Part shown: in pieces, positions 1-64,000 of the stretch
Numbering within the stretch: position 1 is the first letter of the stretch
Layout of the letters: every line of letters begins with the position of its first letter
Source of the DNA: Beijerinckiaceae bacterium
GTDB lineage: Bacteria; Pseudomonadota; Alphaproteobacteria; Rhizobiales; Beijerinckiaceae
Length of the DNA stretch: 64,000 nucleotides
NCBI GenBank assembly: GCA_030684835.1
Contig: JAUXWZ010000132.1
Span: 43,361 to 107,360 of the forward strand
Reading direction: 5' to 3'
Translations under genes and position numbers: made by a program
Notes under the pieces: model-generated
The model's database searches: none
What the model saw: only the letters and a program-made list of their open reading frames with translations
Told to the model about the DNA's origin: nothing

Positions 1-2
1 TC

Positions 3-644
3 ACAGATTCGGCCATCGCCAGCCTCCCGCCGGCCATTACGCTGGCCTTCGCGCCCTACGGTCGAAACCTTGCGGAACTTGCCGCAAAGGCCCGGGAGAA
101 GGGCCACGAAACGATCATTCAGACGCCGATGGAAGGTTTTGGCGGCGTCGCCGAGGAACCGGGTCCCCATGTACTGCGCACAGGCGCGGGCGCGGGCGAG
201 ACGCTCAATCGGCTGCATTGGCACATGAGCCGCTTTCCCGGTTATGTGGGCGTCGCTGGATACCTGGGCGCCCGTTTCACCGCGGACGCCGACGCCTTCG
301 GCCCCGTGATGCGCGACATCTCCAAGCGCGGGCTGTTCTATTTTGACGATGCGAGTTCACCGCGCAGCCTCGCGGCTTCGCTCGCCGCCGCCAGCGGCGC
401 TCCGCTGGTGCGCGCGGATGTCACGATTGACGCAAATCCAGCCGCCATCGACGCCGCTCTTGCGCAGCTTGAAAAGCTTGCGCGCGAGCGTGGTTTTGCT
501 GTTGGATTTGGCGCGGGCCTGCCGCTCGTTATTGACAAGGCGGGCCGGTTCGCCCGGCGGCTTGAAGCGCGCGGATTCATGCTCACGCCCGTCAGCGCGC
601 TGGCGCGCACGCCCGATCAGGCCAGCGCCCGCAGCGATCGCTGA
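3..644 (+). CDS. divergent polysaccharide deacetylase family protein (5' partial)
   Basis: Frame is open from the window start; motifs [27 protein letters not shown] and RADVTIDA are typical of the family. Confidence 0.8.
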
Positions 645-658
645 CCGTGGAGAAAGTC

Positions 659-1162
659 ATGAAAGACAAGCCGTATCGGCCCTGCGTTGGCGTCATGCTG
701 GTCAATCGCGCGGGGCTCGTTTTCGTCGGCAAGCGTCACCCCGGCGATAGGGTCGAACACGATTCGGTTGAGTACGAATGGCAAATGCCGCAAGGCGGCG
801 TCGACAAGAACGAAGATGTCTATGCCGCAGCGCTGCGTGAGTTGCGTGAGGAGACGAACGTCTCCAGCGTTTCGCTCATTGCCGAACTGCCCGAGTGGCT
901 GTCCTATGACCTCCCAACCGATTTCGCGTCGAAGGCGTGGAAGGGGCGCTATCGCGGCCAGACACAAAAATGGTTCGCGCTGCGCTTTGAGGGGGACGAC
1001 AACGAGATCGACGTGCTGAAGCCCGACGGCGGCAAACACAAGCCCGAGTTCATCCTGTGGAAGTGGGAGCGCATCGAGCGCTTGCCCGACATCGTGATCC
1101 CGTTCAAGCGCCCGATCTACGAGAAGGTGGTGGAAGCCTTCGCGCCGCTCATCAACCCCTGA
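659..1162 (+). CDS. rppH: RNA pyrophosphohydrolase (Nudix)
   Basis: [21 protein letters not shown], Nudix box [26 protein letters not shown] at 659 with upstream GGAGAA. Confidence 0.92.
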
Positions 1163-1192
1163 AGGTTCCAGGGAGCCGACGCTCGGGCGGGT

Positions 1193-1738
1193 TCATGCGG
1201 CGGGCGAGCCTTGCGGGGCTTCCTCGCCGTCCACTTCGTCAGGCGGATCGACGATGACGCGCCCGTTTTTTACATCGACATGCGGCGCGCACGCGCGGGT
1301 GAAGGGAACAAGCTTTGCCCCCCCGCCTTCAAGCGCGATGTCGAGAATGTCGCCGGCGCCGAAATTGAGCACGTTGGTGATGACGCCAAACGGCGTCCCG
1401 TCTTCACGCTGCGCGCGCATACCGATCAGATCGGCAATATAGAATTCTTCCTCGTCCGGCGGCGGCAGCGCATCGCGAGCGATGTAAATTTCGAGATTGG
1501 TGAGCGCCTCTGCAGCGCTGCGGTCGCCGACGCCCTTGAGGCGCGCGACAATGATGTCGTCCTTCACCGGCCGCGCGCTTTCGATGTGAAAGCTGCGCGC
1601 GCCGGTCTGATCCGAAAGGCCCGCATAACCTGCGAGCGCCATCGGATCCGCCGTATAGGATTTGATGCGGATTTCGCCGCGCACGCCATGGGCCGCGCCG
1701 AAGCGACCCACGAGAATGCGCGACGCTGAGTCCTGCAT
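1193..1738 (-). CDS. rimM: ribosome maturation factor RimM
   Basis: VGRFGAAHGVRGEIRIKSYT; next to rpsP. Confidence 0.93.
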   Translation of the reverse strand: MQDSASRILVGRFGAAHGVRGEIRIKSYTADPMALAGYAGLSDQTGARSFHIESARPVKDDIIVARLKGVGDRSAAEALTNLEIYIARDALPPPDEEEFYIADLIGMRAQREDGTPFGVITNVLNFGAGDILDIALEGGGAKLVPFTRACAPHVDVKNGRVIVDPPDEVDGEEAPQGSPAA

Positions 1739-1747
1739 GGACGCTGC

Positions 1748-2122
1748 TTATTCCGAAGCCGGAGCGGCGGCGGCGGCCTGAGCGGCTGCAGCAGCCGCGG
1801 CTGCTGTGGCGGCGCGCTCTTGCGCCTTCTTCTTGGGCTGCGACTTCTCGGGGTTGTTGCGCGGTTCGCGCTTCATCACACCCACGCCATCAAGCAGGCG
1901 CGCGACGCGATCAGTCGGCTGAGCGCCCTTGGCGAGCCATGCTGTGGCCTTTTCAGCGTCGAGCACGAGGCGCGTGGCGTCATCCTTCGGGCGCAGCGGA
2001 TCGAACGTGCCAAGACGCTCGATGAAGCGGCCATCGCGCGGCATGCGCGCGTCAGCGACAACGATGCGATAAAAAGGGCGCTTCTTGGCGCCGCCACGGG
2101 AGAGACGAATCTTGAGGGACAT
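1748..2122 (-). CDS. rpsP: 30S ribosomal protein S16 with Ala-rich C-terminal tail
   Basis: [42 protein letters not shown]. Confidence 0.96.
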
Positions 2123-2218
2123 GCTTGCTTCCTTTCAGGAGTTTCCAGAGTTTTCAAAGACTTCAGGTTTTTCAAAGTTTCATGGGCGCTGACGCATCTG
2201 CGCGCGCTGTTCAGTGGT

Positions 2219-3781
2219 TCACTTCTTCTTTCCGAACGGGTTGAAGCCGCCAAGGCCCGGCAGGCCTCCGCCCTTCGGCCCAAGCCCCGGAAGGCCCCCG
2301 CCGCCGAAAGGATTTCCGCCCGTAAGACCGGGTGGCGGAGACGACGGCAGCTTCGGCATTGCGCCGCCTGCCCCGCCTTCCATCTGCTTCTGCATTTCCG
2401 CCATCTGCTCCGGCGACGGCATGCCGCCACCGCCGCCAAGTCCAAACGCCTGCGCCATACGTCCCAACGGCCCGCGCTTGTTGGCGCCGCCCATAGACTT
2501 CATCATGTCGGCCATCTGGCGATGCTGCTTGAGCAGCCGGTTGAGGTCTTCGACCCTCATGCCCGAGCCCGCCGCAATGCGCTTCTTGCGCGAGGCCTTG
2601 AGGATATCCGGGTTGCGCCGCTCCAGAGGCGTCATGGACATGATCATCGCGCGCTGGCGCTTGATCATCTTGTCATCGACGCCCGCCTTGGCGATCTGAT
2701 CCTTCATCTTGCCCATGCCCGGCAACATGCCGAGCACGCCGCCCATGCCGCCAATCTTTTCCACCTGCGCGAGCTGTTCGGAAAGATCGTCGAGATCGAA
2801 CTTGCCCTTGCGCATGCGCTCGGCGATCGCCTGCGCCTTTTCGGCATCGATGCTCTGCGCGGCCCTTTCAACGAGCGCGACGATGTCGCCCATGCCCAGA
2901 ATGCGGTTGGCCACGCGCTCGGGATGGAAATCGTCGAGATCGTCAACCTTCTCGCCCGTGCCGATGAGCTTGATCGGCTTGCCGGTGACCGCGCGCATGG
3001 AGAGCGCGGCGCCGCCGCGGCCGTCGCCATCCGTGCGGGTGAGCACGATGCCGGTGATGCCGACGCGCTCATCAAAATTCTTGGCGAGATTGACCGCGTC
3101 CTGACCGGTAAGGCTGTCGGCCACAAGCAGGATTTCATGCGGGCGCGCGACGGCCTTGATCTCCGCCATCTCCGCCATCAGCGGCTCATCGATATGCGTG
3201 CGGCCCGCCGTGTCGAGCAGGACGACGTCATAGCCCTGCAGACGCGCGGCCTGTTCGGCGCGCTGGGCGATCTGCACCGGGCTCTGGCCCGCGATGATGG
3301 GCAGCGTGTCGATGCCGATCTGCCGACCGAGAATCGCAAGCTGCTCCTGGGCGGCAGGACGCTTCACGTCGAGCGAGGCCATCAGCACCTTGCGCTTCAT
3401 CCGGTCGGTGAGGCGCTTGGCGATCTTGGCGGTGGTTGTCGTCTTGCCCGCGCCCTGCAGACCCACCATCATGATGGCGACAGGCGCGGCGGCTTCGAGA
3501 TTAATCGGATCAACGCTCGAGCCCAGCGTCTCCACCAGCACGTCGTTGACGATCTTCACGACCATTTGGCCGGGCGTGACAGACTTTACGACATTGGCGC
3601 CGACAGCCTTGGCGCGCACCTTGTCCGTGAACGAACGCACCACATCCAGCGCGACATCGGCCTCCAGCAGCGCCCGGCGCACTTCGCGCATGGCCGCGTT
3701 GACGTCCTCCTCGGAGAGGGCGCCGCGCCGCGTCAGCTTGTCGAATATGCCGGAGAGCTTTTCGGAAAGGCCCTCGAACAT
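2219..3781 (-). CDS. ffh: signal recognition particle protein Ffh
   Basis: GLQGAGKTTTTAKIA, DTAGRTHIDE, Met-rich M domain and Gly-rich C-terminus. Confidence 0.96.
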   Translation of the reverse strand: MFEGLSEKLSGIFDKLTRRGALSEEDVNAAMREVRRALLEADVALDVVRSFTDKVRAKAVGANVVKSVTPGQMVVKIVNDVLVETLGSSVDPINLEAAAPVAIMMVGLQGAGKTTTTAKIAKRLTDRMKRKVLMASLDVKRPAAQEQLAILGRQIGIDTLPIIAGQSPVQIAQRAEQAARLQGYDVVLLDTAGRTHIDEPLMAEMAEIKAVARPHEILLVADSLTGQDAVNLAKNFDERVGITGIVLTRTDGDGRGGAALSMRAVTGKPIKLIGTGEKVDDLDDFHPERVANRILGMGDIVALVERAAQSIDAEKAQAIAERMRKGKFDLDDLSEQLAQVEKIGGMGGVLGMLPGMGKMKDQIAKAGVDDKMIKRQRAMIMSMTPLERRNPDILKASRKKRIAAGSGMRVEDLNRLLKQHRQMADMMKSMGGANKRGPLGRMAQAFGLGGGGGMPSPEQMAEMQKQMEGGAGGAMPKLPSSPPPGLTGGNPFGGGGLPGLGPKGGGLPGLGGFNPFGKKK

Positions 3782-4046
3782 GCGTCCATCCTTGGTTGCG
3801 GGCCCGCCGGAAACGCCTCAGACCAAACGTGCAAAGCACGAAAGCGCCCGGGGGCGCATCGCGCTGCCGGGCGTTGACCTCCAGTCTCAAAGGACCGGTG
3901 GGCTTGATAGAAGAACGTCTCTGACGAGAGTTTCGAGCGGTTTCTTACGAGGGAAGGCCCGCAAAGTCAACGAAAGCCGGGTAATCCGCCAACCTGTGCT
4001 ATCTAAGCGGCGTCTTTAACAGCAATCAAACAACCTGGACGTCCGC

Positions 4047-4487
4047 ATGTCTCGATACATGGCTATGGTCAATGCAGAAAACTGCCCCCGCGCCATCGCT
4101 CGCCCAAAATCAGCTGCAGACTGGAATGGCGGCTCGTTGACGATTTCCGGCAAGGCGCTCCCCCGCAAGATCGCCCGCAGCGCCCGTGTGCGCACGCCGG
4201 TTCAGGAGGGCGACGAAATCTGGATTTGCACCGATGAAGTCGGGATCGTGGCCTTCGGGCGCGCTCAGAACGTCGAGGCCTCTTCCGGCAGCTTGACCAT
4301 AACCCTCCGGGACGTCGTGCTTCTAACCCAGCCTTGCGCCCTGTCCGACTTCCCAAAGTCAGGCTCTGGATCGGCCATCATCACGCAACTTCAAGGCTAT
4401 CGCCACCCGGACATCTATTTGCTCGACGAGCCGGTTTATGACGAGCTGCAAACCGTGCTGGACGCACGGCTCGACAAGAAGCCATAA
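4047..4487 (+). CDS. hypothetical protein, possible PUA/EVE-like fold
   Basis: 146-aa ORF with a non-degenerate composition; no family recognised with certainty. Confidence 0.5.
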   Translation: MSRYMAMVNAENCPRAIARPKSAADWNGGSLTISGKALPRKIARSARVRTPVQEGDEIWICTDEVGIVAFGRAQNVEASSGSLTITLRDVVLLTQPCALSDFPKSGSGSAIITQLQGYRHPDIYLLDEPVYDELQTVLDARLDKKP

Positions 4488-4514
4488 CGGGCCATTGCCC
4501 TTTCGCTTCATCCT

Positions 4515-6167
4515 TCAGGAAAACCCTGCCGCCTGCGCCAGCACGGCGTCAGCGTCCGCCCCTGCTCCGCCGCGCCAGGCGACGATCTGGTCGGGGCGAA
4601 TAAGCGCGAGGTCGGCTTCGTAGAGCTCGCGCGCCTCGTCTCCCGCGACGTCCACGACCTTGAGATCAATGCCCCGCGCCGCTGCGGCTTTCGCAAAGGC
4701 CGACGCGTCCGGCGTACGCGAACCCAGTCGCAACAGCGTCCATTCAAAGTTGAACCCGTCATAGAGCGAAGCCCCATCGCCAAGCCACACATGGGGGGCG
4801 CGCCCGCCGGGACAGGCGCTGGGATGATAAATGTTGGGCCCATCGGGCGGCGGCGCCGAGCCATCGGCCACGATCACCGGCGATCCATCGTAGCGTGCGC
4901 CGAGCGTGAAACCGGGGATGTTGAATTCAGCCCGCGCATGCGCGTTGTAGTGATCGCCCGCCTGCGCGCGCGCAGCCACGCCCTCCGGCGTATCGTCCTC
5001 GATATGCGTAAGCGGGCGGAAATTGCCGAGAGAATCCGCCAACGCCCGCGCGTAGCCTGTGTTGCGCCGCGCAACGGCCCAACGCTCGTGATGATAGCTT
5101 TCAAGAAGATGCGGCCCTGCACGGCCCCGCACGGCCATTGCGAGCTTCCAGCCCAGATTGACCGCGTCCTCGATGGCCGTGTTGTAACCCATGCCGCCAG
5201 CGGGCGTGAACAGATGCGCAGCGTCGCCGCCCAGAAAGACGTTGCCCTGCTGTACACGGTCGGCGACGAGCGCGTGGCCCGCTGTCCACCCATTCATCTC
5301 CAGCACTTCGCCTTCCACTGCGCGCCCTGTCGCCGTGCGAAAAATATCTGCGGCCTGCGCCTTCGTGATGCGCTCCTCGCTCTCGTCCGCACGCAATTGC
5401 GTATGAAACGCAAACTCTCCACGCCCGTCGACTGCAGCCATATAGGCCCGTCGCTCAGGGTTAAACGCGACATACATCCATGCCGCGCCGTGCGGCGACA
5501 CTTTGTAGAAGTCCGGCGCGCGCATGTAGATTGCGAACATGCGGCCGCCCATAAAATCGCGCTGAATGGCGGCGTCGCCCACCCAGCCAAATCCTAGCTT
5601 GCGGCGCACCTGCGAGCGCGCCCCATCGGCGCCCACGAGATAGCGCGCGCGGATCGAGAACACGCCAGCCTCATCCTCCGCCTGCGCCTCCACATGCGTT
5701 CCGTGATCTTCAAACTCAATCAGCCGCGTGCGAAAACGAATGTCATTCGTCGCCCATTTCGTCGCGTGTTTCAGCAGCACCGGCTCGACATATTTCTGCG
5801 ACACGCGATGCGGTAGTTCCGCCGCGCTCCACGATCCAGACAGACCGCGAATAATCTGCCGCGCGTCCTTTGACGCAGGCAGGCTAAAGCGAGCAAGCTC
5901 ATGCGTCGCAAAGCGCGTGAAGTAAGCAATGTCGGTGGGATAATCGGCAGGCAGGCCCAGCGCGCGAATTTCGTCCGCAAAACCGAGGCGGCGGTAATGC
6001 TCCATCGTGCGCGCCTGTGTCGCGTTCGCCTGCGGATTGTAGGCAGTTCCGCCCTTCGCATCGATGACGAGCGTGCGCACGCCCCGTGGCCCCAATTCAT
6101 TGGCGAGCATGAGCCCGCACGGGCCCGCGCCAACAATCAGCACATCGGTTTCGATGGAACGCGTCAT
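4515..6167 (-). CDS. FAD-dependent aromatic monooxygenase (PHBH/MhpA-like)
   Basis: DVLIVGAGPCGLMLANEL, YLVGADGARSQVRRKLG, GDAAHLFTPAGGMGYNTAIEDAVNLGWKLA; ATG 6167 preceded by GGAGGAAA. Confidence 0.9.
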   Translation of the reverse strand: MTRSIETDVLIVGAGPCGLMLANELGPRGVRTLVIDAKGGTAYNPQANATQARTMEHYRRLGFADEIRALGLPADYPTDIAYFTRFATHELARFSLPASKDARQIIRGLSGSWSAAELPHRVSQKYVEPVLLKHATKWATNDIRFRTRLIEFEDHGTHVEAQAEDEAGVFSIRARYLVGADGARSQVRRKLGFGWVGDAAIQRDFMGGRMFAIYMRAPDFYKVSPHGAAWMYVAFNPERRAYMAAVDGRGEFAFHTQLRADESEERITKAQAADIFRTATGRAVEGEVLEMNGWTAGHALVADRVQQGNVFLGGDAAHLFTPAGGMGYNTAIEDAVNLGWKLAMAVRGRAGPHLLESYHHERWAVARRNTGYARALADSLGNFRPLTHIEDDTPEGVAARAQAGDHYNAHARAEFNIPGFTLGARYDGSPVIVADGSAPPPDGPNIYHPSACPGGRAPHVWLGDGASLYDGFNFEWTLLRLGSRTPDASAFAKAAAARGIDLKVVDVAGDEARELYEADLALIRPDQIVAWRGGAGADADAVLAQAAGFS

Positions 6168-6235
6168 GATTTCCTCCACGCCAGCGCCTAACGCACCCGC
6201 GCGCGCGCGTCAAAGCTCCGCTTTCTCCAGTACTG

Positions 6236-7810
6236 TCAGCGCCAGAAGCGCGGCGCCTTGCGGAAAGCCTTCCAGGCCACGCCAAGATGGGCGTCTGCGT
6301 CCGCAGCGCCCCGCGCCGTCCAGCCGTCGACCACGCCCGCCGCCCGCACGCCAGCTGCGCCAGCGACCCTTTGAATTTCCGCCACGGTGGCGCGCGCCAC
6401 GACTGAATCGTTGTAGGCGCCCAGAGCCTCCTGCAGATCGCCAATGGCGCGCTGAAATTTTTTCGACCTGCGACTCTTGCCAAACAGACTCAAGAAAAAG
6501 TCTGAGGCGTATCTGAGATTTTTAAGGGCGATACGCGTCTCGTGTCGCGCTTCGGGCGGCAGCTCCACAAGATTCTTGCCCCGCTTGTGCGCGCGCTTGT
6601 CGAGACGATTGAGCGCTTGTTTGGCGAAGTCGACCGCGCTCATCGCCAGATCGTTGTCTTCGCCTGCCCGCCATTCGCGCCGCGAAATCATCTCTTGCAG
6701 CTCAAGCACAAAGCGCGACGTATCGGGCGCATCCAGCAGAGCGCGCACATGCGCATATGCAGCGGCGCGTTTCTTGTCTGACGCTTTTACAAGCGGCTTG
6801 AAATCAATGAGCCCCTCAAGTGCGCGCGCAGGACCGCTGTCCACCAATTCCCGCAGCACGTCCTGCTCACGCGCCTCGCCCATTGCGCTGGCGATCTCTT
6901 TCGCCCTCATGCGAAAGCGCAAGAAACTCTCATACGGGAAAATCTTGGAAAAAATTCCAAGCGCTGAACGAAGACGCCGCAGCGCAACGCGCATCTGGTG
7001 CACCGCCTCCGGACAGTGAGGAGAGAAAGCCGGCCAGTTCGCGACAAACTGCTTGAGATTGGCGTCAAGAATGGCGGCGATTGCGTCGTCAATTGACGCC
7101 TTACTCAAAAGCACAGGTTTTCGGGCCCGCACTTCTGCTGGCGAGACGCCGGTGGCGAGCCAATGACCACGAAGCCCTTTTGGGGCCGCTGTGACGCGAA
7201 ACTCGTAATCCATGAAACGCCGCGCAAAATCATACAACGCTGCGGGATCGCCTTGCTTTAGCTCAAGTTCAAGTTCCGAGATCACAGCTTTTCGCCCGCC
7301 CGCCTGGATACGCCCGACGTCCAGCGCAGCTTCAATCGATGCGCCTTTATGTTCGATGAGCGCTACGCGGCGGCCAAACGTCGTTTGTGATCGGGGTTCC
7401 AGCGCCATGCCTGCGGTCGTCTGCGCAATGAGCGCGTCAGCTTCCGGCCCAAGCATCTCTGGGTGCGGCGCGTCGCCTTGAATGGCCACCTCAACTTCGC
7501 CGCGCGCAAAAATGCCTTCCGCCCCCTTTGGCGGCCACTTGAAAGTCAGCATCCGGCGGCGCCCGATGCTGCGAACGCGCAGCGACATGCCCGCATGCGA
7601 GAGCGCGTTGTCCGCCGTGTCAAAATATGTCGTGCGAAACGTACGGCTGCGCGAAAACGCAACGCCTGCAAAAAGCGGAAGCTCTGACGCGCCCCGCAAA
7701 ACCGATGGCTTTGCTTCGAGCTTGACCTCTATTTCCCGTGACGAATCCGCGAGGCTGAGAATGCTCGGCTCTTCACCATCCGTCACAGACATTCTCCTCT
7801 GCGCTTGCAT
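6236..7810 (-). CDS. CYTH and CHAD domain-containing protein
   Basis: CYTH signature EIEVKLE near N-terminus; CHAD helices HQMRVALRRLRSALGIF and HETRIALKNLRYASDFF. Confidence 0.9.
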   Translation of the reverse strand: MQAQRRMSVTDGEEPSILSLADSSREIEVKLEAKPSVLRGASELPLFAGVAFSRSRTFRTTYFDTADNALSHAGMSLRVRSIGRRRMLTFKWPPKGAEGIFARGEVEVAIQGDAPHPEMLGPEADALIAQTTAGMALEPRSQTTFGRRVALIEHKGASIEAALDVGRIQAGGRKAVISELELELKQGDPAALYDFARRFMDYEFRVTAAPKGLRGHWLATGVSPAEVRARKPVLLSKASIDDAIAAILDANLKQFVANWPAFSPHCPEAVHQMRVALRRLRSALGIFSKIFPYESFLRFRMRAKEIASAMGEAREQDVLRELVDSGPARALEGLIDFKPLVKASDKKRAAAYAHVRALLDAPDTSRFVLELQEMISRREWRAGEDNDLAMSAVDFAKQALNRLDKRAHKRGKNLVELPPEARHETRIALKNLRYASDFFLSLFGKSRRSKKFQRAIGDLQEALGAYNDSVVARATVAEIQRVAGAAGVRAAGVVDGWTARGAADADAHLGVAWKAFRKAPRFWR

Positions 7811-7917
7811 GAGTCATCTCGCATGCAACGAGTCATTTGGCCAACTCGCCCGGCGCTTGCCTACGCCCCCTCGGCGCGCCACAATGCTTTCCAGTTAAGA
7901 AACAACCGGAGGGAACA

Positions 7918-8928
7918 ATGCAAAGACGCTTGCGCGCCGTACTTGCTTCAATCGCTATCATAGTGTCGGCGCCCGCTTTCGCAAATGACGTGGAGAATTT
8001 CTACAAAGGGCGCAACATCAGCTTCCTCGTTGGCGTCAGCCAGGGCGGCGGGTACGATACCGATCTGCGCCTCGTCGCGCGACACATCACGAAGCACATT
8101 CCCGGGCGCCCGACTGCCGTGCCGCAAAACATGACCGGCGCGACCGGCCTTGTGATGACCAATTACATGTATCGCGTCGCCCCCCGCGACGGTTCCGTTG
8201 TCGCGCTCATTCAGAACGGCCTTCCCACCTTTCAGGCGGTCGGTCGTGAAGGCGTGCAGTTTGACGCGCGCGAATTTCAGTGGATCGGCTCCCTTGCTCC
8301 CACCGTCGAGACGATGATCACGACGGAAGCAAGCAAAATCCGCACGGTGGAAGACGCGAAGAAGCGCGACGTGATCGCAGGCTCCAATGGCGCGTCGGGC
8401 ATTACCTACATGTATCCATTGATGATGAACGACATGCTCGGCACCAAGTTCAAGATGGTCACCGGCTATCCGGGCTCCGGCCAGCTTAATCTGGCGATGG
8501 AGCGCGGCGAGGTCGACGGGCGCAACAATTCGTGGACCAGCATCAAGTCCACGAAGCCGAACTGGATCGCGGACAAGCTGATCCATGTGCTCGTCTATTC
8601 CGGACCCAAGCAGGACGATTTGCCGGGCGTGCCGCACTTTCTGGAATTGATCGAGAATCCGGAGGATCGCGCCGTCGCGCGCGTCGTGACGTCGGGCGGC
8701 AGCCTCGGCCGGCCCTTCACCGTGGCGCCTGGCGTGCCAGCCGAGCGCGTCGCCGCGCTGCGCACGGCCTTCACCGACATGCTGAAGGACCCGGAGTTCA
8801 TCAAGGACGCGACGTCGTTGCGGATCGAGCTTCAGCCGATTTCGCACCAGGAGCTGAAGAAGGTGATCGACGACCTGTTCGCGACGCCCGACCACCTGAA
8901 GGAACGCGCGCGTAAGTATTTCAACTGA
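7918..8928 (+). CDS. tripartite tricarboxylate transporter (Bug/TctC) family substrate-binding protein
   Basis: Signal peptide, FYKGRNISFLVGVSQGGGYDTDLRLVARHI, PAERVAALRTAFTDMLKDPEF; ATG 7918 after GGAGGG. Confidence 0.88.
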   Translation: MQRRLRAVLASIAIIVSAPAFANDVENFYKGRNISFLVGVSQGGGYDTDLRLVARHITKHIPGRPTAVPQNMTGATGLVMTNYMYRVAPRDGSVVALIQNGLPTFQAVGREGVQFDAREFQWIGSLAPTVETMITTEASKIRTVEDAKKRDVIAGSNGASGITYMYPLMMNDMLGTKFKMVTGYPGSGQLNLAMERGEVDGRNNSWTSIKSTKPNWIADKLIHVLVYSGPKQDDLPGVPHFLELIENPEDRAVARVVTSGGSLGRPFTVAPGVPAERVAALRTAFTDMLKDPEFIKDATSLRIELQPISHQELKKVIDDLFATPDHLKERARKYFN

Positions 8929-8942
8929 CGCGACATGGGGAT

Positions 8943-8978
8943 AAGGGGCCGGCGGAAACTTGCCGCGCTGGCCCTTTT
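8943..8978 (+). terminator. intrinsic terminator downstream of the Bug receptor gene
   Basis: AAGGGGCCGGCGG-aaactt-GCCGCGCTGGCCCTTTT stem-loop with T-tract. Confidence 0.65.
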
Positions 8979-9029
8979 GCGCCCACGCGCGCCCCGTGGC
9001 ATAGAGCCTCAGGAGCGGGCAGCGCGCCC

Positions 9030-10610
9030 GTGCAAAACCAGTTCGCGGAGCACGACATGGACGACAGGGGCCCGAATACCGTGAAGAAGCCGGTTCAGGA
9101 TCTTCGCGAATGGCTCGCACGGGTCGAGGAGATCGGCGAACTTCTGCGCATCGACAAACCCGTCGAACGCGACGAGGAAATGAGCGCCATTTCCTATCTT
9201 CTCGCCAAGCAAAAATCCTCGCCAGCCGTCCTGTTCAACAAGACTGCCGGGTTCGAGAACAACAAGATTGGCGCGCGTCATCTCTGGTCGCCATTTGGGC
9301 CCAGCATCCGGCGCATCGCCATCTCGCTGGAAGAGCATCCCGACACGCCAACGGTTGAACTCATCCGCCGCACCAAGGACAAGCTGAAACAGCGCACCCC
9401 ACCGCGCGAAGTCTCAGCAGCAGAAGCGCCCATTTACGAAAACTCTCTCTACGGCGACGACATCGATCTTGATTTATTGCCGATCCCCAAGCACTGGCCG
9501 CGCGACGGCGGCCGCTATGCGGGCACGGCTGACGCGGTGATCACGAAGGACCCCGAGACGGGTTACTTCAACGTCGGCACGTACCGCATGATGCAGCAGG
9601 ACAAGAACCATACGGGCCTTTATCTCTCGCCCGGCAAGGACGCGCGTCTGCACATCCAGAAGGCGTGGGATCGCGGCGAGTCGCTGGAAGTCGCCGCCGC
9701 ATGGGGCATCGACCCGCTGTTCATGCTGGTCGGCTCACAGAGCTTCCCCAAGACCGTCTCGGAATATGAATACGCCGGCGGCATCAAGGGACAGCCGATC
9801 CCCGTCGTGAAGGGCAAGACGACAAGCCTGATGATTCCGGCCAATGCCGAAATCGTCGTGGAAGGCGTCATCCGGCCCAACGCGCTGCGCGCAGAAGGTC
9901 CGTTTGGCGAGTTCACCGGCTATTACGGCAAGCCGGAAGCCGCGTGCCCGCTGGTCGAGATCACCGCGATCCATTATCGCACCAGCCCTATCCTGACCAA
10001 CGCGCTGATGGCGGATTATCCGTCCTGCGAACAGAGCGGCTTTTTCGCCATCCTGCGCGGCGCGAAAATCTGGGACGATCTCGACAAGCTCGGCATCCTC
10101 GGCATTCACGGCGTTTATTCGCATCCCGCCGCCGCCGGCGGTTTCGGCATGACGATCATCTCCCTACAGCAGCGCTACGCTGGTCATGCCGCGCAGGTGC
10201 TTGCGCTCGCCGCGCAAGTGCCGGGCGGCGCCTATTACACCAAGTTCGTGATCGCGGTGGACGAGGACGTCGATCCCACCGACATCGACCAGGTGTTGTG
10301 GGCGATGGGCAGCCGCTGCAATCCGATCGACGACATGGACATTCTGCGCAACACGTGGAGCACGCCGCTCGACCCTTGCCAGAATCCCCCCGAGAAGCGG
10401 CCCTACGGCTCAAAGGTTCTCATCAACGCGTGCAAGGACCACCGCTATCTGCCGGTGTTTTCCGCCCGCACCACGCTGCGCAAGTCTGTCTACGACAAGG
10501 TCGCGGCGCGCTGGGATGAACTCGGCCTTCCCGGCAAGGCGCCGGACGTGCGCGCCTATGAGACGGAAGACAAGTTCACCTATCAGGAAGAGGGCCAGCA
10601 TACGAAGTAA
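9030..10610 (+). CDS. UbiD family decarboxylase
   Basis: LREWLARVEEIGELLRI, GTYRMMQQDKNHTGLYLSPGKD, GEFTGYYGKPEAACPLVEITAIHYR, KFVIAVDEDVDPTDIDQVLWAMGSRCNP. Confidence 0.93.
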   Translation: MQNQFAEHDMDDRGPNTVKKPVQDLREWLARVEEIGELLRIDKPVERDEEMSAISYLLAKQKSSPAVLFNKTAGFENNKIGARHLWSPFGPSIRRIAISLEEHPDTPTVELIRRTKDKLKQRTPPREVSAAEAPIYENSLYGDDIDLDLLPIPKHWPRDGGRYAGTADAVITKDPETGYFNVGTYRMMQQDKNHTGLYLSPGKDARLHIQKAWDRGESLEVAAAWGIDPLFMLVGSQSFPKTVSEYEYAGGIKGQPIPVVKGKTTSLMIPANAEIVVEGVIRPNALRAEGPFGEFTGYYGKPEAACPLVEITAIHYRTSPILTNALMADYPSCEQSGFFAILRGAKIWDDLDKLGILGIHGVYSHPAAAGGFGMTIISLQQRYAGHAAQVLALAAQVPGGAYYTKFVIAVDEDVDPTDIDQVLWAMGSRCNPIDDMDILRNTWSTPLDPCQNPPEKRPYGSKVLINACKDHRYLPVFSARTTLRKSVYDKVAARWDELGLPGKAPDVRAYETEDKFTYQEEGQHTK

Positions 10611-10616
10611 GCTCGC

Positions 10617-10641
10617 GGGGGCGCTTTAACGCGCCCCTTTT
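10617..10641 (+). terminator. intrinsic terminator downstream of ubiD-like gene
   Basis: GGGGCGC-TTTAAC-GCGCCCC followed by TTTT. Confidence 0.75.
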
Positions 10642-10682
10642 GCCGCCACAACGCGTCATGCGCGGGCTTGCCCCGCGCACCA

Positions 10683-11726
10683 CTAAATCGTCTCCAGCTT
10701 CGGCATAATCTCACTGCGGAACAAGTCCAGCGATCGCAGTGCATCCGGCAAACTCATCGTGCCGAAAAACAGATACGCGACGAGATAATTGATCCCAAGC
10801 GCGCCGACCTGCCGTTCGATTTCAGCCAGCACCGTTTTGGGGCTGCCGCAAATCATCGTTCCCTCGCGCACAGCGTCATCAAAGCTCGCGGCGGCGGGGA
10901 TGTTGAGCCTTTTCGCCAGATCACTCGACGCATTGCGCCGCTGCAGGAATGTGAGGTTGGCGTGATGATACGCTGCGGCGGGTTCTGCGATGCGCCGCGC
11001 CTCTTCATCCGTGTCAGCCACAACGATCTGACGCCCGACGCCAATCGCCGCGCCGCCGGCAAACTCCGCCTTGGGATGGACCGGCGCGCCACGCTTGCCC
11101 AGCGCCGACAGATACACGTCGATATTCGTCTTCGCCCGCGTCATCGGGCCATTGGTGACGAAATGCAGGCCCTGCTCGCCTGCCCATTGCGAACCCGTTT
11201 CGTTGGATGAGGCGTACCACATGGCGGGCGTCGGCTGCTGCAAGGGCCGCAGCGGCATCGGCACATCCTTGAACTGGTAAAGCTCGCTTTCAAACGTGAA
11301 CGGATCGCTCGTCAATGCCGCTGTGAGGCAGGCGTAAGCCTCCTTGAAGATGTCTCGCGAGTCCTCGTGCTTGATCTTGTGATAGCCCAGTTCGAATGGC
11401 GAAACGCCGCGCCCGACGCCCACTTCAAGCCTGCCCTTGCTCAGATGGTCCAGCATGCAGATTTCTTCGGTCAACCGCAGCGGCGAATAAAGCGGCAGCA
11501 GATAGACCATGGGCCCCAGTCGCATCCGCTTTGTCGCCCGCGCGACCGCGCCCAGATACACGCCCGGCACGGGCACCATGTTGAGCGGCGAGGCGTGATG
11601 TTCGGCAACATGCAGGCACCACACGCCCGCCTCGTCTGCCGCTTGAGCAAATTCGAGCCTCTCATCCAGCGTTGTCGCGTAGGCGCGGTCCGAAAGCTCG
11701 ACGTGATCGAAGAGACCGACCTTCAT
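10683..11726 (-). CDS. LLM class flavin-dependent oxidoreductase
   Basis: MKVGLFDHVELSDRAYATTLDERLEFAQAADEAGVWCLHVAEHHASP; GRLEVGVGRGVSPFE; true start within the longer 12098 ORF. Confidence 0.9.
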   Translation of the reverse strand: MKVGLFDHVELSDRAYATTLDERLEFAQAADEAGVWCLHVAEHHASPLNMVPVPGVYLGAVARATKRMRLGPMVYLLPLYSPLRLTEEICMLDHLSKGRLEVGVGRGVSPFELGYHKIKHEDSRDIFKEAYACLTAALTSDPFTFESELYQFKDVPMPLRPLQQPTPAMWYASSNETGSQWAGEQGLHFVTNGPMTRAKTNIDVYLSALGKRGAPVHPKAEFAGGAAIGVGRQIVVADTDEEARRIAEPAAAYHHANLTFLQRRNASSDLAKRLNIPAAASFDDAVREGTMICGSPKTVLAEIERQVGALGINYLVAYLFFGTMSLPDALRSLDLFRSEIMPKLETI

Positions 11727-11840
11727 GTTTCCTCTGCCCCGTAGCTTCGTTTGCAGTTTTCGTGCGAACCTTATACCCAGCATCGAAACAGGCAAAGCGC
11801 GCCATTGGCCGCGCAGCCGGCAAGAAATTGGGAGGATGAG

Positions 11841-12833
11841 ATGAAACTGCCGCTGAGCATCGCCTTTGCCGAAAATCCGCGCACACGCCCCATGCTCGAC
11901 GGCCGCGTCAGCGCCGAGGGAATGGACCTCACGCCCAGCGTGGTGGGGCCCTCGGAACTGTTCTGGCGGCAATTGCGCTACGCGGATTTCGATGTTGCGG
12001 AGATGTCGTTCTCGTCCCTCATTATCGCCATGTCGAAGGGCGACGACCGTTTCCTTGCGCTGCCTATTTTCACCACGCGGCGCTTCTTCCACGCGCATAT
12101 TCTAGTGCGCAAGGATTCAGGCATCGAGAAGCCCGAAGACCTGAAGGGCAAGCGCGTCGGCGTTACCGAATATCAACAGACCGGCGCCTTGTGGACACGC
12201 GGCGCGCTTGAGCATGAATGGGGCGTTCGCTCGCAGGACATGGAATTTTTCATGGAGCGCACGCCCGAACTCAGCCACGGCGGCGCCACAGGATTCAAGC
12301 CGCCCGAGGGCGTCACGGTGCATCAGATCCCATCGGAGAAAAGCGTCGCCTCGATGATGCTGTCGGGCGAATTGCAGGCCTGCATTCATTATCGCGGTCA
12401 CGGCTCCATCGTGAACCGCTCGAACGTCAATCTGCTCGCCCATCCAGACATTCGCACGCTCTTCCCCGACGTGCGCGAGGAAGGAATCCGCTATCTTAAG
12501 AAGACGGGGATATTCCCGATCAACCACGGCATGGTGATCCGCCGCAAGATCGTCGAAAGCGATCCGTGGGTCGTCATCAATCTCGTGAAGGCGTTTGACC
12601 GCGCCAACGCCATTGCCGACGCCGAGCGCCTGGAGCATCTTGAGTATTATTTCGACACGGGCGCCCTGCCCGCGGAAGCGCGCGAGGCGTTGCGCAAGCC
12701 GGTGGTGAAGCACGGCGTCGTCGCCAACCGCAAGACGCTGGAGACGGCGGCGCAGATGTCGGTAGAGCAAGGACTGACGGCGCGTCTCATGAAGCTCGAA
12801 GAGATTTTCGCGCAAGAAGCCATGGAGCTGTGA
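11841..12833 (+). CDS. 4,5-dihydroxyphthalate decarboxylase-like / NMT1-like protein
   Basis: No signal peptide; LPLSIAFAENPRTRPMLDGRV, EMSFSSLIIAMSKGDDRFLALPIFTTRRFFHAHILVRKDSGIEKPEDLKGKRVGV; ATG 11841 after GGGAGGATGAG. Confidence 0.75.
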   Translation: MKLPLSIAFAENPRTRPMLDGRVSAEGMDLTPSVVGPSELFWRQLRYADFDVAEMSFSSLIIAMSKGDDRFLALPIFTTRRFFHAHILVRKDSGIEKPEDLKGKRVGVTEYQQTGALWTRGALEHEWGVRSQDMEFFMERTPELSHGGATGFKPPEGVTVHQIPSEKSVASMMLSGELQACIHYRGHGSIVNRSNVNLLAHPDIRTLFPDVREEGIRYLKKTGIFPINHGMVIRRKIVESDPWVVINLVKAFDRANAIADAERLEHLEYYFDTGALPAEAREALRKPVVKHGVVANRKTLETAAQMSVEQGLTARLMKLEEIFAQEAMEL

Positions 12834-12947
12834 GGCGCGTTTTGCGCAACACAGGGCGTCGCGGCGATGCCGTATTGCTCCTCAGCCACAGACACGTCTA
12901 AGTTGGCGCGCCAAGCGGCGGAACCGGCTGGTCGTGGGAGTGCAACA

Positions 12948-13082
12948 ATGTGCGGACTTGTCATCGCAGCGGCAGTATTGGTGGCGGCTTGCGCAATGAC
13001 GCCTCAACCTCCTGCCCGTCATATTTGCACCCATATCCCGGGCGGCCTGGCCGAATGTAACCTCGTGCAGGACGCACGATGA
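12948..13082 (+). CDS. very small predicted lipoprotein (44 aa)
   Basis: MCGLVIAAAVLVAACAMTPQPPARH: hydrophobic segment with lipobox-like VAAC; stop overlaps next start (ATGA). Confidence 0.45.
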   Translation: MCGLVIAAAVLVAACAMTPQPPARHICTHIPGGLAECNLVQDAR

Positions 13083-13339
13083 GCGCGCAAGGCGCCGGGC
13101 GGGTAATCGGAATTATCCTGCGCGCGTTTGGCATGGGCCTCGGCGCCCTGATCGTGATTCCGCTGACCCTTGCTTACGGCCTGCTGGCCTTGTCGCATCT
13201 GGCGGGAGGCTGCGGAGCGGGAAGTTCGGGGGGCTGCGAAATGGGCGCGGCCGCTGTCGGCCTTTACGCGATGCCGTTCGCGTTTGTAATCGGCGCCGCC
13301 TTCAGCGTCATTCGCGATGTGCGAAAGCCCCGTCCCTAA
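13079..13339 (+). CDS. small integral membrane protein, unknown
   Basis: Two hydrophobic segments flanking GGCGAGSSGGCEMG; ATGA coupling with the upstream small ORF. Confidence 0.55.
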   Translation: MSAQGAGRVIGIILRAFGMGLGALIVIPLTLAYGLLALSHLAGGCGAGSSGGCEMGAAAVGLYAMPFAFVIGAAFSVIRDVRKPRP

Positions 13340-13611
13340 CGGCGTTTGAAGCTTCCGCGCAGGCCCAGCGCGACAAGCAATGCGCCAACCGCGAGAGCCG
13401 GCAGGAAGATCGAGAGCGAATCGCGCGACATATCCAGTCGCACACGGCGGCATCCCGACGTGTTCATTTCGCATCCAAAGCCGCTGAGAAGATACCAGCC
13501 CAGCAGTGTGGCGAGGCTTACAAAGACGCCAAATACTACAATCATGCGCGCAAGTATGATCCTTCCGCGACGCTTCGGCGGAAGCGTAGGATCGTTTGGC
13601 GCGTCGCTCAC
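13336..13611 (-). CDS. small integral membrane protein, unknown
   Basis: Two hydrophobic segments flanking SGFGCEMNTSGC; GTG start overlaps the YciB stop (GTGA). Confidence 0.55.
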   Translation of the reverse strand: MSDAPNDPTLPPKRRGRIILARMIVVFGVFVSLATLLGWYLLSGFGCEMNTSGCRRVRLDMSRDSLSIFLPALAVGALLVALGLRGSFKRR

Positions 13612-14219
13612 CAATGCTCGGGCTGCTCCGCCTCGTCCTTCAGTTCGTGTTTCAGGATGAGCGGCACCTGCGCCAGCGCAAAGGCGATGGTCACCGGCAT
13701 GATGCCGAACGCCTTGAAGCTCACCCAGAAGTCTGTCGTCTGCGTGCGCCAGACAATTTCGTTCAGCGCGGCAAGCACAAAGAAGAAAACGCCCCACCGC
13801 AGCGTCAGCTTGCGCCAGCCTTCTTCGGTAAGCCGCATCACGCTGTCGAGCACGATGGGCAACAGCGGCTTGCCGAACGCCAGCGCGCCCAGCAGCACGG
13901 CGCCAAAGATCGAATTCACGATGGTCGGCTTCAGCTTGATAAAAAGCTCATCCTGAAACACGAACGTCAACGCGCCAAAAAAGACGACCGCGACGCACGT
14001 CACCACGGGCATGACGGGCAGATGCTTCGTCATCACCCACGACACGGCCAGCGCCAGCACGACGCACGCCATCAGCACTCCGGTCGCCGGAAAAATTCCG
14101 AACTTCCAGTTCGTGATGAAGAACGCGACCAGCGGCCCCATTTCGAGGATGAGTTTGAGCGTGGGGTTCTGCGCAGCAGATGCGACAGGCGAAGGAGACT
14201 TGTGATCAGGTATGGTCAT
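13608..14219 (-). CDS. yciB: inner membrane-spanning protein YciB / septation protein A
   Basis: KLILEMGPLVAFFITN, LNEIVWRTQTTDFWVSFKAFGIMPVTIAFALAQVPL. Confidence 0.93.
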   Translation of the reverse strand: MTIPDHKSPSPVASAAQNPTLKLILEMGPLVAFFITNWKFGIFPATGVLMACVVLALAVSWVMTKHLPVMPVVTCVAVVFFGALTFVFQDELFIKLKPTIVNSIFGAVLLGALAFGKPLLPIVLDSVMRLTEEGWRKLTLRWGVFFFVLAALNEIVWRTQTTDFWVSFKAFGIMPVTIAFALAQVPLILKHELKDEAEQPEHW

Positions 14220-14228
14220 CGGATGAGA

Positions 14229-15419
14229 CTATTCTTCAATGCCGGCTATGGCGCGTGCGAAATCGCGCGCCTCGAATGTTTCGAGGTCGTCTGCGCTTTC
14301 ACCCACGCCAATGAAATGAACGGGGAGTTTGAACTTTTCGGCTATGGCGACAAGGATGCCGCCGCGCGCCGTGCCATCGAGCTTCGTCATCACAAGGCCG
14401 GTGATGCCCGCCACGCGTCCGAAGATCTCGACTTGCGAAAGGGCGTTTTGCCCGACGGTTGCGTCAAGCACGAGCAGGCTGGCGTGGGGCGCGTCCGGGT
14501 CGATCTTGCGCATGACGCGAATGATCTTTTCCAGCTCATCCATCAATTCCTTGCGGTTTTGCAATCGGCCCGCCGTATCCATGATGAGCACATCGGCGCC
14601 TGCTGTGGCCGCTTCCTTGATTGCGTCGAACGCCAATCCGGCGGCGTCGGCGCCCTGCTGTCGCGAAATCACCGTCGCGTTAAAACGCGCGCCCCAGATC
14701 TGCAATTGCTCGATGGCCGCTGCGCGAAACGTGTCTCCCGCAGCCAGCATCACCTTCTTGCCCTCTGCGGAGAATTTCGCCGCGAGCTTGCCTATCGTCG
14801 TCGTCTTGCCTGAACCGTTCACGCCGACCACGAGGATCACGTAGGGCTTTTTGGCGGCGTCGATGGTCAGCGGCCGCGCTACCGGCGCAAGCACTTTTTC
14901 GACCTCGCTGGCGAGAATTGCGCGCACCTCGGTGGGATCAATCGACTTGTCGTAACGCCCATGACCCACCGCCTGCGCAATGCGCGATGCGGTGACGACG
15001 CCAAGGTCCGCGCGGATGAGCACATCCTCAAGGTCTTCAAGCGTTCCTGCATCAAGCTTTCGCTTGGTGAAAATATCCGAAATGCCAAGCCCGATGGACG
15101 ATGACGAACGCGAGAGGCCCTGCTTCAGCCTCGACCACCAGGACGTCTTTTCCGCAGGCTCGGGAGCGGGCTCAGGCGCAGCTGACGCCAGCGCAGGTTC
15201 GACATTGGCGCTCGGCGGCTCTGGCGCAGGCTCGGGAACAGGCTCCGCCACAGCCACAGGTTCGGCCTCCGCCGGCGCTTCATCAAACGTAGACGCCTCG
15301 TTGGCGGGGATCGTTTGAGGCGACAGCGGTTCAGGCGTCGCTGGCTCCGCCGCAGGCGTTTCCGCCTTACGCCCAAACAATCTCCCGAAAAACCCTGTTT
15401 TGCCGTCGTTTTCCGACAT
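14229..15419 (-). CDS. ftsY: signal recognition particle receptor FtsY
   Basis: VVGVNGSGKTTTIGKLAAKF, AGDTFRAAAIEQL, DTAGRLQNRKELMDEL; acidic Pro/Ala/Glu-rich N-terminus; start MSENDGKTGFFGRLFGRK. Confidence 0.95.
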   Translation of the reverse strand: MSENDGKTGFFGRLFGRKAETPAAEPATPEPLSPQTIPANEASTFDEAPAEAEPVAVAEPVPEPAPEPPSANVEPALASAAPEPAPEPAEKTSWWSRLKQGLSRSSSSIGLGISDIFTKRKLDAGTLEDLEDVLIRADLGVVTASRIAQAVGHGRYDKSIDPTEVRAILASEVEKVLAPVARPLTIDAAKKPYVILVVGVNGSGKTTTIGKLAAKFSAEGKKVMLAAGDTFRAAAIEQLQIWGARFNATVISRQQGADAAGLAFDAIKEAATAGADVLIMDTAGRLQNRKELMDELEKIIRVMRKIDPDAPHASLLVLDATVGQNALSQVEIFGRVAGITGLVMTKLDGTARGGILVAIAEKFKLPVHFIGVGESADDLETFEARDFARAIAGIEE

Positions 15420-15486
15420 CAGATTTCCAGCACCTTCCCGAACGCCGCTTGACGCCCGGCGCGGGCGCATCGATAGCCTGTTCTCC

Positions 15487-16215
15487 ATGACCCCGGAAGA
15501 GCTACTTGCCAGCCTACTCCACCGCGACGGGCTGATGCTCGTCGTTAACAAGCCCGCGGGCATCCCGGTTCACCGGGGGCCGAAGGGCGGCGACAACCTC
15601 GAAGCCTATTTTGACGCGCTGCGCTTTGGCCTGCCTCGCAATCCCGCGCTCGCGCATCGGCTGGACCGCGACACCTCCGGCTGCCTCGTGCTTGGCCGCC
15701 ACCGCAAAGCGCTTGAACGCCTCGGACAATGCTTCAAGCAGGGAAAGGTGGCGAAAACGTATTGGGCCATCGTTGAGGGTGGTCCGGCGGACGATGAAGG
15801 CCTGATCGATCTCGCGCTCGGCCGTCTCGACTCGACCCGCGGCTGGTGGATGAAGGTGGACCCCCTCGGGCAGCCGTCCCAAACCCGCTGGCGCGTGCTG
15901 GGCAGAGGAGAGATCGACGGCAAACCCCTCGCCTGGCTGGCCCTGTCGCCTCTCACCGGCCGCACCCACCAGTTGCGCGTCCACAGCGCCGCCCTGGGCT
16001 GGCCCATCGTCGGCGATCCGATTTACGGCTCGGGCCGCGCGGGGGTCGAACCCGCCCTGCAATTGCATGCGCGCGAAGTCATCGTGCCGATCCAGAAAAA
16101 CAAGGAGCCGGTCCGCGTGACCGCGCCGCCTCCCGATCACATGCTGCAAAGGCTCAGGGCCTGCGGGTGGACAGGCGACGACCTGCCCGCACCGCAAACA
16201 GCTACTGAACCCTGA
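15487..16215 (+). CDS. RluA family pseudouridine synthase
   Basis: VVNKPAGIPVH, HRLDRDTSGCLVLGRHRKALERL, LTGRTHQLRVHSAALGWPIVGDPIYG. Confidence 0.92.
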   Translation: MTPEELLASLLHRDGLMLVVNKPAGIPVHRGPKGGDNLEAYFDALRFGLPRNPALAHRLDRDTSGCLVLGRHRKALERLGQCFKQGKVAKTYWAIVEGGPADDEGLIDLALGRLDSTRGWWMKVDPLGQPSQTRWRVLGRGEIDGKPLAWLALSPLTGRTHQLRVHSAALGWPIVGDPIYGSGRAGVEPALQLHAREVIVPIQKNKEPVRVTAPPPDHMLQRLRACGWTGDDLPAPQTATEP

Positions 16216-17179
16216 TATTACCCTTCTTGATGGCGCTTCCCCAGCGGTCTAATTCCGATTTGGTGAGCGCCGCGAGACCGGCAGGCGTGTCCTGTCCGTT
16301 GCTCGGCAGTTCGGACGCTAGATCCTGAATGCGCTTGCGCACGCCCTCATCCTTGTAGGCGCCCGCCATCGTGTCGACGAGCTTCTTGACGATAGGCTCC
16401 GGCGTCCCCGCAATCGCGTACATCGCGGTTGCAGCCTGAACCTCGAAGCCGGGCAACCCCGCCTCTGCGGTTGTCGGCACCTCCGGGAGACCACGAAAAC
16501 GCGATTGCTGCGCGATGGCGAGCACATTTACCGTACCAGCCGTCGCCTGCCCCATCATGTTGAGGCCCTGATCGCACATCATGTCGAGCGTGCCTGCAAC
16601 AAGATCATTCAGCGCAGGGCCCGTGCCGCGATACGGCACATGGGTGATCTGCGCGCCGGTTTGCTGACCGAAGAGAACGCAAGCCAGATGCGTCGCCGAG
16701 CCCGCGCCGGCCGAGCCGTAGTTAATCTTTGTGGGGTTCGCCTTGGCGTACTCGATGAGCGACTTCAGGTCTTTCGCCGGGAAATCCTTGCGCACGACAA
16801 CGTAATGCGCCGCATAGGCGAGCGTGCCGATCGGGATGAAGTTCTTGATTGGATCGTAGGTGGCGCTTGGATAAAGCACCGGCCCTGACACATGCGGCGC
16901 GACGTTATGCACGAACACTGTGTAGCCATCCGGCTTGGAGCGCGCAGCGCGCAACGCGCCAGTCGTTCCGCCGGCGCCCGCCGCGTTTTCCACGACGAAC
17001 TGCTGACCAAGCGTGCGCGCGAAATATTCCCCATAAATACGTGCAGCGACGTCGGTCGGCCCGCCTGCGGCGAAGGGCACAATCACGGTCACGGCGCGAT
17101 TCGGGTAATCCTGCGCAAGGGCGCCTGTTGCGGCCAAAGCGAGCGCGCCACCGGCAATCAAGGTTTTCAAATTCATCAA
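16202..17179 (-). CDS. tripartite tricarboxylate transporter (Bug) family substrate-binding protein
   Basis: Signal peptide; YPNRAVTVIVPFAAGGPTDVAARIYGEYFARTLGQQFVVENAAGAGGTTGA. Confidence 0.95.
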   Translation of the reverse strand: MMNLKTLIAGGALALAATGALAQDYPNRAVTVIVPFAAGGPTDVAARIYGEYFARTLGQQFVVENAAGAGGTTGALRAARSKPDGYTVFVHNVAPHVSGPVLYPSATYDPIKNFIPIGTLAYAAHYVVVRKDFPAKDLKSLIEYAKANPTKINYGSAGAGSATHLACVLFGQQTGAQITHVPYRGTGPALNDLVAGTLDMMCDQGLNMMGQATAGTVNVLAIAQQSRFRGLPEVPTTAEAGLPGFEVQAATAMYAIAGTPEPIVKKLVDTMAGAYKDEGVRKRIQDLASELPSNGQDTPAGLAALTKSELDRWGSAIKKGNIRVQ

Positions 17180-17274
17180 ATTCCTCCCAACCTGCGAGGC
17201 TGCTACCCCGGTGTCGTCAATATAGCGCGGAGTCGATGCAGAGCAGCGGCGCTGGCTACCAAAGTCTTAGCTGG

Positions 17275-18540
17275 TTAAAACAACCGCTCGCCGTCGTGGC
17301 CGCAAATGGTGATGCGGATCATCCGGCCCGGCTCCGCGCCCACGATTTTTGCGGGCGTGAAATCCTCGGCGCGGCCAATGCCGCCGCGCTCGGCCAGAAG
17401 CGTGAGCGTGCGCCCGATCTGCGCGTCCAGATGCTTGCGCAGGCGCTGCCCGCTCTTCTCACGCAACGCAGCAGCGCGGGCTTTCACGACGTGTCGGGCA
17501 AGCTGGGGCATGCGCGCGGCGGGCGTGCCGGTGCGCGGCGAGAACGGGAACACATGCAGATGCGTGAGCCCGCAATCATCAGCCAGCGCCAGCGTGCGCG
17601 CGAACATGTCTTCGGTCTCCGTCGGAAAACCGGCGATGAGATCCGCGCCGAACACGATATCAGGCCGGGCCGCGCGCAACCGCGCGCAGATCGCGATGGC
17701 CTCGTCTCGCGAATGACGGCGTTTCATGCGCTTGAGAATCATGTCGTCGCCAGATTGCAAAGACAGATGCAGATGCGGCATCAGCCGCGGCTCGTTCGAG
17801 AAGGCCTCGATGAGAGCTTCATCTGCCTCAATACAATCAATGGACGACAGGCGCAGCCGTTCGAGCTCTGGAACGAGTTTGAGAATCTGCTTCACGAGAC
17901 GTCCCAGCGAGGGCTGGCCCGGCAGATCGTGGCCCCATGAGGTCAAATCGACGCCGGTCAGCACCGCTTCCCGATAGCCGTTTGCGACCAGCTTGCGAAT
18001 TTGCGCGACGACGTCGCCCGCAGGCGCGGAGCGCGATGGCCCGCGACCGAACGGGATGATGCAGAACGTGCAGCGATGATCGCAGCCGTTCTGCACTTCC
18101 ACAAATGCGCGCGTGTGACCTTCAATCGAATCGACAGCTCCGGCGACAAAATGATGCGCCGTCTCCGGCAAGGCGAAAATATCGTTCACAATGGCCGCGC
18201 CATCGCGCGCAAATACATCCCACGCCGCAGGCTTCGCCTTGTCAGCATTGCCCATGACAGCGGCGACTTCCGGCATGGCGGCGAACGAATGTGGATCGAT
18301 CTGCGCCGCGCATCCTGTCACGACAATTCGAGCCTCGGGATGTTCGCGCCCCGCGCGGCGGATCGCCTGGCGCGCCTGACGCACCGCTTCCTGAGTCACG
18401 GCGCACGTATTGAATACGATGGTTTGCCCGGGCTGCGCCTCTTCGGCGGCGCGGCGAACGGCTTCCGATTCCACCGCGTTGAGGCGGCAGCCAAATGTGA
18501 CGACTTCGACGGCCCGCGCTGGCTTGCCGGACGTCGTCAC
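17275..18540 (-). CDS. mtaB: tRNA (N6-threonylcarbamoyladenosine(37)-C2)-methylthiotransferase MtaB
   Basis: [18 protein letters not shown]; radical-SAM motif [37 protein letters not shown]. Confidence 0.94.
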
Positions 18541-19409
18541 GCCGACACATCCTCAAACAGCGAAGCGGCGAACCGGCCTTCAAATTCCAGAGCGACATCG
18601 CCTGTCATCAGCACGTGCGAGTCGCTTTCGCGCCATTCGATGAACAGCGTCCCGCCGGGCAGGTCGATGTCGGCTGCCCGGCCCGTGCGGCCGGTGCGCA
18701 CGGCGGCGACAAGGGTCGCGCAGGCGGCGGAGCCACACGCCTGGGTCACGCCAGCCCCACGCTCCCACACTCGCAGCAAGATGCGAACCCGTGCGTCAGA
18801 AGCCTCTGCCACCTGCGCCACGGAGATGTTTGCCCGCTCGGGAAACATCGCATTGTGCTCAAGCGCCGGGCCGATACGTGGAAGATCGACAGCCATAGCG
18901 TCGCTCACGAAGAAGACCGCGTGCGGATTTCCCATGTTCACCGCGCAGAACGGCCCGAGCGCGCCCGCCTCCGGCAATTCCACTGAACTGGTGTCGTCAA
19001 CTTCGCCTGCCAACGGAATTTCGCGCCAACCTAGACCCGGGGCTCCCATGTCCACGGTAAACCTCTGCGGGCCAACGCGCTGGCAGTCCAGCAGCCCCGC
19101 TTGCGTCTCCAGCGCAACGCGCTCGTCACCGCCCGCATGCGTCAAAGCCCACGCAACGCAGCGCGTGCCATTGCCACACGCGCCCGAGAGCGAGCCATCG
19201 TTGTTGAAAATGGTCATGAATGCGGCGGTTCCCGCCGTGCGCGGATCTGACAGAACCATCAATTGGTCGTAGGCGAGACCCTCGCCACGGGCGATTGCGC
19301 GCGCTTCAGCTGGCGTTACAGAGGCATTCGCGCCCCGCAGATCAAGGACGATGATCTCGTTGCCGATGCCGTTCATTTTGAGAAAAGCTCGCCCCGCCAA
19401 TCCGCTCAT
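18537..19409 (-). CDS. dapF: diaminopimelate epimerase
   Basis: [53 protein letters not shown]. Confidence 0.95.
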
Positions 19410-19601
19410 AGCCCAAACCTTTTGACCGCCGCATTGTTATATATGCGAGAATAGCGTTTCGCGCCAAAAGCCGGGGCCATGTGGCCAGCCTATCATCTTT
19501 CCGTGATCAGATTGGACGCCTTCACGACGGCGCTTTTTTGGTGGAATGGAAATTGAATGGTTGCGCGCAGCGATTCGCGGATTGCGCGGCAGGAGATAAA
19601 G

Positions 19602-20222
19602 ATGACCACGGTAAATGTCCCGGCTTGGCTCCGGTCCCTTTCGCGGCTCGGTCGATGCTGGACCGCAGCGGCCATGATGTGCCTTTTGCCGGCGTTTTCT
19701 CTGCCTGTCCTCGCGCAAACCGCCGCCCCAGCGCAAGAAGCAGCAACGGCAGCGGCAGTCACGAATTTGGTTGAGGTGGAGTCGCGTCCCGCCCTCACTT
19801 TCGACGGCCAGTCGAACTGGGATGACGCATACACATCCATTACCAACGGCTTCCAGCGCCTCAAGGCCGAAGTGGAGCGCGCCGGGCTGAAGCCAGCCGG
19901 CCGTCCAGTTGCAATGTTTCTATTTACCGATGACGCGGGTTTTCGCTTCCGCGCCATGCTCCCGCTTAGCGAGGCGCCCGTCGATCCGACGCTCGGCGCG
20001 GAGTTTGCGATGGGCAAGACGCCCGCCGGCCGCGCAGCGAAATTCGAGCACCGCGGCGCTTATGATGAAATTGACGCGACCTACGAGGCCATCACTGCAT
20101 GGCTTGATGACAAAAATCTCCTCGCCGAGGATTTCTTCGCCGAGGAATGGGTAGCCGAAGGTTCAAGCGCCGGGGATATCGAAACCGCAGTCGACGTCTA
20201 CGTCTTCGTCAAACCCAAATGA
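19602..20222 (+). CDS. exported GyrI-like / SOUL-like small-molecule-binding domain protein
   Basis: Signal peptide region then FDGQSNWDDAYTSITNGFQRLKAEVE..AGKTPAGRAAKFEHRGAYDEIDATYEAITAWL. Confidence 0.65.
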   Translation: MTTVNVPAWLRSLSRLGRCWTAAAMMCLLPAFSLPVLAQTAAPAQEAATAAAVTNLVEVESRPALTFDGQSNWDDAYTSITNGFQRLKAEVERAGLKPAGRPVAMFLFTDDAGFRFRAMLPLSEAPVDPTLGAEFAMGKTPAGRAAKFEHRGAYDEIDATYEAITAWLDDKNLLAEDFFAEEWVAEGSSAGDIETAVDVYVFVKPK

Positions 20223-20225
20223 GGC

Positions 20226-21284
20226 TCATCCTTCGAGCGTCTGCCCGGGCCTGATCACCGCAAACCGATCATGCGTTAAGCCATCGCGATCAAGCGCCGC
20301 GCGCAATTTTTGCGGCGGCTCTTCGAGAGGTTCGTCGGTGAGCTGAAACGTTCCCCAATGATGCGCCATGGCGCGGTCGGCGCCGACGATCTGCATGATC
20401 TGCACGGATTCTTCAGGGTCCACATGCTGATCGCGCATGAACCATCGCGGCGCATAGGCGCCAATCGGCAGGATCGCGAGCCGAAAGCGGCCGTATGTGT
20501 CTTTCATTTGTTTGAAAAACGCGCCGTCGCCGAACCCCGTGTCACCCACGTGATAGATGTTACCCGATGGGGTCTCGATGACGAACGCGGTCCAGAGCGC
20601 CATGCGGCGGTCGAGCAAGCCGCGCGCGGACCAGTGATAGCAAGGCACGAAATTGACGAAGACGCCGCGCCCCACTTCAATGCGCGCGCCCCAGTCATGC
20701 GCTTCCGCGCGAATCGCCGCATCGTAATCGCTCATGATCGCGTCGTTGCCGAGCGGCGTGAGAAAACGTTTCGCCTTGCCGCGCGCCAGCGTCGACAGCG
20801 TCGCCACATCGAGGTGGTCGTAATGATTATGCGTCACCAGCACGGCGTCGAGCGAAGGCAGATCATCCAACGCCATCCCGGGATCATTGACGCGTTTGGG
20901 GCCGGCAAAAGTGACCGGGCTCGCGCGGTCCGCCCATACCGGATCAATGAGCAGATTGACGCCATGGGTCTGGATAAGAACGCTCGCGTGTCCAACGTAG
21001 GACACCCGCAAGGCGTCGCCATCGACGCGGGGCGGCGGAACGTCGCGATGGGGCGAGGGGAACGACGCGGGCCACTCAGCACGCTCGCCGCCAAAATGCC
21101 ACGCGAGTAAATCCATGCGGGACTTGTCGCGCGTGTTGCCGCCAAGATGAAAGCGCAGCCCATCGAAATGGGTGCTTTCAGGCCCATCGTAATAAGGGTT
21201 GCGTTGCGAGCGGTAACCGGCGACGCCGAGCGCGGCGACAGGCAGTGCAACGAGAGATCCAAAAAGGGCGCGACGACGGTTCAT
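20226..21284 (-). CDS. MBL-fold metallo-hydrolase (NAPE-PLD-like), N-terminally anchored or exported
   Basis: [63 protein letters not shown]. Confidence 0.9.
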
Positions 21285-21381
21285 GCGCAGCACATGTGGT
21301 GGGATAGGAACCCCGTCAAGTCCGCACGATTGCCGCAGAGCCGTCGGCTGCTATGTAAAGACCGGAGCGATGGGTCGAGAA

Positions 21382-21702
21382 ATGGCGTGGATTTATCTGT
21401 TACTGGCGGGATTGTTTGAGATCGTGTGGGCCGTTGGGCTCAAGTACACGGAGGGCTTCACGCGATTGTGGCCGACCGTGGTGACGATTGCAGCGATTGT
21501 TGTCAGCATGGGGCTATTGGGACTCGCGGTCAAAGACCTGCCCATCGGAACAGCCTACGCCATCTGGACGGGAATTGGCGCCGTCGGCGCCGCCATCCTC
21601 GGCATCGTCCTGTTCGCAGAACCCGCCACCGCGTTGCGCATCGCATCCATCGGATTGATTGTTGCGGGTGTTATCGGCCTTAAGCTCGCGACATCGTCCT
21701 AA
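21382..21702 (+). CDS. sugE: SMR family guanidinium/quaternary ammonium exporter (SugE/Gdx-like)
   Basis: [59 protein letters not shown]. Confidence 0.93.
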
Positions 21703-22286
21703 AGCAACGCGGCTTCGATGGCGGGCATAAGCCTGTCGCGCAAACCCTGTTCGCTGATCGGGCCAACGAACTTGTAGGCGATCGTGCCATCGCCCTTGAC
21801 GACGAAAGTTTCCGGCACGCCGTAAACGCCCCATTCCACACCGGCGCGCCCGCTGCGATCCACGCCGATGAGCGCATAGGGATTGCCCAGCCCCTTCAGG
21901 AACCGCAGCGACTGATCGGGCTCGTCCTTGTACGCGAGGCCGGCAATGCGCACGCCCCTGGATTTCAAGCCTTCATCCGCGGCGAGTTTCATCAGGTAGG
22001 GATGCTCGTCTCTGCACGGGCCACACCAGCTCGCGAAGATATTGACGACGGTGACGGAGCCCTTGCGCAAGTCCTCGCCGGTGAACCCGGGCAAGCCCGC
22101 CCCCGGCAATTCCGGCAGCGCGAATTGCGGCGCAGGACGACCGATGAGGGCAGACGGAAGCCGCTGCGTATCAGCGCCAAGTTGAACGTAGAACAACGCA
22201 GCGAGGCAAAGAAATGCGGCGAGCGGGATCAACGCAAAAAGCAGCTTGCGGCGCTGGCTTCGTTCGCCCTGCGTTGTCTCGCTCAT
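21699..22286 (-). CDS. ccmG: DsbE family thiol:disulfide interchange protein (CcmG)
   Basis: [46 protein letters not shown]. Confidence 0.94.
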
Positions 22287-22435
22287 GGCGCGCTGTCCTC
22301 CTCGCGCCGGGGCAATTTGTCGAGCGCCTGACGAAGCCGTCGATAGTCGAGAAGCGTCCAGGCAATGAGTCCGCCAACCACGATCGCCGTCACGCCGTAA
22401 GACGCCAGTATGAAAGCAAAGTGCGGATCGCTCAT
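22283..22435 (-). CDS. ccmD: heme exporter protein CcmD
   Basis: MSDPHFAFILASYGVTAIVVGGLIAWTLLDYRRLRQAL between ccmC and ccmG. Confidence 0.88.
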   Translation of the reverse strand: MSDPHFAFILASYGVTAIVVGGLIAWTLLDYRRLRQALDKLPRREEDSAP

Positions 22436-22445
22436 GCGCGCGCGC

Positions 22446-23210
22446 TCACGACGCCTGCCGCACGATAGTCGCGCGCGGCGTGTGTTGCGCGCCGTCATCG
22501 GTGGCCAGAATCGCCATTCGACGCAAGCGCCTGCGCAGGATTTCGTTGCGCGTGCCCATCAGATGCAACGTGATGAAAAGGAACGTCATGCCCAAAGCCA
22601 TGACAAGCAATGGCCACAACATGGTCGGGTGAATCGTGGGCCCCGAAAGCCGAAACACGGACGCCGGCTGGTGCAGCGTATTCCACCAGTCCACCGAAAA
22701 CTTGATGATCGGCAGATTGATGACGCCGACCAGTGTGAGAATGGCTGCCGCGCGACCCGCTTTCGCCGGCTCCTCAACGGTGCGCCACAACGCGATCAAT
22801 CCCAGATAAATCAGAAAGAGGACAAGCACGGACGTCAGCCGTGCGTCCCAGACCCACCATGTGCCCCACATCGGCTTGCCCCACAGCGAGCCGGTAACCA
22901 GACACACAAACGTGAATGCGGCGCCCAACGGGGCGGCGGCCTTCTGCGCGGCGTCCGCTAACGGATGCCGCCACACAAGAGTGCCAAGCGCGGAAAGGGC
23001 CATCGTCGCGTAGCAGAACATGGCAAGCCACGCCGCGGGCACGTGGATGTACATGATCCGCACGGTATAGCCCTGCTGATAATCCGCAGGAGACATGAAA
23101 AAGGTCTGGTACAGCCCGACGGCAATGAGAATTGCGGCCAGTCCCGCCGTCCACGGAATGACGGCGGCGGCGAAGCGGAGGAAGTTGGCCGGGTTCGCGT
23201 AGCGCAGCAT
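22446..23210 (-). CDS. ccmC: heme ABC transporter permease CcmC
   Basis: GYTVRIMYIHVPAAWLAMFCY; GSLWGKPMWGTWWVWDARLTSVLVLFLIYLG. Confidence 0.95.
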   Translation of the reverse strand: MLRYANPANFLRFAAAVIPWTAGLAAILIAVGLYQTFFMSPADYQQGYTVRIMYIHVPAAWLAMFCYATMALSALGTLVWRHPLADAAQKAAAPLGAAFTFVCLVTGSLWGKPMWGTWWVWDARLTSVLVLFLIYLGLIALWRTVEEPAKAGRAAAILTLVGVINLPIIKFSVDWWNTLHQPASVFRLSGPTIHPTMLWPLLVMALGMTFLFITLHLMGTRNEILRRRLRRMAILATDDGAQHTPRATIVRQAS

Positions 23211-23289
23211 CGCATCGATTTAGGGCAAATTGCCTGCGAGAGGAAGCGCCACTGATACCGCTATTGGCCGCAGGCCAAGCGTTGCGCGA

Positions 23290-24276
23290 TCAGGCCTCGG
23301 ATTTTGGCGGGCGGGCAAGCAGCGAAACAACGGCTTCTTTCGCGGTCAGGCTACCCTCGAGCACAGCAGCAACCGCCTCCGCGATCGGCATTTCCACATC
23401 GCGCTCGCGCGCCATTTCCACCAGCGCGGAAGCCGTAAAGGCGCCTTCGGCCAGCTTCGCAGGCGCAGGCTCGCCCCGCCCAAGCGCGTGACCAAGCGCG
23501 AAATTGCGCGACTGAAGCGACCCGCAGGTGAGCACAAGATCGCCCAGCCCGGACAAACCCATCAAAGTTTCATCGCGGCCGCCCCAGGCGCGCGCGAAGC
23601 GGAGCAACTCGGCAAACCCGCGCGCGACAAGCGCAGCCTGCGCGCTGGCGCCAAGGCCGATTCCAGTCGCCACGCCGCACGCGATGGCCAGCACGTTCTT
23701 GGCCGCTCCGCCAATCTCGACGCCACGCAGGTCTGTGGAGTGATAAAGCCGGAAGGTGTTCGTCGCGAGCGCCGCGCCAAGTGTGCGCGCCAGCGTCTCG
23801 TCTTCAGCGGCGATGGTGACGGCGGTTGGCAGACCGCGCGCCACATCGTCGGCAAATGAGGGGCCGGACAAGCTCGCAACCGGATGGCCGGTCGCAGCTT
23901 CGCGAACCGCATCGCTCAAAAACGCATGCGTGCCCCGCTCCACGCCCTTGGCGCAGATCACCAGCGGAACACCGGGCGCGAGGGTGCGCGCAAGTTCGGC
24001 GGCGACGGCGCGGGTGGATTGCGCGGGCGCAACGAGGAGAATGGCGTCAACAAAAGTCAGAGCGGACAAATCGGAGGTCGGGGTCACGCCCGCCTCGATC
24101 GCCACGCCGGGCAGGCGTTTGGCGTTGGCGCCCGTCGAAACCATGTGCGCCGCCTGCGCCGGGTCCCGGGCCCACAGCACGACATCGCGGCCCGCGCGGG
24201 CCGCCACATTGGCCAGCGCCGTGCCCCATGCGCCCGCGCCAACGACGCCAATCTTCGCAAACACCGGTTCAGTCAT
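23290..24276 (-). CDS. gpsA: NAD(P)H-dependent glycerol-3-phosphate dehydrogenase
   Basis: [62 protein letters not shown]. Confidence 0.95.
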
Positions 24277-24907
24277 TCGCCGCTCCCTGACGTGACTTCT
24301 GGGCGCCCAGCGGCGTATCGCCGCGCCACACGAGGTTGTCTCGCCGCGACCAAAAATCCTCGAAGTCGCGCAAGAAACGCGCGACGGCGTCCTGCGCTTC
24401 GATCACGACAATATCGTTCTCCTGCCGCTGCAAACCAGCGATGGAGAAATTGGCTGATCCCGTGCGCAGCACGCGGCGGTCCACCTGATACGCCTTGAGG
24501 TGCATGATGTGGTCGCCGCGTTTGACCCGCACCGAAATGCCCGGCGTACGCGCCAGCGCCATCAACCGCTCGGCCGCGCGCCCCGCCTGAGGCGGCTGAT
24601 CGGGATCGAGATAAAGCCGCACCCGCACGCCGCGTCTGGCGGCCGCCATCAGCGCATCCGTGACCGCGCCGTTGGTGAGCACATAGGCCGCCATGTCGAT
24701 ACTCACCCGCGCGCGGGCAATCATATCCGTATCGACCTGCTGCAGATTGTCCTTCGGGCCATAGAACATACGCACGCCTGCGATAATCCGCTCGCCGTCC
24801 AACGGACCTTTCGCCTGCGTCGGCGCGTAGCCGACAAACGCCGCGATGAGCCCAGCCCTCCAGGCCAGGGCGCGAAGCCGCGACGCGACGCGCAAAAGCA
24901 CGCTCAC
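24269..24907 (-). CDS. single-HKD phospholipase D-like / Nuc-type protein
   Basis: [32 protein letters not shown] (HxKxxxxD, GSxNF); overlaps both flanking genes. Confidence 0.85.
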
Positions 24908-25962
24908 GCCTTGCCATGGTGCGCGCGGTCCGGGTTTTGGTCGAGCGGCCAGCGCGGACGCGGCGCAAAGTCGAATCCATCAGTCAGGCCCAGCCGCTGC
25001 CGCTCAATGCCTGTCCACGCGATCATCGCCCCATTGTCGGTGCAGAGCGCGGGCGGCGGCGTGATCAGCTTGAGGCCGGCCCCGGATGCAAAGCGCGACA
25101 GGCCGCGCCTTATGGCGTCGTTCGCGGCGACCCCGCCGGCCACCACGAGCGCGGACGGATAACCGACTTTCTCGCGAAAGACGCGCAAGCCCGCACGGCA
25201 ACGGTCCTCAATCACATCGACGATGGCGGCCTGAAACGACGCACAGAGATCGTCAACGTCGGTGTTTGTCAGGGGCGATGTGCGCTCAGCCGCCAGCCGC
25301 ACCGCAGTTTTGAGCCCCGAGAGAGAAAAGTCAGGCGCCGGTCGGCCATGCATGGGACGGGGCAGCGCGAACCGGGCGCCGTTTCCATGATGCGCGCGCA
25401 ACTCCACCTGCGGGCCGCCGGGATAAGGCAGGCCCAGCAGTTTCGCGACCTTGTCGAAAGCCTCGCCAACCGCGTCGTCCACCGTCGACCCGATGCGCAG
25501 GTAATCGTTGACGCCGCGCACGGCGACAAGCTGCGTGTGCCCGCCAGAGACCAGCAAAAGGAGATAGGGAAACTCGATATTGTCGGTCATTCGCGCCGTG
25601 AGCGCGTGCGCTTCCAGATGATTGACCGCTACAAATGGCTTCCTCGCGACCAGCGCCAGAGTCTTGCCCGCCGTCAGCCCGACCATGACCCCGCCAATCA
25701 ACCCCGGCCCCGCTGCGGCGGCGATCCCGTCGAGGTCTGCAAGCCTGACGTTGGCATTCCGCAGAGCCGCGCGCACGATGTCATCGAGACGCTCCACATG
25801 GGCCCGCGCCGCGATTTCCGGGACGACGCCGCCAAAGGGCGCGTGTTCGCTGATCTGACTGTAGATTTCGTTCGACAGAATCTCGCCGCCGCCGCCCGGC
25901 CGCAGGGCCACGACGGCCGCCGCCGTTTCATCGCAGGTGGTCTCGATTCCCAGAACGCGCAT
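24904..25962 (-). CDS. tsaD: tRNA threonylcarbamoyladenosine biosynthesis protein TsaD
   Basis: [53 protein letters not shown]; start inside the longer 26100 ORF. Confidence 0.95.
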
Positions 25963-26039
25963 GTGCAGCTTGTAGTCTTTCTCTACTTGGCGCGAAACCC
26001 TATAGTCCGGCCCCGCGATAAAGGACGCCCGAGGGCACG

Positions 26040-26978
26040 ATGGCCGAATATTGGTTGAGAATTGGCACACGTGGCAGCCCGCTGGCGCTGGCGCAGACAC
26101 GCCAAACCCGCAGATTGCTCGCTGCTGCGCACGGGATCGACGAGGAAGCCCTCGAGATCGTGGTGATTCGCACTACGGGCGACATGATCCAGGATCGGGC
26201 CCTCTCGGAGGCCGGCGGCAAAGGCCTGTTCACCAAGGAGCTGGACGCAGCGATGCTGGAGGGCCGCATCGACATCGCGGTCCATTCGTCCAAAGATTTG
26301 CCGACCCTCATGCCCGCAGGCATCGTCGTGGCGGGTTACCTTGCGCGTGAAGACGTGCGCGACGTGCTGATTTCCGCCGGTCCGCGCTCCATCGCCGACT
26401 TGCCCAGAGGCGCTAATGTTGGCACCGCCTCGCTGCGGCGCGGCGCGCAGGTGAGGCGCCTGCGCCCGGACGTGACGATTTCGCTCCTGCGCGGCAATGT
26501 CGAGACGCGGTTGAGGAAAGTGGAGGCGGGCGAGTTTGACGCCAGCCTTCTGGCGCTCGCCGGCCTCAAACGCCTCGGCCTCGCCGACCGCGCAGCGGCG
26601 ATCCTCGACGTGGACGATTTTCTCCCCGCCGTCGGCCAGGGAGCGGTGGCCGTCACGGCTCGCCCGGACGATGCGCGCACGCTTGATGCGCTCGCGCCGA
26701 TTCTCGATGCGGACACCGCCGATTGCGTGACGGCGGAGCGCGCTTTCCTGCGCGTGCTGGAAGGCTCCTGTCGGACGCCCATCGCCGGCCTTGCTCGTGT
26801 GAGCGGCGACCGGCTGTCCTTCAAGGGCATGATCCTGAAGCCCGACGGCTCGGACTGGCGCGAAGTGGCCGACGCAGCGCCGCGCGACCAAGCGCACGCG
26901 ATGGGCGAGCGCGCTGGCCAGGCCCTTAAGGACGTCACACCGCCGGGTTTTCTGCCGGTCGAACCCGCGCACGGCTGA
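26040..26978 (+). CDS. hemC: hydroxymethylbilane synthase
   Basis: [38 protein letters not shown]. Confidence 0.97.
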
Positions 26979-27676
26979 TGCGCGTTCTCGTGCTGCGGCC
27001 CGATGACGAAGGAAAGCGCACGGCGGCGCGGCTCGCCGCGCTCGGTCATGAGGCGATTTCATCGCCGGTCATGGAAACCATGGCGACGAACGCGCCCGCG
27101 CCCGCAGGAGTCTTCGACGCCGTCATCGCCACAAGCGCACAGGCGTTTCGCTTCATAGACGCAGGCGCACTCGCGCCGTTCCTGCGCCTTCCGTTGCTGT
27201 GCGTTGGAGCCCGCACAGCGCAGGCCGCGCGCAAGACAGGCTTTGGCGACATCGTGATTGAAGCGCCAGACGCCGCCGCCCTGGCCGAAAGCATCGCGAG
27301 CCAGTCAAGCGCGCGACGCCTGCTTTACCTCGCGGGGCGTGATCGCAAGCCTGATCTCGAACAAGCCCTCGCCGCCGCCAATTTCATGATAGCGCCATGG
27401 GTCGTGTATGAGGCGCGCGCCCTCGAAGCCTTGCGCGAAGAGGCGATCCTGAGCCTGCGCGCAGGCAAGGTGGACGCGGTGTTGCACTTCTCGCGTCGCA
27501 GCGCGGTGATCTTCTGCGCATGCATTGTGAAAGCCGCGCTCCAGGACGAAGCGCGCGCGCTGTTGCACGTGGCGATTTCCGCGGACGCGGCCAAAGGACT
27601 TCAGCAGCTTGCCCCTGCGCGCGTGCGCATCGCCGCCGCGCCGGACGAAGCGCATATGCTTGATGAGCTTGGCTAG
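26978..27676 (+). CDS. hemD: uroporphyrinogen-III synthase
   Basis: [39 protein letters not shown] overlap with hemC. Confidence 0.9.
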   Translation: MRVLVLRPDDEGKRTAARLAALGHEAISSPVMETMATNAPAPAGVFDAVIATSAQAFRFIDAGALAPFLRLPLLCVGARTAQAARKTGFGDIVIEAPDAAALAESIASQSSARRLLYLAGRDRKPDLEQALAAANFMIAPWVVYEARALEALREEAILSLRAGKVDAVLHFSRRSAVIFCACIVKAALQDEARALLHVAISADAAKGLQQLAPARVRIAAAPDEAHMLDELG

Positions 27677-27790
27677 GCCGCACTGTTCGCGCTCGCGCAT
27701 TTCGGTTAGAAGTGGTGAGTCCGCGCCCGCCAGACGGCGCGACCCTACAGGTGGGAATAAGACGACCTCGCGTCGTCACAAGGAGGGAAC

Positions 27791-28837
27791 ATGACAAAAA
27801 GCAGCTTCCTGGCGACAAAGCGCACATTGCTTGCCTGCGCCGCCGGACTGGCCTTTGGAGCGCTTGCCGCGGCGCCCGCTCAGTCGCAAACGGACGAAGC
27901 AGCTTTCTACAAGGGCAAGAACATTCGCGTAATCGTGGGCTTCAGCCCCGGCGGCGGCTATGACGCCTACGCCCGCATGATGGCGCCCTACTTGGGCCAG
28001 CGCCTCGGCGCGAATATCGTCGTCGAAAACATGCCCGGCGCAGGCAGCATGACCGCCATGAACGCCCTCTACGCCGCCGAAGCGGATGGTTTGCGCATGA
28101 TGCTCGCCAACGGCACGGCTGCTGGCCTTTCGCAGATCATGGACTCGCCCGCCGCACGCTTCGATCTGGCGAATTATAGTCATCTTGGCACAGTCAGCGC
28201 GTCGCCGTGGGTGTGGCTCGTCCACAAGGACACACCGGAAAAGACGCCGGCCGATTTCATCAAGTCGGGCCGCCTCATCAACTGGTCGGCGACTGGCCCC
28301 ATCGACGGCCTCTCGGACGGCGCGCAAATCACCTGCGCCATCACGAAGCTGAATTGCAAGATCGTCATGGGCTACAAAGGCTCCAACGACGCAGGCCTCG
28401 CCATTACCCGCAAGGAGATGGACGCGGTGTTCGTGTCCGACACGTCCGCGAACAATTACGTGCGCTCGAACGACCTGCACGCCGTCGCCAACATGTCGCG
28501 CACCCGCTCGCGGTTTTTCCCCGACGTGCCCACCATCTATGAGGCCGTGAAGCTGACGCCCGACGATGAATGGCTGATGGATTTCCACGGCACGGTTCAG
28601 GATCTCGGCCGCATCTTGATCGCGCCGCCCAACATGGCGCCCGCGCGTCTGGCCTACCTTCGCGCCATGATCAAGGACACGCTCGCCGATCCGAAACTGA
28701 GATCGGAAGGCGAGAAGACGCAGCGCTACATCGACTTCATCGACGCCGACAAGACGATGCAGAACGTCAGGCGCGCCATCTCGGACATCACGCCCGCGCA
28801 AAAGAAGCGCGTGCAGATGATTCTCTCGGCAAAGTAA
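27791..28837 (+). CDS. tripartite tricarboxylate transporter (Bug/TctC) family substrate-binding protein
   Basis: Signal peptide; FYKGKNIRVIVGFSPGGGYDAYARMMAPYLGQRLGANIVVENMPGAGSMTAMNALY. Confidence 0.92.
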   Translation: MTKSSFLATKRTLLACAAGLAFGALAAAPAQSQTDEAAFYKGKNIRVIVGFSPGGGYDAYARMMAPYLGQRLGANIVVENMPGAGSMTAMNALYAAEADGLRMMLANGTAAGLSQIMDSPAARFDLANYSHLGTVSASPWVWLVHKDTPEKTPADFIKSGRLINWSATGPIDGLSDGAQITCAITKLNCKIVMGYKGSNDAGLAITRKEMDAVFVSDTSANNYVRSNDLHAVANMSRTRSRFFPDVPTIYEAVKLTPDDEWLMDFHGTVQDLGRILIAPPNMAPARLAYLRAMIKDTLADPKLRSEGEKTQRYIDFIDADKTMQNVRRAISDITPAQKKRVQMILSAK

Positions 28838-28854
28838 GCCGCTACAGAAATCAT

Positions 28855-28882
28855 CGCTGGCGCACGGGTTCGCGCGCCAGCG
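28855..28882 (+). terminator. terminator-like hairpin without T-tract
   Basis: CGCTGGCGC / GCGCCAGCG 9-bp perfect stem, 10-nt loop, just after the Bug gene. Confidence 0.45.
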
Positions 28883-28902
28883 AACAATGCTAGACCTCGC
28901 CC

Positions 28903-31161
28903 ATGAGCGCGGGGACAGAATCAGGCGAGTTGTTTGATCCGGCGACGGAGTGCGTCGCCGACGTTCTCGTACCCGTTGCAGTCGACACCGCCTATTCATA
29001 CCGCGTCCCCAAGGGCCTTAGCCTCGCGGCGGGCGACTTCGTTGAAGTTCCGCTCGGCAATCGCGAGGCGACAGGCGTCGTGTGGAGCGTGCGCAATGCG
29101 TCTGGCGGCAATCTCAAAAGCATCATCGCCAAGCGCGACCTGCCAACGCTGCGCCAGCCGCTGCGCGATTTCGTTGACTGGGTGGCCCGCTGGACCCTGA
29201 GCCCGCGCGGCATGGTGCTGCGCATGGGAATCCGCGCGCCCGATAGCGCAGGCCCCGAGCCAGTGCGCGTGGGCGTGCGTCTGGCGTCTGCGGCGCCGCA
29301 CGACATGCGCATGACGCCAGCCCGCGCACGCGCGCTGAAAGCGGCCGAAGGCGGTTTGTGCTTCTCAAAATCCGCCCTTGCGGAAAGCGCCGCATGTTCG
29401 GCGAGCGTCATTGATGGGTTGGTTGATGAAGGCGCGCTGGAGGCTGTGACCTTGCCGCCGGAGGCTGTCGCGCTGGCGCCAGACCTGCGGTTCATCACCC
29501 CCTCGTTCGAGCCCGATCAGGCGGAGGCGGCTCGGAGCCTGCGCGCAGCCGTCACGGACGGCGTTTACTCCTGCACCCTACTGGAAGGCGTCACCGGATC
29601 AGGCAAGACGGAAGTTTATTTCGAAGCCGTCGCAGCCGCCATCGAGACCGGCAAGCAGGCGCTGATTCTGATGCCGGAAATCGCTCTGACAGGCCAGTTT
29701 CTCGATCGCTTCGCCAAACGCTTTGGCGTGCGCCCCGCCGAATGGCATTCGGGCGTCTCGTCGCGGAAACGCGCGCGCATCTGGGCGGGCGTGGCGAGCG
29801 GCGAGGTGCAGGTGGTCGCTGGCGCACGCTCGGCATTATTTCTGCCATTCGCGCGGCCCGGCGTCATCATCGTCGATGAAGAACACGAAGGCGCCTACAA
29901 GCAGGAAGACGGCGTCTCCTACAACGCACGCGACATGGCGGTGGTGCGCGCGCGGCTTGAAAATTGCGCCTGCGTACTGGCCTCCGCCACGCCGTCCATT
30001 GAAACGCGCGTCAACGCAGAACAAGGCCGCTATCGCAGACTTCTTCTTTCCAACCGCTACGGCGGGCGCCAATTGCCCCATCTTCATTCCATCGACATGA
30101 AGGCGGCCGGCCCGGCGCGCGGCAAATGGATTTCGCCCCGCCTCGGCGCCATGATCGAACAGACATTGGAACGCGGCGAACAGGCGCTGCTGTTTCTTAA
30201 CCGTCGCGGCTATGCGCCACTCACGTTATGCAAGTCCTGCGGACATCGGTTTCAATGCCCGCAATGCACGGCGTGGCTCGTTGAACATCGCTTTCGCCGC
30301 GCGCTCGTCTGCCATCAATGTGGCCATGTGGAGCGCCGGCCAGACGCATGCCCGGAATGCGATGCGACAGATTCGCTCATCGCGTGCGGACCCGGCGTCG
30401 AGCGCCTCGCCGACGAGGCGAAGGAGCGTTTTCCCGACAAACGCATTCTTGTCCTCTCGTCCGATTTTCCCGGCGGGACCGAGCGCCTGAAGCAGGAGCT
30501 TGAAGAGGTTGCGCGCGGCGCGTTCGACATCGTCATCGGCACGCAACTCGTCGCCAAGGGCCACAATTTTCCCCAGCTCACCCTGGTCGGCGTTATCGAC
30601 GGAGACCTCGGCCTCGCGAGCGGTGATCCGCGCGCGGCGGAGCGCACGTTTCAAACCCTGCAACAGGTGACGGGACGCGCGGGACGCGGCGACCGGCCCG
30701 GCGTTGGCCTTATTCAGACTTTCCAGCCCGACCACCCGGTTATCCGTGCGCTTATTTCGGGCGACAGCGAACGATTCTATTCGGAAGAGACCGATCAACG
30801 TCGCCGCGCGGGCCTGCCGCCATTCGGCCGGCTCGCTGCGCTGATCGTCTCGGGCAAGGACCGCGCTTCAGCCGAAACGCACGCCCGCGCCATCGTACGC
30901 GCCGCCCACGCCCTGCCCGACAGCGACCGCTGGCGCCTCACAAGACCGGGCTCGCTTCCGCAGGACGGCGATCTCGTTATTCTTGGCCCCGCCGAGGCGC
31001 CCATAGCCGTGGTGCGTGCGCGTCACAGATTCCGCCTGCTCGTGCGCGCGCCCCGAAACACCGATTTGCAGGGCTTTCTGCGCGCAACGCTCGCGACCGC
31101 CCCGCCCGAACGCGGCGGCGTACGGGTCGACGTGGACGTTGATCCGATGAGCTTTCTTTAA
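28903..31161 (+). CDS. priA: primosomal protein N' (PriA helicase)
   Basis: LLEGVTGSGKTEVYFEAVA; DEEHEGAYKQED; zinc motif CKSCGHRFQCPQC..CHQCGHVERRPDACPEC; IGTQLVAKGHNFPQLTLVGVIDGD. Confidence 0.96.
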   Translation: MSAGTESGELFDPATECVADVLVPVAVDTAYSYRVPKGLSLAAGDFVEVPLGNREATGVVWSVRNASGGNLKSIIAKRDLPTLRQPLRDFVDWVARWTLSPRGMVLRMGIRAPDSAGPEPVRVGVRLASAAPHDMRMTPARARALKAAEGGLCFSKSALAESAACSASVIDGLVDEGALEAVTLPPEAVALAPDLRFITPSFEPDQAEAARSLRAAVTDGVYSCTLLEGVTGSGKTEVYFEAVAAAIETGKQALILMPEIALTGQFLDRFAKRFGVRPAEWHSGVSSRKRARIWAGVASGEVQVVAGARSALFLPFARPGVIIVDEEHEGAYKQEDGVSYNARDMAVVRARLENCACVLASATPSIETRVNAEQGRYRRLLLSNRYGGRQLPHLHSIDMKAAGPARGKWISPRLGAMIEQTLERGEQALLFLNRRGYAPLTLCKSCGHRFQCPQCTAWLVEHRFRRALVCHQCGHVERRPDACPECDATDSLIACGPGVERLADEAKERFPDKRILVLSSDFPGGTERLKQELEEVARGAFDIVIGTQLVAKGHNFPQLTLVGVIDGDLGLASGDPRAAERTFQTLQQVTGRAGRGDRPGVGLIQTFQPDHPVIRALISGDSERFYSEETDQRRRAGLPPFGRLAALIVSGKDRASAETHARAIVRAAHALPDSDRWRLTRPGSLPQDGDLVILGPAEAPIAVVRARHRFRLLVRAPRNTDLQGFLRATLATAPPERGGVRVDVDVDPMSFL

Positions 31162-31171
31162 ATACGCGCGC

Positions 31172-31549
31172 TCAACCGTCGGTCCGCTCGCGCCCGGCAG
31201 GCGCAATGCAAGGGCCCGGCTCGGGCGGCGTCGGGAAGAGCACGGGCGAAGCCTGGATGATGTAGCGCTGGCGCTCCTCGCGCAGCTCGCAATGATTCCA
31301 GGTCAGATTGAGTTCGGCGAGCTCTCGCTCAAGCTCGGCGCGCGAGGCGCTGACCGCCAGAACCTGCACGTCCGGCCGCACCTGCACCAGCGCCCACATG
31401 CGCCGAGGCTGGCGGGCTGCGTGAGGGCGCTTTTGCGACGGCGCGGGCGCGGCTGGCTCCGTCGCCGCTTTGCGACCGGGGAAGAGCAGCGACAACGCCG
31501 CCGCTCCAAGAAAGAACACGCCTGCCTTGCGACCAAGTTCCGCGCCCAT
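31172..31549 (-). CDS. hypothetical protein
   Basis: MGAELGRKAGVFFLGAAALSLLFPGRKAA...; antiparallel to priA end; no known family. Confidence 0.45.
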   Translation of the reverse strand: MGAELGRKAGVFFLGAAALSLLFPGRKAATEPAAPAPSQKRPHAARQPRRMWALVQVRPDVQVLAVSASRAELERELAELNLTWNHCELREERQRYIIQASPVLFPTPPEPGPCIAPAGRERTDG

Positions 31550-31919
31550 GACCATCTCCAGTGGAGCCGTCCTTCAGCATCTTAGAACGGATCGAAGGAT
31601 TCGCGCCAGAGCTTGGAACCGATATTTACCCCGTGCGTTATTTCGCCCCGTTTTTGGTGCGCGAAGATGTCGCGGGTGGATTTCAGGGTGCGAGGCGCTG
31701 GCTCCGCTCGCATTTGCGAAATGGGACGGCGCAACATGACCTGCGCCGGTTGCGCCCCGCTGGACCATATGTTAGTCCCCACCTGCCTTTAGGGGCGGGG
31801 CGCGCGCTCTGCGCTGGCCCGTACTGAATTTCCTTTCAGAGCCCGTGCGGCGGTGGCGCAAAGCCATGGTCGTGTCTTGTGCGGGCCACGTTCGTTTCCC
31901 GAAGCCATAGAGGCTGACC

Positions 31920-32482
31920 TTGGCGCAAGTGGACAACATCGTTACGGGCATGTCGGGGCGTTACGCCTCGGCTTTGTTCGATCTCGCGCAGGAACAGAAG
32001 TCGATCGATTCTGTCGCTTCCGACCTGAAGTCGTTTGACGCGATGATCGTGGCGAGCCCCGATCTGGAGCGCCTCGTGCGCAGCCCGGTTTTCACCGCGG
32101 AGGAGCAGACCCGCGCTCTGGGCGCCGTGCTCGACAAAGCCGGCATCACCGGCCTGTCCTCCAATTTCCTGAAGCTGGTCGCTGTCAAGCGCCGCCTTTT
32201 CGCGGTGCGCGACATGATTCGCGACTACGGCAAACTGCTCGACGCCGCCAAGGGCGTGAAGCGGGCCGAAGTCACCGTCGCTGAACCGCTTGGGGACGCG
32301 CATCTCACCTTGCTCAAGGACGCGCTGCGCCAGGTTTCCGGCAGCGATTCCGTCGAACTTTCCGTCAAGATCGACCCGTCGATCATCGGCGGTCTTGTCG
32401 TCAGGCTCGGCTCTCGCATGGTCGACGGCTCGCTGCGCACCAAGCTCAACACCATTCGCAATCGTATGAAAGAGGTCGGCTG

Positions 32483-32483
<1 letters not shown>
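31920..32483 (+). CDS. atpH: ATP synthase F1 delta subunit
   Basis: [57 protein letters not shown]; possible TTG start (or ATG near 31950). Confidence 0.94.
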
Positions 32484-34015
<1,532 letters not shown>

Positions 34016-34121
34016 TCGCAGACGCCTCGCCTCTTCCCGCACGCGGGCGCAGGCGAACTGACCCGCATCTGACAAAACGACCAATCGTTGCATTGCGGCG
34101 ATCGGGAGCAGAGAGACCACG

Positions 34122-34997
34122 ATGCCCTCGTTGAAGGACCTGCGAAACCGGATCTCCTCCGTCAAGGCGACGCAGAAGATCACCAAGGCGATGCAGATGG
34201 TCGCGGCCGCAAAATTGCGCCGCGCCCAGGTCGCCGCCGAAGCCGCCCGTCCCTATGCCGAACGCATGGAGACGGTGCTCGCCAACGTCGCCTCCGGCGT
34301 CGACGGCGACGGTCCCGCGTTGCTGACCGGAAACGGCCGAAGCGACGTGCATCTTCTCGTGGTTTGCACGGCCGAGCGCGGCCTGTGCGGCGCGTTCAAC
34401 TCCTCTATCGTCCGCCTCACCCGCGAGCGCGCCAATTCGCTGCTCGCGCAGGGCAAGACGGTGAAAATTCTCTGCGTCGGCAAGAAGGGCTACGATCAGC
34501 TCCGCCGCCAGTACGAAAAGCACATCGTCGAGCTGATCGAGCTGCGCTCCGTGCGTCAGGTCGGTTTTGTCAACGCCGACGCCATCGCCAAGAAAATCAT
34601 TACGATGTTTGCGGCCGGCGAGTTCGACATCGCTACGCTGTTCTTCTCGAGGTTCCGCTCGGTGATCATGCAGATCCCGACCGCGCAACAGATCATTCCC
34701 GCGCAGGTCGCGGCCAGCGAAGGCGCCGCGTCCGGCCCGCTCGCGTCCTATGAATACGAGCCGGAAGAGGGCGAGATTCTCGCCACCCTTTTGCCGCGCG
34801 TCATTGCGGTGCAGGTTTTCCGCGCACTACTCGAAAACGCAGCGTCCGAACAGGGCGCGCGCATGTCTTCCATGGACAACGCCACCCGCAACGCAGGCGA
34901 GATGATCAAGAAACAGACGATCATCTACAATCGTTCGCGCCAGGCGATGATCACCAAGGAACTCATCGAAATCATCTCGGGCGCCGAAGCGCTCTGA
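34122..34997 (+). CDS. atpG: ATP synthase F1 gamma subunit
   Basis: [36 protein letters not shown]. Confidence 0.97.
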
Positions 34998-35012
34998 CCG
35001 GATCAGGAGTGA

Positions 35013-36451
<1,439 letters not shown>

Positions 36452-36452
<1 letters not shown>

Positions 36453-36482
36453 GACTAACAGACTTGCAGACTTGCAGACTTG
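36452..36482. repeat. 8-bp tandem repeat, about 4 units
   Basis: AGACTAAC AGACTTGC AGACTTGC AGACTTG(A) directly after the atpD stop. Confidence 0.85.
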
Positions 36483-36483
36483 A

Positions 36484-36504
36484 CCCCGCCGCGGCGCGGC
36501 GGGG
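36484..36504 (+). promoter_or_regulatory. perfect GC hairpin between atpD and atpC
   Basis: CCCCGCCG-CGGCG-CGGCGGGG, 8-bp stem. Confidence 0.7.
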
Positions 36505-36528
36505 CGATCAGGGTCCGGAGATCAGACA

Positions 36529-36930
36529 ATGGCGTCCTTCCATTTCGAGCTCGTCTCGCCCGAGCGCCTGCTGTTTGCAGGCGAGGTCGAGGCGGTAGTC
36601 GTGCCCGGCACCGAGGGCGAATTCACGGTCATGCGCGACCACGCTCCCTTCATGTCGACCATGAAGCCGGGCGTTGTTGAAGTCATCGAGAACGCGTCGA
36701 AGAAGGTTCGCCTCTTCGTACGTGGCGGCTTTGCCGATGTCTCGACCGCTGGACTCACGATCCTCGCCGAGCAGGCGATCCCGATCGAGGAGCTGAACCT
36801 CGAGCGCATCGACGCCGAGATCAAGATCGCGGAAGAGGATCTGGCCGACGCGCCGACGGAAGACGCCCGCCGTATCGCCAGCGAGAAAATCGAACAATTG
36901 CGCGAGACGAAGGCCGCACTTGGCCTCTGA
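36529..36930 (+). CDS. atpC: ATP synthase F1 epsilon subunit
   Basis: [47 protein letters not shown]. Confidence 0.96.
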
Positions 36931-36964
36931 GCCTCGTTCTGGGCAAAAAACGTCGCGCTTCACG

Positions 36965-36990
36965 AAAGGCCCCCACGCGGGGCCTTTTTT
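36965..36990 (+). terminator. intrinsic terminator of the atp operon
   Basis: AAAGGCCCC-CACGC-GGGGCCTTTTTT. Confidence 0.9.
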
Positions 36991-37042
36991 GTTGCTTGTC
37001 TGCTCCCGATCGCCGGGGTAATGCGGCGCCAGAGAACGCGCC

Positions 37043-38659
37043 ATGATCCTTGAGCCAAAAGCCGATTACGAGAGCCTCACCCGCAGTTTCGTCTGGCGGA
37101 TTCCCCATCGTTTCAACATCGCCGCCGCGTGCTGCGATGTGTGGGCGACGCGCGAACCAGACCGGCCCGCTATCCTTGATGCAACAGGCGGCGGCTGCGT
37201 CGTCACCACGTTCGGGCAATTGCAGGACCGGGCCAACCGCCTCGCCAACGCGCTGGCCCTGCGCAACGTGGCGCGCGGCGACCGCATTGCGATCATGCTG
37301 CCCCAGTCGGCCGATGTCGTCGCCAGCCATCTGGCGAGTTACAAGCTCGGCGCGATTGCGCTGCCGCTGGCCTCGCTCTTCGGCGTGGATGCGCTGGCCT
37401 ACCGGCTTGCCGATTCCGGGGCGCGGGTCCTCATCACGGACGCAAGCGGCGCCGAGAAGCTCAAGACCGTCCGGCATACGCTGCCAGCTCTCGAACTTGT
37501 TCTTTGCACGCAAGGCGCCGGTGACGGCGCGCTCGATTTCGAGCAAATGGTCGCGCTGGCCTCGCCCCATTTCGCGACCGCCGACACCGCGCGCGATGAT
37601 CCCGCGTTGATGATCTACACGTCCGGCACTACGGGGCTGGCGAAAGGCGCGTTGCACGCCCATCGCGTCTTGCCCGGCCACCTGCCCGGCGTGCAATGGC
37701 CGCATGATTTCTTTCCCCAGCCCGGCGACCTGATGTGGACGCCGGCGGACTGGGCGTGGGCAGGCGGGCTTCTCAACATTCTTCTGCCCTCGCTGTTCTT
37801 TGGGGTTCCGGTGGTGGCGCACCGCGCCCCGCGTTTTGACGCCGAACAGGCTTTTGCATTGATGGAGCGATTGCAGATCCGCAACGCGTTCATTCCGCCC
37901 ACCGCCCTGCGCATGGTGCGCTCCGTCGAGCGGCCCGCACAGCGTTACAAACTCGCATTGCGCACCATGGCGTCCGGTGGCGAATCCCTGGGCGCGGAAG
38001 TCTACGAATGGGGCCGGCGCGAACTGGGACTGACGATCAATGAGTTCTACGGCCAGACCGAATGCAACCTCGTGCTCGCCTCCTGCGCAATGAACGGCGT
38101 CAGCCGCGCAGGCGCAATCGGCAAGGCCGTGCCGGGCCACGTGGCCAATATCATCCGCGAAGATGGAAGCATCTGCGATGCGCACGAGCAGGGACAGGTC
38201 GCCGTGTTGCGCCCTGATCCTGTGATGTTTCTTGAATACTGGAACAGGCCCGAAGCGACGGAGGCGAAGTTCATCGGCGACTGGATGACGACCGGCGATC
38301 AGGGCTTTCGCGACAAGGATGGTTACGTATTCTTCGTCGGCCGCGACGATGACGTGATCACCTCATCGGGCTACCGGATCGGGCCGGGCGAGATCGAGGA
38401 TTGCTTGTTGCGCCATCCCGCGGTCTCCATCTCGGCTGCTGTGGGCGCGCCTGATGACATTCGCGGCGAGGTCGTGCGCGCCTTCATCGTTCTGCGCCCG
38501 GGGTTCGACGCCAGCGAGACGCTCGCCGCCGAAATCCAGTCGTTTGTGCGCACGCGCCTCTCTGCGCACGAATATCCGCGCCGCATCGATTTTGTCAGCG
38601 AACTCCCGATCACCACAAGCGGCAAGATCATCCGCCGTTTGCTACGCGAGCGTCCCTGA
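37043..38659 (+). CDS. AMP-binding acyl-CoA synthetase
   Basis: MIYTSGTTGLAKGALHAH; EFYGQTECNL; TTGDQGFRDKDGYVFFVGRDDDVITSSGYRIGPGEIEDCL; TSGKIIRR. Confidence 0.93.
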   Translation: MILEPKADYESLTRSFVWRIPHRFNIAAACCDVWATREPDRPAILDATGGGCVVTTFGQLQDRANRLANALALRNVARGDRIAIMLPQSADVVASHLASYKLGAIALPLASLFGVDALAYRLADSGARVLITDASGAEKLKTVRHTLPALELVLCTQGAGDGALDFEQMVALASPHFATADTARDDPALMIYTSGTTGLAKGALHAHRVLPGHLPGVQWPHDFFPQPGDLMWTPADWAWAGGLLNILLPSLFFGVPVVAHRAPRFDAEQAFALMERLQIRNAFIPPTALRMVRSVERPAQRYKLALRTMASGGESLGAEVYEWGRRELGLTINEFYGQTECNLVLASCAMNGVSRAGAIGKAVPGHVANIIREDGSICDAHEQGQVAVLRPDPVMFLEYWNRPEATEAKFIGDWMTTGDQGFRDKDGYVFFVGRDDDVITSSGYRIGPGEIEDCLLRHPAVSISAAVGAPDDIRGEVVRAFIVLRPGFDASETLAAEIQSFVRTRLSAHEYPRRIDFVSELPITTSGKIIRRLLRERP

Positions 38660-38665
38660 AGCCGA

Positions 38666-39934
38666 CTAGGAAGAATGGCGACCTGTCAGCGTGAGGAACG
38701 CGCTCTTGGCGATGCGCCGAAGACTGCGTTTGGCCTGCTGCATCTGCACGGCCCGCTGAAAAAGGCCCATATCTCCACAACCCACGAACAGATCGACAAT
38801 TTCGCGCCGATCGACCCAGAGGTGATCGATCATCGGATGATCGGGCATCGCGCACGAATCGGCGACGTTGATTGAGGCGTCCTGCGCAAGGCTGTTTGCA
38901 AGCCAGAGGGTAAGCTGCGCGCCCGGCGAACAGAATGAATATGCCTCGTCAAAGGCGATCTTCCAGAAATACGCCTGATCGCGCGACAGCAGCACGAGGC
39001 CCATTGCGACGGGCTTGCCGTCGACAAGCATGGAGTCGACACGACAACGCGACAAACCTGCCATGCGGCGCAACGCGGTGCGCGTAAACGTCGCAAGTAC
39101 CGGATTGCAGACAAGAGCCGTACCCCGTTCACCCTTCCAGCCCAGTCCCTCAAGCGCCAAGAATGTTTCAACCGCATTGCGCACATCCGGGATCGACGTC
39201 GCGGACTTGAACGAAACCTCACCCTTTTCCTGAAGACGTCGCAGCAGGCGCGCAAGCTCCTTGCGCCGCTTGCCCGTGACTTCGCGCATGACGCCCTGCT
39301 CATCGCGCGACAACGCGGCTCGCTGGCGACGATCAAATTCCTGCACGGGCAAATTATTACGCACGGCATGAGCGAGGACGGCGCGACAGGTCGGGCTGCG
39401 GGCATCCATTCGCCCGTAGGAAAATCCGGCAGTGTCTTTGGATTGTCGGCGCAGCCAAGCGCGCAACGCATCCAGCGCCTCCTGCGCGCAACCCCGCCGC
39501 AGCAAAGGCGAACCGAACGCGACGAAGGGCGACTTCCAGGACTGGGCCCCTGCCGCATCAAGCACGAAGAGACCAATCAGGCGCTGCGCGCCAGACGTTT
39601 CGCGAATAGCCAGAAAGCGGGGTCGGTGCTCCAGCGGCGCATGTTGCGCGAGCGACAGCGCAAAGGCCGGCTCAAAAAACGGATTAGGATCGAGGCTGAA
39701 GCGGCTGAGTTCTTCCCATTCAGGAGAAAGCGACTCGGCGTCCCGCCAGTCGAAAACGCGCGCGAGAGCGGCGGGCGCAGCGCCAGAGCCGCCTGCGCGG
39801 CCAGATTTCTTGATCAGGGTGTCTGACTCGGTCACCATAAACTCCGCAACGCCCGCACCGCGCGCCAATGCGAAAGCCGCATTGCTCGCAAATCCATTTG
39901 TGCGGGACAGAGGTTCAGAAATGGCGCCGCTCAA
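38666..39934 (-). CDS. GNAT family protein (CelD/BcsL-like acetyltransferase)
   Basis: C-terminal GNAT-like region SMLVDGKPVAMGLVLLSRDQAYFWKIAFDEAYSFCSPGAQLTLWLA. Confidence 0.75.
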   Translation of the reverse strand: MSGAISEPLSRTNGFASNAAFALARGAGVAEFMVTESDTLIKKSGRAGGSGAAPAALARVFDWRDAESLSPEWEELSRFSLDPNPFFEPAFALSLAQHAPLEHRPRFLAIRETSGAQRLIGLFVLDAAGAQSWKSPFVAFGSPLLRRGCAQEALDALRAWLRRQSKDTAGFSYGRMDARSPTCRAVLAHAVRNNLPVQEFDRRQRAALSRDEQGVMREVTGKRRKELARLLRRLQEKGEVSFKSATSIPDVRNAVETFLALEGLGWKGERGTALVCNPVLATFTRTALRRMAGLSRCRVDSMLVDGKPVAMGLVLLSRDQAYFWKIAFDEAYSFCSPGAQLTLWLANSLAQDASINVADSCAMPDHPMIDHLWVDRREIVDLFVGCGDMGLFQRAVQMQQAKRSLRRIAKSAFLTLTGRHSS

Positions 39935-39988
39935 TAGTGCTTATTTAGGCCTCGCAATTAGGGAAAAGTTTACCGTCAGCTACAGCGC

Positions 39989-41167
39989 TTACGCGAGCAG
40001 GCCGCTCGGTTTTGCGGCGAGCGGGTTATCGCGACGCGCGGCAACATCCGCCTGATCAATAACGGGCTCACCCAAAAACGCCGCCCACAATCCCCTGACA
40101 TGCTCGGGCTCAATATCGCGCAGAATGAAGACAATGCGCGTAAGTCGCTGCCCGTCCGGCCATGCGTCAAGTCGCACAGGCGGATGGAATACGTGCTGCA
40201 CGCCGTGAATGACAACGGGCCGCGCGGGGTCGTCGGTCAGTCCGATCAAACCTTTCACACGCAGCATGTTCGAGCCATGCACATTGCGCAGCATGTCGAT
40301 GAAAAGATCGAACGTGCCGGGCGCGATGAAACGATCGCTGGTCAAACAGAATGAACGAATGCGTGCGTCGTGACGATTGGGATCGTGCGCATGGACATGC
40401 CCATGGCCATGATGATGATTGTGCTCACCGTGATGTGCAGGTTGATGCGCGCGTGATTCCGCCAACGCTTCCGCGTTCAGCCAGCGCTCGACGTCGGGAA
40501 GTTTTCCTTCAAAGCCGAACAGCCCTGCATCGAGCAGATTCTCCGCGCGCGCGTCGGCGATTTCGATGATCCGCGCCGCAGGCGCCAGCGCATGAAGTCT
40601 CTGGCGCAGAGCCTCAACCGCGTCGATCTGTTCGGACGTCTGCGCGAGGTCAGCCTTCGTAATGACAATGCGATCAGCAACAGCGACCTGTTTCACCGCT
40701 TCTTCCTGCGCGTCGAGCGTCGCGGCGCCATTGATAGCGTCAACAACAGTCACGACGCCCTGCAGGCGAAAGCGCAACATCAGATACGGATGATGCATGA
40801 TCGTGTGCAGAACAGGGGCGGGATCGGCGAGGCCCGTCGTCTCCACGATCACGCGTGAGAATGGCTTGATGCGCCCGTTGTCCCGATTGCGCAGCGCGTC
40901 TTCCAGCGTCGCGATGAGATCGCCGCGGATCGTACAGCACAAACATCCCGACGACATGAGCACCATGTCGCCCTCGACCTTTTCAACGAAGAGATGATCG
41001 AGTCCAACCTCGCCAAATTCGTTGATCAGGATGAGCGCATCCGACAGCATCGGATCGGCGAGCAACCTGTTGAGCAGCGTTGTCTTGCCGGCGCCCAGAA
41101 AGCCCGTCAGCACAGTAAACGGGGTGGGCGGCGGCGGGCGCCGCTGCAACACAGCGTCACTCATCAC
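39989..41167 (-). CDS. CobW/COG0523 family GTP-binding protein
   Basis: TVLTGFLGAGKTTLLNRLL; CLCCTIRGDL; ETTGLADPAPVLHT; His-rich GEHNHHHGHGHVHAHDPNRH. Confidence 0.93.
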   Translation of the reverse strand: MMSDAVLQRRPPPPTPFTVLTGFLGAGKTTLLNRLLADPMLSDALILINEFGEVGLDHLFVEKVEGDMVLMSSGCLCCTIRGDLIATLEDALRNRDNGRIKPFSRVIVETTGLADPAPVLHTIMHHPYLMLRFRLQGVVTVVDAINGAATLDAQEEAVKQVAVADRIVITKADLAQTSEQIDAVEALRQRLHALAPAARIIEIADARAENLLDAGLFGFEGKLPDVERWLNAEALAESRAHQPAHHGEHNHHHGHGHVHAHDPNRHDARIRSFCLTSDRFIAPGTFDLFIDMLRNVHGSNMLRVKGLIGLTDDPARPVVIHGVQHVFHPPVRLDAWPDGQRLTRIVFILRDIEPEHVRGLWAAFLGEPVIDQADVAARRDNPLAAKPSGLLA

Positions 41168-42642
41168 TGCACTGCGGAAGGAGTGGCTGACGCTTGCGGC
41201 TTGGGCGCGGCCTTGGGTGCGGGTTTCTGCGCCGCTTTTGGCTTCTGGTCCGTCTTCGCCTTCGCGGCAGGCTTGGGCGCAGGCTTGGGCGCAGGCTTTT
41301 GGGCCGCCTTGGCCGCAGGCTTTTGCGTGGGCTTTTGCGTTGCCTTGGCGCCCTGTTGCTTCTTGGCGGCGGGCTTCGCGGCCTGCTGTTTCTTCTCGGC
41401 GGCCTTTGGCTTGGCCACGGGGAGCGGCTTGTGCGGATTGGCCTGCGTCGCGGGATGCGTCCGGCCTCCGGCCGGCTTTGTCGCCGCGGCGTCGGAGGCG
41501 TCATCGGTGAGAGCCGCGCGAGCCGAGCCCGCCCAACCGGGCGCACGACCAATATAGATGGGCACGGGATCAAACACGGGCCGTGGCCCCAGGTCGCCCG
41601 TAGCGAGCGCTGCTAACGCGGGACTCGTCGCCATGCGCTGCTGCTGGAAGAAGGCCGCGGGGCCGCCTTCATCGAAATTCGTGCCCGGGTTCTGCAACCC
41701 TGCGACCGAAACGCCAAAGTCCTCACCAATCGAATCGCGATTGCGCCCCGGACCGCAAATTTGCGACCGCATGTTGGGCGCCTCCGCCACGCCGGACGGC
41801 GGCAATTGCGCGAGCGTCGTGCGGCCAAAATTGCTGACGGCAAAACCCTGTTCGAAAAGCGACATCGCCTTCAGTGTGCGCGTCTTCGCGTTGGGAGAAC
41901 CCATGACCACGGTGATGATCCGCCGTCCGCCCCGCGTTGCGCTGGCGACCACGTTGAAGCCTGAGGCGCAGACGAAACCCGTCTTCATGCCGTCTGCGCC
42001 CGGATAACGCCCGAGCAACCCATTGTGGGTTGGAATGATTTTTGTCCCCAGCTTCAGCGCGCCGATGCCGTAAAGCGTCTGGTGCTGCGGAAAGTGAATG
42101 AGCAATGCACGCGCCAGAACCGCCATGTCCTGCGCCGAGCTGACATGCGCGTCGTGATGCAGGCCGTTGGGGTTGACGAAATGCGACTGACGCATGCCCA
42201 GCGCCGACGCGACCTGATTCATCTCAGCCGAAAACTTCTCGACCGAACCCGCGACGCCCTCGGCGATGGTCACGGAAACATCGTTGGCCGATTTCACCAT
42301 GATCATCTTGAGCGCGTTTTCGAGCGTCACTTCCGTTCCAGACTTGAAGCCCATCTTGGAAGGAGCCATGCGCGCGGCGCGATTGGACACCACGAGAGGC
42401 GTTTGCAACGAGACGCGCCCTTCGTGCACGGCGCGCAAGGCGACATACACCGTCATCAGCTTTGTCAGCGAGGCGGGATACCACGGCCGAGTCGCCTCTT
42501 CAGCGTGAAGCACCGCTCCGCTCGAAACGTCCACCACAAGAGTGGGTGCAGCCTGAACGCCACAAACAGAGGCGGCGAGCGCCGCAGCGCCGGTAAAAAG
42601 CGATAATGCGCCGAATGTGGCGCGCGTCCTGAAAAGCTTCAT
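41164..42642 (-). CDS. D-alanyl-D-alanine carboxypeptidase (peptidase S11) with long Ala/Lys/Pro tail
   Basis: PASLTKLMTVYVALRAV (SxxK), KSANDVSV (SxN), DGMKTGFVCASGFN (KTG). Confidence 0.92.
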   Translation of the reverse strand: MKLFRTRATFGALSLFTGAAALAASVCGVQAAPTLVVDVSSGAVLHAEEATRPWYPASLTKLMTVYVALRAVHEGRVSLQTPLVVSNRAARMAPSKMGFKSGTEVTLENALKMIMVKSANDVSVTIAEGVAGSVEKFSAEMNQVASALGMRQSHFVNPNGLHHDAHVSSAQDMAVLARALLIHFPQHQTLYGIGALKLGTKIIPTHNGLLGRYPGADGMKTGFVCASGFNVVASATRGGRRIITVVMGSPNAKTRTLKAMSLFEQGFAVSNFGRTTLAQLPPSGVAEAPNMRSQICGPGRNRDSIGEDFGVSVAGLQNPGTNFDEGGPAAFFQQQRMATSPALAALATGDLGPRPVFDPVPIYIGRAPGWAGSARAALTDDASDAAATKPAGGRTHPATQANPHKPLPVAKPKAAEKKQQAAKPAAKKQQGAKATQKPTQKPAAKAAQKPAPKPAPKPAAKAKTDQKPKAAQKPAPKAAPKPQASATPSAVQ

Positions 42643-42969
42643 CTGTGCTCCGCTTGGCCACATAGGCTCGGCGCGTCCCGTCAAGGACTTGTCCTTCCTA
42701 ACTCTTTTACCCGAATCAGCAAAGTCGGCGGGAAGGGTCTAATGGTCGCTCCCCGAACCCTCGTGCAAAGCCCGTGCAAGCCATTGCCAGCCGAGGCGGC
42801 GATTTGATGGCGCCGCCGCAAATTTTCCTCAACTGGGGCGAGATGAAACAGGATCGCCGGCTCAATTTGCACAAATGTAGAGACGGGATGCCGACATGAA
42901 CAAACGCTAATTCACTTTGAACGCCACCCATCGGTAGCCGGCAGGTTCAAAATCCGCCAAGCCCCTGAT

Positions 42970-43248
42970 CTATTCCCCCGGGGCCTTTGCCTGAATGGCA
43001 AGCGCGTGGACGTCAGCGGCCAGTTCTTCGGCGAGAATCGCGTTGACCATGCGATGGCGGTCGATCCGGCTCTTGCCCGCGAACGCCTCGGACACCACGT
43101 TGACCGTGAAATGTGTTTCGCCTCGCGGCTCCACCCCGCCGGGGTGCAAGATGTGGCCGGCGTGTTTGGCGGAATCGTCAATGACGTCGAGCGACAGCGG
43201 CGCAAGGGCGCTCTCCAGCTTTGTCCGCATCATCTCTTTAACGCTCAT
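42970..43248 (-). CDS. bolA: BolA family protein
   Basis: GETHFTVNVVSEAFAGKSRIDRHRMVNAILAEELAADVHALAIQAKAPGE. Confidence 0.9.
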   Translation of the reverse strand: MSVKEMMRTKLESALAPLSLDVIDDSAKHAGHILHPGGVEPRGETHFTVNVVSEAFAGKSRIDRHRMVNAILAEELAADVHALAIQAKAPGE

Positions 43249-43430
43249 TTGTCCAGTCCGGGGCTAGAGTGCGTGCGTAAGGTCTTTGGGCTTTAGATGC
43301 GCGCCTGGAGGCCGGATCGCAAGACCAATGTCGTATCTGCGCCTGACAATGCAGATTGAGAAACAATGCACGACGAAACAGACGTGTCGCAGCTTGCCGG
43401 GCGCCAAACGCCTGCCTAGAGTGGTCGGAA

Positions 43431-44045
43431 ATGAACCTGAACTCGTCCATATTCGACCGCATACGCGTTAAAGCGCAGCCCGATCAGGCGCCGCGCGAAC
43501 ACGCGATCGGCTGCGATCATCCCGGCTGCAGCCAGGCGGGCGGCTACCGCGCGCCAAAGGGCCGGAATCACGAAGGGCAATACTTCTGCTTCTGCCTGGA
43601 CCACGTCCGCCTGTACAATCAGTCCTATAATTATTTCAACGGCATGACCGACGACGCCGTCGCCCGTTACCAGAAGGACGCGACCATCGGGCACCGGCCC
43701 ACATGGACCATGGGCGCGAAACGGTCCGAGGGTGGAGCGACCCCCGACACAGACCCGGAATATTTCGTCGATCCGTTCGGCGTGATGCGCGGACGGGCGG
43801 AGGCAGCCCGCAGAAAGGGCGCCCGGCCTGAGCCGCAGGCGCCGCGCGTGGGCGTCGCCGCCGCCAAGGCGTTGGATACGCTGGGGCTGGACGACACAGC
43901 AACCACGGACTCGATCCGTGCGCGTTACAAAGAATTGGTCAAGCGCCTTCACCCGGACGCGAACGGCGGTGACCGTTCCCGCGAGGAAAAATTGCGCGAG
44001 ATCATCCAGGCCTATAAACATCTTCGGACGGCCCGGCTTGCTTGA
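43431..44045 (+). CDS. J-domain (DnaJ-like) protein
   Basis: Zn-like CDHPGC; C-terminal J domain [50 protein letters not shown]. Confidence 0.92.
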
Positions 44046-44143
44046 CCAGCGAGCGGCTTTTCTCTGGACCATCCAGCGGACTTAGGCCAAACAGGCGCAG
44101 CAATTGCCTGTCGCTATTGAATGAGCGCAGGCGTGGAGGACGA

Positions 44144-45148
44144 ATGACGATCGCAACGGCACAAGTCTCTGGAACGGCACTAGTCTCTGGCATGCCCGAC
44201 ACAAAGGTTTCGGTGCGTCAGGTTTTCGGCATCGATTCGGACTTACAAGTCCCGGCCTACTCGCAAACGAGTCAGCACGTTCCGGACCTGGATCCCGAAT
44301 ATCTGTTCGACAGGCCGACCACGCTCGCGATTCTGGCGGGCTTCGCGCACAATCGTCGCGTGATCGTGACCGGCTATCATGGCACCGGCAAATCAACCCA
44401 CATCGAGCAGGTCGCCGCCCGCCTCAAATGGCCGTGCGTGCGCATCAACCTCGATAGCCACGTTTCCCGCATTGATCTCGTCGGCAAGGACGCGATCGTG
44501 CTGAAGGAGGGCAAGCAGGTCACGGAGTTCCGCGACGGCATTCTGCCCTGGGCCTACCAGAATAACGTCGCGCTCGTGTTCGACGAATACGATGCGGGTC
44601 GCCCGGACGTGATGTTCGTCATTCAGCGCGTGCTTGAATCGTCTGGCCGCCTCACGCTTCTCGACCAGAGCCGCGTCATTAAGCCTCATCCCGCCTTCCG
44701 CCTTTTCGCCACCGCAAACACGGTAGGCTTGGGCGACACGTCCGGCCTTTATCACGGCACGCAGCAGATCAATCAGGCGCAGATGGACCGCTGGTCCATT
44801 GTCACCGTCCTGAACTATCTCGCCCACGACAAGGAAGTGGACATTGTCCTCGCCAAGGCGCCCCACTTCCAGAACAAGGAAGGCCGCGACACGATCAACA
44901 AGATGGTGCGTGTGGCTGACCTCACGCGCAGCGCCTTCATGGCCGGCGATCTGTCGACTGTGATGAGCCCGCGCACAGTGATCACGTGGGCGGAAAACGC
45001 CGACATCTTCCAGGATGTGGGTTTCTCGTTCCGCCTCACCTTCCTCAACAAGTGCGACGAACTCGAGCGGTCGCTGGTCGCTGAGTTCTATCAACGCGCC
45101 TTCGGTCAGGAATTGCCCGAAAGCACGGTCAACATCGCGCTTAGCTAA
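44144..45148 (+). CDS. cobS: cobaltochelatase subunit CobS
   Basis: [67 protein letters not shown]; alternative start ATG 44192. Confidence 0.95.
44155..44190. repeat. 18-bp tandem duplication at the cobS N-terminus
   Basis: AACGGCACAAGTCTCTGG / AACGGCACTAGTCTCTGG, one mismatch. Confidence 0.9.
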
Positions 45149-45152
45149 TCTC

Positions 45153-45857
45153 ATGAACAACGCTCCGAAGGCGCTCTTCTTCGACGTCTTCGGCACGCTC
45201 GTCGACTGGAGACAAGGGATCGCCCGCGAAAGCGAGGCGATCCTTTCTTCGTTTGGCCATTCGCTCGACTGGTGCGCCTTCGCCGACGACTGGCGCGCGC
45301 AATATCAGCCGACGCTGGAGCAGGTGCGTTCCGGCAAACGCGCCTACGAAAAGCTCGACGCGCTTCACCGTGAAAATGTGCAGCCTGTTCTCGCCCGCCA
45401 CGGCGTGGACGCCAGCGACGCCATGCTCGATGCGCTGACCAATGCGTGGCGACGAATTCCCGCCTGCCCCGATACGCCGGCGGCGCTTATCCGCTTGCGC
45501 GAACGCTTCCTGATGGCGCCGGTGTCCAACGGCAACATTTCGATGATGGCGATGCTGGCGCGCTTCAATGATTTCCACTGGGACGCCGTTCTGGGGGCCG
45601 AGTTGGCCGACGACTACAAGCCCAACGCCGAAGTTTATCTCACTGCCTGCGCCGCATTCGACCTCGCGCCGGAGCAATGTGTCATGGTCGCCGCCCACAC
45701 CTACGACCTGAAAGCCGCCGCGGCGCTTGGCCTGCGCACAGCCCATGTCGCGAGGCCGAACGAGTACGGCCCCGGCAAGGGCGAGGCGGCGCCGGGCATG
45801 GTTGTGGACTGGGCTGCGGCCGACCTTACGGATCTGGCCGATCAATTGTGCCGCTAG
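45153..45857 (+). CDS. haloacid dehalogenase type II (HAD superfamily)
   Basis: ALFFDVFGTLVDWRQGIARE; LMAPVSNGNISMMAMLARF; DYKPNAEVYLTACAAF; VAAHTYDLKAAAALGLRTAHV. Confidence 0.93.
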   Translation: MNNAPKALFFDVFGTLVDWRQGIARESEAILSSFGHSLDWCAFADDWRAQYQPTLEQVRSGKRAYEKLDALHRENVQPVLARHGVDASDAMLDALTNAWRRIPACPDTPAALIRLRERFLMAPVSNGNISMMAMLARFNDFHWDAVLGAELADDYKPNAEVYLTACAAFDLAPEQCVMVAAHTYDLKAAAALGLRTAHVARPNEYGPGKGEAAPGMVVDWAAADLTDLADQLCR

Positions 45858-45896
45858 CCTGCGTCTCCGACCCTTGTGTTGACCCGTCCAAGGGGT

Positions 45897-47840
45897 ATGT
45901 TGCAAAGCATGTCATCCATTCCCAGCAATCGTAAGCCCGGCGCCAAGGCCGAAGCTCCACAGGAACCGTTCAAGCGCGCAGTCGCCAGCTGCATGCGCGC
46001 CATGGCGGGCGTCAAGGAACTTGAAGTCACCTACGCCCCGGAGCGGCCCGGCCTCACAGGCACAGGCGAAGGCGCAAAAGCGCGCCTGCCCGAGCCCGCG
46101 CGCAAGCTCTCGCTAGAGGAAGCGGCTATCGTGCGTGGCCATGCGGACTCGCTGGCCCTCAAGCTCGCCTGCCACGACACGGGCGTACACCGCAAATTGA
46201 TGCCGCAAAACCAGGCGGCCCGCGCAGTGTTCGAGGCGGTCGAACAATCGCGCGTTGAATCCATCGGATCGCGCCGCATGGCCGGCGTCGCCTCCAATCT
46301 GACGGCGATGCTGGAAGACCGCTATCACCGCGGCACCTACGCCGATGTCAGCGACCGCGCTGATGCGCCCCTTGAAGACGCCGTCGCCATGATGGTGCGC
46401 GAACGCCTCACCGGCCTCGCGCCGCCCAAGGCTGCCCAGCGCATCGTCGATCTCTGGCGCCCGATCATCGAGGATCGCGCCGGCGACGAATTGAACAAGC
46501 TCGGCGACTCCATCGAGGATCAGCGGGCCTTTGGCCGCGCCGTCCACAAGCTCCTTCAGTCCCTCGACATGATGGACGAGGGCGCGATGGACCACGATGA
46601 CACCGGCGACGAAGCCGGCGATTCAGAGCCAGACTCCAAGCCCGAAAACAGCGAAGGCGAGGGCGAGCAGGACTCGACTGGCGACGCCGTCGAGATGGAA
46701 TCAGCCGAGGACTCGAGCGAAGAAATCGACGAAGGCGAAATGGACGCCGACGATTCGCTCTCCGGCGACATGCCCGAAGATTCCGAAATGGGCGACGCGG
46801 ACGAGGCGTCGGAAAGCAAGCGCCCGCAAAACCAGGGCGGCCACGAACATCGCGGCGCCGACTACAAGGCCTATTCCAACCGGTTCGACGAAACGGTGAC
46901 GGCCGAAGAATTGTGCGAGCCCGAAGAACTGGAGCGCCTGCGCGCTTATCTCGACAAGCAGCTCAGCAACCTGTCCTCCATCGTTGCGCGCCTCGCCAAC
47001 CGCCTGCAACGGCGCCTGATGGCGCAGCAAAGCCGTTCGTGGGAATTCGACCTCGAAGAAGGCGTGCTCGACCCCGCGCGTCTGGTGCGCATCATCATCG
47101 ACCCGCAGCAGCCCCTGTCCTTCAAGCGCGAGAAGGACATGAACTTCCGCGATACAGTGGTGACGCTGCTCATCGACAATTCAGGCTCGATGCGCGGCCG
47201 TCCGATTACCGTGGCCGCCACCTGCGCCGACATTCTCGCCCGCACGCTGGAGCGTTGCGGCGTGAAGGTCGAGATCCTCGGCTTCACCACACGTGCCTGG
47301 AAGGGCGGACAGTCGCGCGAGGCATGGCTGCAGAGCGGCAAGCCGCAGAACCCCGGCCGGCTGAACGACCTCCGCCACATTATCTACAAGAGCGCGGACG
47401 CGCCCTGGAGGCGCGCGCGCCGCAACCTGGGCCTGATGATGCGCGAAGGCCTGCTCAAGGAGAATATCGACGGCGAGGCGGTCGATTGGGCGCACAAGCG
47501 CCTGCTTGCACGCACCGAGCAGCGGCGCATCCTGATGGTGATTTCCGACGGCGCGCCGGTGGACGATTCCACGCTCTCGGTGAACCCCGGCAATTATCTT
47601 GAAAAACACTTGCGCGCCGTGATCGACGAAATCGAAAATCGCTCACCCGTGGAATTGATCGCCATCGGCATCGGCCATGACGTGACACGCTATTACAAGC
47701 GCGCGGTCACCATTGTGGACGCCGAAGAACTCGGCGGCGCGATGACGGAAAAGCTGGCTGAATTGTTCGATGAAAGCGCGACCCCCGTTCCGCCTCCGCA
47801 GCCGGTGCGCGGGCAGCGCCGCATGGCCACCGCGCGGTAG
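45897..47840 (+). CDS. cobT: cobaltochelatase subunit CobT
   Basis: Acidic linker ([24 protein letters not shown]...), VWA domain [50 protein letters not shown]; alternative start 45909. Confidence 0.95.
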
Positions 47841-47863
47841 AGCGAGAACGGCATACACAAAGC

Positions 47864-47895
47864 AAAAGCGCCGACCCAGGGGCCGGCGCTTTTTT
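47864..47895 (+). terminator. intrinsic terminator after cobT
   Basis: AAAAGCGCCG..CCGGCGCTTTTTT stem-loop. Confidence 0.85.
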
Positions 47896-47941
47896 ATGCG
47901 ATCAACGAGTCAAGATCAGACCGCCAAGGACTCAGGCTGGC

Positions 47942-48238
47942 TCAGGCCGCCTGAGCTTCCTTGACCTTTTTGATGATGTCGCGGCGCAGAACCTTGATGT
48001 TCTGCGACAGCTCATCTTCACGAGCCTTGATCAGGAACGCGTCAAGGCCGCCGCGATGCTCCACGGAGCGCAGTGCGTGGGCGCTGATGCGCATGCGCAC
48101 GGAACGGCCAAGCGCATCGGAGATGAGCGTGACCTTGCACAGGTTCGGCAAGAACCGGGTGCGCGTCTTGTGGTTAGAATGGCTGACGAGGTTGCCCGAC
48201 TGAACAGCCTTGCCGGTAAGTTCGCAACGGCGGGACAT
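47942..48238 (-). CDS. rpmB: 50S ribosomal protein L28
   Basis: [33 protein letters not shown]. Confidence 0.97.
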
Positions 48239-48455
48239 AATGCTTCCTTTTAGACCTCTTCGGCGCCCCTCGCGGGGCGACCCGAACAGCTCTCGTTTGA
48301 GAATTGGTTCTCTACAGGACACAGGCTGGCGAAAGCATAAGCCACCGCCGCGCGTCGGACCGTCGAGCGGGATGCGGTTCTTTAGTGGAGAGCCCCGCCG
48401 CCGTCAAGTGAGAGGGCTTGCGCGCCACCCTTTACCAGGCCCCAACCCCAAGCCG

Positions 48456-49193
48456 TTAAATCTTCAATTTCTTGAAAATCCCCTCCGGGATCGACCCGAT
48501 CACGCCCATCACCAGGCGCCAGATCGGCTTGGTGTAGATCACGTTCGCGCCCTTCTCGTAGGCGGCGAAAATCCGGTCGGCCGCCGCCTCGGGCGTGGCG
48601 GTGAGGGCGGGTGGCAGCTTCATGCCTTCGGTCATGCGCGTGGCGACAAATCCCGGCTTCACCGTCATCACGTGCACGCCTGTCTTGGCGAGCCGGTTGC
48701 GCAGACCCGACAAAAACGCCGTGAACCCGGCCTTGGCGGAGCCGTATACATAATTGGTGGCCCGGCCGCGATCCCCCGCGACGGAGCTGACGCCGATAAT
48801 CGTACCCGCTCTGCGCACTTCAAAGGCGTTGGCGATCACGCCAAGGATCGTGGCGGGCCCCTCGAAATTGGCGCGCATCACGCCCACGGCGGCCTCAAGA
48901 TCAGTCTCGTTGGTGCGCTGGTCGCCCAGTAAGCCAACGACGCAGACCGCGACATAAGGCAGCTTCGGCAGACTGGCGACGAAAGCCTCGTGCGCGTGGA
49001 ACGCCAGCGCATCAAACGCATGCAGCGTGACCGTGACGTTGTAGCGCACCTCCAGGTCGGCCCTGGCGCGTTCCAGATCTTCGGGCCGGCGCGCAGCGAG
49101 CTGTACGTCGAACCCCTCTTTCGCGAAACGATGGGCGATGGCGAGCCCCATGTCGGAAGCGCCGCCCAGTACAAGAATCGATCCCTTACTCAA
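48456..49193 (-). CDS. SDR family reductase, DprE2-like (decaprenylphospho-2-keto-ribose reductase)
   Basis: ILVLGGASDMGLAIAHRFAKEGFDVQLAARRPEDLERARADLEVRY; YGSAKAGFTAFLSGLRNRL; operon context with DprE1-like. Confidence 0.85.
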   Translation of the reverse strand: MSKGSILVLGGASDMGLAIAHRFAKEGFDVQLAARRPEDLERARADLEVRYNVTVTLHAFDALAFHAHEAFVASLPKLPYVAVCVVGLLGDQRTNETDLEAAVGVMRANFEGPATILGVIANAFEVRRAGTIIGVSSVAGDRGRATNYVYGSAKAGFTAFLSGLRNRLAKTGVHVMTVKPGFVATRMTEGMKLPPALTATPEAAADRIFAAYEKGANVIYTKPIWRLVMGVIGSIPEGIFKKLKI

Positions 49194-50530
49194 AGCCCGA
49201 GCCTTTCCGATTGGATGGATGTGAACGTTTGATCGAGTCCGTGCTCCGATCGCATGGCGCGGAAATCGGCCACGCGCGGATCGGACATCTCGAATATCGC
49301 CCGCGACAGGCGCGAATCCTTGGCCAGATAGAAGCGCCCGCCATGGGCTAACGTAATGGCGTCGAGCCGCTCCATCAGCGCAAGCGCCTTGGGGTGCGCG
49401 GGAAAGTCGAGCGCCAGCGTGTACCCTTCCATGGGAAATGAGAAGCGGCTGTCCTGCGCGCCCATGCGCTTAAGTACGGCGAGAAAAGACCCGTGCCCGG
49501 AGGCGGATATCACCGCGAGCAATTCTTCAAGCCCGGTGCGCGAAGCCGCCAGCGGCAGCACGCACTGGAACTGCGCGAAGCCGCGCTTGCCATAAATGCG
49601 GTTCCACTGGTGGATGGAGTCGAGCGGATAGAAATAGCTGTCCCAATCCACAAGCGTCTCGCGCCCGCCGCGCGATCCCTTCAGCCAGTAGAGCGCGTTG
49701 AACGCGCCCACGGTCCATTGATTGAGCGCCCATCCCGGGGCGTCGAAAGGCGTGATCAGCGCGCGCCGCGCGGGCGTAACGAACGGCGCAGGGCGCCGGG
49801 CGACATCGAGTTCGTCAGCCAGCGCGTGTTCGCCCAGCAGCACAATTGAGCGACCAAGGTTGGCGCCACTGGCGAGGCAATCGATCCAGGCGACAGAATA
49901 AGTTGACTCGGCGTTGTCTTCGAACGCGCTCATGGCGGCGGCGAGATTGGGCGCAGGAATACTGCGTTGGCGCAGCCATCCGCTCTCCACGCGCCGCAAG
50001 CGGATGGCGGCGCGCAAAATGACGCCCGTAAGTCCCATGCCGCCCAGCGTCCAGGCGAACAGGTCGGCGTTTTCAGCACGCGAACAACGGCGGATCACAC
50101 CGTCACGCCCGACAACATCGATCCACTCGACGCAGCCGCCGAACGAGCCGTCCTTGTGATGGTTTTTGCCATGCACATCAGCGGCGATGGCGCCGCCCAG
50201 CGTGACGAATTTCGTGCCCGGCGTAACGGACACAAACCATCCGCGCGGCAGAAACACGCTGATGACATCAGCCAGCGTGACGCCTGATTCAGCGACAAGC
50301 AGGCCGCGCTGCGCATCGAAAGAAAGCATGTGCGCAAACGCCGTCATGCTCACGGTCGCGTGCGTGTTGAGCGCGCTGTCGCCGTAAGAACGCCCAAGGC
50401 CCCGCGCAATGGCGGGCGCATTTGCGGTCGTTTTCGCAAGCGCTGCAAGCAAATCCGATTGCGTGCGCGGGCGAAGCACGTTGCAATCTGCAACGGGAAA
50501 GCGACCCCATCCTGACAGGCGCATGATCAC
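49190..50530 (-). CDS. FAD-binding oxidoreductase, DprE1-like (decaprenylphosphoryl-ribose 2-epimerase oxidase)
   Basis: ARGLGRSYGDSALNTHATVSMTAFAHMLSFDAQRGLLVAESGVTLADVISVFLPRGWFVSVTPGTKFVTLGGAIAADVHGKNHHKDGSFGGCVEWID. Confidence 0.9.
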   Translation of the reverse strand: MIMRLSGWGRFPVADCNVLRPRTQSDLLAALAKTTANAPAIARGLGRSYGDSALNTHATVSMTAFAHMLSFDAQRGLLVAESGVTLADVISVFLPRGWFVSVTPGTKFVTLGGAIAADVHGKNHHKDGSFGGCVEWIDVVGRDGVIRRCSRAENADLFAWTLGGMGLTGVILRAAIRLRRVESGWLRQRSIPAPNLAAAMSAFEDNAESTYSVAWIDCLASGANLGRSIVLLGEHALADELDVARRPAPFVTPARRALITPFDAPGWALNQWTVGAFNALYWLKGSRGGRETLVDWDSYFYPLDSIHQWNRIYGKRGFAQFQCVLPLAASRTGLEELLAVISASGHGSFLAVLKRMGAQDSRFSFPMEGYTLALDFPAHPKALALMERLDAITLAHGGRFYLAKDSRLSRAIFEMSDPRVADFRAMRSEHGLDQTFTSIQSERLGL

Positions 50531-50943
50531 CTCGCCCGATTGGAAGGCGTGAAGACGAAGCGGCGATCGAGTTCGTACTTGACGACATAACCGATGGCGA
50601 GACCGATCACGGCGCCCAGTTCGCGCATCATGTCAGTGCGCCAGACATACCAGAACCCCGTTTCGAAACCCCAGAAGATCAACGTCGTGACGACGCCCAT
50701 GGCGGTGTAGCGCGAGAACTGCTTGCCATGCGCCGCAGCGCCGCTCGATGCGTCATAGAAAATCCATTTCTTGTCGAGTACATACTTCACGACAAGCCCC
50801 GCGCCAGTGCCCACAAAAATCGCTGCCGCCAGTTCGCCCGGCATGTCGAGCAACGCAAGCACGATGCGTTGTGCGCCCAGATTGGCGAGCGTTGCGATTG
50901 CAGCAAAAGCCGCGTAGCGAACGGCGATCTGTGCGCGTGTCAT
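50527..50943 (-). CDS. GtrA family membrane protein
   Basis: RYAAFAAIATLANLGAQRIV; LVVKYVLDKKWIFYD; IGYVVKYELDRRFVFTPS. Confidence 0.88.
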   Translation of the reverse strand: MTRAQIAVRYAAFAAIATLANLGAQRIVLALLDMPGELAAAIFVGTGAGLVVKYVLDKKWIFYDASSGAAAHGKQFSRYTAMGVVTTLIFWGFETGFWYVWRTDMMRELGAVIGLAIGYVVKYELDRRFVFTPSNRAR

Positions 50944-50951
50944 CGGCGGCC

Positions 50952-52241
50952 TCACCACCATGTCGCCGCGGCCAGCGCTATGACAATGACGACGCCGCAG
51001 ACGTGGCTGATGCGGTCGCGCAGCGCGAAAACAATAGGATCGTCGTGCATTTCGCCGCGATGGGCGATCATGACAACCCGGCTGATCCAGTAAAGCAGCA
51101 CAGCGCACACCACCCACAAAATTTCCGGCGTCGCATAAAGCCCGGCAACCGTCGTGGCGTTGAGATACAGCGCCAGAACGAGCACTGCGACATAGCCTGC
51201 AGCGACGCTCATCATCTCCACAATAGGCAGATCGACAACCCGGTAGCCGCGTCCGGCCGGCTTGTCGCGTCCCGATTGCAAATTGTCGACGAGTTCCGTC
51301 TGTCGCTTGATGGCGGCCAGCGACAGGAAGATGAAAATCGAAAACGCGAGCAGCCAGACTGAGAGCACGATGCCCGTGGCCGCAGCGCCGGCGACGATGC
51401 GCAACGTGTAGAGCGCCGCCAGCACGCAGACGTCGAGGATCGGCTCGCGTTTCAAACGCAGCGAATAGACGGTCGTCAAAATAGTATATCCGCATAGCGC
51501 CGCGACAAATTGCGACCCGGCAAAAAGCGCCAGCCCGAGCCCCGCGACAAGACAAACCAGGGCTAGTACGCCGGCATGCGCAAGCGGAACGGCGCCCGAC
51601 GCCATGGGCCTGAATCGCTTGCGTGGGTGCGCGCGGTCGGACGACAGGTCGAGGAGATCGTTGAGGATATAAACGCTGGACGCCACAAGACAGAATGCGG
51701 CGAAAGCGATGAGGGTAAGCGCCAGCGTTTGAAAATCGAATCGGTGCGCCGCGATCATCGGCAGGAACACCAGCAGGTTCTTGACCCATTGATGCGGGCG
51801 CAGCGCCTTTATGTAAGGCGCTATCCCACCCGTAGGCGCAGCCGACGCCCCGGCAACATATTCTACGCCTGCCCCGTCAAAACGCGACGCAAGCCACGCG
51901 GCGCGGTCAGCGCCGGCAGGCGCATCGCCCACCGCCTCATCGACGATATCCAGCGCATCTGCAAAGCGGCGCGCGAGTTCGTCCGGCGCGTGCGTGACCA
52001 GCACAACACGCCGGCCCGCCGCGCGCGCGTCGCGCATAGCTTCAACCACAGCAGCAGTCATGGGGAGCTTTGCCAGATCGGCAGCGCTGGCGTGCCGTAA
52101 GTAGCTCGTCGCCTTCGGCGCGCCGGAAAGCAGCGTGCGCCACCCGCCATCGCCCAGCACACGCCAAAATTCCTCACGCGCCAGGTCGGTCCGCAGCAAG
52201 CTGGTATCAAGATCGACAATCAGGGGCTTGACGTGTGACAT
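50952..52241 (-). CDS. UbiA family prenyltransferase with N-terminal HAD-like domain (decaprenyl-phosphate phosphoribosyltransferase-like)
   Basis: YIKALRPHQWVKNLLVFLP; VYILNDLLDLSSDRAHPRKRFRPMASG (NDxxDxxxD); multiple TM segments. Confidence 0.9.
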   Translation of the reverse strand: MSHVKPLIVDLDTSLLRTDLAREEFWRVLGDGGWRTLLSGAPKATSYLRHASAADLAKLPMTAAVVEAMRDARAAGRRVVLVTHAPDELARRFADALDIVDEAVGDAPAGADRAAWLASRFDGAGVEYVAGASAAPTGGIAPYIKALRPHQWVKNLLVFLPMIAAHRFDFQTLALTLIAFAAFCLVASSVYILNDLLDLSSDRAHPRKRFRPMASGAVPLAHAGVLALVCLVAGLGLALFAGSQFVAALCGYTILTTVYSLRLKREPILDVCVLAALYTLRIVAGAAATGIVLSVWLLAFSIFIFLSLAAIKRQTELVDNLQSGRDKPAGRGYRVVDLPIVEMMSVAAGYVAVLVLALYLNATTVAGLYATPEILWVVCAVLLYWISRVVMIAHRGEMHDDPIVFALRDRISHVCGVVIVIALAAATWW

Positions 52242-52444
52242 CGAGGCCTTTGCAACATGACCGTCGCAGCGTGCAACGTAATCGTCCGGCTAGAGCGCAG
52301 ACGCGGCGGTTATGCCAATCTACGACGCAAGTCTGGCGCCCCGGTTAACGCACCGCGCCGCACAATAGACCCACTGGAAGCCCAGCGGACTTCGCGCTTC
52401 ACAGATCGTTAATCAAGTCCGGTAATGATTGTGAAACTATTTGG

Positions 52445-52459
52445 ACCCCGCTCCGGGGT
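52445..52459. other. short GC hairpin in divergent intergenic region
   Basis: ACCCCG-CTC-CGGGGT then TTTAAAG. Confidence 0.4.
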
Positions 52460-52621
52460 TTAAAGTCGGGGACGCGCCCGGGAGGGAATGTCCTTCATGT
52501 TGCGCCCTCTGGCTCGCGTCCAGCCATTAAAGTGTCGGATTTCGCCCTCACTGATGCTACCTTCATTTCGCGTGGTGAATTCCGCGTGGTGATTTTGGAT
52601 CCCATCCTCATGGATTGCCCA

Positions 52622-53503
52622 ATGACCCGTCCAACGATTTGGTCCCTGACCGGTAATCCGACAAACATTTTGCGGCGCATGGCGATTGCCGGCGCGCTGG
52701 CGACAGGCCCTCTTGCCGCTGTGACCTTCGCGCCCAGCTCTGCGGCCGCGGCTGATTCGCTGAAGGTTGGCTATTCCATCCGGCTGCTGGGCCTGTCCAT
52801 GGGCTCCGCCGGACTGAACGCGACACTCAGCCCTTCAAGCTACAATATGGAGATCTCCGCGCAGCTCTCCGGCCTGGCTTCCGTTGTTTCACGGGCGCAG
52901 GGAGGCGCGCGGTCCAGCGGGTCCATCGAACAGGGGCGCGTCATGTCGCGCACCTATGCGACGGCATCATCCAACAGCAAGGAAACGCGCACGGTCCGCA
53001 TGGCGCTCAATTCGGGCGCGGTGCGCTCGGTGGAGGTGTCGCCCCCGCTCGATCCCCATCCTGACCGCGTACCCGTGACCGACGCCCACAAGCGCGGCGT
53101 TATCGACCCCCTGAGCGCCCTCGTCATGCCGGTGGCGGGTCGCGAACTCATTGGCCCCGCGTCGTGCGAACGCACCATTCCCATTTTCGACGGCTACGCG
53201 CGGTTTGATGTCACGCTCTCCTACGCCGGAACGCAGCAGGTCCGCTCGGCGGCCTACACGGGCCCCGTGGCTGTTTGCAAGGCGCGGTACAAGGCTATTG
53301 CCGGCCATCGCGCCAATCGCAAGCAGACGAATTACATGGAAAATAATCGCCAGATAGAAGTCTGGCTGATGCCGGTCGAAGGCGCGCGGGTTGTCACGCC
53401 CTACAAAATCGCACTGGCCACTCAAATCGGACAGCTCGTCATCGAGGCGACGAGAGTGTCGGTGGCGTCAACCGGCGGCGGTTCCCAGAGCGCCTCTCGC
53501 TAA
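52622..53503 (+). CDS. DUF3108 domain-containing protein
   Basis: VGYSIRLLGLSMGSAGLNATLSPSSYNMEISAQLSGLASVVS; RFDVTLSYAGTQQVRS...GPVAVCKARYKAIAGHR. Confidence 0.8.
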   Translation: MTRPTIWSLTGNPTNILRRMAIAGALATGPLAAVTFAPSSAAAADSLKVGYSIRLLGLSMGSAGLNATLSPSSYNMEISAQLSGLASVVSRAQGGARSSGSIEQGRVMSRTYATASSNSKETRTVRMALNSGAVRSVEVSPPLDPHPDRVPVTDAHKRGVIDPLSALVMPVAGRELIGPASCERTIPIFDGYARFDVTLSYAGTQQVRSAAYTGPVAVCKARYKAIAGHRANRKQTNYMENNRQIEVWLMPVEGARVVTPYKIALATQIGQLVIEATRVSVASTGGGSQSASR

Positions 53504-53573
53504 TTTGACGATGGGGGGCTTCCCCTGCGCCCGCCCTGCAAGTAGCCGGCAAGTCGCCTGCGAGGGGAAAGCC

Positions 53574-54017
53574 ATGCCGAGCACTATTCGTCTGCATCGG
53601 GTTCTGACGACCAGCCCGGACAAGGCGTACCGCGCCTTCATTGAGGCGGATGCGTTGGCGAAGTGGCTGCCGCCCAACGGTTTCGTGTGCACCGTGCATC
53701 ATCTGGAGGCCAAGGTCGGCGGAACATTCCGGATGTCATTCCGGAACTTCACCACGAGGGACAGTCATTCGTTTGGCGGCGAGTACATCGAGCTGACGCC
53801 CGATGAACGCATCGTTTACACGGACAAATTCGACGACCCGGGCCTTCCCGGCGAAATGCGCGTCGAGGTGTCCTTTAAGCGGGTCGCTGTCGGCACAGAG
53901 GTCGACATCAGGCAGTCGGGTGTGCCCGACGTCATCCCGCCGGAAGCCTGCTATCTCGGCTGGCAGGAGTCGCTGCAAAATTTGGCTCGGCTCGTCGAGC
54001 CCGACATTCGCAGTTAG
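53574..54017 (+). CDS. SRPBCC / AHSA1-like family protein
   Basis: IRLHRVLTTSPDKAYRAFIEADALAKWLPPNGFVCTVHHLEAKVGGTFRMSFRNF. Confidence 0.9.
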   Translation: MPSTIRLHRVLTTSPDKAYRAFIEADALAKWLPPNGFVCTVHHLEAKVGGTFRMSFRNFTTRDSHSFGGEYIELTPDERIVYTDKFDDPGLPGEMRVEVSFKRVAVGTEVDIRQSGVPDVIPPEACYLGWQESLQNLARLVEPDIRS

Positions 54018-54042
54018 CGCTTGATCGCGACAGTGAGCGCTT

Positions 54043-54209
54043 GACTCGGCAAGCAATCAGAGTCCGTCCGCACAGCCTTTCCTCGCGCCCATCGAGTCTT
54101 CGCGAATCGCTGTTGAGTCGAGGTCGATCACAACAAGTGGTTCAACTTAGCCTCGGACCCGCTAAATCTTGCGATGAACAAAACATGACTCCTGTCGAGT
54201 CTTCGATTC
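54043..54209. promoter_or_regulatory. cluster of eight GANTC motifs
   Basis: GANTC at 54043, 54060, 54094, 54104, 54115, 54187, 54197, 54205 (read directly). Confidence 0.85.
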
Positions 54210-54310
54210 GCCCCCGGTATGTTCGCGACCCGTTCGTCAAACGCCGCTTTCGCTGTCCCAAACGTTCGATTGTGGTACAAACATCGCGGCCGAGGAGCTA
54301 GCCTGCCCAC

Positions 54311-57300
54311 ATGAACCCATTTTCACCCGCCTCGTCGGCGGGTCAGAGCCCGGCCCCGGCGCGGCCCGTGGGCGCGGTGCTCGGTCCCACAAACACCGGC
54401 AAGACACATCTCGCCATTGAGCGCATGCTTGGTCATTCGAGCGGCGTCATCGGCCTGCCGCTGCGCCTGCTGGCTCGGGAGGTCTACAACAAGGTCGTCG
54501 CGCGCGTCGGGGCGGATCAGGTCGCTCTCATCACCGGTGAGGAAAAGATCAAGCCGCGCAACGCGCGGTACTGGATCGCAACCGTTGAAGCCATGCCCCG
54601 CGATCTCGACGTCGCCTTTGTGGCGGTGGACGAAATCCAGCTCGCAGCCGACCTTGACCGTGGCCACACTTTCACTGACCGGCTTCTGAACCGTCGCGGC
54701 CGCGATGAAACGATGATGATCGGCGCCGCCACCATCGCGCCCGCGCTCGAACGGCTCTTGCCCAACGTGACGTTTGTGTCGCGGCCGCGCCTCTCCAATC
54801 TCACCTTCGTGGGCGAGCATAAGCTGTCGCGCCTACCCCGGCGCAGCGCCATTGTGGCCTTTTCGGCGGAGGAAGTTTACGCCATCGCCGAGTTGATCCG
54901 CCGCCAACGCGGCGGCGCCGCCGTGGTGCTGGGGGCCCTGTCGCCGCGCACACGCAACGCGCAGGTTGCGATGTATCAAGCTGGCGAGGTCGATTTCATC
55001 GTCGCGACCGACGCTATCGGCATGGGGCTCAATCTCGATGTGGATCATGTCGCCTTCGCCAGCGACCGGAAATTCGACGGCTGGCAATACCGCCGCCTCA
55101 ACCCCGCGGAATTCGCCCAGATTGCAGGCCGCGCGGGCCGCCACGCCAATGACGGCACGTTTGGCACGACAGGCCGCTGCCCCCCCTTCGAGGAAGAACT
55201 GGTCGAGGCGCTGGAGACGCACCGCTTCGACACAGTGTCGACCCTGCAATGGCGAAACGCCGATCTCGATTTCTCCACCATCGACAGTCTTCAAAACACG
55301 CTGGAACGCGAGCCTGGGCGCCCCGGATTGACCCGCGCGCCGCTCAACGAAGACATGATCGTGCTGGATATTCTCTCGCGCGACCCCCGCGTAAGGCGCA
55401 TCGCAGCCACCAAAGCCGACGTCCAAAGGCTGTGGGAGGCGTGCCAGGTGCCAGATTATCGCAAGGTGTCACCCTCCGCACACGCCGAACTGGTGGACAC
55501 GCTTTACGGGTTCGTCGTGCGCGCCGGACGGGTGCCAGACGACTGGTTTGCCAAGCAATTGCAGGCCTGCGACCGCACCACAGGGGACATCGACGCCCTG
55601 TCGGCGCGCATCGCGCAGGTGCGTACCTACAACTTCATTGCCAATCGTCCCGACTGGCTGAGTGATCCCGAGCATTGGCAGGGCGTCACGCGTCAGGTAG
55701 AGGACAACCTGTCCGACGCTCTGCACGAGAGATTGACCCACAGGTTCGTGGACAGGCGAACCAGCGTGCTCATGCGCCGATTAAGAGAGAATGCGATGCT
55801 CGAAGCGGAAATTACAGCGGCGGGAGACGTCCTCGTCGAAGGACAGCATATCGGTCTCCTGCACGGTTTCCGATTTACACCGGACCCTCAGGCTGAAGGC
55901 GAGGCGCAGCGCACGCTGAACGCCGCCGCGTTGAAGGCGCTGGCGAACGAACTTGAAGGCCGCGCTCAGAGGGTGAGCGACGCCGTCGATCAGGCGTTCG
56001 TGCTGGCCCATGACGGCGTCATGCGCTGGCTTGGCGAGCCCGTGGGCAAACTCAGCTCCGGCGATCACATCCTCAAGCCGCGCGTGCGTGTGCTTTCCGA
56101 CGATCAACTGCCCGCAGCGTCGCTGGAACTTGTGCAGCGCCGGCTCAATCTGTGGATTGATCAGCATGTAAAGAAACTGCTGGGGCCGTTGCTTGATCTT
56201 GAAAGTGGCGAAGGCCTTGAGGGCATCGCGCGCGGCGTCGCGTTTCAGGTTGGCGAATCGCTTGGCGTGCTGGAGCGCTCCAAGGTCGCCAACGATATCA
56301 AGTCGCTTGATCAGAACGCGCGCGGCGCGCTGCGCAAGCTGGGCGTGCGCTTTGGCGCCCATCACATCTACGTTCAGCCCCTGCTGAAGCCTGCGCCCCG
56401 GGCGTTGGCTGCGCAATTGTGGGCGCTCAAGCACGGCGGTCTAGAGGTCGTGAAGGGCTTCGACGAAGTGCCCCATCTGGCGGCATCCGGTCGCACCTCC
56501 TTTGCGGCCGACAAGGAAGCGCCGCGCGGGCTCTATCTGGCCGCCGGTTTCCGCGTCTGCGGCGAGCGCGTCGTTCGCGTCGACATTCTCGAAAGACTGG
56601 CCGATCTCATACGCCCCGCCATCGCCTATCGTCCTGGCGTCACTCCCGGCGAGCCCCCGGCGGGCGCAGCCGACGGCGACGGGTTCGTCGTCACGGTCGC
56701 CATGACCTCGCTGGTCGGCTGTTCGGGCGAGGCCTTCGCCTCGATCCTAAAGTCGCTCGGCTATGGGTCGGAGAAGCGCAAGGGCCCGGCGATCACCGTG
56801 CCGCTCGTCGCCGCCGCCGCGACCACGCCCATCATCGCCTCGCCCGCAGCGGACACCAAGGCGGAAAGCGCTGACGAAGCGACGACAGATTCCAGCGCTT
56901 CAGAAGAAACAACCAGCGAGGTGACAGCCGAACCTCAAGCTGCTGCAGAAGCAGCGCCTGCGGCGGAGACGCCCACGGAAGCCGCCGTAGAGAGCGAAAG
57001 CCAGGCAGAAGCTGCTGCGCCAGAGGTTGAGGCGCCTTTGGCCGAGCCGGAAGCGCCTGCAGCCGAGCCGGAAGCGCCTGCAACCGAGCCGGAAGCGCCT
57101 GCGGCTGAGACGGAAGCGCCTGCGACCGAGCCGGAAGCGCCTGCAGCCGAGCCAGAAGCGCCTGCGGCTGAGACGGAAGCGCCTGCGGCTGAAGTCGCCG
57201 CGAGCGATCAGGCCGTGAGCGAAGACGCTGGCGAGGCCATCACCCAAGCGTCCGGCCCGGACGTTGTTGAAGCCTCGGGCGAACCTGCAACAGAAGACGA

Positions 57301-57946
57301 AAACCTGATCGACGTCTGGCGTCCGCAACGCCAGCAGCAGCATCGTCGCCCGCAGGGACGCGATCAGCAACGCCGCGGCGGCGGCGGAGGCGGTGGGCGC
57401 GACCGAAGCCAATTCAACCGCAATCGTCCGCAGCAGGGCGAAAACGCTCCAGTCCAGGGAGCGCCTGTCGAAGGCGCGCCAGCGGCCGAAGGTGCGTCAA
57501 CTCCGGCGACGCAAGATCGCCCACAGGGAAACCGCCCCCAGGGCGAGCGTCCTCACGGCGAGCGTCCTCAGGGCGCCCGTCCTCAGGGGGATCGCCCGCA
57601 AGGTGAGCGTCCGCAAGGCGACCGCCCGCCCCGCAGGGACAACCGCAATAACGATAATCGCCGGAACGAAGGCGCTGGTCAGCGCCCAGGCGGCCCGCGT
57701 CCCCCACGCCGAGATGACCGGCCCGGGCAGCGTCATGGCGGCCCAGGGGAGCGCTCCGGCGAGCGGTCAGGCGGTCAGCGCCAGTTCGCATCGAGTGAAG
57801 CCCCGCGCCGCGAGCGCGAGAAGCAGCCCGATCCCAATTCGCCTTTCGCAAAACTGCTGGCGCTCAAACAGCAGCTTGAAGGCAAAAGCCCGGTGAACAA
57901 AGGCTCTGGGGAAAAAGCCCCGGGAGACAAGAAGAGCGGCGATTGA
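54311..57946 (+). CDS. SUV3-like DExH RNA helicase with long repetitive disordered C-terminus
   Basis: GAVLGPTNTGKTHLAIERML; VDEIQLAADLDRGHTFTDRLL; ATDAIGMGLNLDVDHVAF; QIAGRAGRHANDGTFGTTG. Confidence 0.93.
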   Translation: MNPFSPASSAGQSPAPARPVGAVLGPTNTGKTHLAIERMLGHSSGVIGLPLRLLAREVYNKVVARVGADQVALITGEEKIKPRNARYWIATVEAMPRDLDVAFVAVDEIQLAADLDRGHTFTDRLLNRRGRDETMMIGAATIAPALERLLPNVTFVSRPRLSNLTFVGEHKLSRLPRRSAIVAFSAEEVYAIAELIRRQRGGAAVVLGALSPRTRNAQVAMYQAGEVDFIVATDAIGMGLNLDVDHVAFASDRKFDGWQYRRLNPAEFAQIAGRAGRHANDGTFGTTGRCPPFEEELVEALETHRFDTVSTLQWRNADLDFSTIDSLQNTLEREPGRPGLTRAPLNEDMIVLDILSRDPRVRRIAATKADVQRLWEACQVPDYRKVSPSAHAELVDTLYGFVVRAGRVPDDWFAKQLQACDRTTGDIDALSARIAQVRTYNFIANRPDWLSDPEHWQGVTRQVEDNLSDALHERLTHRFVDRRTSVLMRRLRENAMLEAEITAAGDVLVEGQHIGLLHGFRFTPDPQAEGEAQRTLNAAALKALANELEGRAQRVSDAVDQAFVLAHDGVMRWLGEPVGKLSSGDHILKPRVRVLSDDQLPAASLELVQRRLNLWIDQHVKKLLGPLLDLESGEGLEGIARGVAFQVGESLGVLERSKVANDIKSLDQNARGALRKLGVRFGAHHIYVQPLLKPAPRALAAQLWALKHGGLEVVKGFDEVPHLAASGRTSFAADKEAPRGLYLAAGFRVCGERVVRVDILERLADLIRPAIAYRPGVTPGEPPAGAADGDGFVVTVAMTSLVGCSGEAFASILKSLGYGSEKRKGPAITVPLVAAAATTPIIASPAADTKAESADEATTDSSASEETTSEVTAEPQAAAEAAPAAETPTEAAVESESQAEAAAPEVEAPLAEPEAPAAEPEAPATEPEAPAAETEAPATEPEAPAAEPEAPAAETEAPAAEVAASDQAVSEDAGEAITQASGPDVVEASGEPATEDENLIDVWRPQRQQQHRRPQGRDQQRRGGGGGGGRDRSQFNRNRPQQGENAPVQGAPVEGAPAAEGASTPATQDRPQGNRPQGERPHGERPQGARPQGDRPQGERPQGDRPPRRDNRNNDNRRNEGAGQRPGGPRPPRRDDRPGQRHGGPGERSGERSGGQRQFASSEAPRREREKQPDPNSPFAKLLALKQQLEGKSPVNKGSGEKAPGDKKSGD
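57041..57190 (+). repeat. about seven 21-bp coding tandem repeats (EPEAPAA-type)
   Basis: gccgagccggaagcgcctgca-type units in tandem. Confidence 0.9.
57536..57632 (+). repeat. 15-bp coding repeats (G-E/D/A-R-P-Q/H)
   Basis: GERPHGERPQGARPQGDRPQGERPQGDRPP encoded in-frame. Confidence 0.85.
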
Positions 57947-58272
57947 GCCGCGCGCCGCACCCGCCTGACGACAGTGCTGGCGCGGCAAAGCAGCGTCTCG
58001 ACAAATATCTGTGGTTCGCGCGCATGGCGCGAACCCGCGCCGCTGCCGCCAGCCTCGTGACGGGCCGGCACGTGCGTCTCAATGGCCGCAAGATCGACCA
58101 GCCCTCGCGCGCGGTCGTGATTGGCGACGTGCTCACAGTGTCACTGTCGCGCGATGTGCGCGTGCTGCGCGTGCTGGCGTTTGCCGAGCGTCGGGGCCCC
58201 TACGAGGACGCCCGCCAGCTCTACGAAGATCTGAGCGAGAGACCCGCCGGGCCGGACGACGATCAGGAATAA
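57943..58272 (+). CDS. S4 domain RNA-binding protein (Hsp15/HslR-like)
   Basis: QRLDKYLWFARMARTRAAAASLVTGRHVRLNGRKIDQPSRAVVIGDVLTV; overlaps helicase stop. Confidence 0.92.
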   Translation: MSRAPHPPDDSAGAAKQRLDKYLWFARMARTRAAAASLVTGRHVRLNGRKIDQPSRAVVIGDVLTVSLSRDVRVLRVLAFAERRGPYEDARQLYEDLSERPAGPDDDQE

Positions 58273-59573
58273 AGATCGCCGCGCGTCAGCGGCAAGCCTG
58301 ACGGACCCTTGGCGCGCTTGGATGACAACGTCTGGAAAATTCCAACCGCGCTGCGCTCGAACGCCAGCGAACACCCTGCCAGATACACCAGCCAGAGCCG
58401 CGTCTTCGCCCAGCCCACCTCGGCCGCTGCTGCCTCGCGATTGGCGTAAAGCCGCTCGGTCCATAATCTGCACGTGCGCTGGTAATGCTCGCGCCAGCCC
58501 TCAACATCGTGCACCTCGAAGCCATTGCGCTCGAGCCCATTGATGGACATCCCGACCGTATCAAGTTCGCCGCCGGGAAAAATGTACGTCGTCAGCGCCT
58601 TGTATTCCGCGCGTTGCTTGCGGAATTTCTTCATGTCCTTCTTGGACGGGCGCGCGATGGCGTGATGCAGATAAAGCCCGCGCGGCCGCAACAACTTGTG
58701 CATCTGCTTAAAATAAATGTCGTGATTGTCGATGCCGACAGCCTCGAACATGCCAATGGAGGCGATCTTGTCGAAGCTCTCCGGCGTATCAAGCGAGCGG
58801 TAGTCGCGCAACTCCACCGTGACGCGATCCTGCAGTCCCAGCGCAGCAATGCGCGCCTGCGCAAAGGCGAATTGCTCCTCCGACAACGTGACGCCGTGTG
58901 AGCGCGCGCCGAAGTTTTGCGCCGCGTGAATAACCAGCGCGCCCCAGCCGCAGCCGATGTCGAGAAAGCGGTCGCCTTCGCTCACCCGCAGCTTGCGGCA
59001 GATCATGTCGAGCTTGGCCCGCTGCGCTTGCGCAATGTCGTTGTGATCGCTCTCGAAATACGCGCAGGTGTAGACCATACGCTCGTCGAGAAAGAGCGCG
59101 TAAAACGCGTTCGACAGATCGTAATGAAACCCGATGAGCGCCTTGTCGTCGCGGCCTTTCTCGACAGACGTCTCGATGGGTCCGGCAAACGCCTGACTGT
59201 CGCCGCCCTTCACACTGCCCAACGCGAAGGGCAAAAGCGCGCGCGCAAGCAGCAGTTTGTCGAGCCGCTTGAACAGGCCCTTGGTGCGCATCTGCCCGCG
59301 CCGGTGCGCCACGTCGATGAGCGTGCCGCCTTCGATTTCGACGCCGCCGTCGGCGAGCAATTCGATCAGCGTCGCAAAACGCGGCCGCCGCACAAGGCGC
59401 GTCAACGCTTGCGGCGTGTTGATGGCGAAGCCCAGATTATCCGAAACATTCGATCCCAACGGCAGACGCTCGCCATTCCACAGACGCACGCTCAGATTTG
59501 CGTCGAGCGTCTCCGCCAGATGCCCGACGAGCCGGCGCGCCGCCGTAATTTGCCGATTCGCCTTGTCATTCAT
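58263..59573 (-). CDS. cfa: cyclopropane-fatty-acyl-phospholipid synthase
   Basis: DKALIGFHYDLSNAFYALFLDERMVYTCAYFE; RFLDIGCGWGALVIHAAQNFGARSHGVTLSEEQ; IASIGMFEAVG. Confidence 0.95.
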   Translation of the reverse strand: MNDKANRQITAARRLVGHLAETLDANLSVRLWNGERLPLGSNVSDNLGFAINTPQALTRLVRRPRFATLIELLADGGVEIEGGTLIDVAHRRGQMRTKGLFKRLDKLLLARALLPFALGSVKGGDSQAFAGPIETSVEKGRDDKALIGFHYDLSNAFYALFLDERMVYTCAYFESDHNDIAQAQRAKLDMICRKLRVSEGDRFLDIGCGWGALVIHAAQNFGARSHGVTLSEEQFAFAQARIAALGLQDRVTVELRDYRSLDTPESFDKIASIGMFEAVGIDNHDIYFKQMHKLLRPRGLYLHHAIARPSKKDMKKFRKQRAEYKALTTYIFPGGELDTVGMSINGLERNGFEVHDVEGWREHYQRTCRLWTERLYANREAAAAEVGWAKTRLWLVYLAGCSLAFERSAVGIFQTLSSKRAKGPSGLPLTRGDLYS

Positions 59574-59599
59574 GCGTTGCAAGCTCCCACGCGAGGAAG

Positions 59600-60178
59600 C
59601 TATCGGGCCCGCTTGCCATCGGCAAGAAGAGCAGGAGCCGCCCCGCACCAGGGCAAGCGGGCGCGCCCGTCGTAGGCGCGCGCATATCCCCCCGCCAGGA
59701 GGAGATCGCCGACGTCGTCGCCGTCAAAGCCGGAGCCGTCCGTGACAAGCGCGCGCGCAACGGCGCGGCCGTTGTACTTGTCCGCATGAAGATCGCGCAC
59801 CGTCACCGCGCCCGACGTGAGGATTGCGGTCAGGGCGTCGCGAGCGTCCTGCGCAAGCCGCCTCTCCTGCGGACACCGGCCTTTCATCTCCGGCGCGTCA
59901 ACGCCCTCAAGTCGGATGAGCACGGTCACTTCCTGATTGAACCAGATGCGCAACCGCGCCTCGAACGTATCGCCATCCACAACGCGGATCGCCTCTGCGC
60001 GATAGGGCCCCGCCATTCGGCGTGGCGAGGGCGCTGGCGTCCCCCGCTCGCCGCCCCGCGCGCCATCAGCCGCCCGAATGACCGGACGCTGACTGAGCGT
60101 AAAAGCCAAAAGACTTCCAGCAACGGCGGCAAGCAAGACAAGCCGAGGCGCCAGAGCCAAAACCAGCGGCGAGAACAT
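59600..60178 (-). CDS. thermonuclease (SNase) family protein
   Basis: EAIRVVDGDTFEARLRIWFNQEVTVLIRLEGVDAPEMKGRCPQERRLAQDARDAL. Confidence 0.88.
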   Translation of the reverse strand: MFSPLVLALAPRLVLLAAVAGSLLAFTLSQRPVIRAADGARGGERGTPAPSPRRMAGPYRAEAIRVVDGDTFEARLRIWFNQEVTVLIRLEGVDAPEMKGRCPQERRLAQDARDALTAILTSGAVTVRDLHADKYNGRAVARALVTDGSGFDGDDVGDLLLAGGYARAYDGRARLPWCGAAPALLADGKRAR

Positions 60179-60246
60179 GCGCGCACAAATGCATCATGTC
60201 CTGCAACCTGTCAAATATTCCTACAACCTGATGGTCGTGCGGTTGT

Positions 60247-60279
60247 GAAAAAAGAAACGGCCCGGATCACCCGGGCCGT
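60247..60279 (-). terminator. intrinsic terminator of ompW
   Basis: Minus-strand ACGGCCCGG-gtgat-CCGGGCCGT followed by TTTCTTTTTTC. Confidence 0.85.
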
Positions 60280-60316
60280 CCAATTTCTGGACGTGAGCAG
60301 CAATCCGCTCGACGGC

Positions 60317-61039
60317 TTAGTACTTTGCGACCACCGGGCCGGAGCCGCCGCCGAAGCGGTAGGTGACGCCAACGCCGACAACCCACGGATCGATGTGCAC
60401 TTTGGCGGTGATCGGCACGAGGCCGAGACGCACGGTCGCGTCCGGGCGAACCATGATGCGCTTGACGTCGACGTTGATGCCCCAGTTTCTATTGATCATG
60501 TAGTCAAAGCCAACCTGCGCTGCGACGCCGAACGAGTCGTCGATCTTCAAGCTGTTGAACGGGGCGGACGCATCCGTCCTGAAGTAATGCGTCCAGTTCA
60601 CGCCGACGCCAACATAAGGCTTGAACGCGCCGAAATTGGTGAAGTGATATTGCAGCATGATCGTCGGCGGGAAGAGCAGCGCCTCGCCGATTTCGCCGAC
60701 GCCGGCCAACGCCCCGGAGCCCTTGATCTTGTGCGGCGACACGCAGCAGATCGCCTCAACCGCAATGTTCTTCGTGAAGAAGTAGGTGATATCGACTTCC
60801 GGAACGAACGTGTTGGAGATCTTCAGTCCATTCACCGACGGAGCGCCGCCCACCGACACTTTCGACTCGCCATCGGGCAACACGCCAACAGCGCGCACGC
60901 GAATCATCCACGGATCGAAGGTTTCGTAAGTCAGCATCGGCGTGGGCGCCGCCACGCGCTGCGGCAGATCGGCCGCGATGGCCGGAAGAGCTACAGCGCC
61001 GAACGCGACGGCCGCAGCGATGCGGAACGAGAATTTCAT
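60317..61039 (-). CDS. ompW: OmpW family outer membrane protein
   Basis: Signal peptide; PWMIRVRAVGVLPDGES; VPEVDITYFFTKNIAVEAICCVSPHKIKGSG; FKPYVGVGVNWTHYF. Confidence 0.93.
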   Translation of the reverse strand: MKFSFRIAAAVAFGAVALPAIAADLPQRVAAPTPMLTYETFDPWMIRVRAVGVLPDGESKVSVGGAPSVNGLKISNTFVPEVDITYFFTKNIAVEAICCVSPHKIKGSGALAGVGEIGEALLFPPTIMLQYHFTNFGAFKPYVGVGVNWTHYFRTDASAPFNSLKIDDSFGVAAQVGFDYMINRNWGINVDVKRIMVRPDATVRLGLVPITAKVHIDPWVVGVGVTYRFGGGSGPVVAKY

Positions 61040-61114
61040 AATTGCCCCCAAATGCAACTTATTCGCGAAAAATCACGATGCTTGAAGTTTAGCTGCAACC
61101 GCCGCGACAATTGC

Positions 61115-61128
61115 TTGATCGAGGTCAA
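61115..61128. promoter_or_regulatory. FNR/FixK-type binding site upstream of ompW
   Basis: TTGATCGAGGTCAA (flanked C...G, extending the palindrome); centre about 82 bp upstream of the ompW ATG. Confidence 0.65.
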
Positions 61129-61265
61129 GCCAATGGCGAAAGCGCGGCAGTGATGTGAATGTGCAACGTCACCCGCCTCGCATTTGCAACTAGCCGGCGC
61201 CTAAAGTTGGCGAACGCTGCGGAACGCGGTTACACCAAGCCTTCGCTTCCCTTTATGCGTGACCT

Positions 61266-62477
61266 GTGACCCAACAAAAATCAGCACTTGCGAACATCTC
61301 GCTCGCCGCAGCCCTCACATTGGCGGCGGGCTTCCTCGTGTTGTTCGTCGGCAATGGCGCCCGCATGGCGATTGGCCTCACCCTTCGCCCCATGGTCGCG
61401 GATTTGAACTGGGGCCGCGGCGAGATCGGCGCGGCTGTTGGCGTATTCCAGTTCGCCTCGGCGTTGTGCATGTTCGCGGCGGGACGGATGGCGGACCGCA
61501 TGAGCCTGCGGCTCGTTTTATGCGCGGGCCTCGCAATCTGCGCTGTGGGTATCGGCGCCATGATGTGGATCACCGAGCCCTGGCAGGCGATCGCGCTTTA
61601 CGGAATCGTGTTTGGAATCGGCAGCGGCATGGCCTCGACGATACCCGTCGGCGTGATGGTGACGCGCGCCTTCCCGGGGCGCACAGGCCTTGCCAATTCG
61701 GTCGCATTGTCCGGCATGTGCGTTGGCCAACTCATCATCATCGCCATTCTCGCGGCGATTCTTGCGCAGGCGGGTTGGCGCTCGATCTTCTTCTGGGTCG
61801 GCGTCGCCCATCTTGCGGTGCTGCCGCTGATCCTGGCCACAGCGCCCGGCAGGCCGGTTTCAGGCTCTTCCGTTTCACAACCCGCCGACGGCAAGACAAT
61901 CCGCCAAGCCGCCCGCACGAAGCCATTCTGGCTTTTGATGGGAATTTATGGCGTCTGCGGCTTCAACGATTTCTTCGTGGCGGCCCACGTGGTCGCCTTC
62001 GCGCAGGACAGCGGCGTCGACGCTCTGTTCGCGGGCAATCTGCTGGCGCTGATGGGGCTGACGGGCTTCGCAGGCGTGCTGTGGGCGGGAATGGCTGCCG
62101 ATCGGTTTGGCCCGGTTTGGCCAACGCTGGTCGCCTTCTTCATCCGCATCGCGGCGTTCGGACTGGTGCTCATCGACGCGTCGACAGTCTCGATCGCGGT
62201 GTTCGCCCTGTCCTTCGGGCTCACTTTCTTCATGACAGCGCCGCCGACTGTTCTCTTCGTGCGCGAATCGTTCGGCATGCGCCATCTGGGCGCTCTCACC
62301 GGCATTATCACTATGGTGCACCACGCGTTCGGCGGTCTGGGCGCCTGGATGGGGGCGCTGGTTTTCGACGCCGCCGGCTCTTACACATCCGCCTTCGCCG
62401 CGATGCTGGCCGCCACGCTCGTCGCCGTCGGCCTGACGTTCATGTACGCACGCGACCGTGCCAAAGGCGTGGCCTGA
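61266..62477 (+). CDS. MFS transporter
   Basis: About 12 hydrophobic segments; GRMADRMSLRLVLCAGLA; GTG start. Confidence 0.9.
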   Translation: MTQQKSALANISLAAALTLAAGFLVLFVGNGARMAIGLTLRPMVADLNWGRGEIGAAVGVFQFASALCMFAAGRMADRMSLRLVLCAGLAICAVGIGAMMWITEPWQAIALYGIVFGIGSGMASTIPVGVMVTRAFPGRTGLANSVALSGMCVGQLIIIAILAAILAQAGWRSIFFWVGVAHLAVLPLILATAPGRPVSGSSVSQPADGKTIRQAARTKPFWLLMGIYGVCGFNDFFVAAHVVAFAQDSGVDALFAGNLLALMGLTGFAGVLWAGMAADRFGPVWPTLVAFFIRIAAFGLVLIDASTVSIAVFALSFGLTFFMTAPPTVLFVRESFGMRHLGALTGIITMVHHAFGGLGAWMGALVFDAAGSYTSAFAAMLAATLVAVGLTFMYARDRAKGVA

Positions 62478-62702
62478 TCAGAAGTCGCTGGTGAGGCCTT
62501 TCACCTCCCAGTCGCCGTAGCGCACCGGATCGAGCCCGCCACGCCCAGCAACCTCGGCGGGCGCGTCCACAACAGCCGCCTCAGCGGCCTTGCGGCGCGC
62601 CTGCGCCTCCGCCAACGCGCGCTGCGCCTCGGGCGTCAAAATGCGTAAAGTCTCAGGCGGCGCGGACCCCTGTTCCGCAGGCGCATTGTCGGCTTTGTTC
62701 AT
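62478..62702 (-). CDS. DUF1674 protein (SDHAF4-like succinate dehydrogenase assembly factor)
   Basis: C-terminus [20 protein letters not shown]. Confidence 0.9.
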
Positions 62703-62878
62703 CGCAAAAATCCTTTCACCCAACATTTTTTCCGCACCATATTCCTCCCGCCCCGTATTCCTGCCTCCGTCGAATCCGACGCCTTGCAGGAAGGGCCATA
62801 TCGGCACCACATATAGCGCGCGCCCCTCGCCTCCAAGGCAGGGGCGGTCGACTGAGACGGCCAAAGGAGATTGAGACG

Positions 62879-63841
62879 ATGAATTTCATGCGCACCGCCG
62901 TTTTGATGGCCGCCATGACGGCGATCTTCGTTGCCGTGGGCGCCCTGCTGGGCGGACAGACCGGCATCTTGCTGGCGTTGCTCGTGGCCGCAGGCACGAA
63001 TTTTTACGCCTATTGGAACTCGGACAAGATGGCGCTGGCCTCCAACGGCGCGCAGGAAGTCGACGAATCCACCGCGCCCGAGCTGGTGCAGATGGTCGCG
63101 CAACTGGCGCAGCGGGCGAACATGCCGATGCCCCGCGTCTATGTGGTGCACGAGGACCAGCCCAACGCCTTCGCGACAGGCCGCAATCCTGAAAACGCAG
63201 CCGTCGCCGTGAACACGGGCCTTGTCGCGATCCTGACGCGCGAGGAACTTGCCGGCGTCATTGCGCACGAACTCGCTCACATCAAGAATCGCGACACGCT
63301 GACCATGACGATCACCGCCACGCTCGCGGGCGCGATCTCTTCCATCGCGCAATGGGGCCTGCTGTTTGGCGGTAACCGCAACAACGGCATGGGCATGATC
63401 GGCACGATCGCGCTAGCCATCCTCGCGCCGCTGGCGGCGATGGTGGTGCAAATGGCGATCAGCCGATCGCGCGAATACGTGGCCGACAGAATGGGTGCGG
63501 AAATTTGCGGAAATCCCGTATGGCTTGCGAGCGCGCTGGCCAAGATTTCCGGCGAAGCGGCCGTGATTCCGAATCAGGCTGCGGAAGAGAACCCGGCCAT
63601 GGCGCACATGTTCATCATCAATCCGCTCACCGGACACGGCATCGACAATCTGTTCTCGACGCATCCGAATGTCGCTAACCGTATCGCCGCGCTGGACGAT
63701 CTCGCCCGGCAGATGGGCATCAGCGGGTACATGGATAGCTACGCTGCTGATTTTGGTGGTCAAAGCACCTCTGGCCCGTGGCAGGGCGGAGGGTATCGTG
63801 ATACCTCGAAGTGGGGTCAGAAGCGCGGTCCCTGGGGCTGA
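62879..63841 (+). CDS. htpX: zinc metalloprotease HtpX
   Basis: [58 protein letters not shown]. Confidence 0.96.
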
Positions 63842-63906
63842 CCGCGCGATTCGGACGACGGCGCACTCCGCCAGAATCGTTCGCATAAAGGTCGGAGTAG
63901 TCTCGT

Positions 63907-64000
63907 TTGAATCAGATCAAGAAGGCGTTTCACCCGCGCGGCCGCCGCGACCGGGCAGAGCCGCCGCCGCCTCCGCCCCCGCCGGGGCTCGCTGCGCGCG
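63907..64000 (+). CDS. probable start of RsmB-like 16S rRNA methyltransferase (3' partial)
   Basis: TTG start, NQIKKAFHPRGRRDRAEPPPPPPPPGLAAR; the GLAAR motif and position after htpX fit RsmB. Confidence 0.45.
   Translation, partial: MNQIKKAFHPRGRRDRAEPPPPPPPPGLAAR

Follow-up and report, generated by a model that had tools for sequence, protein, structure and literature searches.

Organization of the cassette

The window analysed here, a 64,000-nucleotide stretch of a Beijerinckiaceae bacterium contig, contains four minus-strand genes that span positions 48456–52241 in the order HAD–UbiA, GtrA, DprE1-like and DprE2-like (Table 1). An earlier note on this DNA had given the same span and the same four genes, and the open reading frame coordinates match it exactly. 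The note had also described junctions of 4–8 bp; the 4-bp figure holds for all three junctions, each of which is an overlap, but the wider range up to 8 bp does not. The cassette is flanked by housekeeping genes. On one side, rpmB is followed by cobT, a HAD-II gene and cobS (assigned with Pfam CobT and CobS), and on the DUF3108 side lie two more genes, one for an AHSA1-domain protein and one for a helicase of the Suv3 type. There are no nod genes among these flanking genes (rpmB, cobT, cobS, DUF3108 and helicase), in agreement with the earlier note, which saw no nodulation gene nearby.

Table 1. Features of the cassette and its immediate flanks in the window
Feature	Position	Strand	Length or residues	Remarks
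HAD–UbiA fusion (NoeC/Rv3806c-like), predicted polyprenyl-phosphate 5-phosphoribosyltransferase	50952..52241	−	429 aa	UbiA part, residues ~140–429
Degenerate HAD phosphatase domain of the UbiA protein	51837..52241	−	residues ~1–135	Alignment of 44 fusions; dN/dS
Small membrane protein of the GtrA family (NoeN/Rv3789-like), putative flippase or partner of a transferase	50527..50955	−	142 aa	
DprE1/NoeH-like FAD oxidase, predicted to act on polyprenyl-phosphoryl-ribose	49190..50530	−	446 aa	
DprE2/NoeO-like SDR reductase	48456..49193	−	245 aa	
DUF3108 gene (flank)	52532..53503	+		Pfam DUF3108, 2e-20; bounds one side of the cassette site
rpmB, ribosomal protein L28 (flank)	47942..48322	−		Pfam Ribosomal_L28, 1.8e-24; other side of the site

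Similarity of the four proteins to DPA pathway enzymes

The UbiA protein had been likened to the mycobacterial phosphoribosyltransferase Rv3806c, and both sequence and fold bear this out. Pfam UbiA matches at 5e-28, and the HAD–UbiA protein scores 476 bits with the NCBIfam model PRK08238, well above the 351 bits that this model requires. The closest solved structure by sequence is that of the Mycobacterium DPPR synthase (8j8j, 6e-31), which is also the first Foldseek match (E 2e-10, TM-score of 0.82 on the target) of an AlphaFold2 model of the window protein (pLDDT 92). The motifs NDxxDxxxDRxHPxKRxRP and KRxxE are retained, and thus the NDxxDxxxD and KRxxE elements by which we recognize PRPP-type UbiA proteins are both present. 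The small membrane protein encoded next, between the noeC and noeH equivalents, belongs to the GtrA family (Pfam GtrA_DPMS_TM, 1.6e-10; NCBIfam gtrA_1, 183 bits).

The oxidase carries a Pfam FAD_binding_4 domain (2e-18). A search of solved structures places M. tuberculosis DprE1 on top at 1e-81, with cytokinin dehydrogenase as the next family at 8.8e-8, and the two DprE1 sequences are 37.7% identical. The equivalents of Y60, G117, H132, K134, W230, R325, Q334, Q336, K367 and K418 are all kept, including the four (H132, K134, K367 and K418) that we take as the signature of DprE1-type oxidases. Four other positions are substituted relative to the M. tuberculosis enzyme: C387 by Ala, N385 by Thr, Y314 by Phe and C129 by Ala. 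Cys387 is the residue attacked by covalent benzothiazinones. Because Ala occupies this position, the window oxidase is expected to be insensitive, and covalent benzothiazinones should fail on it; DprE1 of these bacteria is predicted to be resistant to covalent tuberculosis drugs. For the reductase (Pfam adh_short, 3e-30), the solved structure of M. tuberculosis DprE2 comes first at 8e-32 and the next family follows at 3e-18. The homologies proposed for both oxidoreductases, and the active site of the first, have therefore withstood examination.

The NCBIfam equivalog models score the two proteins below their curated cut-offs: 403 of the required 500 bits for DprE1 (2e-120) and 202 of 250 bits for DprE2 (9e-60). 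We counted these scores against a DPA-type reading. They would also fit two oxidoreductases of some other pathway, with a general-purpose FAD oxidase and SDR that merely lie beside a UbiA gene. We give that explanation almost no credence, since DprE1 and DprE2 are the best solved relatives by a wide margin (1e-81 and 8e-32, versus 8.8e-8 and 3e-18 for the next families) and since the conserved residues, the gene order and the co-occurrence described below all agree with a DprE1/DprE2 assignment.

Conservation of the cassette

A scan of named genomes for relatives yielded 80 loci. Flanking sequence was sufficient at 67 loci, and 36 of these have the order UbiA–GtrA–DprE1–DprE2, mainly in Rhodobacterales and other alphaproteobacteria. 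The nearest locus is that of a Beijerinckiaceae MAG (L024), with 89% identity in DprE1. In the DprE1 tree, the window sequence groups with L024 and with a species of the same genus (G001), then with Frigidibacter and Novosphingobium, and the mycobacterial enzyme lies well outside. In both L024 and G001 the cassette occupies the same site, between rpmB and the DUF3108 gene, with no added gene; DprE1 identity has fallen to 71% in G001, and site and cassette are still kept. Comparison of the window with L024 gives dN/dS values of 0.115 for DprE1, 0.124 for DprE2, 0.136 for GtrA and 0.150 for the UbiA domain. These ratios indicate that all four genes are under purifying selection in the closest relatives and that the cassette is not a chance grouping. 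A DprE1-like gene occurs in 11 of 61 genomes (the window's own and its relatives), and all 11 also have a PRPP-type UbiA (Fisher p 3e-9, uncorrected for relatedness).

A degenerate phosphatase domain

The UbiA protein has an N-terminal HAD domain that the earlier note overlooked; its Pfam HAD score of 27.0 bits is exactly the cut-off. In an alignment of 44 HAD–UbiA fusions, all six catalytic residues are intact in 34. The window domain has the DxD of motif I and the Thr of motif II, but the Lys of motif III and the GDxxxD of motif IV are gone, and that of L024 shows the same pattern. The HAD domains of G001 and of a Novosphingobium locus (L028) are also altered, the G001 alignment being uncertain in that part. 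The dN/dS of the HAD part is 0.292 (window versus L024), compared with 0.115–0.150 for the rest of the cassette, and points to relaxed selection on this domain. With motifs III and IV gone, the window protein does not have the active fused HAD phosphoribosyl-phosphatase that is a feature of Kelly-type three-component systems. Such an active fusion is not universal among systems of this type.

The missing motifs might suggest that the cassette is a decaying relic, its phosphatase and transferase gene lost and its function gone, and that history would also fit the lack of a GT-C transferase gene, which usually comes fifth in such cassettes, in the window and at the same site in L024 and G001. 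We regard this as very unlikely. In the comparison of the window with L024, dN/dS is 0.12–0.15 for UbiA, GtrA, DprE1 and DprE2; site and cassette persist down to the DprE1 identity seen in G001; and NoeC of working noe operons lacks a HAD domain. Indeed, the domain is altogether absent from NoeC of Rhizobium sp. IRBG74, yet the noe operon is functional, which shows that such a cassette can work in vivo with no phosphatase fused to its UbiA protein. Because the window HAD lacks the Lys of motif III and the Asp residues of motif IV, dephosphorylation would have to come from elsewhere, and a phosphatase acting in trans is the simplest reading of the sequence. The window cassette thereby brings into focus a phosphatase step that it would share with the noe operons.

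Two candidates for the missing activity were considered and set aside. The first is a second HAD–UbiA protein of the window genome, encoded on contig C74, whose own HAD domain is broken (the motif I DxD, DLD, has become GLC) and which is absent from the related genomes G061 and G001. The second is noeN, proposed as the missing phosphatase in the IRBG74 study (PMC5080398); this is unlikely, as noeN is by position the gene annotated as a GtrA-family membrane protein.

Comparison with noe operons and other pentofuranose systems

The symbiosis plasmids of IRBG74 (listed as Agrobacterium pusense) and Sinorhizobium alkalisoli each have genes for a UbiA protein, a GtrA protein, an FAD oxidase, an SDR and a hypothetical protein beside nod genes; this five-gene set is noeC-N-H-O-P. 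In IRBG74, deletion of noeP abolishes all arabinosylated Nod factors (LCOs), and deletion of noeN reduces arabinosylation (PMC5080398); noeCHOP of Azorhizobium had been linked earlier to the mycobacterial route (PMC2443382). The window cassette shares the first four genes, their order and their short overlaps with the noeC-noeN-noeH-noeO-noeP operons of Azorhizobium caulinodans, IRBG74 and S. alkalisoli. Identities to the IRBG74 proteins are 47.6% for NoeC, 49.6% for NoeN (encoded between noeC and noeH), 59.5% for NoeH and 56.6% for NoeO. The Azorhizobium parallel drawn in the earlier note is thus borne out, and because order is shared and identity to noeC-N-H-O is 48–60%, the rhizobial parallel is closer than the mycobacterial one and carries the most weight. 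Neither NoeC nor the window UbiA protein has a working fused phosphatase, although NoeC lacks the HAD domain and the window protein retains a degenerate one. Two further differences are evident: (i) the noe operon continues after noeO with the transferase gene noeP, whereas neither the window nor L024 or G001 has a noeP-type or GT-C gene linked to its cassette and (ii) the noe operon adjoins nod genes, whereas the window cassette lies between rpmB and the DUF3108 gene.

The mycobacterial DPA pathway (Rv3806c, Rv3807c, DprE1, DprE2 and Rv3789, with the AftA-D/Emb transferases), which supplies D-arabinose for the cell wall, has a PRPP transferase, an oxidase and a reductase homologous to those of the window, and likewise a GtrA-family partner. 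It differs in that DprE1 is 38% identical, with Ala at C387 in the window, that mycobacteria have no HAD fusion and that the window cassette has no Emb or Aft neighbors. The carrier lipid in the window organism is presumably undecaprenyl, unlike that of mycobacteria. A third comparison is with the three-component pentofuranose systems of Citrobacter O1/O2 (ORF15–ORF14–GT136) and the O-antigen Araf loci that bear DprE1/E2 (PMC11127046). These resemble the window cassette in using a HAD–UbiA fusion for polyprenyl-phosphoryl-ribose, epimerizing enzymes and a flippase plus GT-C logic. The HAD phosphatase of Citrobacter ORF15 is active, however, while that of the window is broken; the ORF15 partner is a predicted flippase of the MATE family rather than a GtrA protein; and the three-component systems have a linked GT-C gene that the window cassette lacks.

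DprE1/E2-type cassettes were therefore already known from alphaproteobacteria (PMC2443382, PMC5080398) and from O-antigen loci (PMC11127046), and the surprise with which the earlier note framed its idea is hard to sustain, right as the idea itself is. What is new here is the broken HAD phosphatase, the absent fifth gene and the second, unlinked HAD–UbiA with GT-C-like genes.

Candidate transferases

Many relatives have an additional gene for a membrane protein, of a family that varies from locus to locus; it begins where dprE2 ends or lies between gtrA and dprE1, and a variable GT-C-like gene often follows dprE2 directly. The neighbor in L028 is a GT87 protein. For the neighbor at another locus (L033), nearly all of the 27 best PDB matches of a low-confidence model (pLDDT only 66) are GT-C enzymes, AftD, AftA and Emb among them, at E values of 1e-3 to 0.6, which hints weakly at a GT-C enzyme. 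No GT-C gene lies near the window cassette, as the earlier note had said of arabinosyltransferases. The genome-wide search for GT-C genes that it proposed did return candidates, all of them unlinked to the cassette: four GT87 genes on three contigs and, on contig C74, three tandem GT-C-like paralogues that follow the second HAD–UbiA gene, at a locus with no DprE1/E2. Because the composition of C74 is close to that of the window (GC 0.613 versus 0.633, tetranucleotide r 0.96), contamination is unlikely.

Distant relatives of the C74 GT-C proteins are encoded directly beside DprE1-like genes in six genomes of the same genus (G003, G012, G019, G021, G023 and G030), and genomes of this genus carry a three-gene HAD–UbiA/DprE1-like/GT-C operon without a DprE2 neighbor. 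Across the 61 genomes, which are related and hence not independent, C74-type GT-C and DprE1 genes co-occur with p 6e-6. GT87 was rejected as the partner transferase: no GT87 gene accompanies the cassette in G001 or G061, and GT87 and DprE1 do not co-occur significantly (p 0.07). Within the window genome, the sequence comparisons nominate the C74 triplet as the first candidate, followed by the GT87 genes. G001 has an unlinked GT-C protein (on C79) that is 44% identical to one encoded inside the Heliomarina cassette; the Cereibacter cassette also encodes a relative of it. The C74 triplet, GT87 and the G001/Heliomarina/Cereibacter GT-C proteins can be named as candidates for new arabinosyltransferase families.

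Several searches came back negative. There is no PMT_2-type GT-C in the window genome, and two GT-C families that neighbor other cassettes (A2 and A3) are absent from it, A3 being found in G001 only. PDB sequence searches with GT-C profiles gave no match, and NoeP has no clear similarity to the candidate transferases. The genome of the closest relative, G061, has neither a C74-type GT-C nor a GT87, so the transferase is not constant across the lineage. This variation, like the lack of a transferase beside the cassette, was counted against a donor-supply function. Overall, the donor cassette stays the same and the transferases appear interchangeable: one conserved set of four genes would pair with many different enzymes.

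A model for donor supply

Homologies, catalytic residues and gene order agree in supporting the mycobacterial-type DPA pathway that the earlier note had proposed. In our model, the 5-phosphate of the predicted UbiA product would be removed by a phosphatase encoded elsewhere, and the DprE1-like oxidase and DprE2-like reductase would then invert C2 to give polyprenyl-phosphoryl-D-arabinofuranose. The GtrA protein may help to present this lipid donor on the periplasmic side of the membrane, and a GT-C enzyme encoded elsewhere in the genome could there move Araf from the donor to a glycan acceptor. We consider it highly probable that the window cassette is such a noeCNHO-type supply of polyprenyl-phosphoryl-D-arabinofuranose, acting with a phosphatase in trans and an unlinked GT-C. 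An alphaproteobacterial (Beijerinckiaceae-like) lineage would then join those predicted to make D-arabinofuranose.

It is also conceivable that the same lipid donor is made but that the pathway halts at, or is diverted to, another pentofuranose (ribofuranose or the 2-keto intermediate), such that the sugar is not D-arabinose. More than one pentofuranose can serve as a substrate for GT-C enzymes, and Rib, Xyl or Ara is supplied by related loci (PMC11127046); the same-genus operons that lack a DprE2 neighbor, and the second HAD–UbiA locus with its GT-C genes and no DprE1/E2, could be read in the same way. For the window cassette itself this seems improbable, as DprE1 and DprE2 are both present, overlapping and strongly selected, and the same pair is found in the noe operons, which have been connected with D-arabinofuranosylation (PMC5080398).

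A more speculative extension of the donor-supply model, to which we attach a low but not negligible likelihood, is that the fused HAD was lost repeatedly in this lineage, in the window cassette, on C74 and in the same-genus operons with DprE1 only. The reason might be that one separate phosphatase, or a 5-phosphorylated donor, serves all of the pentofuranose systems in these genomes; the cassette would then stand alone as a hub that provides the donor to several GT-C enzymes encoded elsewhere, and the DprE1-only operons would deliver a sugar other than arabinose.

Additional loci

The stand-alone GT-C-like protein of G001, a same-genus genome with the same cassette, is related to a Cereibacter protein and to a GT-C-like protein of Heliomarina (44% identity, 496 aa), whose gene lies between gtrA and dprE1.

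Three-gene operons in other same-genus genomes comprise a HAD-UbiA gene with a degenerate HAD, a DprE1-like oxidase belonging to a separate clade and a GT-C-like gene. Neither DprE2 nor GtrA adjoins them; lacking its own reductase, this oxidase could yield a keto-sugar donor or an SDR could be recruited from another locus.

The window's own genome has a second HAD-UbiA of 525 aa, in which motif I of the HAD domain is broken. Behind it come three GT-C-like paralogues in tandem, which are 38–42% identical and have no match in Pfam. A GT87 gene lies next to this cluster, and DprE1/E2 are absent from the locus.

In Rhizobium sp. IRBG74, noeN has been suggested to be a phosphatase (PMC5080398). By position, it is the gene annotated as GtrA-family, an annotation that suits a flippase role and the partial mutant phenotype.

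The window also encodes a Suv3-type helicase. Its C-terminal tail is long and of low complexity, combining Ala/Pro/Glu repeats with segments rich in Arg, Gly and Gln.

Coordinates of the loci discussed
Feature	Source	Locus	Position
GT-C-like protein, stand-alone	G001, contig C79	L166	8332-9930
GT-C-like protein between gtrA and dprE1	Heliomarina	L047	
Related protein	Cereibacter	L174	4835-5998
Three-gene operons	G021, G023, G003, G030, G019, G012	L133-L138	6765-11129 (L133)	
Second HAD-UbiA, GT-C-like paralogues	own genome, contig C74	L117	6640-13355
noeN	IRBG74	L172	6588-7010
Suv3-type helicase	window		54311-57946
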